Shown piece by piece: positions 1 through 46,279 of a stretch of DNA of 46,279 nt (position 1 is its first letter; every line of letters begins with the position of its first letter). The stretch lies in assembly GCA_002690945.1 (NCBI GenBank), contig NZGL01000007.1, positions 43,624 to 89,902 on the forward strand, in the 5' to 3' direction. The position numbers were made by a program, and so were the translations under genes. The notes below the pieces were generated by a model. It was not told where the DNA came from. It searched no databases and saw only the letters and a list, made by a program, of their open reading frames with translations. Origin of the DNA: Gammaproteobacteria bacterium (GTDB taxonomy: Bacteria; Pseudomonadota; Gammaproteobacteria; Magnimaribacterales; TMED112).

Positions 1-1200
1 TCTGCCGAAGAAGTTGTCAAATTAAGAGGCTCTTTACAGCCTGAATGTACATTAGCAAGAAAAGGAGCAGAAAAGCTCTGGAATTACTTATTTACAGAGG
101 ATTACATCAATTGTTTAGGTGCCTTAACTGGTGGACAAGCTGTTCAGCAGGTAAAAGCTGGTGTAAAAGCCATTTATTTGTCAGGTTGGCAGGTTGCAGC
201 AGACAATAATTCAGCTGGCACAATGTACCCCGATCAATCACTCTATCCTGTTGATTCTGTACCTAAAGTCATAACCAGAATTAATAATGCTTTTAGAAGA
301 GCAGACCAAATTGAGTGGATGACTTCTAATGGAGAGCCAAAAGTCGATTTCTTTGCACCAATTATTGCCGATGCTGAAGCTGGTTTTGGCGGTAATTTAA
401 ATGCTTTTGAGCTAATGAAAAGAATGATTGCAGCAGGCGCTGCTGGAGTGCATTTTGAAGATCAATTAGCTAGCGTAAAAAAATGCGGTCATTTGGGTGG
501 TAAAGTCCTAGTGCCAACACAAGAAGCTGTACAAAAACTAATAGCTGCTCGATTAGCTGCTGATGTATCAAATACACCTACAATTTTAATTGCTAGAACA
601 GACGCTGATGCAGCGGATTTAGTGACATCAGATATTGATGAAAACGATAAACCATTCTTGACTGGAGAGAGAACCTCTGAGGGCTTCTTTAGGACCAATG
701 CAGGACTTGATCAAGCTATTGCAAGAGGCTTGGCTTATGCGCCCTACTCTGACCTTGTATGGTGTGAAACATCTAAACCAGATCTAGAGCAAGCTAAAAC
801 CTTTGCTGAAGCTATCAAGAAAGATCATCCAGAGATTATGTTGGCGTATAACTGCTCACCATCTTTCAATTGGAAAAAGAATCTTGATGATGCAACTATA
901 GCTAAATTCCAAAAAGAACTTGGTGCTATGGGTTATAAGTTTCAGTTCATCACTTTAGCTGGTATTCACTCAATGTGGCATGGCATGTTTAATCTAGCAA
1001 ACGAATACGTTGCAGACGGTATGACAGCTTACGTAAAGCTACAGGAAAAAGAGTTTGAAGACGCTAAAAAAGGCTACACTTTTGTATCACACCAACAGGA
1101 AGTTGGAACAGGCTATTTCGATGCAGTAAACAACTGCATACAGGGCGAAGAAAGTTCAACTTCAGCATTGAAAGGATCTACTGAAGAAGATCAGTTTTAA
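1..1200 (+). CDS. aceA: Isocitrate lyase, 5' end cut by the window edge
   Basis: This enzyme cleaves isocitrate to glyoxylate and succinate, the first step of the glyoxylate shunt in the cytoplasm. The frame is open from base 1, so the first roughly 30 residues lie outside the window; 399 residues are visible, against about 434 in the E. coli enzyme. The family active-site signature KKCGHLGGK lies at 478-504, with the catalytic Cys codon at 484-486. Other family segments are visible, such as the [12 protein letters not shown] stretch near the 5' edge and the YNCSPSFNW stretch in the C-terminal half. A TTG at 178 is internal and is not the start. The gene stands alone and is followed by an intrinsic terminator at 1220-1248. 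It suggests growth on acetate or acyl-CoA, which fits the acyl-CoA dehydrogenase and ETF genes further on. Confidence 0.97.
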
Positions 1201-1219
1201 TGTTAAGATATTTAACTTA

Positions 1220-1248
1220 GGGCTACTTGAGATGGTAGCCCTTTTTTT
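1220..1248 (+). terminator. Intrinsic terminator of aceA
   Basis: A 7-bp perfect stem (GGGCTAC at 1220-1226 with GTAGCCC at 1235-1241) and an 8-base loop is followed at once by seven T residues. It begins 20 bases after the aceA stop codon, so it separates aceA from the lipoprotein genes downstream. Confidence 0.9.
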
Positions 1249-1263
1249 ATACGCTAGGATTTT

Positions 1264-1344
1264 ATGGATATAGGCTTACTTACTGTGCTAATTACTTTAT
1301 TAGGTGGCGGATATCTTCTGTTAATTAAGAAAAAAAAGAAATAA
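1264..1344 (+). CDS. Possible 26-residue single-pass membrane peptide
   Basis: A short frame starts at ATG 1264 and ends with TAA at 1342-1344. It encodes an acidic N-terminus (MDIG), about 17 hydrophobic residues and a tail of five lysines, the composition expected for a small inner-membrane peptide with a cytoplasmic basic end. An AGGA at 1256-1259 lies four bases before the ATG, a short but usable Shine-Dalgarno spacing. Its stop is one base before the GTG start of the next lipoprotein gene, so it could act as a leader peptide coupled to that gene. I recognise no family, and so short an open frame in AT-rich DNA could arise by chance. Confidence 0.35.
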   Translation: MDIGLLTVLITLLGGGYLLLIKKKKK

Positions 1345-1345
1345 A

Positions 1346-2992
1346 GTGCGCTTACGAATAACCATTTTTCTTTCGTTTTTTTTAGGAGTTATTTTGCTTT
1401 CCTCATGTAGCAAAAATTCTTCAGCACCAAACCTGGAACTAACGGCTGAACCCGCCCCAAACCCAACACCTGCACCAACACCAAGCCCAACTCAATTCAA
1501 TGAAGAGCCGCTTTTAATTTCAGATTATGATGGCTATGAAAATGTATGCGCATATCCATCAGAACTTCAGCCATCTATACAATCAGTAATACCGATAAAC
1601 ATTAATAATGATGATTGGACTGATTTCATAGTTCATCAGTGGTGTGATCTATACAGAGATAATTTTGGAAATATTGTTGAAACACCTACTCCTGACTTAA
1701 TAGTTGTACACCTATCTAACGATGCAGGTTCCTATAGGAACGGAGCTGAAGAAGTTTTTGGTGAACCCTTACCATCGTTGGGAGGCGCAAGTAGAAAGTA
1801 CTCAATGGGAGATTTAAATGGTGATGGCAGGATTGATATTGCATTTGCAATGAATTGGGAGGATGGTAGAAACGGAAATCCTTGGGAAAATTCCAGAACA
1901 AGACCAGCAGTAATTCTTTCCAAGGGCGAATCTCAATATGAAATTCATCAACTTGGTACACCTGATTGGGGCCATGCAGTTGCAATGGTTGTAAATTCTG
2001 AAGGTACAAATGATGCATTGTTTGCAGGTTTTACAGGCATTGGTCTTCAAGCATTTAGATACAATAATGAAGCTTTCATAGATGTAAAGGATGAATATCC
2101 ACCAGAGGCCATTTGGGATGAAAATTGGAATGTAATTGCAAATGGATCTGCTAATTGGGCTAGTGAATTTAAGTCATATAACGACCTTATAATTGCGACT
2201 CACGAGTCTATACCAAGCGAGGTGGAATCTAAGGGTTTTGCTCTATGGAGAAAAGAAAATGAAGTATGGGTAAATAAAGATAGATTTATGGTTCCAGTTG
2301 AATTTTATGTTGATCAAATTTCATGGCAAGGATCAGCAAGTAGCGCTGCAGTTTACTTATTAGATGGAGAGCATGTATTAGGATTTACCCCGGAAACAAT
2401 GTGTTTCTTTGAAGAAAAAGTTGATGATTCTGGAAAAACAGCATTTCTTGCATTATTTGCAACCAATAAGCACAAGGATGATATTCCAATTATAGAAGGT
2501 CAAACATACAACGATAGTGATTTTAATGTTCGCCAAGTAGTTAAATTTTTTCTTACCGATGGAAATTCTATTGAAGAAGCAGAAAACCCTTTTAATTCTT
2601 TTGATGAGTATCTATTTGCAAATTTTATGGACTGTAAAGATTTAAATGATGATGGTTATGCAGACTATGCAAGGAATGTTTTTTCTCGCACTTATGGTTA
2701 TGAGGCGCCTCGTGACAGAGGAGGAACACCAATACTTAACCTTAATAACAAACTTGGAGAAATGATTGAATACGAAGATAATGCTAATTACCTCATGCCG
2801 GGACATAGTCTATTGCAAGGTGACAGTGTTAATGATGGTGCAGGCCATGGCCAAGGATATTTTCACGATGTGAATAGTGATGGCATCATAGATATTGTCG
2901 TGTTTGGTGAAACAATGAGAAATGAGTTTAATAATTATGATGGGTCAATAGAAATCTATTTGGGTAATTTTGATCTAGAATTGACGAATTAG
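1346..2992 (+). CDS. FG-GAP/VCBS-repeat lipoprotein, first of a tandem pair
   Basis: A predicted surface or periplasmic lipoprotein of 548 residues. The N-terminus is a short basic and hydrophobic signal ending in the lipobox LSSC, so Cys21 should be lipidated. A Pro/Thr/Ala-rich linker of about 25 residues follows. The body carries acidic DxNxDGxxD loops typical of FG-GAP/VCBS beta-propeller repeats at about residues 156-164 (DLNGDGRID), 432-440 (DLNDDGYAD) and 508-516 (DVNSDGIID); these usually bind calcium. The start is GTG 1346, chosen because the signal peptide begins there. The gene ends two bases before its paralogue, so the two are probably co-transcribed. Such proteins often take part in adhesion or ligand binding, but nothing here gives a specific function. 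Confidence 0.85.
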   Translation: MRLRITIFLSFFLGVILLSSCSKNSSAPNLELTAEPAPNPTPAPTPSPTQFNEEPLLISDYDGYENVCAYPSELQPSIQSVIPININNDDWTDFIVHQWCDLYRDNFGNIVETPTPDLIVVHLSNDAGSYRNGAEEVFGEPLPSLGGASRKYSMGDLNGDGRIDIAFAMNWEDGRNGNPWENSRTRPAVILSKGESQYEIHQLGTPDWGHAVAMVVNSEGTNDALFAGFTGIGLQAFRYNNEAFIDVKDEYPPEAIWDENWNVIANGSANWASEFKSYNDLIIATHESIPSEVESKGFALWRKENEVWVNKDRFMVPVEFYVDQISWQGSASSAAVYLLDGEHVLGFTPETMCFFEEKVDDSGKTAFLALFATNKHKDDIPIIEGQTYNDSDFNVRQVVKFFLTDGNSIEEAENPFNSFDEYLFANFMDCKDLNDDGYADYARNVFSRTYGYEAPRDRGGTPILNLNNKLGEMIEYEDNANYLMPGHSLLQGDSVNDGAGHGQGYFHDVNSDGIIDIVVFGETMRNEFNNYDGSIEIYLGNFDLELTN

Positions 2993-2994
2993 TT

Positions 2995-4797
2995 ATGAGT
3001 TTAAGAATAACCATTTTTCTCTCATTTTTATTAATTGGATGTGGTGGTTCAAGCTCAAATGATGAAAATAGCTCTGATCAAGCACTATTAACAATAAATG
3101 TCACTAATTTTCCATCTAGTGTAAAAAGCTATAAGCCAGTAAATATAAGTATTACAGCTAACTATGACTGTTCATTCATTCTAGAAAGTGAAGACATTTA
3201 TTGGGTTTCAACTAATGACAACAAAAATTTCTCTTATAGAGCACCTATCACTCTAATGAATGAGGCAGAGTTTGATGTGCAGATTAGTTCAATTCAGACT
3301 GCTTACTGCCCACAAGGATCAATTAGTTTGACCCACACAGTTACAAGAGACGAAGATAATCTTAGGCATATTCCCACACCATTTCCCTACAATAACTCAA
3401 CCTTAAAAACAGAGTATTTTGCCTCACATAATTTGGGTTTTGGTGGAATTGAATTTACTGATAGATTTACGGCAACTATCTGCTACCCAACACCTAATGA
3501 TTGTGAAACTTTAGAAAATGCTTTATTTGGCCAAGATGCTCATAATATGGCAACTGGAGACTTTAATGGAGATGGTTTTGAGGATATTGTTGTGGCTTGG
3601 GCACTCTTCCCTCACACCATAGAAATTGAGCAAAAAGTCCATGCCCCAGTGCACATTTATTTGAATGATGGCAATGGCAATTTATATGAAGATAATTCAG
3701 TCTATTATTCGAACGAAGCACCTACGCATCCAGCTCCATATAGACTTGCTATTGCTGATTTTAATAGTGATGGTATTGATGACATATTTGTTGGCTCAAT
3801 GGGACTCCAGTATCGCGACCCAGACTCCACTAATGATTTTATTCTGCCCTACCCTGATCTACTTCTATTAAGCGACTCATCCGGCAGATTTAGCGATGCT
3901 TCAGCAAATATTGATGATCAAAATAATGGCAATGGCAAAATTTGTGGGTTTAGTCATGACGCTAGTACTGGAGACTTCGATAATGATGGCGATTATGATC
4001 TTTTCGCATGCAATTTGTTGTTAGTTAACGACGGCGTAGGTAATTTTGTCATTCATGAAGACCTCGATTTTAATTTGCAACAAGCCTACGGAAATCCTAT
4101 GAGCAGTTTAATCGTCGATTTAAATAACGATGATTATGATGATCTTGTCTTCTGGAATTTTGATAATCGTCCTAATAGCATACCTGAAGAGGGTTTTGCG
4201 CTCGTCAGTGATGGTACAGCTATTATAAATAACTGGACTTTAGTTGAATTGCCAGAAGGTCCTTTTGGTAGAAATCACAATAAGTTTAATCATGCTGCAT
4301 GGGGGGATTTAAATAACGATGGTAATAATGATGTAGTCGTTGGTATTACCAGAGATTTGCCTTATTACGAGGGTGCTTATGTGCAGGTCTTAATAGGAGA
4401 CGGAAACGGCAATCTTATCGATGTGACAGACACTAATTTCAATGCTCAACCACGTCAAGCAACACACCATGGTGAAAGTAATATCTACTTGAGAGATTTT
4501 GATAATGATGGCGATCTAGATATTTTTCACTCTACTAGAGATTTTGCATCTAATTTGCATGGCTCACACATAGCTTTAAATGATGGAAATGCAAGCTTCG
4601 TAACCATTTCAGAGGCCAGATTACCGCAAAAACCGAAAGCAAACGAATGGGACAATAATTCCTACTTATTTAAGGGCATGCCAATAAACCTTGATAATCA
4701 TGGCTGTTTAGATCTTATTTCAACTTCTGATAGTTGGATGGATGCCAGTGCAACCAGAAATTATTTGTATTCATTAATTAATTTAAAATGCGACTAG
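2995..4797 (+). CDS. FG-GAP/VCBS-repeat lipoprotein, second of a tandem pair
   Basis: A 600-residue predicted lipoprotein with the lipobox LIGC (Cys16) followed by a Gly/Ser/Asp/Asn linker. At least six calcium-loop motifs of the FG-GAP/VCBS type are visible: DFNGDGFED (near residue 189), DFNSDGIDD, DFDNDGDYD, DLNNDDYDD, DLNNDGNND and DFDNDGDLD. The spacing is that of a beta-propeller. Its signal peptide shares the core LRITIFLSF with the upstream gene, and the DNA there is identical over GAATAACCATTTTTCT, so the two look like a tandem duplication. The second copy has more intact repeats. It ends two bases before the facing nqrM stop, with no terminator between. Likely outer-membrane or periplasmic; substrate unknown. 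Confidence 0.87.
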   Translation: MSLRITIFLSFLLIGCGGSSSNDENSSDQALLTINVTNFPSSVKSYKPVNISITANYDCSFILESEDIYWVSTNDNKNFSYRAPITLMNEAEFDVQISSIQTAYCPQGSISLTHTVTRDEDNLRHIPTPFPYNNSTLKTEYFASHNLGFGGIEFTDRFTATICYPTPNDCETLENALFGQDAHNMATGDFNGDGFEDIVVAWALFPHTIEIEQKVHAPVHIYLNDGNGNLYEDNSVYYSNEAPTHPAPYRLAIADFNSDGIDDIFVGSMGLQYRDPDSTNDFILPYPDLLLLSDSSGRFSDASANIDDQNNGNGKICGFSHDASTGDFDNDGDYDLFACNLLLVNDGVGNFVIHEDLDFNLQQAYGNPMSSLIVDLNNDDYDDLVFWNFDNRPNSIPEEGFALVSDGTAIINNWTLVELPEGPFGRNHNKFNHAAWGDLNNDGNNDVVVGITRDLPYYEGAYVQVLIGDGNGNLIDVTDTNFNAQPRQATHHGESNIYLRDFDNDGDLDIFHSTRDFASNLHGSHIALNDGNASFVTISEARLPQKPKANEWDNNSYLFKGMPINLDNHGCLDLISTSDSWMDASATRNYLYSLINLKCD

Positions 4798-4799
4798 AT

Positions 4800-4958
4800 T
4801 TAGTCTTTGACTTTGCCACAAACTTGGCAAGCATCACCTTTTGAGAGGTAAATACCGCCACAACTAGGTTGAAGAGGCTTATTTCTTAGAATAAGTCCAA
4901 TAGACATACCTGCTATCGCTAAAGCAGCTACTATTAATCCTAGGATTGCATTGGTCAT
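4800..4958 (-). CDS. nqrM: NqrM, Na+-NQR maturation factor (DUF539), 52 residues
   Basis: NqrM is a small membrane protein needed to mature NQR, thought to help deliver iron to the Cys site shared by NqrD and NqrE. The frame begins at ATG 4958, nine bases after the apbE stop, and ends with TAA at 4802-4800. It has one membrane helix (about residues 4-24), a basic NK step, then SCGG (Cys33) and a C-terminal CxxC (Cys44, Cys47). The single helix followed by CGG and a distal Cys cluster is the family pattern, and a position after apbE is usual for it. Only three cysteines are present where family members I recall have four. It shares the nqr transcript and converges on the FG-GAP gene. Confidence 0.85.
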   Translation of the reverse strand: MTNAILGLIVAALAIAGMSIGLILRNKPLQPSCGGIYLSKGDACQVCGKVKD

Positions 4959-4967
4959 AACTTTATT

Positions 4968-5942
4968 TTACTCAATTTGCTCTTTAATTTCCTCTAATAT
5001 CTGTTCTGGATTAAAGGTTTTTAAAGCCCACATTGTAGATTCAATGGTTTTTCCATCTTCTTTTATGAACAATACCGCTAAACCTTGTCTTTCAGCTGCT
5101 TTAAGACCTTGATCTGCACCTAAAACATACATTGCAGTTGCCCAAGCATCTGCTTCTGTAGTGTTATTAGCAATTACTGTAACTGAAGCAACATCTTTAC
5201 GACCGTCACCCCAAATATGGCCTGGATTTCTATATTCGCCTGATGTTGCTATTGAGATCCCGCCTTCTGGTGCTTTAAATGCCCTGTAGGCTTCTGAAGT
5301 AAAGTCAAAAGGGTTGTTAATACCCCAAGTCCAAGAGCTGCCAAATTTTGTACCATTTATGCTTATTTCACCACCAATCTCTACAAAATAATCTGTAATG
5401 CCAAGCTTGACCAGAAGTTCACTTATTTTGTCTACCGCATATCCTTTGCCTACAGCAGAAAAATCTAAGCAAACTGATTGGGGACAATAAAAGTCAACAT
5501 TTTCAGATAGAGCAACTGGATTAAAAGCATCATTACTATTCTCTTTTATATGATGCGATAAATAAAAAAGATAATCGAACTCATCAGATGTACAAGATCT
5601 ATTCCACACAGAAAACTCTTGTTTTAACCACCAAGGATCCATTTGATCTGTCATCAATTTCAGAGCATACTCAACGCACATTGAATTGTTATTAATAATA
5701 CTTATCAAAGAGTTTTCTTTGTAAGTTGAAAAAACCATATCGATTCTATTTAACTCTGTTTCCACTAGCTCTTTAATTTTTTCTTTATCTACATCTTTAG
5801 TGAATTGGACTGAATAAGTGGTGCCGTAAATTGGCCCTTCAATAACTTGAACTTTTTCTTCAATAACTTGAACTTTTTCTTGCGAGCATCCAGCAAGCAG
5901 AAGAACAATAAGTAAAGTTGAGAGTCTAGATACCAAAGTCAT
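4968..5942 (-). CDS. apbE: ApbE, FAD:protein FMN transferase lipoprotein
   Basis: ApbE transfers FMN from FAD onto a threonine of NqrB and NqrC, acting on the outer face of the inner membrane. The 324-residue protein has a signal peptide with lipobox LAGC. Family landmarks are [11 protein letters not shown] (flavin binding), [12 protein letters not shown], and [15 protein letters not shown] near the C-terminus, the Mg2+-binding and core ApbE segment. Its first 17 bases overlap the nqrF 3' end, which argues for translational coupling, and nqrM follows nine bases later. A 21-base in-frame duplication (5838-5879) doubles EKVQVIE just after the lipidated Cys, in a linker where it should be harmless. 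Both acceptor motifs are present in the NqrB and NqrC encoded upstream. Confidence 0.96.
5838..5879. repeat. 21-base tandem duplication inside apbE
   Basis: Two perfect adjacent copies of a 21-base unit lie at 5838-5858 and 5859-5879. They encode EKVQVIE twice in the linker between the ApbE lipidation site and the catalytic domain. The perfect identity suggests a recent slippage duplication. Confidence 0.95.
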
Positions 5943-7167
5943 CGAGCATTATGTTTTCTTCTTCTACTCCAAGATCGCTTAGCATTTTTATGCAAGATGA
6001 GTTCATCATTGGTGGTCCACAAAGATAAAACTCGCAGTCTTCTGGAGCAGGATGTTTTGACAGATATTCATCTTCTGTTACTTGATGAATGAAACCAGTT
6101 AAACCATCCCAATTATCTTCCGGCAAAGCATCCGATAGGGCTATATGGAAGCTAAAATTTTCATTGTCTCTAGCAAGTTTTTCAAACTCCTCTTGATAGA
6201 AGATTTCTTTCATACTTCTAGCGCCATACCAGAAAGAAATTTTTCTATTGGTATTTATTCTTAGCAGTTGATCAAAGATGTGAGATCGCATTGGCGCCAT
6301 ACCTGCACCTCCACCAATAAACACCATTTCATTATCGGTTTCACGAGCAAAGAATTCGCCAAAAGGACCAAAGACTTTTACCTTATCACCAGGCTTTAGA
6401 TTGAAAACATAAGAGGACATTATGCCCGGAGGGAAGTCTGTTCCTGGAGGCGGAGAAGCCACTCTTACATTGAACTTTAACACGCCCTCTTCTAGCGGAA
6501 AGTTAGCCATGGAATATGCTCTTATGATTGGTTCAGAGTTGCTTGCAACGTTATCCCAAATCTTAAATCTATTCCAATCATCGTGGTATTCTTCAGCAAT
6601 ATTGAAATCTTTATAATCGACAGCTTCGAAAGCTGGAGCTTCAAGTTGCACATAACCACCAGCCTTAAATTTTACCTTCTTCCCTTTAGGTAATTTAAGG
6701 ACAAGCTCTTTAATAAAAGTAGCTACATTATCATTAGAAACTACTTCGCATTCCCACTCCTCAACACCAAAAACTTCCTCAGGTATCTGGATTTTCATAT
6801 CTCTTTTTACTGGAACCTGACAAGACAAACGCCAGTTATCATTTTGTTGTTTGTAATTAAAATGTGAGGTCTCTGTAGGCAATATAGAACCACCTCCGTC
6901 TACCACCTGGCATTTACATTCAGAACAAGTTCCTCCTCCTCCACAAGCGGAAGCAAGGTAGATATTCTGTGATGCAAGTGTACTTAAAAGTTTGTCTCCA
7001 GTTGGCACGGTAATGGTCTTGTTTGGATCTCCATTTATCTCAATATTGACATTCCCACTAGGAATCAATCTAGACCTAGCAAACATTACAAAAGCTACCA
7101 AGAAACTCACAATTAAAGTGAAGGCAGCTATACCCAAATATAGGTCAGTTATATCTGTATTTAACAT
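5926..7167 (-). CDS. nqrF: Na+-NQR subunit F, NADH dehydrogenase module
   Basis: NqrF oxidises NADH and passes electrons through FAD and a [2Fe-2S] cluster into the pump. The 413-residue protein has one N-terminal membrane helix (about 8-30), then a ferredoxin domain with Cys75, Cys81, Cys84 and Cys116. It continues with a ferredoxin-reductase FAD motif RAYS (216-219), an NADH-binding loop GGGAGMAP (285-292) and a C-terminal CGPPMM segment. The cysteine spacing matches other NqrF proteins. The ATG at 7167 overlaps the nqrE stop by one base (TAATG), and a GGAGGAA Shine-Dalgarno stands upstream. The length is normal and no key residue is missing. Confidence 0.99.
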
Positions 7168-7775
7168 TAGAGTAATATTCCTCCGAACGACATAAATCCA
7201 AAACTCATAAGTCCAACAATAATGAAAGTTATACCAAGGCCTCTTAAGCCTTCAGGTATATCACTGTATTTAAGTTTTTCTCTTATTCCTGCAAGCAAGA
7301 CTATGGCTAAAGCCCACCCTACTCCGGCAGCTAAACCATAAGTAACACTCTCTACAAAGTTATAGTTCTTTTCTACCATAAATAAAGAGGCACCAAGTAT
7401 GGCGCAGTTTACTGTTATCAGAGGTAGGAATATGCCAAGCTGGTTATAGAGTACCGGTACGTATTTATCCAAGAACATTTCAAGCACTTGCACAGCTGCA
7501 GCAATGACACCAATGTAGGTAATTAACTCAACAAATTCTAGGTTAGATTCTGGAAGTCCTGCCCAAGCTAAGGCCCCCTCTTTTAACACATAAGTGTAGA
7601 TAAGATTATTAAGCGGCACAGTTAATGTCAGCACTACAATGACAGCAATACCTAAACCAAAGGCAGCTTTCACTTGCTTGGAAATAGCAAAGAAAGTACA
7701 CATACCTAAGAAGAGCGATAGAGCTATATTCTCAATAAAAACTGTCTTAACAAACAGACTCATTAGATCAGCCAT
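7167..7775 (-). CDS. nqrE: Na+-NQR subunit E, integral membrane
   Basis: NqrE is a six-helix membrane subunit that with NqrD holds an iron centre in the middle of the membrane. The sequence is hydrophobic throughout, has the family start [16 protein letters not shown], and carries a Cys in [11 protein letters not shown], where the NqrD/E half-site cysteine is expected. I set the start at ATG 7775 because a GGAGG lies six bases upstream; an adjacent TTG at 7778 would add one residue. This gives 202 residues, close to the usual 198. It overlaps the end of nqrD by eight bases and nqrF by one, in the standard nqr order. Confidence 0.98.
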
Positions 7776-8448
7776 CAACAGCCTCCTTCTTTACCGTTAA
7801 AGGTTTAAATGTGTGAGCTTTAAGTGGGTTATCATTTTCTTCAACTTGGCTTGTGCTATAGGTTCTAATTGCCCAAATCATTAGACCAATAATAATGAAT
7901 GAACTTGGCGGCAAGAGTAGAAAATTATTAACCGGATACCATGATGGCATCACTGGAATACCAAAGAACTCACCAGCACCGAACACCTCTCTGATGAAAG
8001 CGACAACTATCAAAATAAAGCTATAGCCAAAGCCATTACCAAGACCATCCAAAAAACTTCTAATAGGTGGATTTTTCATGGCGTAAGCCTCAGCTCTACC
8101 CATAACAATACAATTAGTTATTATCAACCCAACAAAGACTGATAATTGCTTACTAATTTCGTAAACATAGGCTTTTAAAACTTCATCAACAATAATTACC
8201 AAAGAGGAAATTATCGTCATTTGAACGATAATTCTAATATTGTCAGGAATGTAATGTCTGATAATCGAAACAAAGAAGTTTGAAAAGGCTACTACCGTTG
8301 TTAAGGCAGCACACATAACTAGAGTGACATCCATTTTCACAGTAACTGCCAAAGCCGAACAAATACCAAGAATTTGAAGCGCAATAGGATTATTTTCCAC
8401 TATCGGATCAAAGAGTAATTTACGTGCTTCTTTACCGGTTAATTTCAT
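7768..8448 (-). CDS. nqrD: Na+-NQR subunit D, integral membrane
   Basis: NqrD is the membrane partner of NqrE in the sodium pump. The 226-residue protein has about six hydrophobic helices and the family segment [24 protein letters not shown] near the N-terminus (about residues 12-35). A Cys lies in the equivalent [13 protein letters not shown] stretch, matching the half-site in NqrE. A hydrophilic C-terminal tail of about 30 residues ends the protein. The ATG at 8448 overlaps the nqrC stop through ATGA. The length is slightly above the usual 210 or so because of that tail. No sequence feature looks abnormal. Confidence 0.98.
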
Positions 8449-9185
8449 GAATTCTTAACATGCTCCTTTATTTTTTTTAAGGCTGGTCCATAAGCCTCAT
8501 CTCCAAGCCAATAATTTATCATGTTGGATACTCCATTACTCGTTAATGTAGCCCCAGATAAACCATCAATCTGATATTCATCTTTTGCAGCACCTTTCAC
8601 AACTCTAAGTTCAACACCACCATTTTGGTTGTAGATTAATTTGCCCTTCCAGATAGCTTTCCAACCATCATTTTCTACTTCACCACCTAATCCTGGGGTC
8701 TCCTTATGGTCATAAAATTCAATGCCGTTTACAGAATTTAGATCTGAACCTAGAGACAAATAACCATATAAAGTTCCCCATAATCCATAACCTCTTATGG
8801 GCAGCACCACCCTCTCCACTTCTTTATTTTCATCCACCCAGACATAGATAGGACCTACATTCTCTCTACGTTTTAGAATAGCGATGTCTTTGTCTTTTGG
8901 TACTATCTCAGACAAATCTGACTTTAGAACAGCTTTCAAATGATCGTATTTTTCATCCACTGAAACAAATTCATTTGATCTAAAATCAACATAAAGTGTC
9001 GTAATTTTTTTAAACTCATTTTCAACTTCATCTTCAGTGAATTCAATTCCCGCTGCTGAAATAATTTTGTTTTTCTTTTCATTTTCAACATTCGCTATTT
9101 GCTCCGATCTTACAGTTACAGCAGTAATAGAAACAACGACGGCACAGGCAATACAAACTAATAGAGGAATTATTAAATTTCTCAT
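8445..9185 (-). CDS. nqrC: Na+-NQR subunit C, covalent FMN subunit
   Basis: NqrC carries a covalently bound FMN in a periplasmic domain anchored by one helix (about residues 3-24). The FMN acceptor motif is DGLSGAT at 207-213, so Thr213 should be the flavinylated residue, modified by the ApbE encoded four genes downstream. The fold landmarks [12 protein letters not shown] (about 132-143) and [10 protein letters not shown] (about 160-169) are present. The 246-residue length is typical. ATGA overlaps link it to nqrB upstream and nqrD downstream. Confidence 0.99.
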
Positions 9186-10393
9186 GAATTGTACCTCTGC
9201 ATTCTCTTGCTTGTTTGTCTAGAAGTGACAGCAAAATCTATTGCTGGGGCAAGTAAATTTGCAAACAGAATTGCTAACATCATGCCTTCTGGAAATGCAG
9301 GATTTACCACTCTTATAAGAACAGCAATCACCCCGATTGATAAACCATAAATCCATCTACCCTTATTAGTGCTTGCAGCAGTGACAGGTTCAGTTGCCAT
9401 AAAGATCATGCCAAAAGCAAAACCACCAATAGTTAGATGCCAATACCATGGAACGCTAAACATAGGATTTGTCTCAGATCCAACAAAGTTCAAGAAAGCA
9501 CTCATAGCTATCATGCCAATCATAGTGCCAAAAATAATCCTCCAGGAAGCGATTTTGCTATAAACCAAATAGGCACCAGAGAGAAGAATTAAAAATGTTG
9601 AGGTTTCACCTATAGAGCCTGGTATATGACCAAAGAAAGATTGCCCCCATGTAAAGTTAGAGCTTATTCCAGCCATACCTTCTGCAGCTCCTATTCCTAG
9701 GGCTGTAGCACCGGAATAACCATCAATTGCACCATTGTCCACTAAACCAGAAATCCAGACCATGTCACCCGATAATTCAGTTGGATAAGCAAAATATATA
9801 AAAGCTCTTCCCGTTAATGCTGGATTAAGGAAATTCTTTCCAGTGCCGCCGAAAAGTTCCTTACCAACAACAATACCAAAAGCTATTCCAGTTGCCGCTT
9901 GCCAAAGTGGTATATCTGGCGGACAACTCAGTGAAAACAATACAGTTGAAACAAAAGCACCCTCATTTATTTCATGCCTTCTTATGGTGGCAAATATTGC
10001 CTCACAGGCGATTCCAACCACAAAAACAGTTGCGTATATAGGAATGAAGTAAACCATTCCAAACCAAAATCTATGAAAATGATTGTTTACATCGGTGCCA
10101 ACTAATTGGACCAGCCAATTATGCCAATCTCCAGTGGAGGAAAAACCCCCTGTATCTAGGTAATCTAGACCCCAGAACCCCATGTTATACATACCCCAAA
10201 ACATGGCAGGAAATGTAGCCAACCAAACGACTACCATGACCCTTTGAACATCTAATCTATCTCTGATATGTGTTTTTCCTGTAGTAGCTACTTTGGTAGA
10301 AAAAAAGAAGTTTTGCACTACCTCATAGAGATAGAAATACCTGTTTTCTTTTGAAGGTCTATTTTTATCGAAAAATTTCTCTAAAAACTTCAT
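9182..10393 (-). CDS. nqrB: Na+-NQR subunit B, covalent FMN and ion channel subunit
   Basis: NqrB is the large membrane subunit that binds FMN covalently and is thought to carry sodium. I set the start at ATG 10393 (403 residues, MKFLEKFFDK) rather than an in-frame ATG 33 bases upstream. The chosen ATG overlaps the nqrA stop as ATGA, is preceded by a purine-rich GGAAGGAAGAGG, and matches family N-termini. The FMN acceptor motif DGYSGAT lies at 224-230 (Thr230). About ten hydrophobic segments and the NPALTGRAF stretch (190-198) fit the family. It sits between nqrA and nqrC in the standard order. Confidence 0.98.
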   Translation of the reverse strand: MKFLEKFFDKNRPSKENRYFYLYEVVQNFFFSTKVATTGKTHIRDRLDVQRVMVVVWLATFPAMFWGMYNMGFWGLDYLDTGGFSSTGDWHNWLVQLVGTDVNNHFHRFWFGMVYFIPIYATVFVVGIACEAIFATIRRHEINEGAFVSTVLFSLSCPPDIPLWQAATGIAFGIVVGKELFGGTGKNFLNPALTGRAFIYFAYPTELSGDMVWISGLVDNGAIDGYSGATALGIGAAEGMAGISSNFTWGQSFFGHIPGSIGETSTFLILLSGAYLVYSKIASWRIIFGTMIGMIAMSAFLNFVGSETNPMFSVPWYWHLTIGGFAFGMIFMATEPVTAASTNKGRWIYGLSIGVIAVLIRVVNPAFPEGMMLAILFANLLAPAIDFAVTSRQTSKRMQRYNS

Positions 10394-11721
10394 GATGCCT
10401 CTTCCTTCCAAATCATTTCCATACAATTATTAAATAGGGCCACATAATCATATTTACTAGGGCAAACATAAGAAAATATAGCCATATCTTCTGCCACTAG
10501 ATCAAAGATGCCTAATTCTCTTAAGGCCACTAAGTCCCCTATTGCTAGGGATTTTAAAAATAGTGTTGGATCTATATCAAATGGATTAACTTCATCAAAT
10601 ACTCCGATGGGAACAATTGCTCTATACCCACCATTAATATTCGTATCAAATGAGAATTTTTTTGGCTTCAAAATACTTGAAAAAAACACATTCGAATTAC
10701 TGTGATCCTTAAGACCAAACTTTAACCAATTAAAAAAGGTAGATTTTGCTTCATCAGATACCAAAGATAATTGATTTGAATATCTTCCTAAAAAATCTGA
10801 ATAGCTATCACCATGGCTACCATATAAGAGGCTACCAGACACTCTTCTAGAGTTATCAGTTGAATTACCAGCAGAAAGCTCCTCTAGGCTTGCACCAGGT
10901 ACAGTTTTGACCAATTTAGGCTCAATACATGCCGGACCGCAAACACTAACGTATTTTTCATAGCAAAGCTTCCCTGTATTCATAACTTTGCCTATTCTTA
11001 AGACATCTTGCCAGTCTATTGTCCAAGTTTTTTCGCTTTTTCTCATTGGGCGAATGTGTTGTATATGTAAAGAGCTATTCCCAGATGGAAATTTGCCTTC
11101 AATGATGCGTTGACTTAAATCAAATTTATGAAAATAGCCAAAAGGTAGATATTTTGAACCACATAAAACTATTTTTTGGGTGCTTATTTTTTGTATTGTT
11201 TCAATGCCTTTAATGAAGTCATCGAGATTGTTTATTATCAGATCTGTTGGTTCAAGTTCTAAAATATCTGATCTACAAGCATTTATGAAGACCTGATCAG
11301 GTATTGATTCTATTTCAGGCACCCTATTGAAGGGCCTTTCTCTGAAACTATCCCATAAACCAGCAGAAATTAAATCTTTTGAAACGTTGCCTGTTCTTCG
11401 AAATGTAACAAGCTCTTCACTTGCATTTTTATCGTTTTCTAAGATTACTGATACAAGAGCTCTTTTCTCTCCTCTATTAATAGAGCTAACAGTGCCACTA
11501 ATTGGGGACTTAACAGAAAACCCTGGATTTGTTTTATCTTCAAAGATAGGATCTCCTTTAGTGACAGAATCACCCTCTTTGACTAGAAATTTAGGCTTTA
11601 AAGAGAAATAGTCGTCAGCAAGAATTCCAATAAATTTAGGAACAATATGATCGAATTCTTTATTCTTTACCGAGCCATGAAGAGGTATTTTAAGACCTCC
11701 CCTCACTTTAATTTTTTTCAT
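10390..11721 (-). CDS. nqrA: Na+-NQR subunit A
   Basis: NqrA is the peripheral cytoplasmic subunit associated with NqrB and with quinone or inhibitor binding. The 443-residue product opens with the family sequence MKKIKVRGGLKIPLHG. It also has the N-terminal DYFSLKPKFLVKEGDSVTKG barrel segment with the SPISGTVSSINRGEKRA motif (about residues 74-90). The start ATG at 11721 abuts the last base of the GAPDH stop codon, with no intergenic base, so its ribosome site lies inside the GAPDH gene and no separate nqr promoter is evident. It overlaps nqrB by four bases. Confidence 0.98.
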   Translation of the reverse strand: MKKIKVRGGLKIPLHGSVKNKEFDHIVPKFIGILADDYFSLKPKFLVKEGDSVTKGDPIFEDKTNPGFSVKSPISGTVSSINRGEKRALVSVILENDKNASEELVTFRRTGNVSKDLISAGLWDSFRERPFNRVPEIESIPDQVFINACRSDILELEPTDLIINNLDDFIKGIETIQKISTQKIVLCGSKYLPFGYFHKFDLSQRIIEGKFPSGNSSLHIQHIRPMRKSEKTWTIDWQDVLRIGKVMNTGKLCYEKYVSVCGPACIEPKLVKTVPGASLEELSAGNSTDNSRRVSGSLLYGSHGDSYSDFLGRYSNQLSLVSDEAKSTFFNWLKFGLKDHSNSNVFFSSILKPKKFSFDTNINGGYRAIVPIGVFDEVNPFDIDPTLFLKSLAIGDLVALRELGIFDLVAEDMAIFSYVCPSKYDYVALFNNCMEMIWKEEAS

Positions 11722-13194
11722 TTACTGTTTCGGGTATCTAACTAAATTAATACCAAGTGCTTTATTTAAAAGCCTTGCAACTTGCCTGGAATAACCATAC
11801 TCATTATCGTACCAGCAGTAAATAGTTATGTTGTTAAAATTGCTAATTGTTGCCTGAGAATCGAAAACACAAGCAAATTCATTACTATAAAAATCAGAAG
11901 AAACTGCATCTAAAGAATTAGAATAATCAATTGTAGTTCTTAAACCTGAATGAAAAGCAGCATTTCTAAAGCATTGATTTAAATCTTCAACAGAAACACC
12001 CTTTTTTACATTTAGGTGCATGATAGCCAAACTCACATTAGGTGTTGGCACTCTGATAGCATTAGCTGTAAGTTTTCCTTTAAGTTCAGGCATAACCCCA
12101 GAAATTGCCTTTGCTGCTCCTGTGTCTGTGATAACAAGATTTAATGCAGCACTTCTACCCCTTCTATCAGATGTATGATAGTTATCGATCAAATTCTGAT
12201 CGTTTGTATATGCGTGCACGGTCTCAATATGACCACTTAAAATTTTAAAATTATCATCGACAACTTTTAGAGCTGGGACAATGGCATTAGTGGTGCAAGA
12301 TGCAGCTCCTAGAATTTTATCGCCTTCGCTGACCTTTTGATCATTTACACCGTATACAATATTTTTAATTTTCCCTTTTCCTGGCGCAGTAAGAACAACT
12401 CGTTCAACAGATGGATTTTTAATATGCATCTTTAGTCCATCTTCATCTCTCCAAACGCCTGTATTATCAATTACAGTGGCTTTCTTGATTCCGTGCTTTT
12501 TGTAATCTACTTTTTTTGGATCATTGGCATAAATAAATACAATTTCGTTACCATTAACAATCAAAGAATTGTTCTTTCTATCCACTCTGATTGTTCCAGG
12601 AAATGTGCCATGGACACTATCATTTCTTAGCAAACTTGCTCTTTTGATTAAATCTTCTGTATTGCCCGAATCTCGTACAACTACCGCTCTTAGGCGCCAA
12701 TTTACTCCAGGACCAGTTTCACTGACCAGGATTCTAGTTAAGATTCTCCCAATTCTCCCAAAGCCATATAAAACTATATCTTTAGGTCTTAATGGGTGAG
12801 ATCTTTTAGTTCTAACCTGTTCTTTAAGCATACTTTTAACATGCTTTATGGGATCCAATTTATCGTTATCTAAAAGATGAACAACAACCTCTCCTAGGTC
12901 AATTTCACATGGCATTAATTTCATTTTTGAGATTTGTTCAATTACAGGGTAAGTTTCAAGTTCACTTAACTCATTCCCTTCTACTTCACGAACAAACCGA
13001 TGAAGTTTCATTATTTCTATTGCTGAACAATTAATTAGAGGACGACCATACATCAATAATCTAATCCCATTTCGGTATAGTTTACCGATCATAGGGACCA
13101 TAGATTCAGCAAGAGCTTCTCTCCACTTCCAGTCCCCAAAATGGTCATCGACCTTTGGTCTACGTCTTTTGTCGGGATTAAATCTTTTAACCAA
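11722..13194 (-). CDS. gap: Long-form glyceraldehyde-3-phosphate dehydrogenase
   Basis: This oxidoreductase interconverts glyceraldehyde-3-phosphate and 1,3-bisphosphoglycerate with NAD(P). The catalytic domain is clear: Rossmann motif GFGRIGR (144-150), catalytic ASCTTNA with Cys300, HAYTNDQ after it, and the C-terminal WYDNEYGYSRQ. Unlike the standard enzyme of about 335 residues, it has an extra 138 or so N-terminal residues with no motif I recognise. Extended GAPDHs of this kind are known in Pseudomonas and other gammaproteobacteria. The likely start is TTG 13194, two bases after the preceding stop; its ribosome site is weak, so the start is uncertain by some residues. It is directly followed by nqrA, so NADH production and NADH oxidation are linked on one transcript. 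Confidence 0.92.
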   Translation of the reverse strand: MVKRFNPDKRRRPKVDDHFGDWKWREALAESMVPMIGKLYRNGIRLLMYGRPLINCSAIEIMKLHRFVREVEGNELSELETYPVIEQISKMKLMPCEIDLGEVVVHLLDNDKLDPIKHVKSMLKEQVRTKRSHPLRPKDIVLYGFGRIGRILTRILVSETGPGVNWRLRAVVVRDSGNTEDLIKRASLLRNDSVHGTFPGTIRVDRKNNSLIVNGNEIVFIYANDPKKVDYKKHGIKKATVIDNTGVWRDEDGLKMHIKNPSVERVVLTAPGKGKIKNIVYGVNDQKVSEGDKILGAASCTTNAIVPALKVVDDNFKILSGHIETVHAYTNDQNLIDNYHTSDRRGRSAALNLVITDTGAAKAISGVMPELKGKLTANAIRVPTPNVSLAIMHLNVKKGVSVEDLNQCFRNAAFHSGLRTTIDYSNSLDAVSSDFYSNEFACVFDSQATISNFNNITIYCWYDNEYGYSRQVARLLNKALGINLVRYPKQ

Positions 13195-13196
13195 AA

Positions 13197-14279
13197 TTAA
13201 CTTTCTATATATTTATTTAGGTAATACGTATCGTTACCAAATAAATGCACTATAACCATCATTCTTTTTAGGTAATGACCTATAGACATTTCTTCCGTAC
13301 AACCCATTCCACCATGCATTTGCACAGCTTCTTCTGCTACCAACTTTCCAGCAAGAGCAACTTGATTCTTTAAACCATAGATAAGTTTTCTTTTTTCATC
13401 AGTTTCATGAGTTGCAAGAACTTTCAGTAAAAAAGATTTTGTAAATTCAGCTTCCATGAACATATCAACCATTCTGTGTTGTAATGCTTGAAATTTTGAT
13501 AGAGGCTGTCCAAACTGTTCTCTTTGTTTGGTATATTCGATTGTTAGTTGATAGCATTTTTCCATCGCACCAACTGCTTCCGAAGAAATACAAACTAAAC
13601 CATCAAGAATTGTTTCTTCAAGGATTTCAAGAGCATTTTCAGCAGAAAATACTGCTTCGGCTTTACAGTTCTCAAATTTAATATCGCCAGAAACAAAACC
13701 GTCATATGTCTTGTAGCTTGTGCAGCCTAAACCTTCAGCTTCTCTAGAGACCAAAGCAAATGCATGACCTTTATCATGCTTACCAAAAACGACAAAATAA
13801 TTAGCATTTTGAGCATTAAGCACTGTCGTTTTGAGCCCATTTACAGTGCCATCAGAACTTATTTCACAATCGACATTTCCTAAGTTAAAGCCTTTAGTAG
13901 GTTCATAATTGGCTAGGGAGATTTGCGATTCACCACTAATTATCCCTTCAATATATTTGGCTTTATCTTCAAGGTCGGAACGCTTTAAAATTCCTCCACC
14001 TAGCACGACATTAGCAAGATAAGGTTCAACTACGATTGCTTTGCCAAATTCCTCAAACATGAGGCTTAAATCAACATCATTGCCATCCAATCCACCGTGC
14101 TCTTCAGCAAAAGGTATGGCTAACCAACCAAGCTCAGCAAAAAGTTTCCAATGTTCTTCATTGTGGCCTTTTTCTGACTCGACGCTCTTCATTCTTGTCT
14201 CAAAGGTATAATCTGAAAGACAAAACTTTGAGACACTATCCCTTAGTAAGTTTTGTTCATCTGTATAGCTTAAATTCAT
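13197..14279 (-). CDS. Acyl-CoA dehydrogenase, small (PimD-like) partner
   Basis: A 360-residue acyl-CoA dehydrogenase family protein, probably a flavoprotein that passes electrons to ETF. The C-terminal half is well conserved: TKQREQFGQPLSKFQALQHR is the FAD-contacting helix with the R-x-x-F-G signature, and AVQMHGGMG follows. The middle domain lacks the usual EP-x-x-GSD loop, having ANYEPTKGFNLG in its place. The partner gene upstream has the opposite pattern, so the two look like halves of a heteromeric enzyme, as in PimC/PimD and the mycobacterial steroid ACADs. It lies 12 bases downstream of that gene and two bases before GAPDH. The substrate is not evident; a CoA thioester of a dicarboxylic, branched or steroid-like acid is possible. 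Confidence 0.9.
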   Translation of the reverse strand: MNLSYTDEQNLLRDSVSKFCLSDYTFETRMKSVESEKGHNEEHWKLFAELGWLAIPFAEEHGGLDGNDVDLSLMFEEFGKAIVVEPYLANVVLGGGILKRSDLEDKAKYIEGIISGESQISLANYEPTKGFNLGNVDCEISSDGTVNGLKTTVLNAQNANYFVVFGKHDKGHAFALVSREAEGLGCTSYKTYDGFVSGDIKFENCKAEAVFSAENALEILEETILDGLVCISSEAVGAMEKCYQLTIEYTKQREQFGQPLSKFQALQHRMVDMFMEAEFTKSFLLKVLATHETDEKRKLIYGLKNQVALAGKLVAEEAVQMHGGMGCTEEMSIGHYLKRMMVIVHLFGNDTYYLNKYIES

Positions 14280-14291
14280 CTTATTTCCCCA

Positions 14292-15482
14292 TTAAAGTCC
14301 AAGAATAGCCTTAGCAATAATATTTTTTTGAATCTCATTACTTCCACCATAAATAGTTACTTTTCTAAAGTTTAGATACTTAGGTGCTGTTAGTTGAGCA
14401 TCTTTCGCTGCTGCCACTTCAATATCTGAAAAACCATATGGTCCCCCATATGGCATAGCATCATGACCGGCAATTTCTACAGCTAGACTTGTAAGTCTCT
14501 GTTGCAGATCTGTACCTTTAATTTTCAATAATGATGATTCTGCACCTGGACTTCTTCCCTCTCTTTGTGCTGCTAAACCTCTTAGTTCTGTCATTTCTAA
14601 TGCATCCAGGTCTAAGTGAAATTGTGCAACCTTAGAGTTAAAAGTAGAGTCTTCAGATAAAGGCTTATCCCCATGAAATGTAGTTTCCGCCTTTTTAGCT
14701 AATCTGTTAATAGCTCTTCTCATTTGAGGTGCTCCGGCAATTGAACTCCTTTCATGTGTCAACAAAAATTTTGCATAAGTCCAACCTTGATTAACTTCAC
14801 CTACGACATTTTCTTTTGGCACACGAACATTATCAAACCAAATTTCATTTACTTCATGATCACCATCTAAAGTAATTATAGGTTTCACCTCTATTCCTGG
14901 AGTCTTCATGTCAACGAGAATGAAAGTTATTCCTGTCTGCTTTATGCCTGAATCATCAGTTCTCACTAAAACAAAAATCCAATCTGCAAATTGACCAAGT
15001 GTTGTCCAAGTCTTTTGTCCGTTAATAACATACTCATCACCATCAAGCTCAGCCTTACATTTAAGTGAAGCTAAATCTGATCCAGAGCCTGGCTCTGAAT
15101 AACCTTGGCACCACCAATCATCAAAATTTAAGATTCTTGGTAGAAATTTTTTCTTTTGTTCTTCGCTTCCAAAAGTCCAGATTACTGGCGCTACCATTTG
15201 CAGACCAAAAGGCACAAATGTAGGACAACCCTCTAAGGCTAATTCTCTCAAATAGAGATAAATCTTAGTAGCATCCCATCCTGTTCCTCCATGCTCAACC
15301 GGCCATGAATGACCCATCCAGCCCTTTTTAGCAACACATTTATGCCACTCAACCACTTCATCTCTGGTGAGTTCTTCACCATTGTGCATTTTTTCTCTGA
15401 TATGGTTTGGGTATTCATTATCCAAGAACGCCCTAACTTCATCACGAAATTCTAAATCTTCTTTAGAAAAATTAAGATCCAT
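14292..15482 (-). CDS. Acyl-CoA dehydrogenase, large (PimC-like) partner
   Basis: A 396-residue acyl-CoA dehydrogenase, the length usual for pimeloyl-CoA dehydrogenase large subunits. It has the middle-domain flavin and substrate loop GYSEPGSGSDLASL, the INGQKTWTT beta-strand motif, and IYGGSNEIQKNIIAK at the C-terminus. In the helix where most homologues have RxxFG it reads THERSSIAGAPQMRRAINR, so the usual FAD-binding arginine motif is absent. This complements the downstream partner. It is the first gene of the long minus-strand string that reaches nqrM; its promoter should lie in the 94-base gap shared with the divergent csiV-like gene. Confidence 0.92.
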   Translation of the reverse strand: MDLNFSKEDLEFRDEVRAFLDNEYPNHIREKMHNGEELTRDEVVEWHKCVAKKGWMGHSWPVEHGGTGWDATKIYLYLRELALEGCPTFVPFGLQMVAPVIWTFGSEEQKKKFLPRILNFDDWWCQGYSEPGSGSDLASLKCKAELDGDEYVINGQKTWTTLGQFADWIFVLVRTDDSGIKQTGITFILVDMKTPGIEVKPIITLDGDHEVNEIWFDNVRVPKENVVGEVNQGWTYAKFLLTHERSSIAGAPQMRRAINRLAKKAETTFHGDKPLSEDSTFNSKVAQFHLDLDALEMTELRGLAAQREGRSPGAESSLLKIKGTDLQQRLTSLAVEIAGHDAMPYGGPYGFSDIEVAAAKDAQLTAPKYLNFRKVTIYGGSNEIQKNIIAKAILGL

Positions 15483-15576
15483 AATTTAACCCTTTTTCGT
15501 TCCTCAAAACCAATTTACTAGATATCATTTATGTAGTGTATTTTGAAATAAAAATTCAATTGGTATTAAAAACTTT

Positions 15577-16359
15577 ATGCGCGATTTTTTCAAGTTTATA
15601 GCAGTATTTCTGCCCTTCTCTTTGCCCCTTCTTTCTGAAGAAGAAATTCTAATAGTTAAAGTTGAAGTTGCAACTGTGATCTGGAAAGATCAAAACACTT
15701 CTGAGAAGTTCGAAATTGTTGATGAAAATATACTGATTGATGAGGCGCTTTTACTTGAAGAAATAGAAACACCAGAAATAAATTTAGACATGATTGTTTC
15801 TCAAGATGAAGAGATAGTTTTTGATTTTAAATACTTCGAGGAAATTCCAGAGTTTATAAATGCTGAAGAGACGGTTAATGAAGATGAGGTTATACAGATC
15901 CCAAGTTTTTTTAGAGTAATAGATAAAACAAAGCACGAGCTTAATGGAACAATGAAGAGAATTTCAGCGGTTCCAGATATAGAGCTAGGGAATCATAAGT
16001 CTTGGTATCAGCCTCTAAAAGATGAATTATCGACGCCTTATATACTTGTTTCTGACCAAGATAACCAATGTGTCATTAAAGTTTTTCAAGCAAGGTTTCC
16101 GAGAGTGCATGCTAAATGCGCTATGGGCCCAGACTCCTTGTCTAAGACTTATATCATGTCTAAATCAGAATTTAATGTGAAACCTTTAATAGGAAAATTT
16201 AAGTTAGACATTGAGAAGCCCGACACTCCTGAAGATCAGAAAGAGCTCTACGTCATCGATGAGCAAAGAAGAATCTCACTGAATGAATTCCATTACTTTG
16301 ATCATCCGAAGATAGGCATTTTAGTTGGAGTTTATAGTTACCCCAAAGAAGAAGATTAA
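15577..16359 (+). CDS. csiV: CsiV-family (peptidoglycan-binding) exported protein
   Basis: A 260-residue protein with an N-terminal signal-like segment (about residues 1-20). CsiV proteins are periplasmic and contribute to cell-wall synthesis and cell shape. Recognition rests on three blocks: the opening strand ILIVKVEVATVIW, the central SWYQPL (the family has a W-R/Y-QPL motif here), and the C-terminal LNEFHYFDHPKIGILVGVYSY, which matches the HYFDHP-x-x-G-x-LV ending of the family. The region between about 40 and 110 is acidic and variable. It is transcribed away from the acyl-CoA dehydrogenase genes and ends one base before the facing nfuA stop. The symbol is assigned by resemblance; confidence is moderate. 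Confidence 0.75.
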   Translation: MRDFFKFIAVFLPFSLPLLSEEEILIVKVEVATVIWKDQNTSEKFEIVDENILIDEALLLEEIETPEINLDMIVSQDEEIVFDFKYFEEIPEFINAEETVNEDEVIQIPSFFRVIDKTKHELNGTMKRISAVPDIELGNHKSWYQPLKDELSTPYILVSDQDNQCVIKVFQARFPRVHAKCAMGPDSLSKTYIMSKSEFNVKPLIGKFKLDIEKPDTPEDQKELYVIDEQRRISLNEFHYFDHPKIGILVGVYSYPKEED

Positions 16360-16360
16360 T

Positions 16361-16939
16361 TTATTTGTAGTAAGCGTTTTCTGTATTAGTGTGATCTGTT
16401 ACGTCTCTAATACCTTTAATCTCAGGAATCTTTTCTAATAGAGTCTTTTCTATACCTTCTTTTAATGTTACATCAACCATACCGCAGCCTTGGCACCCAC
16501 CACCAAACTGTAAAATAACCATCTTATCTTTAGTTATTTCCTCAAGGTGAACATTGCCGCCATGAGAAGCAAGTTGTGGATTGATTTCATCATAGAGAAC
16601 ATAATTAACTTTATCTTCTAATGTGGCATCATCTCCAATTTTTGGCACTCTTGCGCTTGGAGCTTTGATAGTTAATTGACCACCAAAATTGTCTTTATCG
16701 TAATTAACCTCAGCGTCATCAAGAAAAGAAACACTACGTTCCTCAATATAAAGATCAAATTCACTAAGCTTGATCTTAAGATCGGATTCTTGACGTTCTT
16801 CTGCTTTACAAAAAGCAAGGCATGTTTCCGCTTTAGGTGTTCCAGGATCAGAAATAAAAATCCTTATATCACAAGGAAAATCTTTTTTTGCAATTAATTT
16901 AGACAGGTATTCTTCAGCTGTAGCAGTTACATTAATCAT
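16361..16939 (-). CDS. nfuA: NfuA Fe-S cluster carrier
   Basis: NfuA accepts a [4Fe-4S] cluster and passes it to target proteins, mainly under oxidative stress or iron limitation. The 192-residue protein has an N-terminal degenerate A-type scaffold domain (about 1-95) and a C-terminal Nfu domain. The cluster-ligating Cys149-x-x-Cys152 occurs in FGGGCQGCGMVDVTLKEGIE. Length and domain order match E. coli NfuA (191 residues). It faces the csiV-like gene with a one-base gap and follows etfA on the same strand, 20 bases downstream. Co-expression with ETF genes would fit supply of the [4Fe-4S] cluster of the ETF:quinone oxidoreductase encoded nearby. Confidence 0.96.
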   Translation of the reverse strand: MINVTATAEEYLSKLIAKKDFPCDIRIFISDPGTPKAETCLAFCKAEERQESDLKIKLSEFDLYIEERSVSFLDDAEVNYDKDNFGGQLTIKAPSARVPKIGDDATLEDKVNYVLYDEINPQLASHGGNVHLEEITKDKMVILQFGGGCQGCGMVDVTLKEGIEKTLLEKIPEIKGIRDVTDHTNTENAYYK

Positions 16940-16959
16940 GTTGTCTATTATATGGGAGC

Positions 16960-17892
16960 TTAAAGCTTTGATTCAAGGTCAGGAAGAGCTTCAAATAGGT
17001 CTGCTACTAGACCGTAATCAGCAACTTTAAAAATAGGAGCTTCCTCATCCTTATTAATGGCAACGATAGTTTTAGAGTCTTTCATGCCTGCGAGATGCTG
17101 AATAGCACCAGAAATGCCAACAGCTATGTAAAGGTTAGGTGCAACAGATTTGCCTGTTTGACCTACCTGATAGTCATTAGGCGCAAATCCTGAGTCTACA
17201 GCAGCTCTAGAGGCTCCCACAGCTGCATTAAGCTTTGTTGCTATACCCTCTAATAGAGCGAAGTTTTCGGCATTTTGCATTCCTCTGCCACCAGAAATAA
17301 CAATATCAGCAGATGTTAATTCAGGCCTATCAGAAACTGTTAATTCGTTTTTAACAAACTGTGCTTTTCTTGAAGCAGTGTCTGGCACTGTTTTTTCAAC
17401 TACTTCTGCAGAACCTACCCCAAGAGCAGACTTATCAAATGCAGTGGTTCTTATTGTTAGAACATTCTTTTCTTGATCTGATTTAACCGTGGCAATACAT
17501 GAGCCTGCATAGATCGGCTTTTTGAAAGTTTTATCATCTATTATTTCAATCACTTCAGACACTTGTTGAAGGTCCATTAGAGCTGCAGCTCTTGGAAGGT
17601 TGTTTTTACCAGTAGTACTAGAGCTTGCTAAGAAATAACAATAATCATCAGCCACAGAAACAATACATTCAGCTAGATCTTCAGCTATCTCATTTGCAAA
17701 CCTTGCATCATTGAAACTAAGAACCTGTGAAACACCTTCAACACTTTTAGCTTGATCTACAACTGTGCTTGCTGAATTCCCAGCAACCAATATATCAATG
17801 TCTTTGCCAAGCTTTTTAGCTGCCTCAACAACACTTAATGTTGCTGCCGATAACTCACTATTATTATGCTCTGCTACAACTAAAGTTTTCAT
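16960..17892 (-). CDS. etfA: Electron transfer flavoprotein alpha subunit
   Basis: EtfA holds FAD and forms with EtfB the soluble carrier that collects electrons from acyl-CoA dehydrogenases. The 310-residue protein has the C-terminal FAD-binding signature: SGGRGMQ, then [32 protein letters not shown] and a distal [18 protein letters not shown]. Its start overlaps the etfB stop by four bases, so the subunits are translationally coupled. Its partner ETF:quinone oxidoreductase is encoded divergently just upstream of etfB. Confidence 0.98.
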
Positions 17893-18638
17893 ATTACTTT
17901 TGCCTCATTTCTAAGCTTATCTACTAATGCGTCAACAGTTTCAACCTTAACACCTTCTTGTCTTTCCGGTGGAGACTCAACTTTCAAGGTGCTAATTTTA
18001 CTAGTGGTGTCTATTCCTAAGTCACCAATGTTTATTTCTTCTAAAGGCTTTCTTTTGGCCTTCATAATATTAGGTAATGATGCATATCTAGGTTCATTTA
18101 ATCTTAGATCTGTGGTTACTACTGCTGGTAATTCTGTAGATAATGTCTCTAAGCCTCCATCGATCTCTCTAGTCACTTCTATGGCGTTGCCATTTACTTC
18201 AAGCTCAGAGGCAAAAGTAGCTTGCGGTAGACCTGTTAAAGCTCCAAACATTTGCCCAGTTTGATTATGATCTCCATCAATTCCAACCTTACCCATAATG
18301 ACTAAATTAGGATTTTCTTTCTCGTAAACTTTAACCAAAACTTTAGCAACTGTAAGAGGTTCAAGCGATTCATCTGTTTTAACTAAAATAGCTCTGTCTG
18401 CTCCAAGAGCAAGAGCTGTTCTAAGTTGTTCTTGATGTTTATCATCTCCAATTGTGACGACCACAATTTCATCTGCCTTACCTGCTTCTTTAAGTTTTAT
18501 GGCCTCTTCTACTGCAATTTCACAGAATGGGTTAATGGCCATTTTCACGTTATTTAGATCAACGTCTGTGTTGGCTTGGTTAGGCCTAACCTTGACGTTA
18601 TAATCATTTACTCTTTTAATGGGAATCAGAATTTTCAT
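17889..18638 (-). CDS. etfB: Electron transfer flavoprotein beta subunit
   Basis: EtfB is the AMP-binding partner of EtfA. I set the start at ATG 18638 (249 residues, [10 protein letters not shown]), the family-typical length and N-terminus; an upstream in-frame TTG at 18656 would add six residues and seems less likely. Landmarks are [27 protein letters not shown] and the beta-subunit signature around [12 protein letters not shown] and [10 protein letters not shown]. About 67 bases separate it from the divergently transcribed ETF:quinone oxidoreductase, a natural place for a shared promoter region. Confidence 0.97.
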
Positions 18639-18705
18639 GTATTTAAATTTGATCAATTAGTAATATATATGAAAAAGATAAAAATAAAATAGTTTGGTGG
18701 AATAT

Positions 18706-20334
18706 ATGGAAAGAGAATCAATGGATTACGATGTGGTAATTATTGGTGGTGGACCATCTGGGTTCGGGACGGCAATAAAGCTAGCTCAAATATTCAAGGA
18801 AACAAATCAAGATAAGACTATTTGTGTGCTCGAAAAAAGCGCAGAAATTGGTGGGCATATCCTTTCTGGTAACGTTTTTCAGACCACGGCTCTCGATGAA
18901 CTAATTCCTGACTGGAAAGATAAAGATGCTCCAGTAAAAGTAGAAGTTAAAAAAGACATTCTCAAGTTCCTTGTTAATGAAAAGTTAAGCTTTTCTATTC
19001 CTTCTTTCTTAATGCCTACCATGCAGAATCATGGCAATTACATCATTAGTCTTGGTAATTTATGCAGATGGCTTGCTGAGCAAGCAGAAGCATTAGGAGT
19101 CGATGTTTTCCCTGGTTTTCCTGCAGCTAAAATAATTTACAAAAATGATCGTGTTGCGGGCGTAATTACAGGAGACATGGGAGTCGATGCTGAGGGGAAT
19201 CCTAAAGATTCATTCCAGCCAGGCATGGAGATAATTGCGAACGAAGCAACAGTCTTTGCCGAAGGCTGTAGAGGACATCTGGGTAAAGAGCTAATCAAAA
19301 AATTTGGTTTAGATAAAGGGAAAGATCCTCAGCATTACGGCATCGGGTTTAAAGAAATTTGGGAAGTAGACAATGATTTGCATGAAGAAGGATTAGTCAT
19401 GCATACCAATGGTTGGCCACTACCAAATGATACGCCTGGGGGTTCGTATATGTATCATGCAGAGAACAAACAGATACTACTAGGAATAGTAGTTCCACTG
19501 GATTATTCAAACCCGCATTTAAGCCCCTACGATGAATTTCAGAAATGGAAGTCACATGCTGTTGTTAAGAAATACCTAAAGAATGGGAAAAGACTTTCTT
19601 ATGGAGCTAGGGCTCTTATTAAAGGCGGACTACAGAGTCTACCAAGCATGGAATTTCCTGGCGGATATTTGGTCGGATGTAATGCAGGCACAATGAACTT
19701 TTCAAAGATAAAAGGATCACATACTGCTATGAAATCTGGCATGGAAGCAGCAAAAGTAATAGCAGCAAATATCAATGGCGAAAACAAAAGTTTAGATACA
19801 GAAATTAAAAATTCTTGGCTTTATACAGAACTCTACAAATCAAGAAACTTTGGTCCATTCTTTCATAAATTTGGTGGGTTTATCGGCGCAGCCTTCAATG
19901 CTATAGATCAGTTCATCTTTCGAGGTAATCTGCCCTTCACGCTTAATCACCCAGTCCCCGATCATGAATGTTTGAAGCCAGCCAAGGATTGCAAGAAAAT
20001 TGAATACCCTAAATACGACAATGAAGTTACTTTCGATAAATTAAGTTCGGTGTATCTCTCAAATACCTATCATGAAGAAGAACAACCCTGCCATTTAGTC
20101 CTAAAAGACATAACAATTCCCATTGAAAAAAATCTTGAACTTTATGACGAGCCAGCCCAGAGATATTGCCCTGCTGGAGTTTATGAAGTGGTGGAAGAAG
20201 CTGGCTCTAAACGTTTCCAAATAAATTCTCAGAATTGCGTTCATTGCAAAACCTGCGACATTAAGGAGCCATCCCAAAACATTGATTGGGTTTCACCTGA
20301 AGGCGGTGGCGGACCCAATTATCCAAATATGTAG
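18706..20334 (+). CDS. Electron transfer flavoprotein:ubiquinone oxidoreductase
   Basis: This membrane-associated iron-sulfur flavoprotein moves electrons from reduced ETF to the quinone pool. I chose ATG 18706 because MERESMDYDVVIIGGGPSG is the standard bacterial N-terminus and GGTGG lies just upstream; a TTG 12 bases earlier is less likely. The protein (542 residues) has the FAD-binding GGGPSG near the N-terminus. A C-terminal ferredoxin-like [4Fe-4S] site has cysteines in RYCPAGVYE and NCVHCKTCDIKEP, ending in PEGGGGPNYPNM. Full length. The adjacent divergent etfBA genes supply its electron donor. Confidence 0.98.
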   Translation: MERESMDYDVVIIGGGPSGFGTAIKLAQIFKETNQDKTICVLEKSAEIGGHILSGNVFQTTALDELIPDWKDKDAPVKVEVKKDILKFLVNEKLSFSIPSFLMPTMQNHGNYIISLGNLCRWLAEQAEALGVDVFPGFPAAKIIYKNDRVAGVITGDMGVDAEGNPKDSFQPGMEIIANEATVFAEGCRGHLGKELIKKFGLDKGKDPQHYGIGFKEIWEVDNDLHEEGLVMHTNGWPLPNDTPGGSYMYHAENKQILLGIVVPLDYSNPHLSPYDEFQKWKSHAVVKKYLKNGKRLSYGARALIKGGLQSLPSMEFPGGYLVGCNAGTMNFSKIKGSHTAMKSGMEAAKVIAANINGENKSLDTEIKNSWLYTELYKSRNFGPFFHKFGGFIGAAFNAIDQFIFRGNLPFTLNHPVPDHECLKPAKDCKKIEYPKYDNEVTFDKLSSVYLSNTYHEEEQPCHLVLKDITIPIEKNLELYDEPAQRYCPAGVYEVVEEAGSKRFQINSQNCVHCKTCDIKEPSQNIDWVSPEGGGGPNYPNM

Positions 20335-20349
20335 TAATCTATTACTACT

Positions 20350-22125
20350 ATGAAATTTGGACAATTATTAAGCGTTGTAATTATTGCTGGATTGGTCGGT
20401 GTGGGCTCAAATATTGGGTACACATATCTCACCACAGAAAGACCTAATGCAGATCAAGTAAAGTTTAAAGAATTCTTAGATAGCAACTGGGAGGATGGTC
20501 TAGAAAAGAGCCCTGTGTTTGCTACTCTGCTCGGAGATAATCGTTACGACGATAAAGTCTCAAGCAACTCCAAAGAAGATTATGAATCAGGCAAAGAATA
20601 CGATGAATACGTATTAGACACTCTAAACGACATAGACATAAATAATTTATCAGCAGACGATCAGCTCAATTACAGACTGATGAAATTGGATTATGAAGTT
20701 AGCTTAGAAGGCAGAGAATTTCCAGATTATTACATGAGCTTAAATCAAAGAGGCGGAGTTCAGGATTACTATGATCTTGGTAATAGGCTAAATTTTAGTA
20801 CTTCAGATGATTATCGAAATTGGTTTAAAAGAATCCAGGGCTATACCCAGAATGTTAGAAATTCATTAAAGAACAATAAAGAAGGTTTGGAGCTTGGTTA
20901 CACTCAGCCAAAACTAGTTACTCGAGGAGTATCTGCGCAAATCGAGGCGATGCTGAGCAGAGATCTGGACGATCATCCCTACCTTAGTATTTTTAAAAAT
21001 GCTTCAGAGGTAATGTCGGAAGAAGAAGCTAATGACTTAATAAACGAAGTTAAGGCTTACATTGAATCTGATCTGAACCCAGCCTATCAAGAACTACACG
21101 ATTTCCTCGTCAATGAATATCTGCCAAGGTCTAGAGACTCTGTTGGTATTAGTGATGTACCTAATGGTAAAGCTTGGTACGAATATTTAGCGAGATATCA
21201 CACCACAACCGAGCTTACTCCTGACGAAATCCATGAAATAGGTTTGCAAGAAGTTGCCAGAATTAGAGCAGAGATGGAAGAAGTGATTGAGAGTGTTGGT
21301 TGGGAAGGAGATTTTAGATCTTTTCTTGAGCATCTAAGAACAGATCCAAAGTTCTACTATGAGACCGGTGAAGAGCTTTTACAGGCTTATAGAGCTATGT
21401 CTAAGGAAATAGACGCCTATATGCCTACCCTCTTCAATAAAATGCCTAGAGCACCTTATGGAGTCATTCCAATCCCAATGGAATCAGCACCCTACACAAC
21501 CACTGCTTATTACAACTCTCCAAGTAAAGGCAGACCAGGTTATTACTACGCTAACCTCTACAAGCCTGAAACCAGACCAAAATACGAGATACCTGTATTA
21601 TCTGTGCACGAAGCAGTGCCTGGACACCACCATCAGATCTCTTTAGCGCAAGAAATGGAGAATGTGCCAGAATTCAGGAAGTATTTAAGTTTTACAGCTT
21701 TTGTTGAAGGTTGGGGTCTCTACAGCGAACAGCTAGGTGAAAGTATGGGAATTTACGATGATCCTTACGATAAGTTTGGTCAGTTAACCTATGACATGTG
21801 GCGAGCCATTAGATTGGTGGTTGATACCGGCATGCATTACAAAGGTTGGACCAGACAAGAAGGAGTTAATCTATTCCTTGAAAATACCGCCAAAACACCC
21901 TTAGATATCAGCAATGAAATAGATAGATACATTGCTTGGCCAGGCCAAGCTCTAGCCTACAAGATAGGACAGCTAAAGATTATGGAATTACGCGATAAAT
22001 CTAAAGAGGCTTTAGGTGACAAGTTCGATATCAAGGATTACCACGATCATATTCTAAGTTTTGGCTCTATTCCGCTGAACATCCTAGAAGAAAAGGTAGA
22101 TGAATTCATCGAGACCAATAAATGA
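20350..22125 (+). CDS. DUF885 metallopeptidase-like protein
   Basis: A 591-residue protein of the DUF885 family, related in its zinc motif to M32-type carboxypeptidases. An N-terminal hydrophobic segment (about residues 4-24) without a lipobox suggests a signal anchor or Sec signal, so it is probably periplasmic. The motif HEAVPGHH begins at residue 420, giving an HE-x4-H zinc site, with the downstream glutamate-rich FVEGWGLYSEQLG expected to supply the third ligand. Tyr- and Gly-rich YYNSPSKGRPGYYYANLY precedes the zinc motif, as is usual. Family members are often annotated as peptidases, but substrates are poorly known. It overlaps the next small gene by ATGA. Confidence 0.9.
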   Translation: MKFGQLLSVVIIAGLVGVGSNIGYTYLTTERPNADQVKFKEFLDSNWEDGLEKSPVFATLLGDNRYDDKVSSNSKEDYESGKEYDEYVLDTLNDIDINNLSADDQLNYRLMKLDYEVSLEGREFPDYYMSLNQRGGVQDYYDLGNRLNFSTSDDYRNWFKRIQGYTQNVRNSLKNNKEGLELGYTQPKLVTRGVSAQIEAMLSRDLDDHPYLSIFKNASEVMSEEEANDLINEVKAYIESDLNPAYQELHDFLVNEYLPRSRDSVGISDVPNGKAWYEYLARYHTTTELTPDEIHEIGLQEVARIRAEMEEVIESVGWEGDFRSFLEHLRTDPKFYYETGEELLQAYRAMSKEIDAYMPTLFNKMPRAPYGVIPIPMESAPYTTTAYYNSPSKGRPGYYYANLYKPETRPKYEIPVLSVHEAVPGHHHQISLAQEMENVPEFRKYLSFTAFVEGWGLYSEQLGESMGIYDDPYDKFGQLTYDMWRAIRLVVDTGMHYKGWTRQEGVNLFLENTAKTPLDISNEIDRYIAWPGQALAYKIGQLKIMELRDKSKEALGDKFDIKDYHDHILSFGSIPLNILEEKVDEFIETNK

Positions 22126-22511
22126 GAGCATTTGGACTGATTGTTCTAATTATCGGTTTAACTATTCCATTAGTATTTTTTTATGTTTGGAATGCAGATT
22201 GGGGAGAGATTGAGACCTATTCCTGTAAAAGCACTAAAGAAGAGAGTTCAATTTTAGGCACAAGCTTTCACGATGAAACACAAGCGGAAACCGCTGACAT
22301 TTTTATTAACATCACTAGAGAAAGAGCATCATTTCGCGGGGATGAGGCAGTAGCTTATGAAGAGAGTGACAGTCTGATTAAATGGCAAGATGCAGAAATT
22401 CCTGAGATAAAATTTCAACTCAATAAGGAAACTTTAGAATTTATATTTTTCATGGAAGGTGTAAGAGACAAATATTACGAATGCAGCAAAATAGATGTCG
22501 CATCATCATAG
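22122..22511 (+). CDS. Small membrane-anchored protein of unknown function
   Basis: A 129-residue product with one N-terminal hydrophobic helix (about residues 4-22) and a mostly beta-type, acidic exported domain. Two cysteines (in YSCKST near the start of the domain and YYECSK near its end) could form a disulfide that closes the domain. Its ATG overlaps the DUF885 stop (ATGA), so the two are likely translated together and may act in the same compartment. I recognise no family. It ends six bases before the facing DUF1285 gene. Confidence 0.75.
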   Translation: MRAFGLIVLIIGLTIPLVFFYVWNADWGEIETYSCKSTKEESSILGTSFHDETQAETADIFINITRERASFRGDEAVAYEESDSLIKWQDAEIPEIKFQLNKETLEFIFFMEGVRDKYYECSKIDVASS

Positions 22512-22517
22512 AAAAAA

Positions 22518-23024
22518 TTAGGACAAATAAAATTTATTGCCTGCTGATTCAAGATACATAGATTCGCCTTCCTGTTGTGACTCTTCCACTATCTTATAGA
22601 AGATATTTCGGCTTAATAAGCCGCAAATATGCTCTTTAAGCTTAATTTTTGGGTATGGTTGATCATTTACCGTTTCTACACTCAAAGCGTGCTCCTGGCT
22701 TAATTTAACCCATTCTTCGGTATTGGTTTGAAAATAGTAGTCGGCACCCTCTTTTTTGTAGTCAATCATGAGAAAAGCTTCCTTTTCAATGGTCACAGGT
22801 ATCTTCTCAATCGGAGTGACTACATAGTATTTACCCTCCTCCCATTTGAGGAGTTTAGAGAAGAGTTGCACCATCTTCTTGCGATTAATTTTAGATCCGT
22901 TGTAGAACCACTCTGCTTCACCATCAATGAAAAATTCCACACCCTCGCAGAGTTTGGGGTTCCATTTTTCAACCGGATATTCGTCTAGAGCAAGGACGGT
23001 TTTTTCGATGTCTTTTAGGTCCAC
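22518..23024 (-). CDS. DUF1285 family protein
   Basis: A 168-residue cytoplasmic-looking protein that matches DUF1285. The pattern includes the N-terminal KWNPKLCEGVEFFIDGEAEW, then FYNGSKINRKKMVQLFSKLL, and GKYYVVTPIEKIPVTIE. The family is widespread in proteobacteria and has no established biochemical role. The start is GTG 23024, inside the last codons of the lysE-type gene (10-base overlap). It is the last gene of the ten-gene envelope string and ends facing the small membrane protein gene. Confidence 0.85.
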   Translation of the reverse strand: MDLKDIEKTVLALDEYPVEKWNPKLCEGVEFFIDGEAEWFYNGSKINRKKMVQLFSKLLKWEEGKYYVVTPIEKIPVTIEKEAFLMIDYKKEGADYYFQTNTEEWVKLSQEHALSVETVNDQPYPKIKLKEHICGLLSRNIFYKIVEESQQEGESMYLESAGNKFYLS

Positions 23025-23635
23025 ACGTAGACTCCTAAAAGCACTCCAATAACTACCAATAATGCAGAGGATATTTTAGTGATGGATTGCTGAGTTTTTG
23101 CATTCAAAAAATTTCTCTTACCAAGATGGAGCGAGTAACTAAGAAAGCAAAACCAAGCAGCAGTAGCTAAAAAGAAATACACCGAAATAGTTAATTGAAA
23201 ATTGAAACTTGTACTAATTATGATTCCACTAAATAGCGAGACGAAAAAAACGAAAGCTTTAACATTGAGCAGATTTACCAGCAGACCGCCAGAAAAACTT
23301 TTCCAGAACTCTAAAGGTATTTTGTCGCCTTGATGTTCCTCACTTTCACTCATTTCTGCCAGCAGTCCACTCAGACCTATGTAGACCAAATAAGCAGCCC
23401 CAGCTGTTCCTATAACCGTGTAGAGACTAGGTATTTTTTGATAGAGAAAATCCAATCCAACGATGGCAAAGATGCATTGAAAAAAGACTCCTAGACCTAT
23501 CCCTATTGAGGATACGATGCTGTTTGCCAAGCCTCTTTGAAAACTACTTTTCACTACATAAAAGAAGTCTGGTCCTGGAGAGATAACGGCGACAAGATGA
23601 GCAAAAGCTAAAGTTAAGAATAGTGAAACATTCAT
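23015..23635 (-). CDS. LysE/RhtB-family amino-acid exporter
   Basis: A 206-residue inner-membrane protein with about six hydrophobic segments and the family signature SPGPDFFYVVKSSFQRG near the N-terminus (about residues 20-36). LysE/RhtB proteins export amino acids such as lysine, threonine or homoserine lactone-type compounds; the substrate cannot be read from sequence. ATG 23635 overlaps the murB stop as ATGA, and the gene overlaps DUF1285 by ten bases, placing it in the envelope gene string. Confidence 0.92.
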   Translation of the reverse strand: MNVSLFLTLAFAHLVAVISPGPDFFYVVKSSFQRGLANSIVSSIGIGLGVFFQCIFAIVGLDFLYQKIPSLYTVIGTAGAAYLVYIGLSGLLAEMSESEEHQGDKIPLEFWKSFSGGLLVNLLNVKAFVFFVSLFSGIIISTSFNFQLTISVYFFLATAAWFCFLSYSLHLGKRNFLNAKTQQSITKISSALLVVIGVLLGVYVWT

Positions 23636-24628
23636 AAATAAATTGGCTCTCTTTCCAGCGTAATGCCGTAAGAGTCAGAAACTTTATTTAACAGATAATT
23701 CTCAGCATATTTGACATCCTTAGCCGTACATATGCCATTAGGGTAGACACAGTTAATTAAGATCAGAGCATGCTTATTGGATAAGCCTATATTTTTAAGT
23801 TGCAACCCCTTCAAGCCCAGCTTATCAAGCATCTCGCCGGCAGAAAGTTTTATTTCTCCATTATCTGAATCGTAACTTTTCAGTTCATGTAATTTAGAGT
23901 TTTTCTCGTACTCTTCTTTTGTAATTATTGGATTCTTAAAGAAGCTTCCCAAGTTAGGAAAATCCTTTGGATCTGGTATCTTTTTATTCCTTATATTTCT
24001 GACAGTCTCTACAAGTTCACCTTCATCTGTAAACGAATGATCTTTTAAGTCTTGATAATCCAGCTTAGGTTCAAATTTCTTTGATAGCGATAAACCAACA
24101 GAAACAATAATTAGATTATCTGATTCTTGAAAGATGCTTTTTCGGTAACCAAATTTACACTCAGATTTAGTTAATTTTACTTGTTTATTTGCATCTAAGT
24201 CGAAGCACTCGACGTGATCAATAAAGCTTGATATCTCTTCTCCATAAGCACCGATATTTTGTACCGGAGCTGCACCAACGGTACCTGGTATGCCTGCAAG
24301 ATTACCAAGTCCAAACAAGCCCTTATTAACACAAAAATCAATTAGGTCATCCCAAACTACTGCTGCACCAACGCTTAAATTAAACCCCTCCCCTTCGTCA
24401 CTTAAAGTGAAACCATTGTTAGTGGATTTAATAACAACATCAGAAAAATATTCAGGAAAGATTGCATTGGTGCCTGAACCAATAATCTGAATACTTTTAT
24501 TTTCCTTTTTAGCAAAATCAGTAATTTTTTTAAGATCGTCTATCGAATTAAAATCAAAAAAAATATTTAGCTTCGGACTTTAAATGCAGTCCATTATCAT
24601 TGGTTAAGATTTTTGCTTCAGGACTCAA
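23632..24628 (-). CDS. murB: UDP-N-acetylenolpyruvoylglucosamine reductase, apparent frameshift near the 5' end
   Basis: MurB reduces UDP-GlcNAc-enolpyruvate to UDP-MurNAc for peptidoglycan. The C-terminal part is clear: GLGNLAGIPGTVGAAPVQNIGAYGEE, SECKFGYRKSIF, PNLGSFFKNP and a terminal LEREPIYL. The frame holding these is open only back to a TAA at 24582-24580 and has no ATG or GTG before GLGNLAGIP. The missing N-terminus (LTNDNGLHLKSEAKYFF) lies in another frame, starting at TTG 24628 inside the end of kdsB. The two frames meet at eight A residues on the plus strand (24556-24563). Deleting one joins them as AKYFFDFNSIDDLKK and restores about 331 residues, the usual length. It may be a sequencing error, transcript slippage or a real lesion; MurB is normally essential. 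Confidence 0.85.
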
Positions 24629-25355
24629 TTTCTTCTATATGTTTTCTAAATTTTTCTAAATCTTCAGGCGTATCAATTCCCCAAGCATCATACTCAGCTA
24701 CCTCAAGCACATGGATAGGCAGATCATTTTCTAGGGCTCTTAGTTGTTCCAGTTTTTCAGATTTCTCAAGCTGTGATTGTTCAGCTGCTGCAAACTCTTT
24801 TAAGAATCTGGCCGTATAGCCATATACGCCAATATGATGATAAGAAGTGCCTTCTTTCGTGTTAGCTAGCATTTTTGATCTAGAAAAATACAATGCTTTA
24901 CCCTTTCCATCAAATACTACCTTGACCTTATTTGGATCATCAAGATCTTCACCCTCACCAAACTTTTTACATAAGGTCGCATACTCATAATTATTAGAGC
25001 CCATAAAGGCTGCAAGCCCATTAATTGAATCAATGTCTATAAGTGGTTCATCTGCCTGCACATTTATAATTAGAGCATCTTCAGCAACCAAACTTGAGGT
25101 TACATACTCATGGATCCTATCTGTGCCTGATTCATGAATCTCTTTAGATAGAAAACACTCCCCACCAAGATTAATTATCAAATCGTAGATTTCAGTTGAG
25201 TCTGTAGCCACTACAACCTCTTTTGCTTGGCTTTCAAGACACTTGTTCCATGTTCGCTCAATTATGCTTTTGCCATTAATTTCTTTTAGAAGTTTTTTTT
25301 CTAATCTTGAAGATTCGAGCCGTGCAGGTATAACCACAATAAAGTCTTTATCCAT
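24618..25355 (-). CDS. kdsB: CMP-KDO synthetase
   Basis: KdsB activates the lipopolysaccharide sugar KDO with CTP in the cytoplasm. The 245-residue protein has the family N-terminus IVVIPARLESSRLEKK, the ATDS segment after VVVA, ECFLSKEIHESGTDRIHE, and the INVQADEPLI motif. Its ATG at 25355 overlaps the msbA-lpxK stop by eight bases. Its last codons contain the probable TTG start of murB (11-base overlap). It belongs with the lipid A genes upstream. Confidence 0.97.
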   Translation of the reverse strand: MDKDFIVVIPARLESSRLEKKLLKEINGKSIIERTWNKCLESQAKEVVVATDSTEIYDLIINLGGECFLSKEIHESGTDRIHEYVTSSLVAEDALIINVQADEPLIDIDSINGLAAFMGSNNYEYATLCKKFGEGEDLDDPNKVKVVFDGKGKALYFSRSKMLANTKEGTSYHHIGVYGYTARFLKEFAAAEQSQLEKSEKLEQLRALENDLPIHVLEVAEYDAWGIDTPEDLEKFRKHIEEIES

Positions 25356-28086
25356 CTATTTTCTCCAAAATAAGTTTGGTTATGTTGGTGTTTAACTTAA
25401 CCTTCATTTTTAAGTACCAAACATTTCTGTCGGTAAATTTATCTCCCATTCTTGCTGCATCTTTCTCTGTTGTTAGTAGCGGTCTTTCAAAATCAAAGGC
25501 GAGATCTTTTTTACTAAAATAATGATGATCAGGGAAAGTTTTGTAATCGAAGTTAATCTTTAGACCATTAAGGGTTTTAAGGAACCTATTTGGATTAGCA
25601 ATGCCTGATACAACATTTGCAGTTTTACCAAAAGGATATTCTTCAATTGGATGTCTATCTCCAGTATCGAGGTTGATCCAAGCATCAGGTTCTAACTCAA
25701 AAAACTTGTCGCTTCCTTTGGCTCTGCCACTATAGATAAATAGATCAACATTTTTAGTTCTAGAAATATTGTCTCTAAGGGGTCCGGCAGGTAAGAATAA
25801 TTGGTTCCCAAAATTTCTACTGGCGTCTTCAACAATAATCTCAAAATCACGCCTTAATCCAGAGTGTTGTAGCCCATCATCTGAGATGGCAATATCACAG
25901 TCAGTTGTTCTTTCTAAGTAAGACAATGCTCTCGCCCTATCTCTATCAACGACTACATTAAATCCCCTTTTGTAATGGAATATAGCTTCGTCTCCAACCT
26001 CCTTAGCCGTGGTGTCATCATCAACGATCTTGGTGCCATCATATGCACCCCTATAGCCTCTTAATATAATTCCAGGCTTGTAGCCAACATTCTTTAGGTC
26101 TTGGGCTATCTGACTTACTAGAGGTGTCTTACCGTTACCTCCCACTGTTACATTACCAACCACTATAACTGGGATCTCTTCAGTGGTAGATGCTTTAGGT
26201 TTAAGAAATAGATTCTTGATACTGCTGCCTAGCCAATAAACAAAACTTAAAGGAGTGAGGGCTATATTTCGAAAACTTAATTCATTCCAGAAGCTTACCT
26301 TTTCATTGATTATGGTAGGCACAAAATCATCTATTGCTTGTGTTGGTCTTGCATCTTCAGTGAGATCAGGTTTGCCTTGGAGCGTATGATATAGACCTTC
26401 TTCCTTAATTAGTTCCTCATGTGTGCCTACTTGAGTTATTTCACCATTTTCCAGAACACAAATCTTATCTGCCTTTTCAACTGTACTGAGTCTATGAGCA
26501 ATTACGAAGGTTGTTTTATTTTTTGATGCCTTTTCAATTGCAGATTGAATTTCTTTTTCTGACTCATTATCGAGAGCCGATGTTGCTTCATCAAATATTA
26601 AAATTGATGATTGTTTCAATAGAGCTCTTGCTATTGCAACTCTTTGTTTCTCTCCGCCAGAAAGTAGATCTCCACTATCACCAATAACTGTATCAAAGCC
26701 ATCAGGCAAGCTCATAATGAATTCATAGGCATTTGCTTCTCGGGCAGCTTGGAATACAGCTGTATCTTTTACATCATCCATTCCATAAGCAATATTGTTT
26801 CTAACAGTATCGTTGAATAACGTAGGATCTTGAGATACAAAAGAAATAGATCTTCTCAAATCTTTTAACTTAACTTTCTTAATGTCATAACCATCGATTC
26901 TTATTCTGCCATCGTAATTATCATAAAAACGATTTAGCAGATTAACCATCGTCGATTTACCACTGCCAGACTTACCAACCAGTGCTATTGTCTCTCCTTT
27001 ATTTACATGAATTGAAATATTTTTTAAGACAGGGTCACCCTCTTCTGAATAAGAAAATGAGACATTTTCAATGGAGACTTCACCTTCAAGATCCTTATTA
27101 ATTTCAATACCTTCATCGTATTTTTCTGGCGCACCATCAATGGCAGAAAAGATATCTTCGGCTGCTGCTAAGCCTCTTTGTATCACGGCATTTAAGCTTG
27201 ATAATTGTCTAATTGGTCTTGCCATTAAACCAGCTGCAGTAAAGAAAGCTACAAATGATTCTGAAGGTAGGTTAAGTTCTTCTAAATTAGTAAGTGCTAG
27301 ATAACTCATTGCTGCTAATGCAAAAGCCACAAATACTTGTATGAGTGGTGTAGTTATGTTGCCAGTACTCTCCATTTTTAAGTTTTGCTTTAAATTCTCA
27401 TCATTTGCTTGTTCAAACCTTTGCTCTTCCCCACTCTCATTACTAAATGACTTTATTTCTTTTGCTCCTGAGGCTATTTCATTGCTAACCTGTGTAACCT
27501 GCCCCATTACATCTTGAATCTTGCGAGCTACTCTTCTCAATCTTTTTCCAGCTATTGCTACTATTACCGCTATTAATGGAGCAATAAGAAGGATTACAAG
27601 AGTTAGTTTCCAGCTTAAATAAAGCAGATAGACAAACAAACCAATCAATAAGAAACCTTCTTTAGCTAAAATTTTTAGTGCATTGGTGGCTGCTCCAGTG
27701 ATTTGGTTGGTGGTAAAGATTATTCTGTTTACAATCTCTCCTTTAGAAGCTTGATCAAAGAAGCTCATTGGCTGATAAAGCAAACTTTTAATTAGATCTT
27801 TTCTCAAGTTGTGAACCACTTTAAGACCTACATTTGCCATAAAATAGTTTCCAATGTAGAAGCCTATACCTCTGATAATGGCAATAAAGCCAAGAAAAAG
27901 CGCAAGATTTAGCGGATTAAAGGAATTAGTACTACTTTCATTGATATATGAAATTACCTGCTTTAGCCACTCTACCGCTGAAATATCTGCAGCTGCAAAG
28001 AGAAAGAAACCAGTAATACTTAGAAAAAAAAGGCCTTTATGTTTAAAGGTATAGCCAATTAGCCTAGAGTAGAGGTTTTTATTCAT
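25348..28086 (-). CDS. msbA-lpxK: MsbA-LpxK fusion: lipid A flippase joined to lipid A 4'-kinase
   Basis: One uninterrupted 912-residue frame encodes two enzymes. Residues 1 to about 575 are MsbA: six membrane helices (to about 290), IQRGLAAAEDIF, Walker A GKSGSGKST (371-379), signature LSGGEKQ (475-481), Walker B ILIFDE (495-500) and H-loop His531. A linker of about 18 residues leads into LpxK from about residue 594: membrane-associated FWNELSFRNIALTPLSFVYW, P-loop GNVTVGGNGKTP (644-655), DDGLQH (736-741) and the C-terminal TTEKDAAR. LpxK phosphorylates the lipid A disaccharide on the cytoplasmic face and MsbA flips lipid A. Both domains lie on the cytoplasmic side, so the fusion is topologically sensible. 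An in-frame GTG at 26322 could also start a separate LpxK. Confidence 0.94.
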   Translation of the reverse strand: MNKNLYSRLIGYTFKHKGLFFLSITGFFLFAAADISAVEWLKQVISYINESSTNSFNPLNLALFLGFIAIIRGIGFYIGNYFMANVGLKVVHNLRKDLIKSLLYQPMSFFDQASKGEIVNRIIFTTNQITGAATNALKILAKEGFLLIGLFVYLLYLSWKLTLVILLIAPLIAVIVAIAGKRLRRVARKIQDVMGQVTQVSNEIASGAKEIKSFSNESGEEQRFEQANDENLKQNLKMESTGNITTPLIQVFVAFALAAMSYLALTNLEELNLPSESFVAFFTAAGLMARPIRQLSSLNAVIQRGLAAAEDIFSAIDGAPEKYDEGIEINKDLEGEVSIENVSFSYSEEGDPVLKNISIHVNKGETIALVGKSGSGKSTMVNLLNRFYDNYDGRIRIDGYDIKKVKLKDLRRSISFVSQDPTLFNDTVRNNIAYGMDDVKDTAVFQAAREANAYEFIMSLPDGFDTVIGDSGDLLSGGEKQRVAIARALLKQSSILIFDEATSALDNESEKEIQSAIEKASKNKTTFVIAHRLSTVEKADKICVLENGEITQVGTHEELIKEEGLYHTLQGKPDLTEDARPTQAIDDFVPTIINEKVSFWNELSFRNIALTPLSFVYWLGSSIKNLFLKPKASTTEEIPVIVVGNVTVGGNGKTPLVSQIAQDLKNVGYKPGIILRGYRGAYDGTKIVDDDTTAKEVGDEAIFHYKRGFNVVVDRDRARALSYLERTTDCDIAISDDGLQHSGLRRDFEIIVEDASRNFGNQLFLPAGPLRDNISRTKNVDLFIYSGRAKGSDKFFELEPDAWINLDTGDRHPIEEYPFGKTANVVSGIANPNRFLKTLNGLKINFDYKTFPDHHYFSKKDLAFDFERPLLTTEKDAARMGDKFTDRNVWYLKMKVKLNTNITKLILEKIDG

Positions 28087-28088
28087 AA

Positions 28089-28733
28089 CTAAATAAGCCC
28101 TTTATCGCTTATCTTTAGCATTTTATCAGCCCTTTCGGCAAAAGATATATCATGTGTAGCATATATCACCAGAGACTTATTTTTCTTTGCGTAATTAAGA
28201 ATAAAATCTTGAATGATCAAACTGTTAGATTGATCTAAATTACCTGTAGGTTCATCTAAAATCAGTATCTTAGGTTTTGCTGCTAAAGCTCTAGCAATAG
28301 ATGCCCTTTGCTTTTCTCCACCCGATATATTGGATGGAAATTTATCTTTGATATGTACTATTTCAAGTTCCTTAAGAATCTTTTTAATAGCCCCATTATC
28401 ATGACCAAAACAACTGGCTAGACAGTTTTCAAAAACAGTTAAATTTTCAAGAAGGTAGTGAAATTGATATGCAAATCCAAAAAGAGCCTTTCTTAGCTTA
28501 CTTTTTGCTTCAGCCCCGGCATTATATAGCTCTATGCCATTAACATTTAAAGACCCTTCATCAAAGTTATCTAGCCCAGATAATAGGTTTAAAAGCGTTG
28601 TTTTTCCTGATCCTGAAGGACCAACAATGCTATATGAAGTCGAAGCATCGAAGTTTATTGAAAGATTTTTGAATACCTCTTGCTCAGAAGACTTATCTTT
28701 ATAAACCTTAGATATCTTGCTTACTTTTATCAT
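28089..28733 (-). CDS. lolD: LolD-type lipoprotein-releasing ABC ATPase
   Basis: This ATPase drives release of outer-membrane lipoproteins from the inner membrane. The 214-residue protein has Walker A GPSGSGKT (38-45), signature SGGEKQR (about 135-141), Walker B ILILDEP (about 154-160) and the GNLDQ segment typical of the LolD/MacB group. Its ATG overlaps the stop of the permease gene (ATGA), and it lies two bases before msbA-lpxK. The neighbouring permease and envelope context support LolD over a general MacB-type exporter. Confidence 0.92.
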   Translation of the reverse strand: MIKVSKISKVYKDKSSEQEVFKNLSINFDASTSYSIVGPSGSGKTTLLNLLSGLDNFDEGSLNVNGIELYNAGAEAKSKLRKALFGFAYQFHYLLENLTVFENCLASCFGHDNGAIKKILKELEIVHIKDKFPSNISGGEKQRASIARALAAKPKILILDEPTGNLDQSNSLIIQDFILNYAKKNKSLVIYATHDISFAERADKMLKISDKGLI

Positions 28734-29953
28734 GAGTGGTTGATTATGTTAATAGGGTTGGTATTTGCTGCTTTTCTTGCAGGTATAAGGCCAAAAAGCA
28801 TCAACAAAATGAATGTAAAAAGATTAATCATCAAAATCTGATCAAATTTCACGATGGATGGAAAATAGTCCAGATAATAGACATCCAGCATGGATATATC
28901 GAATGTTCTAGATAAAAATAGCAAGAATTCAGTAATGTTTGAGGCAAATAGGTAACCAAGAAGGTTGCCTAAAATTATTCCAATAACCCCAACTGTAAAA
29001 ATAAGTTGAAGAAATATTAATTGAATCTGACCTCTTGAATACCCCATTGTTGTCAAAATTGCGATTTCTTTCTCATTAGTTTTTATTAAATTGTTTATTG
29101 ATATCAGTAAACTGATAATAGCCACTAGTAGTATCAAAGACATCAATAAAGAAACCATTATTTTTTCAAGTTGAACAGCTCTAAATAAGCCTCCATAAAG
29201 TTGATCCCAACTAGATAAGCGGACATCATAACCATCGTTTTCTAAGCCTGCTATCAAGTCTCTGCCTATTTCTCTAGCTATGAGCACATCAGTCACTCTA
29301 ATCTCTATACCTTCACCATTTATGGGCTTTATGAAGCTTTTAAATAGCTCATTGTCTATGAGTGCATATCCTTGATCTACCTCTGACCCAACTGAGAAGA
29401 TTCCTGATACTTTAAAAGAAATAATTCTTGGTATGCCTATCAAAGGGTTAGATTCATTAATATTGACAAGTTTAACGCTATCTCCAGGGCCTACATTCAA
29501 ATCATAAGCTAAAGCTTCACCCAGAATGATGTTTGAGCCTAGCTTTAAGCCTTCTAAGGATCCTATAAGCATATTATCTGGGATAATAGATATTTCAGAA
29601 TCTTTAGAGGTGCCTTTTAAATTTATGCCTTTAGAAACATCATTATTGTTAATAACAATTTGGGTAGAAAGATATGGCGCAACATCTATGACATCAGGAT
29701 GTGTTTTTAATTGTTCAGCAACTATCTCGAGATTCTCAAAACCGCCCTCTTTCTCTAGTGTTATATGGGGAATTACTCCCAGAATTCTATTCTGCAGCTC
29801 CCTTTCAAAACCATTCATTATAGAAAGCACAACAATCAATACAGCAGTACCGATCCCAATACCTAAGGTGGTGAGAGTAGTTAAGGAAGATAGTTTCTTG
29901 CTGCCCTTTTGAAATAGATACCTAAAAGATATTTTGCTTAGAAAAGTGTTCAA
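28730..29953 (-). CDS. LolC/LolE-type lipoprotein-releasing permease, single copy here
   Basis: A 407-residue FtsX/MacB-type permease with one N-terminal helix (about residues 20-45), a large periplasmic domain and three C-terminal helices. The N-terminal SFRYLFQKGSKKLSSLTTLTTLGIG is typical of LolC/LolE (residues about 9-33). Only one permease precedes lolD, whereas E. coli has LolC and LolE flanking LolD; some bacteria use one homodimeric permease (LolF), and this may be such a case unless a second gene lies elsewhere. The probable start is TTG 29953, overlapping the aldehyde dehydrogenase stop as TTGA. Confidence 0.9.
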   Translation of the reverse strand: MNTFLSKISFRYLFQKGSKKLSSLTTLTTLGIGIGTAVLIVVLSIMNGFERELQNRILGVIPHITLEKEGGFENLEIVAEQLKTHPDVIDVAPYLSTQIVINNNDVSKGINLKGTSKDSEISIIPDNMLIGSLEGLKLGSNIILGEALAYDLNVGPGDSVKLVNINESNPLIGIPRIISFKVSGIFSVGSEVDQGYALIDNELFKSFIKPINGEGIEIRVTDVLIAREIGRDLIAGLENDGYDVRLSSWDQLYGGLFRAVQLEKIMVSLLMSLILLVAIISLLISINNLIKTNEKEIAILTTMGYSRGQIQLIFLQLIFTVGVIGIILGNLLGYLFASNITEFLLFLSRTFDISMLDVYYLDYFPSIVKFDQILMINLFTFILLMLFGLIPARKAANTNPINIINHS

Positions 29954-31347
29954 CTGAGCTTCTTCATTATCTTCGATAAGATACCAAATGCTTTGCCTCT
30001 TGGAGGACGCATTACAGAAAGTACAGCATCAGATTTCGTTTGATAATAAATGCCTCGTAAATTTGAGAAATTAAGAAATCCTTCATGTCCAAAATAATAA
30101 CCATATCCAGATGGTCCTACTCCACCAAATGGGAGGTGTGATTGCATTAAATGGAACATAGTATCGTTAATTGTAACTCCACCTGAACGTGTATTATTGA
30201 TGACGAAATCTTGTTCTGATTTTTTATTACCAAAGAAATAAAGACCTAGTGGATGGTCATGAGCATTGATATATTCAACTACCTCTGATAATTCATCGTA
30301 TAGTTTTATTGGTAAAAGAGGACCAAAAATCTCTTCTTGCATAACTTGCATTGAGTCATCTACATTCATAATGACTTTGGTTGTCATTGTATCTTTAGGT
30401 TCGGAATCAAATCCTCCTAAACTAATTACTTTAGCGCCCTTCAATTTCGCATCTTCTAAGTAGGATCTCATTCTATTAAAGTGGTGATTATTGACCATCG
30501 ATGTGTAATCATCCTCATTACCGTCTGGGTAGAAATCTGCAAATACATTTTTCAACTCACTAATAAATTTATCTTCAAGACCTCTTTTCAAAAACACATA
30601 GTCTGGCGATAAGCATATCTGCCCAGCATTTAATGTTTTAACAAACATGATTCTTTTAGCCACCAAACTAAGGTCAGCATCTTCTGCAATGATAGTTGGA
30701 CTTTTTCCTCCAAGCTCTAGTGTTGTGGGAACCAGATTGTTAGCAGTATTCGCTAATACTTTTTTAGCGACTCTATTACTTCCTGTGTAGAGAAGGTGAT
30801 CAAAAGGCATAGAAGTAAATTCTGCGCCTACTTCTGGGCCTCCAAGAAAAACTGCAAATTCAGATTTATCAAAATACTTTTCTACTGCCTCCTTCATTAC
30901 CTGCGATGTATGGGGTGTAAATTCTGATGGCTTAGCCATAATTTTATTTCCAGCAGCAAGGATAGAAGCAGCTGGATAGAAAACCATGCCAACAGGGAAG
31001 TTCCATGGAGCGATAATTCCAACACTACCCAATGGCATAGGCTTCATAATTGTTTTTGCCCCCATGAGTCCTGTTCCAAATGATGGTGTTCTTTTTGATG
31101 GTTTCATCCATTTTTTTAGATTTTTCAAAGTAAATGCAAAATTTCTAATGCTCTGATCAATTTCAGACGTTCTTATTTCGTGATGAGATCTGTTCTTATA
31201 ATCTTGGTTTAGGGCTTCAATAATTTGATCGTCATGGGTCTCGATAAGCGCCATACATCTCTTGAGGCTATCTACTCTTTGATTATATGTAGGCGGCCCA
31301 TCTTTTATAAAAGCTTTTTTTTGCAAGTCTAAAGTTTCTTTCATCAT
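29950..31347 (-). CDS. NAD(P)-dependent aldehyde dehydrogenase, coniferyl-aldehyde type
   Basis: A 465-residue aldehyde dehydrogenase that oxidises an aldehyde to its acid. I set the start at ATG 31347, which overlaps the hemH stop as ATGA; an upstream in-frame ATG would run 40 bases into hemH. Catalytic landmarks are PWNFPVGM, the general-base Glu in TLELGGKSP, the nucleophile in NAGQICLSPDYV and the C-terminal LPFGGVGPSGYGYYFGHEGF. The overall pattern is that of class 3 / coniferyl aldehyde dehydrogenases; fatty aldehydes are an alternative substrate. The membrane-type C-terminus seen in fatty aldehyde dehydrogenases is not evident. Its place between hemH and the Lol genes gives no functional clue. 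Confidence 0.92.
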   Translation of the reverse strand: MMKETLDLQKKAFIKDGPPTYNQRVDSLKRCMALIETHDDQIIEALNQDYKNRSHHEIRTSEIDQSIRNFAFTLKNLKKWMKPSKRTPSFGTGLMGAKTIMKPMPLGSVGIIAPWNFPVGMVFYPAASILAAGNKIMAKPSEFTPHTSQVMKEAVEKYFDKSEFAVFLGGPEVGAEFTSMPFDHLLYTGSNRVAKKVLANTANNLVPTTLELGGKSPTIIAEDADLSLVAKRIMFVKTLNAGQICLSPDYVFLKRGLEDKFISELKNVFADFYPDGNEDDYTSMVNNHHFNRMRSYLEDAKLKGAKVISLGGFDSEPKDTMTTKVIMNVDDSMQVMQEEIFGPLLPIKLYDELSEVVEYINAHDHPLGLYFFGNKKSEQDFVINNTRSGGVTINDTMFHLMQSHLPFGGVGPSGYGYYFGHEGFLNFSNLRGIYYQTKSDAVLSVMRPPRGKAFGILSKIMKKLS

Positions 31348-32360
31348 AATTTTTTCACCATACCTTCTATACATTTTACCCAATTATCATCCGAATTGAG
31401 AGATGGTACATAATCTAGTTTTTGACCACCCTTTTCAATAAATAGTTCCTCATATTCAACTCCTATTTCGAATATTGTTTCTAAGCAATCGCCAGTAAAA
31501 GAAGGAGATACAACCAATATATTCTTAATCCCATGATCAGCAAAGTCCTCTATAACTTTATCAGAAAATGGCTTAACCCAATTTGAGCTTAATCTAGATT
31601 GAAATGCAGTAATAGCCTTCTCCTTATCAATATCTAATTTATTTAGTAATAGTTTCGTTGTTTCATAACAAGCAGCTTTATAGCAATGATGATTATCTCC
31701 ACTTACACCATTCTCACAATTTCTATCATCACACTTACCTGTTTTGTATGTATCGTCCAATTGACTCATTGGCAAACCGTGATAACTAAACACAATCTTG
31801 TCATAAGAGTCTAAATCGAATTTAAGAATGTTTTCTTTGAAAGCTTCGAGAAAATCTTCATTATCATAAAACTGACTTACAGTTTTTATGGACGGAATAA
31901 CATTCCATTTTGATATCTTTTTTAATGCATAGTCTAAGAAAGAGCCATTTGCTGCCGAAGAGTATTGTGGAAAGACAGGTATCAAGATAATCTCTTCATA
32001 CCCCTTCTTTTCGAAACTTGCCAACCTATTATCAAGTGAGGGATTCTTATACCGCATAGCATATTCCACATCATAAGAATCTTGTAAAGCATATCTAACT
32101 TTCTTAGTAAGATCTTCCATATGAAATTTCAAAGGAGATCCTCGCTCGGTCCATAATTCTTTATAACTCTTGGATGATGAAAATGTTCTGGTAGGAACGA
32201 TGATCAAATTAACAAGAAGAAATCTTAAAAAAGATGGCAAGGAACTAAGCACTCTCCCATCACCAAGAAATTGACTTAGATAACTAGCAACATCAAACCA
32301 TGATGGGCTATCAGGAGTACCAAGACTAATCAATAGAACTGCTTTTTTGTTCTTGCTCAT
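31344..32360 (-). CDS. hemH: Ferrochelatase
   Basis: HemH inserts Fe2+ into protoporphyrin IX, the last step of haem synthesis. The 338-residue protein has the family start LLISLGTPDSP, the metal-ligand His194 in FSYHGLPMS and the catalytic Glu in GDCLETIFEIG. A cysteine-rich insertion occurs at about 210-231 (Cys210, Cys215, Cys226, Cys231), which could bind a metal or an Fe-S cluster; cluster-binding ferrochelatases exist, but their ligands are usually placed differently. It follows trpS by 15 bases and overlaps the aldehyde dehydrogenase by four. Haem would be needed by the DUF3445 protein encoded at 37674. Confidence 0.96.
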   Translation of the reverse strand: MSKNKKAVLLISLGTPDSPSWFDVASYLSQFLGDGRVLSSLPSFLRFLLVNLIIVPTRTFSSSKSYKELWTERGSPLKFHMEDLTKKVRYALQDSYDVEYAMRYKNPSLDNRLASFEKKGYEEIILIPVFPQYSSAANGSFLDYALKKISKWNVIPSIKTVSQFYDNEDFLEAFKENILKFDLDSYDKIVFSYHGLPMSQLDDTYKTGKCDDRNCENGVSGDNHHCYKAACYETTKLLLNKLDIDKEKAITAFQSRLSSNWVKPFSDKVIEDFADHGIKNILVVSPSFTGDCLETIFEIGVEYEELFIEKGGQKLDYVPSLNSDDNWVKCIEGMVKKL

Positions 32361-32375
32361 AAGTAAAATTTATTG

Positions 32376-33371
32376 CTAAAGTTTTTTGATACCAACAAGA
32401 TCTTTTACTTTCGCAATAAGAGCTTGAGTATGATTTCTTACTTCTTTAGCATTGGTTTGTAGAATCTCTTCTGTATCAGATTTCTGCGCCTCTAACTCTA
32501 GATATTTGGCTCTAATAGGCTTAATCAAGTCATTTAAATCACTAAATACAATATTCTTTGCATCGCCCCAACTAATGCCATCTTCATATTTATGCTTCAT
32601 ATCTTCTATTTGGCTATCAGTGGCAAAGGAGCTATATATTGAGAACAGAGTGTTATTTTTCCAATCTTTCTTTTCACCTGGCTCCTGAGAGTTTGTAACT
32701 ATTGTCATAATTGATTTTTTCAGATCCTTTTCAGTAGAAAGAATAGGAACAATATTGTTGTAACTTTTTGACATCTTTCTGCCATCTGTGCCTAGAACAG
32801 TTTTTTCCTCGTTTATTACAGCTTCAGGTATATTGAATGCCTCGCCATATTTTCTATTAAATTTCTCAGCAATATCTCTTGCTATTTCAAGGTGTTGTTT
32901 CTGATCTTTGCCTACTGGAACATGTGTAGCATTTGGAGCCAAAATATCACAAGCCATTAATAATGGATAAGAGAAAAGACCCATTGATATCCCTTCATCA
33001 GTGTCTTTTTTACCACTTTCTTTATTAATGTCTATTGCAGCTTTGTATGCATGTGAGCGATTAAGGAGGCCTTTCTCAGCCACACAACTCAGAATCCAAG
33101 CTAATTCTGTTATTTCAGGCACATCAGACTGTCTATAGAAATAAGTTTTTTGAGGGTCTAGTCCTGACGCCATCCATGCTAGAGCGATGCCGTGTGTTAA
33201 TTGATTTAGTTGCTCTGGATCTGAAACTTTTATAAGAGCATGCAAATCAGCAATAAACAAAAATGATTCACATTTTTCATCTAATAGCTCTAGAGATGGT
33301 TTAATTGCTCCTATATAATTTCCTAAGTGAGGATAGCCACTTGGAGTTATACCTGTTAAAATCCGTTTCAT
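32376..33371 (-). CDS. trpS: Tryptophanyl-tRNA synthetase
   Basis: TrpS charges tRNA-Trp. The 331-residue class Ic synthetase has the HIGH-type motif PSGYPHLGNY at about residues 10-19 and the KMSKS loop in GRKMSKSYNN at about 196-205, with normal bacterial length. It is the first gene of the ten-gene minus-strand string; its promoter should lie in the 46-base gap to the divergent DUF349 gene. Confidence 0.98.
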   Translation of the reverse strand: MKRILTGITPSGYPHLGNYIGAIKPSLELLDEKCESFLFIADLHALIKVSDPEQLNQLTHGIALAWMASGLDPQKTYFYRQSDVPEITELAWILSCVAEKGLLNRSHAYKAAIDINKESGKKDTDEGISMGLFSYPLLMACDILAPNATHVPVGKDQKQHLEIARDIAEKFNRKYGEAFNIPEAVINEEKTVLGTDGRKMSKSYNNIVPILSTEKDLKKSIMTIVTNSQEPGEKKDWKNNTLFSIYSSFATDSQIEDMKHKYEDGISWGDAKNIVFSDLNDLIKPIRAKYLELEAQKSDTEEILQTNAKEVRNHTQALIAKVKDLVGIKKL

Positions 33372-33417
33372 TCAAATAGTATTTGTTTGAGATTATAAAT
33401 AAAATTCTGATAAATTT

Positions 33418-34836
33418 GTGGTAGAGAAGACAATTAATCTAAATCAACAGTTAAATGACATAGAGCAACTGTTTGCTTCCGGTCATATTAAAAAAGCGCA
33501 AAAAGACCTTAGGAAGCTAAATTCTTTATTTCCTAGAGGCAAACCTATTCCATCCAGGTTTAGGCATAAATTTCAAAGATTAAACTTTACGGCGAAGGAG
33601 TATGATGATTGGGCTGAGTTTGCAACATCAGATAAACGAAGTGAATTAATTAATACAGTCAACGGACTCGCTAATCAAAAACTTGAACCTCGTAAACTTG
33701 CTAACCAGATTAATTCATTGCAGAAACAATGGCAGAACCTCGATCAACATGGAAAAACAGCTAGTAAAGAAAAGTGGGCTATTTTTAAAGAAGCTTGCGA
33801 AAAAGCTTGGGCTCCATGCAAGAATTATTTCAATGAACTAGAAAGTAATAAAGAACAAAATAAAACAAAAAAATTAAACCTTTTAAGAGACATGGATGTT
33901 TTCCCTGAAGGCAAGACAGCAGAAAGCATTACCGTGATTCAAATTGTGAACTTCTTAAAAGGGATTCATGATAAATGGAAATTATTCTCCCCTGTTCCCG
34001 ATGGAGACTTTCAAGATTTAAATAAGAGTTTCAAAGATTCTAGAAACAAAATTAATCAACTTTTGGAAGAAGTTGAAAAATTCAATAAAGGCAAAAAAGA
34101 AGAGATTATTTCCGAAGTTAAATCCTTGAGCAAAGATGATATTGATGCATCAGTAATGAGAATTAGAGAACTTCAAGATATATGGAGAACATTAGGACCA
34201 GCTGGCAAGAAATTAGATCCACAAGTTAATGAAAATTTTACAAACGTATGTGATGAGCTGTTAAAGATTAAAGATAAAGAGTTAGATGAATCTAGAGGCA
34301 TAATGGAATCGATAATTAAAGATCTAAGAGATAAAGTAATTGCTCCAGGTGAAGCAGAACAGAAGTTTGTTGAATTAGAAAATCTGCAAGGTACCAATGA
34401 AGAGAAAAAATTTAAGAAAGCAATCAGAGATTTTGCCATGTTGCAGAAGAACGAGAAAGCACAAGAAAAACTTAAATCTTATCAGGAACTTTTTGAGCAA
34501 TTAATTGAAAATGGCTCCGCAAAAGTCTCTAAAGAATTAATACCTGATTTTATAAATGGAGAGCCAAAAGAATCCATGGATCTTAATGAGGCATCTATCA
34601 GATTTCAGATGTTTGCTGGGTTAGATCCTATAGGGCCAAAAGAGATGGTATCTAGAGTTAAATTTGAAGAACTGAAAAATAGATTCACTGAAAAATCAAT
34701 CGATATGAATGAAAAATTAAAAGAACACTTCACCAATCTTGTTTATTCAAAAGGGATTGCCAATAAAAAAGAATCAGTTGAAGTAAAAAAGGCTATGATA
34801 AGAGCTTTGAAAAAGGTAGAACAACTTCTTCCTTAG
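33418..34836 (+). CDS. DUF349 repeat protein
   Basis: A 472-residue, highly charged, mostly helical protein with no signal peptide, so cytoplasmic. Several DUF349-type helical repeats are visible, recognisable by W-x-x-LGPAGKK and by IFKEACEKAWAPCKNYF-like segments. It probably forms elongated coiled-coil bundles. The family is common in gammaproteobacteria, and its role is poorly defined. The start is GTG 33418, giving MVEKTINLNQQL; no ATG is nearby. It is divergent from trpS and overlaps the facing esterase gene by four bases at its 3' end. Confidence 0.85.
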   Translation: MVEKTINLNQQLNDIEQLFASGHIKKAQKDLRKLNSLFPRGKPIPSRFRHKFQRLNFTAKEYDDWAEFATSDKRSELINTVNGLANQKLEPRKLANQINSLQKQWQNLDQHGKTASKEKWAIFKEACEKAWAPCKNYFNELESNKEQNKTKKLNLLRDMDVFPEGKTAESITVIQIVNFLKGIHDKWKLFSPVPDGDFQDLNKSFKDSRNKINQLLEEVEKFNKGKKEEIISEVKSLSKDDIDASVMRIRELQDIWRTLGPAGKKLDPQVNENFTNVCDELLKIKDKELDESRGIMESIIKDLRDKVIAPGEAEQKFVELENLQGTNEEKKFKKAIRDFAMLQKNEKAQEKLKSYQELFEQLIENGSAKVSKELIPDFINGEPKESMDLNEASIRFQMFAGLDPIGPKEMVSRVKFEELKNRFTEKSIDMNEKLKEHFTNLVYSKGIANKKESVEVKKAMIRALKKVEQLLP

Positions 34837-35852
34837 AGCCCTCTTATCTCCTCTACTATCCCAAGCGTCGCACTTTTTGCCTGTCTTAATCTACTAAAAG
34901 TCACAAAGCCATGAAACAGATCTGGGTAATGTACTTGAGAGACTTCATTTCCCTGACTTTTTAGATGCTTGGCATAATCTTTACCCTCATCACATAAAGG
35001 GTCAAATCCAGCAGTAATTACTGATGTTTTAGTTTGAAAATTAGTTTTATTTATTTGTTTAAGCAAATTAAATCTAGGATCCTGATTATTTTCTTGGTCG
35101 TGTCTTAGCTGTTCCCAAAACCAATTCATTGCTGCTTTAGTTAAAAGATAATTTTCTTTGAATAATTCCATTGACTCAAACTTTAAAGAAGGACATGTCA
35201 TTGGATAAATTAATATTTGCGAATATGGTAATTCATTCTCCATTGCATCAAGATGGTTTGTGAGAGATGCTGCTAAATGACCTCCGGCACTATCACCACA
35301 TAACATTATCTGTTTCTCTTTATAGCCTTTATTTTTCAACCATTGGAATGCTATATGAGCATCATTTAAGGCGTCTGGAAACTTATTTTCAGGTGCAAGA
35401 CGATACTCCAACGAATAAATTCTTATTCCTAGCTCAATAGCCATAAAGGAGACAAAATTATGATGAGTATCAACACTACCTAGTACATAGCCACCACCAT
35501 GAAAATAAAGCATAGCTTTATCAGATAAAATCTCATTCGGTGTATATTCTCTTATTGAGACATTGTCAGCATGGTCGAAGGAATGATCTTTGACTGAATA
35601 ACGATTAGCGGTATTTTCGTTTATTCTAATTTTCAATCTACTTAAATTAGCCCTAGACCTTTCAATATTTGAAAAATTTTCTGTATCAATCTTATAGCCA
35701 AAAAAATCGATGATTCTCAGAAAAGCTGCCGCTTGATAATCAAGATATTGATTCCTTATTTTTTGTCGTTTTAGTGACCAAAATGTTCTTAAAAACCAAT
35801 TAGGCAGAATAAAAAATATTGAGAGAAGTAGATTTATAAAGAAATATCTCAT
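34833..35852 (-). CDS. Alpha/beta hydrolase, hormone-sensitive-lipase-type esterase
   Basis: A 339-residue carboxylester hydrolase. The oxyanion motif is YFHGGGYVLGS, the nucleophile elbow is GDSAGGHLAA, and the acid and histidine occur in GFDPLCDEGKDY and PDLFHGF. An N-terminal hydrophobic stretch (about residues 3-24) suggests membrane attachment. HSL-type esterases act on short or medium acyl esters; the natural substrate is not evident. It is divergent from the AGMO-like hydroxylase gene across 66 bases, and both could act on lipids. The gene overlaps the DUF349 3' end by four bases. Confidence 0.93.
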   Translation of the reverse strand: MRYFFINLLLSIFFILPNWFLRTFWSLKRQKIRNQYLDYQAAAFLRIIDFFGYKIDTENFSNIERSRANLSRLKIRINENTANRYSVKDHSFDHADNVSIREYTPNEILSDKAMLYFHGGGYVLGSVDTHHNFVSFMAIELGIRIYSLEYRLAPENKFPDALNDAHIAFQWLKNKGYKEKQIMLCGDSAGGHLAASLTNHLDAMENELPYSQILIYPMTCPSLKFESMELFKENYLLTKAAMNWFWEQLRHDQENNQDPRFNLLKQINKTNFQTKTSVITAGFDPLCDEGKDYAKHLKSQGNEVSQVHYPDLFHGFVTFSRLRQAKSATLGIVEEIRGL

Positions 35853-35918
35853 TACTTATGGTTGTAATGTCCAATTTAACTATAATACTATAATTGTTAA
35901 GAGAACTTTAATTACGTC

Positions 35919-37166
35919 ATGCAAACATCGAATTTAATAGCTTATGCTGTGCCAATATTCACATTTATGATCCTGTGTGAATTCATTTATGGCTATCTTA
36001 GGAATAAAAATAACTATCGCTTAAATGACACGTTCACCAGTATTGGATTAGGCTTAATGAGCAGATACCCTACCCTGCTCAGATTTGGAGTCCAGTTCCT
36101 CGTATATAAATTTATATGGGATCAAAACTTTCATTTAGGAATACTAGATTCATATAGTCCTTTTGTTTGGGTTACGGCCTTCATAGTGTATGACATTAGC
36201 TATTATTGGATGCATAGATGCAGCCATGAAATTAAATTTTTATGGGCCACTCATGTAGTTCATCACCATGGCGAAGAATTTAACCTCTCTACGGCACTTA
36301 GACAAACAAGTACCGATTTTCTCTTTAAATGGGTTTTCTATACCCCAATTCTATTTTTAGGCGTTCCGCCAGAGATCTTCGCAACAGTAGCAGGTGTAAA
36401 TTTAATCTATCAATTTTGGGTCCATACTGAACATATTGGAAGACTTGGAATACTAGACTATATATTTGTCACGCCATCAAATCATAGAATTCATCATGCA
36501 CAAAATAAGGAGTACATAGATGCAAATTATGGCGGTGTTTTCATACTTTGGGACAGAATATTTGGTACTTTTATAGACGAAAGAAGTGATCTTAAGCCTG
36601 TATACGGCACATCGAAACCACTTAAATCTTGGAATCCACTTTGGGCAAATTTAGAGGTGTGGGTTCAAATATTCAAAGACACATGGAGAACTGAAAGATG
36701 GTCAGACAAAGTTAAGGTCTGGACTTCTCCACCTGGATGGAGACCTGATGACGTCGCAGAAAAATATCCAATTGAAAAAAATGATTTAGATAATTTTAAT
36801 AAATATGACACCAAGACGAATCTATTCTCTAAGCTTTTTGGATTTGGACAGCTTGTATTTGTGAGCATTTATACGCAAGCAGTACTATTTAATCCGGATA
36901 GCATCTCATATTTAGATAAGTTTCTAATCGGCTTTAATATCATGTCTATTCTAGTTTTTGCATCCCTTTTTTATGAAAATAAATTTTTTGCTTATTACCT
37001 AGAATTTTTTAGAGCATTATCAGTCGTGGTATTAGTTTATTTAGGTAATCTAAACTTTGTTCAGGAAATGATCCTTGGACACGCAATAATCGCAGGCATT
37101 TTATCCGGGTACGCAATCCTAACTAGAAAAAATGAGAATGTTAACGAAGCTCACGAGGCATCTTAA
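35919..37166 (+). CDS. Sterol desaturase / fatty-acid hydroxylase superfamily membrane protein (AGMO-like)
   Basis: A 415-residue di-iron membrane oxygenase. Hydrophobic helices flank three histidine clusters: HRCSH (H-x3-H), HVVHHHGEEFN (H-x2-HH) and NHRIHHAQN, with a further HTEH before the last. This arrangement and the length resemble alkylglycerol monooxygenase-type members, which have extra C-terminal helices, rather than the shorter sterol desaturases. Possible substrates are glyceryl ethers, fatty acids, carotenoids or sterols; sequence alone cannot decide. The last 26 bases overlap the facing sixA-type gene. Confidence 0.9.
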   Translation: MQTSNLIAYAVPIFTFMILCEFIYGYLRNKNNYRLNDTFTSIGLGLMSRYPTLLRFGVQFLVYKFIWDQNFHLGILDSYSPFVWVTAFIVYDISYYWMHRCSHEIKFLWATHVVHHHGEEFNLSTALRQTSTDFLFKWVFYTPILFLGVPPEIFATVAGVNLIYQFWVHTEHIGRLGILDYIFVTPSNHRIHHAQNKEYIDANYGGVFILWDRIFGTFIDERSDLKPVYGTSKPLKSWNPLWANLEVWVQIFKDTWRTERWSDKVKVWTSPPGWRPDDVAEKYPIEKNDLDNFNKYDTKTNLFSKLFGFGQLVFVSIYTQAVLFNPDSISYLDKFLIGFNIMSILVFASLFYENKFFAYYLEFFRALSVVVLVYLGNLNFVQEMILGHAIIAGILSGYAILTRKNENVNEAHEAS

Positions 37167-37623
37167 AAAATTCTAGCTCACAGCAACTACTTCTAAGATC
37201 TTTCCATTCGCCTTCATATGCAAGACAGGCAAGACCACATGTAGGATATTTAGGAAGATAGTCGCTACTAAGATACTCAGTTACTTCATGCATTGATGGA
37301 TTATGGCCAACTATCATGATGTTATTCATTTCTTCAATTGAAATCGTAACAACACTTAGAACATCGTCTAAATGTGCATGATATAGAGATTTTTCATAAT
37401 CGATATGAGGAGCATTTTTAGGAAAAAAATGCTCTAGTGTTTCTTTAGTTCGCTTTGATGGGCTTGAAATTACGACATCAAGATCAATATTTTTTGTTTT
37501 AAAATAATTCCCCATCAATTCAGCATCTTGTATACCTCTAGTAGAAAGTGGTCTGTCAAAATCTTTTAATGAGAAATCTGACCAACTTGATTTTGCATGC
37601 CTAAGAAAGAATATTTTTTTCAT
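37141..37623 (-). CDS. sixA: SixA-type histidine phosphatase
   Basis: A 160-residue member of the histidine phosphatase superfamily. The catalytic RHAKSSW motif lies at residues 8-14, a second conserved basic site in SSPSKRTKET, and the second catalytic His in IMIVGHNPSMHEV. SixA removes phosphate from phosphohistidine of phosphotransfer proteins in E. coli; small proteins of this subgroup are commonly annotated so, but the substrate here is not proven. The C-terminal 26 bases overlap the facing hydroxylase gene, and the 5' side is 50 bases from the divergent DUF3445 gene. Confidence 0.9.
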   Translation of the reverse strand: MKKIFFLRHAKSSWSDFSLKDFDRPLSTRGIQDAELMGNYFKTKNIDLDVVISSPSKRTKETLEHFFPKNAPHIDYEKSLYHAHLDDVLSVVTISIEEMNNIMIVGHNPSMHEVTEYLSSDYLPKYPTCGLACLAYEGEWKDLRSSCCELEFFKMPRELR

Positions 37624-37673
37624 TTTGGAATTATATTAATAGTCCTTTATCCTGATATTATACAAATTAGATT

Positions 37674-38468
37674 ATGTCTCTTTCTAACGAAATAAATAAT
37701 AAATTTTGGCTAGACCCTCCTTGGGGAGATGGGCATAAAAAATATCGACTTGGTCTAGCTCCGATAGATAAAGAAGATTGGTTTGAGTCCGATATATCAT
37801 CTGAGTTAAAAGAACATAAAAGAAGATTATTAGAAACTAGATATGAAGATGTAGTAGCCACAACAGATGACTCAGTGGAAGCTCAAAACATTCTTTCAGA
37901 GAAGATAAGTACATCTGAAAACGAATTTCCAGACGAGATTGCAAACATATCTCTATCAGTTCCTGACGATCTCTGTGTCATTGAATCCAATGGAGATCAA
38001 AGATTAATAGCGGCATCTGTATGTTCTCCTAGTTATTGGGATTTAACTAAAAAGATAGGCAAGTCTCTTAGGCATATTCATAAACCTGTAAAAACTTTAA
38101 ATAAGAAAATCGGCAGCCCTATTGAAAAATTTATTAATAATGCGCCTCTTGATAAACCATTTAAGAGAGAAAACTGGTTTATTCATGGAAATGACAAGAG
38201 ATTTTATTTAGAGCCAGAGGGTCGGCCTAAGGAGCCCATTGAACAATGGTATGTGCGATCTGAAAGAGAGACTATCTGCAAATACAATGATGCATATTCA
38301 TTGTTTGCTATAAACGTTAGATTCCAGCCTTTGAGTGCCATTAAAGGGTATGATGAGGCAAGAATAGGCCTAATTAAGAGTCTAGAGGGTTTTGATAGTA
38401 AAGAGATCGATTACTTTGGTGGTGTAGACAAGTATGACGTTCTGCTCAAGTACCTACACTCCTTGTAA
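37674..38468 (+). CDS. Haem-dependent oxidative N-demethylase family protein (DUF3445)
   Basis: A 264-residue cytoplasmic protein that I assign to DUF3445, the alpha subunit-like family of the haem-dependent dimethylamine-type demethylase, which uses a PAS-like fold. The family blocks are RLGLAPIDKEDWFE near the N-terminus, VPDDLCVIES, SVCSPSYWDLTKKIGKSLRHIHKPV (central) and KRENWFIHGN with VRSERETICKY in the C-terminal half. The reaction of characterised members is removal of a methyl group from a secondary amine as formaldehyde. No other demethylase subunits are next to it. Its end overlaps the facing FMO-type gene by 23 bases, a neighbour that could act on methylated amines too. Confidence 0.85.
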   Translation: MSLSNEINNKFWLDPPWGDGHKKYRLGLAPIDKEDWFESDISSELKEHKRRLLETRYEDVVATTDDSVEAQNILSEKISTSENEFPDEIANISLSVPDDLCVIESNGDQRLIAASVCSPSYWDLTKKIGKSLRHIHKPVKTLNKKIGSPIEKFINNAPLDKPFKRENWFIHGNDKRFYLEPEGRPKEPIEQWYVRSERETICKYNDAYSLFAINVRFQPLSAIKGYDEARIGLIKSLEGFDSKEIDYFGGVDKYDVLLKYLHSL

Positions 38469-39744
38469 CTTTAAGTTCTTTCTTCAATCTTTTTCTAAAA
38501 GAAAAATCATCAACAGTAATTGTGTGTCTTGGTGTTTTAACTTGATCTACATCAGGATTATTAAGCTCAAGATCAATTAATCTCCGTATATCATTATTTG
38601 GCTTCCATAACCCTGCAAGATGTCGTGCTGCTAACTTTGCTTGGAGTTCAGCTCCTGGCCATATACACCCTAGAGGTTGAAATAGACCAATAAAATATAA
38701 ATTGCTAATACCTGCAGGAATCATTTTGTGTAATAAAGGCACCGGACCTTTTTCAAAATCTATTAGTTCTTTATCAAAAAATTTATGCTTTATTTTGAAA
38801 CCTGTACAAGCAATTATCACATCAAAATCTTCATGGCTTTGATCGCTAAAGTGGACTGTATTTTGATCAATCTTGTCGATGTCAGGTTTAGGTTTTACTT
38901 TCCCATGTCTAATTGCATCATATAGTTCTGAGTTTACCGTGGGGTGTGTAGCAAGAAGATTGTTTGTAACCTTGGGTAATCCAATGTCCTCATTTTTACC
39001 TTGTATTAATTCCAGCATGAACTTCATAAAGGGCACTCTGAGGCGTACGGGCAGCCATCTACTTTTATAAGAAAATACATCTGTAGTTAAGCCAAACATG
39101 AATTTTGGAATCAGATGATAGCCTCTTCTCCAGCTGATGGCAGTTTTTTTTGCAACCCTTGCTGTCTCAACTGCAACATCACAGGCTGAATTCCCTCCTC
39201 CAATTACAAGAACTCTTTTATCAGCAAATGGTTTTGCTGTTTTATAGTCATGTGAATGCAAGTATTCCCCTGAAAAATTGCCAGGATAATTAGGATAGCG
39301 TGGCTCATGATGATGGCCATTACAGACTACAAGAGCATCAAATATATCTTCATTTATGATGTCTGATTCTAATGATCGCCATTGGATCACCCATTTCTCA
39401 TCATTAGTATATTTACAATGCATAACTTCAGTTCCAAACTTTATTAGTTTGTTGATATCAAAATGATTCGCATAATCATTAAAATACTTCAGAAGCTCTT
39501 TATGCGAAGGATAATCTGAAGCATCTTTTGGCAAAGGAAAGTCCTCATAGAATGATGTGTACTTAGAACTAATAATGTGTGTAGTTTCAAAGACGCTTGA
39601 ATGTCCAGAAGGGTCGTTAAATCGCCAATTACCCCCTACTCCTTCACAACGCTCAAAAGCTGTGACTTTAAAGCCTTGATCATTGAAATTCTTTATTGCT
39701 GTAATTCCACATGGACCAGCACCAATAACAGCTACTCTTTTCAT
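38446..39744 (-). CDS. Flavin-containing monooxygenase
   Basis: A 432-residue class B flavoprotein monooxygenase. Visible are the FAD-binding GAGPCG (8-13), ERCEGVGGNWRF, the FMO-identifying F-x-G-x3-H-x3-Y pattern in NFSGEYLHSHDYK, the NADPH-binding GGGNSACDVA, and a C-terminal ACTGF motif. It resembles the N-oxide or S-oxide forming FMOs of animals and marine bacteria such as trimethylamine monooxygenase. The substrate is uncertain; a Baeyer-Villiger activity is an alternative. It lies ten bases downstream of the Na+:alanine symporter gene on the same strand and converges on the DUF3445 gene. Confidence 0.9.
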   Translation of the reverse strand: MKRVAVIGAGPCGITAIKNFNDQGFKVTAFERCEGVGGNWRFNDPSGHSSVFETTHIISSKYTSFYEDFPLPKDASDYPSHKELLKYFNDYANHFDINKLIKFGTEVMHCKYTNDEKWVIQWRSLESDIINEDIFDALVVCNGHHHEPRYPNYPGNFSGEYLHSHDYKTAKPFADKRVLVIGGGNSACDVAVETARVAKKTAISWRRGYHLIPKFMFGLTTDVFSYKSRWLPVRLRVPFMKFMLELIQGKNEDIGLPKVTNNLLATHPTVNSELYDAIRHGKVKPKPDIDKIDQNTVHFSDQSHEDFDVIIACTGFKIKHKFFDKELIDFEKGPVPLLHKMIPAGISNLYFIGLFQPLGCIWPGAELQAKLAARHLAGLWKPNNDIRRLIDLELNNPDVDQVKTPRHTITVDDFSFRKRLKKELKVTRSVGT

Positions 39745-39754
39745 TTTTATTAAG

Positions 39755-41092
39755 TTATTTCTTTATACTAGCAAAATATTCTTCTGCCTTTTTCACAGCA
39801 ACAGGAGCAAGCCAAATACAAGAAATAAGAGTTGGAAAAATCATCATTGCAAATGCACTATCAACAACATTTATTGCAAGATCGAACCCACCAACAGAAA
39901 AACCAAAAACAGCGCCTATAAAAATAAATTGATATATAGGTATACCTCTTTTACCAAATAAAAACTTAACGCATGCAGTTCCATAGAAAGAATAGGTAAA
40001 AATAGTGCTTAACCCAAAACATAAAACTACAAAAAATAGAATTAGTGGGCCAATTGAACCCAGCATTACCTGAAATGATTCAGCAGTAAGAAGAACACCC
40101 TTATTATCAGCTGTAGGTTCAACGCCGCTCATGAGAATAACTATTGCGGTCAATGTGCACATAATAAGAGTATCAAATATAGGCCCAGTCATGGCCACAA
40201 GGCCCTGTTTAGCTGGATGAGTTGTTGTGGCCGTTCCATGAATCAGGGCTTCTGTTCCTACTCCTGCTTCATTGCTAAATACACCCCTTTTTATACCTGT
40301 CAAAATGACCATTACTAGACCACCAGATACGGCAGACTTGAAGTTAAATGCCTCATAAAAAATTGAGCTTATTGCAGGAATTAGCTGTTGATAATTAAGA
40401 ATAATTATTACAAATACAGCCCCAAAATAAATGATACTCATAAGAGGAACTAGCAATGCTGAAATATTTGCAATTCTCTTCAACCCACCAATAATTACAA
40501 TTGCAGTTATAGTAGCCATCACAGCTCCTGCTATATATGCAAAATTTTCTACATCAGAAAAAAATAAACTTTCAGTAATTCTTACTATTTCGCTTGCTTG
40601 GACTGCTGGTAAACCAGCGATCATTCCAAAGAAAGCAAACATATAAGCAAATGGAAGCATATATTTAGGAAGCCCATTTTTGATTATGTACATTGTTCCG
40701 GCATTAACAGAGCCATCAGGACTTATCTCACGATATAGCGATGAAAGTGTTGCCGTAAAAAATTTAGTGGCAATTCCAAAAATTGCTGTTACCCACATCC
40801 AGAATATAGCGCCTGGACCACCAAAATAGATAGCTGCAGCAACACCAGCAATATTACCTAATCCAATTGTGCCAGAAAGTGTTGCCGTAAGAGATTTAAA
40901 ATGACTTACTTCTCCAACACCTTTGCTTGGGTATTTTCCTCTTAAAACATCAAATGCATAAGCTAAATATCTATATGGTTTAAATTTAGCGATTATTGCA
41001 AAAAATAAGCCAGCACCCAAAAGCAGAAGTTGTGTTGGTTGTCCCCAAGCAATATCTACAAATTGTGAAAAGAACTTATCTAATAATTCCAT
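39755..41092 (-). CDS. Na+:alanine/glycine symporter (AGCS family)
   Basis: A 445-residue inner-membrane transporter with about ten to eleven hydrophobic helices. AGCS landmarks are GLGNIAGVAAAIYFGGPGAIFWMW, ATKFFTATLSSLYRE and GIKRGVFSNEAGVGTEALIHG followed by HPAKQGLVAM. The family imports alanine, glycine and related small amino acids with sodium, so it could spend the gradient made by the NQR encoded in this window. It begins just downstream of the terminator at 41118-41144 and is probably co-transcribed with the FMO gene. Confidence 0.95.
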   Translation of the reverse strand: MELLDKFFSQFVDIAWGQPTQLLLLGAGLFFAIIAKFKPYRYLAYAFDVLRGKYPSKGVGEVSHFKSLTATLSGTIGLGNIAGVAAAIYFGGPGAIFWMWVTAIFGIATKFFTATLSSLYREISPDGSVNAGTMYIIKNGLPKYMLPFAYMFAFFGMIAGLPAVQASEIVRITESLFFSDVENFAYIAGAVMATITAIVIIGGLKRIANISALLVPLMSIIYFGAVFVIIILNYQQLIPAISSIFYEAFNFKSAVSGGLVMVILTGIKRGVFSNEAGVGTEALIHGTATTTHPAKQGLVAMTGPIFDTLIMCTLTAIVILMSGVEPTADNKGVLLTAESFQVMLGSIGPLILFFVVLCFGLSTIFTYSFYGTACVKFLFGKRGIPIYQFIFIGAVFGFSVGGFDLAINVVDSAFAMMIFPTLISCIWLAPVAVKKAEEYFASIKK

Positions 41093-41117
41093 ACTGTTTT
41101 ATCGTAAACAAAATGCA

Positions 41118-41144
41118 AAGAAAAAGCCGCTAAAAAGCGGCTTT
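41118..41144 (-). terminator. Intrinsic terminator of the lipoprotein gene at 41163-42011
   Basis: A perfect 9-bp stem (41123-41131 with 41136-41144) and a four-base loop is followed, reading on the minus strand, by TTCTTT. It begins about 20 bases after the stop of the upstream minus-strand gene, and so separates that gene from the symporter gene. Confidence 0.88.
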
Positions 41145-41162
41145 CTTCTATATTAATAGTAA

Positions 41163-42011
41163 TTACGCGTCATCTGGATCTGGGTAGAACTGATAACTAT
41201 TGCTAGGATTCGGCCCTTCACACGTTGCAGATGCATCAAACATTGCTTGTACGTCAGCACCTTCATTAGCAAATCTTTCATAGGATGTTTTTGCACCTTC
41301 ATGATCTGCATAGTAATTCATCCAGAAAAAATCATACGATGCATATGGTTCAGGATTATCTCCATTATGCATATAAACACCATATCTAAATGGAGCAACA
41401 TCATCAGCTTGATTGTCTAGATAAGTATTGAAGGCCTTAACCCCTTCTCTAAGCTTCTCGGGACCGTCATCATCGTTAAATTTGCAATAATGAGCATATG
41501 TAACCCAATCAGTGACAGGTTCCCAATTGTCTTTATCACTATAAGGGAAATATGCATCATAACCTCTTCTGTTTTCACCATCACAAGTTAAAACAGATTC
41601 ATGTTTTTCTGCCCAAGCAGCAAATTCTTCACTTGGCCCTGAGGCCCAAGCAGCATCTGCAGCTTCTTTAGAATCCCAAAATAATTGCCAATATACTTTT
41701 CCCTCACCACCAAGACTTGCAGTCTCTAATGGTGCATGACCAGCGGCATAAAGCAAAGCATCATCGAAAGCTAAATCATTCCACTCATCAACCATCATCG
41801 TTGCAGTTTCATCACTAAAGTCTGATCCTGGTGTACAGGTCATATATTCACTAAATGGGGGTCCTTGCTCTTCTTCAGTCACAACTTCTGTCTCTTCTTC
41901 AGTCATAACTTCTGGCTCTTCTTCAGTCATAACTTCTGGCTCTTCTTGAGAATCAGAACATCCTACTAGAAAAAGAAAAGATACTAAAATAGATAGTTTT
42001 AAATAATTCAT
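41163..42011 (-). CDS. Lipoprotein with an acidic repeat linker and an internally duplicated domain
   Basis: A 282-residue lipoprotein of unknown function with lipobox LVGC. After the lipid Cys comes an acidic linker in which an eight-residue unit (EEEPEVMT-like) repeats three times. The rest appears to be two related halves, each starting with a Cys, passing through a W/D-x-LFW or DFFW strand, and ending in a TC-x-G...Y-x-FYP or YFP motif. I infer two copies of a domain of about 110 residues, possibly of the dimeric alpha/beta barrel sort, but I cannot name the family. A GGAG lies eight bases before the ATG. A strong terminator follows. It is likely attached to the outer membrane. Confidence 0.8.
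   Translation of the reverse strand: MNYLKLSILVSFLFLVGCSDSQEEPEVMTEEEPEVMTEEETEVVTEEEQGPPFSEYMTCTPGSDFSDETATMMVDEWNDLAFDDALLYAAGHAPLETASLGGEGKVYWQLFWDSKEAADAAWASGPSEEFAAWAEKHESVLTCDGENRRGYDAYFPYSDKDNWEPVTDWVTYAHYCKFNDDDGPEKLREGVKAFNTYLDNQADDVAPFRYGVYMHNGDNPEPYASYDFFWMNYYADHEGAKTSYERFANEGADVQAMFDASATCEGPNPSNSYQFYPDPDDA
41868..41939. repeat. Three tandem 24-base units in the lipoprotein linker
   Basis: Units lie at 41868-41891, 41892-41915 and 41916-41939. Copies two and three are identical and copy one differs at two positions; a truncated fourth copy begins at 41940. They encode the repeated EEEPEVMT-like linker and change length in steps that keep the frame. Confidence 0.93.
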
Positions 42012-42075
42012 TTTTTCTCCAAAATTAAGAATAAGGATTAACTATCTCAATAAATGGGTTTTTTTACAACAGAAT

Positions 42076-42660
42076 TTAGTTAAATAAATCGTCAGATTGA
42101 TTATTCTCTTTAGCTGAACTCTTAAGTACATTTACCATTCTTCTCTGATCAAGCCAACCAATTAATGTATCAACTTGCCTCGGCGTTAAGCGAAAAGTAT
42201 CTTCGTTCAAGGTAAAATCGACATCCTCTTTAATATAAATTTTTGTGACTATATTTTTGCCTCCATTGGATGACACAAAAGAAACTGTGCATTTAGTGCC
42301 ACTAACATTGCAAGAACCAATATCTTTATTGGTATTTGCATTATTATCTCTTGCAATCTTTGTCCAATCTTTTGCTTTTGAAAGATGAGCATATAACGTA
42401 TCAAATTCAGGATCTATATTTGGGTTCATGCCACTAAAAACAATATCGTAATTATATGTATCCAATGACATATCAAAGACTAACCTAATATTAGACCACT
42501 CGCCGTCTGAACCTGCATAAAGATCTATATCAGCATCAAAATATGATTCCCATACATCGTTGTACTTTTTAGCTTCAATAGTTCCTATATATTTCAGTGT
42601 ATAGGCGTTGGAAAAAAAACTTACGGTTAATAAAATAATTAGAGTTATAAATTGTTTCAT
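42076..42660 (-). CDS. Exported protein of unknown function
   Basis: A 194-residue product with a clear Sec signal peptide (about residues 1-19, with SNA as the likely cleavage site) and no lipobox. The mature part is rich in Asp, Asn and Tyr and has two cysteines close together (GSCNVSGTKC), which could form a disulfide in the periplasm. The C-terminal 60 residues look helical. I recognise no family. It lies 53 bases downstream of the 5'-nucleotidase gene and 64 bases upstream of the duplicated-domain lipoprotein, all on one strand; both gaps are wider than within the window's operons, so separate promoters are possible. Confidence 0.7.
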   Translation of the reverse strand: MKQFITLIILLTVSFFSNAYTLKYIGTIEAKKYNDVWESYFDADIDLYAGSDGEWSNIRLVFDMSLDTYNYDIVFSGMNPNIDPEFDTLYAHLSKAKDWTKIARDNNANTNKDIGSCNVSGTKCTVSFVSSNGGKNIVTKIYIKEDVDFTLNEDTFRLTPRQVDTLIGWLDQRRMVNVLKSSAKENNQSDDLFN

Positions 42661-42713
42661 ATGTTTAATATTAATACAGATTCAGCAAGAATTAAAAATT
42701 TATAAAGAAGACA

Positions 42714-44258
42714 TTAATTACTAATATCGATTAGCCTACCTGGCGCTGGGCTTTCAATTATTTTTGCTTTTTTAAATTCTTCATATAGCGCATCTTGAAA
42801 GGGTTTGTCATCACTTATAAAACGACCCTCAGGAAATACTCGATAACCATCTCCACCTTTTGCCAGATAACCAGAGACTGAGACAGTATATTTTTTATTA
42901 TCTATTAATTCATTCCCATTAACTTTGATGTCAATGACACGATTCATCATGTCTTGTGTGCTGTCATAATTAATCTGTAAGCCTGATATCTGGCCTATTC
43001 CATAAGGCAGTGTCAAACTGTATTCGACGAGCTCCTTAATTTGATTTCCAGTAAGCTCAATGATTGTTAAATTATCTTTAAATGGATAAACATTAATTAA
43101 CTGCTCTAATGTTACATCACCAGCATTAAAGTCAGCTCGGATTGCGCCTGAATTAAGAAAAGCAATATCACTTTGCGCTGCCTCTCTCATATAGTCAGTT
43201 AACAGGTTACCAATGCTAGATTCTTCATTATATTTTCGCATCAGGGGCTCACTAACAACGGCTAATACCTCTAAAAGCTCAGGGTATATTTTTCTGTAAT
43301 CTTTAATTAAAGTTGCTGTCTGTTTATCTTCGAGCAGTTGTTTAGAATTAACTGGTATAAGATAGCCTTCAATAAATTCAACATCATGTTTCTGAGTATC
43401 AATTTTAAATTTTGTATAACCAAGGTGCATGCCTTGGCCAAAGGTAAGTCCTATGACAGTGCCAGTGTCTGGATGAATAACTGGTTCTTGCAATCCATTA
43501 TCAGAGTGACCACCAAATATAACATCTACGCCCTTTAGATTGCCTGCCATTGCATAATCTTCATCAAAACCTCGTTGCACTGAAGGATCAGATTCTTTGT
43601 TAGTTTGCATAGGTGCAGTTCGATTTTGATGCGTTAAAACAACAATAATATTTACTTCATCACGAATAATATCAGCCCAATATTGAGCAGTTTCTGTTGG
43701 ATCCTTAATGGTCAATCCTGTACGATGAAAGCTAGCCATAGTATTGTAAAAAGCATCAATACCCATTACGCCTATAACACCAACTTTCACCCCGTTTCTA
43801 TTTAAGATTGTATAGGGTTGTGCAATCAATTCTCCTGACTCCTGATGAACAATATTGGCATTAAGAACAGGAAAATTAGCTCTTGGAATTGTCTCCACAA
43901 GTCTTTCCCAACCATATTCAAACTCATGATTCCCTAGAGTTAATGTGTCGTAATTCATTGCGCTATAAAGGTCAAAAGGAAGTTTTCCTTCTGATTTTTT
44001 TGATAATGCTCCAGTAAATATATCTCCGGCATCAACCAGAAAACTTATATCTTCGCTCTCTCTTACATCCCGAATTAATGTCGCCAGATGTGAAATACCG
44101 CCAATCAATTCCATATCATCTCGCCAAGTAGCTGGAATTGGCTCATAAACACTTTCTATATCATTGGTATGTAGTAAGACAATTTCTTTTTTTGAGCTTT
44201 CTTGAGCGTTAGAAAAACAAGCAAACAGCAATAAAGAAGCTAGTGCTAATCTGATCAT
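42714..44258 (-). CDS. Periplasmic 5'-nucleotidase / metallophosphatase (UshA-type)
   Basis: A 514-residue exported enzyme that removes phosphate from nucleotides, allowing uptake of nucleosides and phosphate. The signal peptide covers about residues 1-18. The metal-binding motifs of the N-terminal domain are LLHTNDIES, DAGDIFTG, LGNHEFEYG, VLTHQN and IFGGHSDN. The C-terminal substrate domain has NSGAIRADF and the YPFKDNLTIIELTG segment, ending in KGGDGYRVF. The order and length match the 5'-nucleotidase / 2',3'-cyclic phosphodiesterase family; the precise substrate is not determined. Confidence 0.93.
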   Translation of the reverse strand: MIRLALASLLLFACFSNAQESSKKEIVLLHTNDIESVYEPIPATWRDDMELIGGISHLATLIRDVRESEDISFLVDAGDIFTGALSKKSEGKLPFDLYSAMNYDTLTLGNHEFEYGWERLVETIPRANFPVLNANIVHQESGELIAQPYTILNRNGVKVGVIGVMGIDAFYNTMASFHRTGLTIKDPTETAQYWADIIRDEVNIIVVLTHQNRTAPMQTNKESDPSVQRGFDEDYAMAGNLKGVDVIFGGHSDNGLQEPVIHPDTGTVIGLTFGQGMHLGYTKFKIDTQKHDVEFIEGYLIPVNSKQLLEDKQTATLIKDYRKIYPELLEVLAVVSEPLMRKYNEESSIGNLLTDYMREAAQSDIAFLNSGAIRADFNAGDVTLEQLINVYPFKDNLTIIELTGNQIKELVEYSLTLPYGIGQISGLQINYDSTQDMMNRVIDIKVNGNELIDNKKYTVSVSGYLAKGGDGYRVFPEGRFISDDKPFQDALYEEFKKAKIIESPAPGRLIDISN

Positions 44259-44319
44259 ATCTAGATATTAGCAAATAACTTTCAAGGGATAAAAGTAGTT
44301 CAGTTTGATGGATGAAGTT

Positions 44320-44356
44320 ATTCTAATTCCTTAGTCGAGAACCAAGGAATTAGAAT
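44320..44356. repeat. 13-bp perfect inverted repeat between genes
   Basis: The arms 44320-44332 and 44344-44356 are perfectly complementary with an 11-base loop. They sit just after the stop of the small lipoprotein gene at 44362 and before the 5'-nucleotidase gene. No T tract follows in either direction, so it is not a classical terminator; it may stabilise a 3' end or bind a regulator. Confidence 0.8.
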
Positions 44357-44361
44357 TAGTA

Positions 44362-44691
44362 TTAAAAAAGAACATTTGCTGCATCACAAACTTCTTCAGC
44401 TTTCACTGCAGCCTTTTCTATTTGCTCGCCAAGTGCAACTGTATCAATACTTTCTTCTTCAGCCCATTCTCTCGCTTCATCTCTCTGCTTCTTGTACAAG
44501 AAATTCAAGGCCTTCCAACCATCATCATCTACGTTTGCACTCATTGTATCAATAATACATGCAGCAGCTGTAGCACCGATTGAGTCAGCTAGAGCTTCCT
44601 TCATTGCTTCTTTTTCAGCAGCACGCGGATCTCCACACCCTACTAAAACAAGCCCGGCAATGAGTAAAATTAATGTTTTAAAATTAGTCAT
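44362..44691 (-). CDS. Small Cys-pair lipoprotein, paralogue of the next gene
   Basis: A 109-residue lipoprotein with lipobox LVGC followed by GDPRAAEK. The mature part is helical and acidic, with two cysteines besides the lipidated one (in AACIIDTM and EEVCDAAN), and a conserved VDDDGWKA block between them. The same pattern occurs in the protein at 44795-45136, so they arose by duplication; the two Cys may form a disulfide that joins the first and last helices. A consensus Shine-Dalgarno AGGAGG precedes the ATG. I recognise no family or function. It ends just before the inverted repeat at 44320. Confidence 0.8.
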   Translation of the reverse strand: MTNFKTLILLIAGLVLVGCGDPRAAEKEAMKEALADSIGATAAACIIDTMSANVDDDGWKALNFLYKKQRDEAREWAEEESIDTVALGEQIEKAAVKAEEVCDAANVLF

Positions 44692-44695
44692 AGTT

Positions 44696-44727
44696 CCTCC
44701 TAGTAAGAAAGACTAACATATTAGAAA
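44696..44727 (-). promoter_or_regulatory. Probable promoter element and consensus ribosome site of the small lipoprotein gene
   Basis: Reading on the minus strand, TTTCTAATATGTTA (44727-44714) contains a -10-like TAATAT, and AGGAGG lies at 44701-44696, four bases before the ATG. The same two elements at nearly the same spacing precede the paralogue at 45136. Confidence 0.6.
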
Positions 44728-44737
44728 AGATCACAAT

Positions 44738-44769
44738 AAAAAAAAGGCAGATTAATATCTGCCTTTTTT
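44738..44769 (-). terminator. Intrinsic terminator after the second small lipoprotein gene
   Basis: A 13-bp stem (44740-44752 with 44757-44769) with a four-base loop, whose arms end in an A run and a T run, can terminate in either direction. It lies 25 bases after the stop of the gene at 44795 and just upstream of the promoter of the gene at 44362, so each small lipoprotein gene seems to be its own transcription unit. Confidence 0.88.
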
Positions 44770-44794
44770 GTAAATATAAAAATTTCTTGAATTC

Positions 44795-45136
44795 TTATAA
44801 ATCGACTTCGCAATCAGCTTCAGCTTTATCTGCTGCTGACTCAACAGCTGCTTCTATAGCATCTTCGTCAACTTCGTTCTCTTCAAGCCACTTCTCGGCA
44901 CCTGCTTCATCTTCGTTTACTACAAACATAAAAGCTGTCCAAGCGTCGTCATCAAGATTTTCGTCCATGACGCCTACGACGCATTCAGCCACATCCGCAG
45001 CGTTTTCTGCATCACCTTGAAGTTCAAGAACTTTTTCTGTTAACACAGCTTTATCATCAGCACGTGGATCACTACCACAACCAACTAGTATAAAGCCTGC
45101 TAAAACTAGCAATATTAGTGTTTTTAATTTAGCCAT
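44795..45136 (-). CDS. Small acidic Cys-pair lipoprotein, paralogue of the preceding gene
   Basis: A 113-residue lipoprotein with lipobox LVGC followed by GSDPRADDK. The mature protein is very acidic and helical, with two further cysteines (in AECVVGVM and EADCEVDL), and a LDDDAWTA block between them. The arrangement matches the protein at 44362-44691: signal, DPRA, Cys, DDD-x-W-x-A, W-x-EE and terminal Cys all align. Its upstream sequence is also shared with the paralogue, including a consensus AGGAGG. No family recognised; probably periplasmic or outer-membrane bound. Confidence 0.8.
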   Translation of the reverse strand: MAKLKTLILLVLAGFILVGCGSDPRADDKAVLTEKVLELQGDAENAADVAECVVGVMDENLDDDAWTAFMFVVNEDEAGAEKWLEENEVDEDAIEAAVESAADKAEADCEVDL

Positions 45137-45140
45137 ATTT

Positions 45141-45173
45141 CCTCCTAAGAGAGGAAGATTAACATATTAGAAA
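45141..45173 (-). promoter_or_regulatory. Probable promoter element and consensus ribosome site of the second small lipoprotein gene
   Basis: On the minus strand TTTCTAATATGTTA (45173-45160) repeats the block upstream of the paralogue exactly, and AGGAGG (45146-45141) lies four bases before the ATG. I see no convincing -35 box. Confidence 0.6.
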
Positions 45174-45223
45174 GATAACAAAAGAATAAATTAGTAAAAA
45201 ACCCGTTAAATTAACTTATTAAG

Positions 45224-45314
45224 TGGCGGAGAGACAGGGATTCGAACCCTGGAAGCCCTATTAAGGCTTGCTGGTTTTCAAGACCAGTGCATTCAACCGC
45301 TCTGCCATCTCTCC
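45224..45314 (-). tRNA. tRNA-Ser, anticodon TGA
   Basis: The minus strand folds as a class II tRNA of 91 bases: a 7-bp acceptor stem (GGAGAGA with TCTCTCC), discriminator G and an encoded CCA at 45226-45224. It has anticodon stem CTGGT/ACCAG with loop CTTGAAA, a long variable arm (GCCTTAATAGGGC) and TPsiC loop GGTTCGAATCC. The anticodon TGA at 45280-45278 reads UCA and other UCN codons. Confidence 0.97.
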
Positions 45315-45355
45315 AATGAGAAAATATTATACGAAAAATAAACAGGAAAGGTATT

Positions 45356-46147
45356 TTAGTATCTGAAATGTTTTATCTTTTCACCGCTCTTGCCTATTTC
45401 AGTCATGGCCTTAATGCCAATATCTAAATGCTTTTGCGACCACTCTGATGTAACCTTTTTATCTGATGCTTCAGTCTTTACACCCTCAGGTGTAGTTGGA
45501 ACATCAGAAACAAGCAATAAAGCGCCTCTAGCGATTTCATTGTAATGTCCAGCTATAAAGATAGTTGCAACTTCCATATCAATACCAATAGCAGTACTCT
45601 TCTTAAGCTTTTTAAGAAAGACCTTATCATGCTCCCATAAACGTCTATTAGTCGTGTAAATTACACCTGTTCTATAATCACATTCAGCTTCAACAATTTT
45701 TTCAGAAATAAACTTGTGCAGTTTAAAAGATGGAAGTGCTGGTACTTCAGGAGGAAAATAATCATTACTTGTTCCCTCTCCTCTAATAGCAGCTATTGGC
45801 AGAATAAAGTTGCCTATCTCGGAAGCATCTTTTAGTCCTCCACACTTTCCTAAAAACAGAACTCCACCTTTAGGGTTTTTAGCGGTTAGAAGATCCATGA
45901 TCAAGGCGGCATTAGGAGAACCTATACCGAAATTTATAATGCTGAGCCCATCTTTATTAGTAGCACTTTGCATAGGCTTACCTTCCCCTTTGACTTCAAC
46001 ATCAAACTTTTCTGCAAAGGCAGTGACATAATCTTTGAAATTAGTAAGAAGAATGGTGTCTCCAAACTCATCTATTTGCGTACCGGTATACCTCGGTAAC
46101 CAGTTTTCTGCGATTTTTAACTTCTCAACCATAAATTGGTGAAGCAT
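45356..46147 (-). CDS. amn: AMP nucleosidase, short form
   Basis: A 263-residue member of the nucleoside phosphorylase superfamily that splits AMP into adenine and ribose-5-phosphate. Recognised from NFGIGSPNAALIMDLL, FLGKCGGL, EGTSNDYFPPEVPALPSF and the purine-site DMEVATIFIAG followed by LLLVSDVP. It corresponds only to the catalytic half of the E. coli enzyme (about 484 residues) and lacks its N-terminal regulatory domain; free-standing short forms are known in other bacteria. Start ATG 46147; ATG 46132 is an alternative. It follows gcvP by 28 bases on the same strand. Confidence 0.9.
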   Translation of the reverse strand: MLHQFMVEKLKIAENWLPRYTGTQIDEFGDTILLTNFKDYVTAFAEKFDVEVKGEGKPMQSATNKDGLSIINFGIGSPNAALIMDLLTAKNPKGGVLFLGKCGGLKDASEIGNFILPIAAIRGEGTSNDYFPPEVPALPSFKLHKFISEKIVEAECDYRTGVIYTTNRRLWEHDKVFLKKLKKSTAIGIDMEVATIFIAGHYNEIARGALLLVSDVPTTPEGVKTEASDKKVTSEWSQKHLDIGIKAMTEIGKSGEKIKHFRY

Positions 46148-46175
46148 GATAGCAGATTAATAGGAAAAGGGAAGC

Positions 46176-46279
46176 TTATTTCAGGTCTTTGATGTCTGGG
46201 CAGGTACAGACTAAATTACGATCACCATAGGCATTATCCACTCTTCCGACCGGAGGCCAGTACTTTTGTTGTTTAGTTT
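46176..46279 (-). CDS. gcvP: Glycine dehydrogenase (decarboxylating), C-terminal end only
   Basis: The last 33 codons of a gene whose start lies beyond the window. The frame ends in [19 protein letters not shown] followed by CTCP and a TAA at 46178-46176. The [11 protein letters not shown]-x-YGDRNL-x-C-x-CP ending is characteristic of the P protein of the glycine cleavage system, which decarboxylates glycine onto the H protein lipoyl group. It is too short to judge anything else. Confidence 0.93.

Follow-up and report, generated by a model that had tools for sequence, protein, structure and literature searches.

Can an NqrM protein that lacks one of the four cysteines of its family still serve the Na+-NQR? 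This question is raised by a 52-codon reading frame that closes the nqr operon on a 46,279-nucleotide stretch of SAR86 DNA (the whole of which is called the window here). We know of no account of how the NqrM cysteines handle iron. If a whole lineage within an abundant group of marine bacteria makes do with three of them, this would indicate which three form the minimal set. The need for NqrM in Na+-NQR assembly in proteobacteria is reviewed in passages of PMC12174285, according to which the loading of iron into NqrD/NqrE “seems to require” NqrM; the proposal is thus in print, and PMC6209661 likewise speaks, in the passage concerned, of NqrM as “predicted to deliver Fe” to NqrD/NqrE. The window is SAR86 DNA, and very similar proteins occur in named SAR86 records. 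Its family, f1 in our numbering, is taken to be GTDB TMED112, for which PMC11582366 uses the name CHAB-I-7.

The last reading frame of the nqr operon

The original prediction described a 52-residue, three-cysteine nqrM gene ending the operon, and this description was confirmed for the frame at 4800-4958, which follows apbE and encodes exactly three cysteines (C33, C44 and C47). The features of the locus are as follows:

4800..4958, minus strand: nqrM, three-cysteine form, 52 amino acids, ATG start, TAA stop
4803..4805, minus strand: codon of the C-terminal Asp52; NqrM ends short of the position of the fourth cysteine
4818..4820, minus strand: Cys47 codon, third family cysteine (by alignment)
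4827..4829, minus strand: Cys44 codon, second family cysteine (by alignment)
4860..4862, minus strand: Cys33 codon, cysteine of the CGG motif and first of the four family cysteines
4968..5942, minus strand: apbE, FAD:protein FMN transferase (NCBIfam ApbE match)
5926..7167, minus strand: nqrF (TIGR01941)
7167..7778, minus strand: nqrE (TIGR model)
7768..8448, minus strand: nqrD (TIGR model)
8445..9185, minus strand: nqrC (TIGR01938)
9182..10426, minus strand: nqrB (TIGR01937)
10390..11721, minus strand: nqrA (TIGR01936)

The operon thus has the order nqrA-B-C-D-E-F-apbE-nqrM, with nqrM last and 9 nt behind the apbE stop, and such a place after apbE at the operon end is a feature of NqrM. The genes nqrA to nqrF exceed the cut-offs of TIGR01936 to TIGR01941, and the apbE frame matches the NCBIfam ApbE model with an E-value of 2.5e-34 and 118.7 bits, below the cut-off of 498 bits. 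The complete set of eight genes (nqrA to nqrF, apbE, nqrM) was recovered in each of the 70 SAR86 operon stretches examined. A scan for promoters and terminators near nqrM gave nothing above shuffled sequences.

On the flanks, a convergent plus-strand frame (2995-4797) ends 2 nt beyond the nqrM stop; this frame and the adjacent one at 1346-2992, also on the plus strand, are lipoprotein-like with DGNGD-type Ca-binding repeats, as judged by eye. Directly upstream of nqrA and in the same direction lies a 490-aa frame (11722-13194, minus strand) resembling glyceraldehyde-3-phosphate dehydrogenase with an N-terminal extension, likewise judged by eye.

The full nqrM product, MTNAILGLIVAALAIAGMSIGLILRNKPLQPSCGGIYLSKGDACQVCGKVKD, begins with a hydrophobic helix at about residues 3-24 (judged from the sequence, not by a prediction program), which is followed by a basic stretch, RNK, and then by the cysteine domain PSCGGIYLSKGDACQVCGKVKD. 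The single N-terminal helix and the SCGG at residues 32-35, aligned to relatives, are as in NqrM, and the cysteine pattern is C-x10-C-x2-C-stop. Eight f1 NqrMs have an extra cysteine inside the helix, which the window protein does not share.

PF04400 (NqrM/DUF539) is the sole Pfam match of the protein. The DUF539 profile, named beforehand as a check, pointed to the expected family and to no other, but the score of 15.1 bits (E 0.021) does not reach the curated gathering score of 22 bits, so that the refuting case of no DUF539 match applies by half. Because the score lies below the Pfam cut-off, family searches miss this protein, and the suspicion that the gene is easily overlooked was borne out: at that cut-off the window genome and two others (G020, G023) all come out without an NqrM match. 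This is a warning, as these genomes would be reported to lack NqrM. All 30 three-cysteine members scanned match PF04400, yet the best E-value among them is only 0.0043, and five of the eight SAR86 NqrMs scanned score above 22 bits (27.3-36.1).

A bridge to the family is provided by the four-cysteine SAR86 members, which the window protein matches with E-values from 2.6e-13 (an f3 member) to 3e-5 and through which it shares descent with above-threshold NqrMs. As the family is now drawn, by the Pfam cut-off and four cysteines, the window protein lies outside it, since it has three cysteines and the last is missing. This bridge and the operon slot nevertheless make it the NqrM orthologue, which agrees with the original assignment. 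An unrelated small, zinc-ribbon-like membrane protein could be suspected from a weak NCBIfam match to the HVO_0416 zinc finger (NF041910, 16.5 bits), but this score is far below the equivalog cut-off of 80 bits, by which the HVO_0416 identity was ruled out; given also that an unbroken series of sequences links the protein to above-threshold NqrMs of its order, which occupy the same slot in the operon, we regard this alternative as scarcely credible. Sequence searches found no solved NqrM structure. A second nqrM was not seen in any of the 106 SAR86-order genomes with a match (117 searched), each of which had a single one.

With respect to conservation, nqrM was matched at E<=0.01 and without internal stop in 38 of 41 genomes (the window genome and 40 relatives), and in 38 genomes NqrM ends in C-G-K-x-x-[DE]-stop. 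Within the genus of the window, length and C-terminus are the same in 19 of 21 genomes, its own included; the two without a match have a completeness of only 74% (G008) and 72% (G014). Since the orthologues of the genus end at the same place, nqrM contains no frameshift, and an end common to 38 genomes also rules out a truncated assembly as the cause of the short protein. The refutation that the original prediction had considered, a C-terminus altered by a frameshift, is thereby excluded.

Median dN/dS values (Nei-Gojobori) for nqrM were 0.074 in f1 (87/171 pairs usable) and, within family f4, 0.049 in genus g7 (34/36), 0.056 in g12 (9/15) and 0.015 in g4 (1/6), unusable pairs being saturated or too close. 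The three-cysteine gene is under strong purifying selection, and these low values, together with the conservation in relatives, rule out a spurious frame.

Selection of this strength, with medians of 0.015-0.074, also argues against a decaying remnant, in whose place another factor would mature the NQR or the enzyme would do without its iron centre. The sub-threshold Pfam score and the loss of the C-terminus and one ligand would fit such a remnant; however, C33, C44 and C47 are invariant in all 38 members of the three-cysteine clade described below, nqrM has been kept in a genus of small genomes (19 of 21), and the cysteines of NqrD and NqrE are in place in all operons, so that decay seems very improbable to us. 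Specifically, the NqrE cysteines in the contexts GMCTF and VNCAI and the NqrD cysteines in GICSA and TNCIV, which we take to be those of the intramembrane iron centre, are present in 70/70 SAR86 operons, and for this reason the client site in NqrD/NqrE looks unchanged.

Cysteine number within and outside SAR86

For a census within the order, we used 111 NqrMs, made up of 105 real matches from 117 genomes and those of six more f1 genomes. One further match, in G029, sits in a 559-aa frame and was discarded as chance, which leaves NqrM in 105/117 genomes. Three cysteines were found in 39 of the 111 proteins and four in the remaining 72, and the missing cysteine is always the last. Three-cysteine forms make up 19/19 of f1, 4/4 of f4 g4, 9/9 of f4 g7, 6/6 of f4 g12 and 1/7 of f3 g10; all five proteins of f4 g8 have four. 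All but one of the 39 (38, representing 33 distinct proteins) constitute an entire sequence-defined clade of f1 together with f4 g4, g7 and g12. In alignment with other SAR86 NqrMs, C33, C44 and C47 of the window fall on the first three family cysteines, and Cys33 is invariant across three NqrM alignments. The last residue of the clade is always acidic (Asp in 32, Glu in 6), as it is in 11 of the 72 four-cysteine SAR86 NqrMs. These results support the view that the three-cysteine form is a trait of a lineage, not an oddity, and that the lost cysteine is specifically the distal one.

The lone three-cysteine NqrM outside the clade comes from SAR86 AG-917-I09 (G066/L148, f3 g10). Like the window protein it has three cysteines and has lost the last one, but the tail reads CGQEGTKTDS and so still ends in KTDS, as in the four-cysteine g10 sisters (CGKEQGDCIKTDS). 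Here the cysteine has gone from inside a retained tail, whereas the window NqrM lost it by truncation. Because the end typical of the genus is kept and the cysteine is gone within the tail, the loss in G066 is an independent event.

The sample from outside SAR86, a subset of the matches, comprised 170 loci (60 further stretches included) with 154 distinct NqrM-like proteins; whether a locus belonged to SAR86 was set by record title, by kinship code or, for three MAGs, by eye. Four cysteines were counted in 151 of these proteins, five in one and three in two, and three additional loci that were read individually have four each. Four or more are thus kept by 155/157 distinct NqrMs outside SAR86, which upholds the statement that the window protein has one cysteine fewer than the family norm. 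Both three-cysteine exceptions, L375 and L377, match weakly (E 7.8e-9 and 7.9e-7), and L375 has a very short tail, CGNCSNC. The spacing of the last three cysteines varies widely outside SAR86; therefore, the number of cysteines is more constrained than their geometry.

Several variants were seen along the way. L377 (G235 contig 52, bases 1-400) has three cysteines from the CGG on and an extra one just ahead of this motif (RCLRGRCGG), which looks like the displacement of one ligand. Very short NqrM-like proteins with a compact four-cysteine geometry occur in L352-L354 and L348-L351 (same phylum, f204 and f200), in which the next cysteine follows only a few residues after the CGG (CGGLACASCGGC and similar). 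Five genomes (L355-L359, f160 g239) carry a second, divergent nqrM-like gene beside the usual one.

The history of apbE and nqrM compared with nqrA-F

The three-cysteine NqrMs of f1 and f4 are 67.4% identical, as against 41.0% between f1 and f3, and the three-cysteine f4 proteins share only 51.4% with the four-cysteine g8 of their own family. By contrast with NqrM, each of the six proteins NqrA to NqrF of the window's genus is nearer in identity to f3 than to f4. Raw ApbE identities differ little (35.3% vs 31.5%; f1 to g8 35.8%). In a tree of RpoB+RpoC, f1 groups with f3 at 100/100 and g8 stands at the base of f4, also at 100/100; the NqrA-F tree agrees in placing f1 with f3 (SH-aLRT 100, fast search). 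The RpoB+RpoC tree is in line with PMC11582366, in whose phylogenomics TMED112/CHAB-I-7 and D2472/Suzuki are sisters, f3 being D2472 by our inference.

AU tests were carried out on 25 taxa with NqrB, NqrE, NqrF, ApbE and NqrM. A grouping of f1 with three-cysteine f4 was rejected by NqrF (p 6.8e-6), NqrB (p 9.6e-55) and NqrE (p 0.031), while ApbE rejected f1 with f3 (p 0.007) and accepted a grouping of f1 with the whole of f4 (p 0.297). NqrM alone, with its 52 columns, did not reject the species topology (p 0.134). For ApbE+NqrM under LG+C20, f1 and three-cysteine f4 grouped at 100/98, and f1+f3 was rejected (p-AU 0.002). In the window's genus, apbE and nqrM thus have a common history that differs from that of nqrA-F and rpoBC, a point beyond the reach of the original prediction. 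The simplest account would be that the apbE-nqrM end of the operon moved between ancestors of f1 and f4.

Alternatively, the C-terminus could have been shortened in parallel in f1 and f4, with no transfer, and fast evolution could have drawn the ApbE sequences together artificially. This is lent some weight by G066, where the last cysteine was lost independently, although with quite a different tail, by the failure of NqrM alone to reject vertical descent and by the fast evolution of f1, whose branch measures 0.54 in the RpoB+RpoC tree and which PMC11582366, where it treats TMED112/CHAB-I-7, also describes as fast-evolving. Long-branch effects are for this last reason the main caution on the transfer: the ApbE tree could be affected by long-branch attraction, which the mixture model reduces without ruling it out. 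The case for transfer is also weakened by ApbE itself, which accepts f1 with the whole of f4 and differs little in raw identities. Against parallel shortening stand the 38 sequences themselves, which share P31 (not G) before SCGG, Y37-L38, K40-G41, V/I46, K49 and the acidic last residue, all invariant or nearly so among them; the 67% identity across families compared with 51% within f4; and the rejection of f1+f3 by ApbE+NqrM under the mixture model. On balance, we consider parallel shortening unlikely.

Proposed function and comparison with known NqrM proteins

The reading that we favour, and hold to be likely, is that of a working, divergent NqrM whose C-terminus was shortened in a SAR86 ancestor and which moved together with apbE between the ancestors of f1 and f4. 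NqrM would be a one-helix membrane protein whose cytoplasmic cysteine domain helps to supply NqrD/NqrE with iron (the [2Fe-2S] centre) as the Na+-NQR is assembled. Shortening in the SAR86 ancestor would have removed the last of the four family cysteines but left Cys33 of the CGG motif and the C-x2-C pair in place, and strong purifying selection would then have held the short form. The short nqrM and the adjacent apbE would have been transferred horizontally between the ancestors of f1 and of the three f4 genera, so that the transferred NqrM would mature two distinct NQR enzymes with vertically inherited structural genes.

The short protein would thus fill the usual role of NqrM by means of Cys33 together with the pair C44-x2-C47. 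The window protein presumably matures the NQR and carries iron, which may be bound by three thiolates or by three plus a carboxylate; three cysteines are probably enough, and NqrM can probably do without the last. It is a speculation that the C-terminal Asp/Glu substitutes for the lost thiolate, as a charge conserved for any other reason would look like an acidic ligand at this place. We are doubtful of a more ambitious version, in which apbE-nqrM would be a transferable maturation cassette with a Cys3-carboxylate carrier site at Asp/Glu52, serving two divergent, vertically inherited NQRs.

The V. harveyi NqrM reportedly has four conserved cysteines, and in the work of Kostyrko et al. (J Bacteriol, 2016), Cys33Ser is said to have abolished Na+-NQR maturation while the other cysteine mutants only lowered the yield. 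The SAR86 form fits these data, as residue 33 is retained in it and the last cysteine is absent. The locus had been put forward as a natural test of which cysteines are needed. This is only partly supported: if the reported mutants hold, it is not the first test, and the SAR86 form would be an evolutionary confirmation that the last cysteine is dispensable.

In all eight three-cysteine genomes searched (completeness 93% or higher in six), there was no match to PF00361 (complex I/antiporter), because of which NQR is probably their main NADH:quinone oxidoreductase. Among the subset of PF07992 flavoproteins that were read and judged by eye, no NDH-2 was evident; those seen were lipoamide dehydrogenase, GltD and ferredoxin-NADP reductase-like, flavin monooxygenase-like and DadA-like proteins.

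Three points make the locus of interest: a whole clade has lost a cysteine that is otherwise nearly invariant, the maturation genes were apparently transferred apart from their enzyme, and the protein goes unseen at the standard Pfam threshold. In the open-licence literature searched, we found no earlier account of a three-cysteine NqrM or of an apbE-nqrM transfer. The 52-residue protein offers biochemistry a nearly minimal maturase, and the incongruence of apbE-nqrM suggests that maturation factors are exchangeable between divergent NQR complexes; therefore, the specificity of NqrM may be loose.

Compared with the four-cysteine NqrMs of other SAR86 families (among them L023, L030 and L036), which belong to the same operon, the window NqrM is 35-53% identical over most of its length and has the C-x2-C pair in common with them, whereas they extend for several more C-terminal residues with the fourth cysteine and have GS, not PS, before the CGG. 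The NqrMs of Vibrio and other Pseudomonadota share with it a single helix at the N-terminus, a CGG motif whose cysteine is residue 33, and a cysteine pair further downstream, but most are about 57-90 residues long compared with 52. L300, which we take to be a Vibrio-like NqrM, has the pattern C-x11-C-x-C-x3-C in place of C-x10-C-x2-C-stop, and L173 (Amphritea) has C-x11-C-x2-C-x6-C, of which the window protein lacks the last cysteine and the tail. The setting is the same as in Vibrio, where nqrM also follows apbE in the operon, as stated in the passage of PMC12174285 on this gene order.
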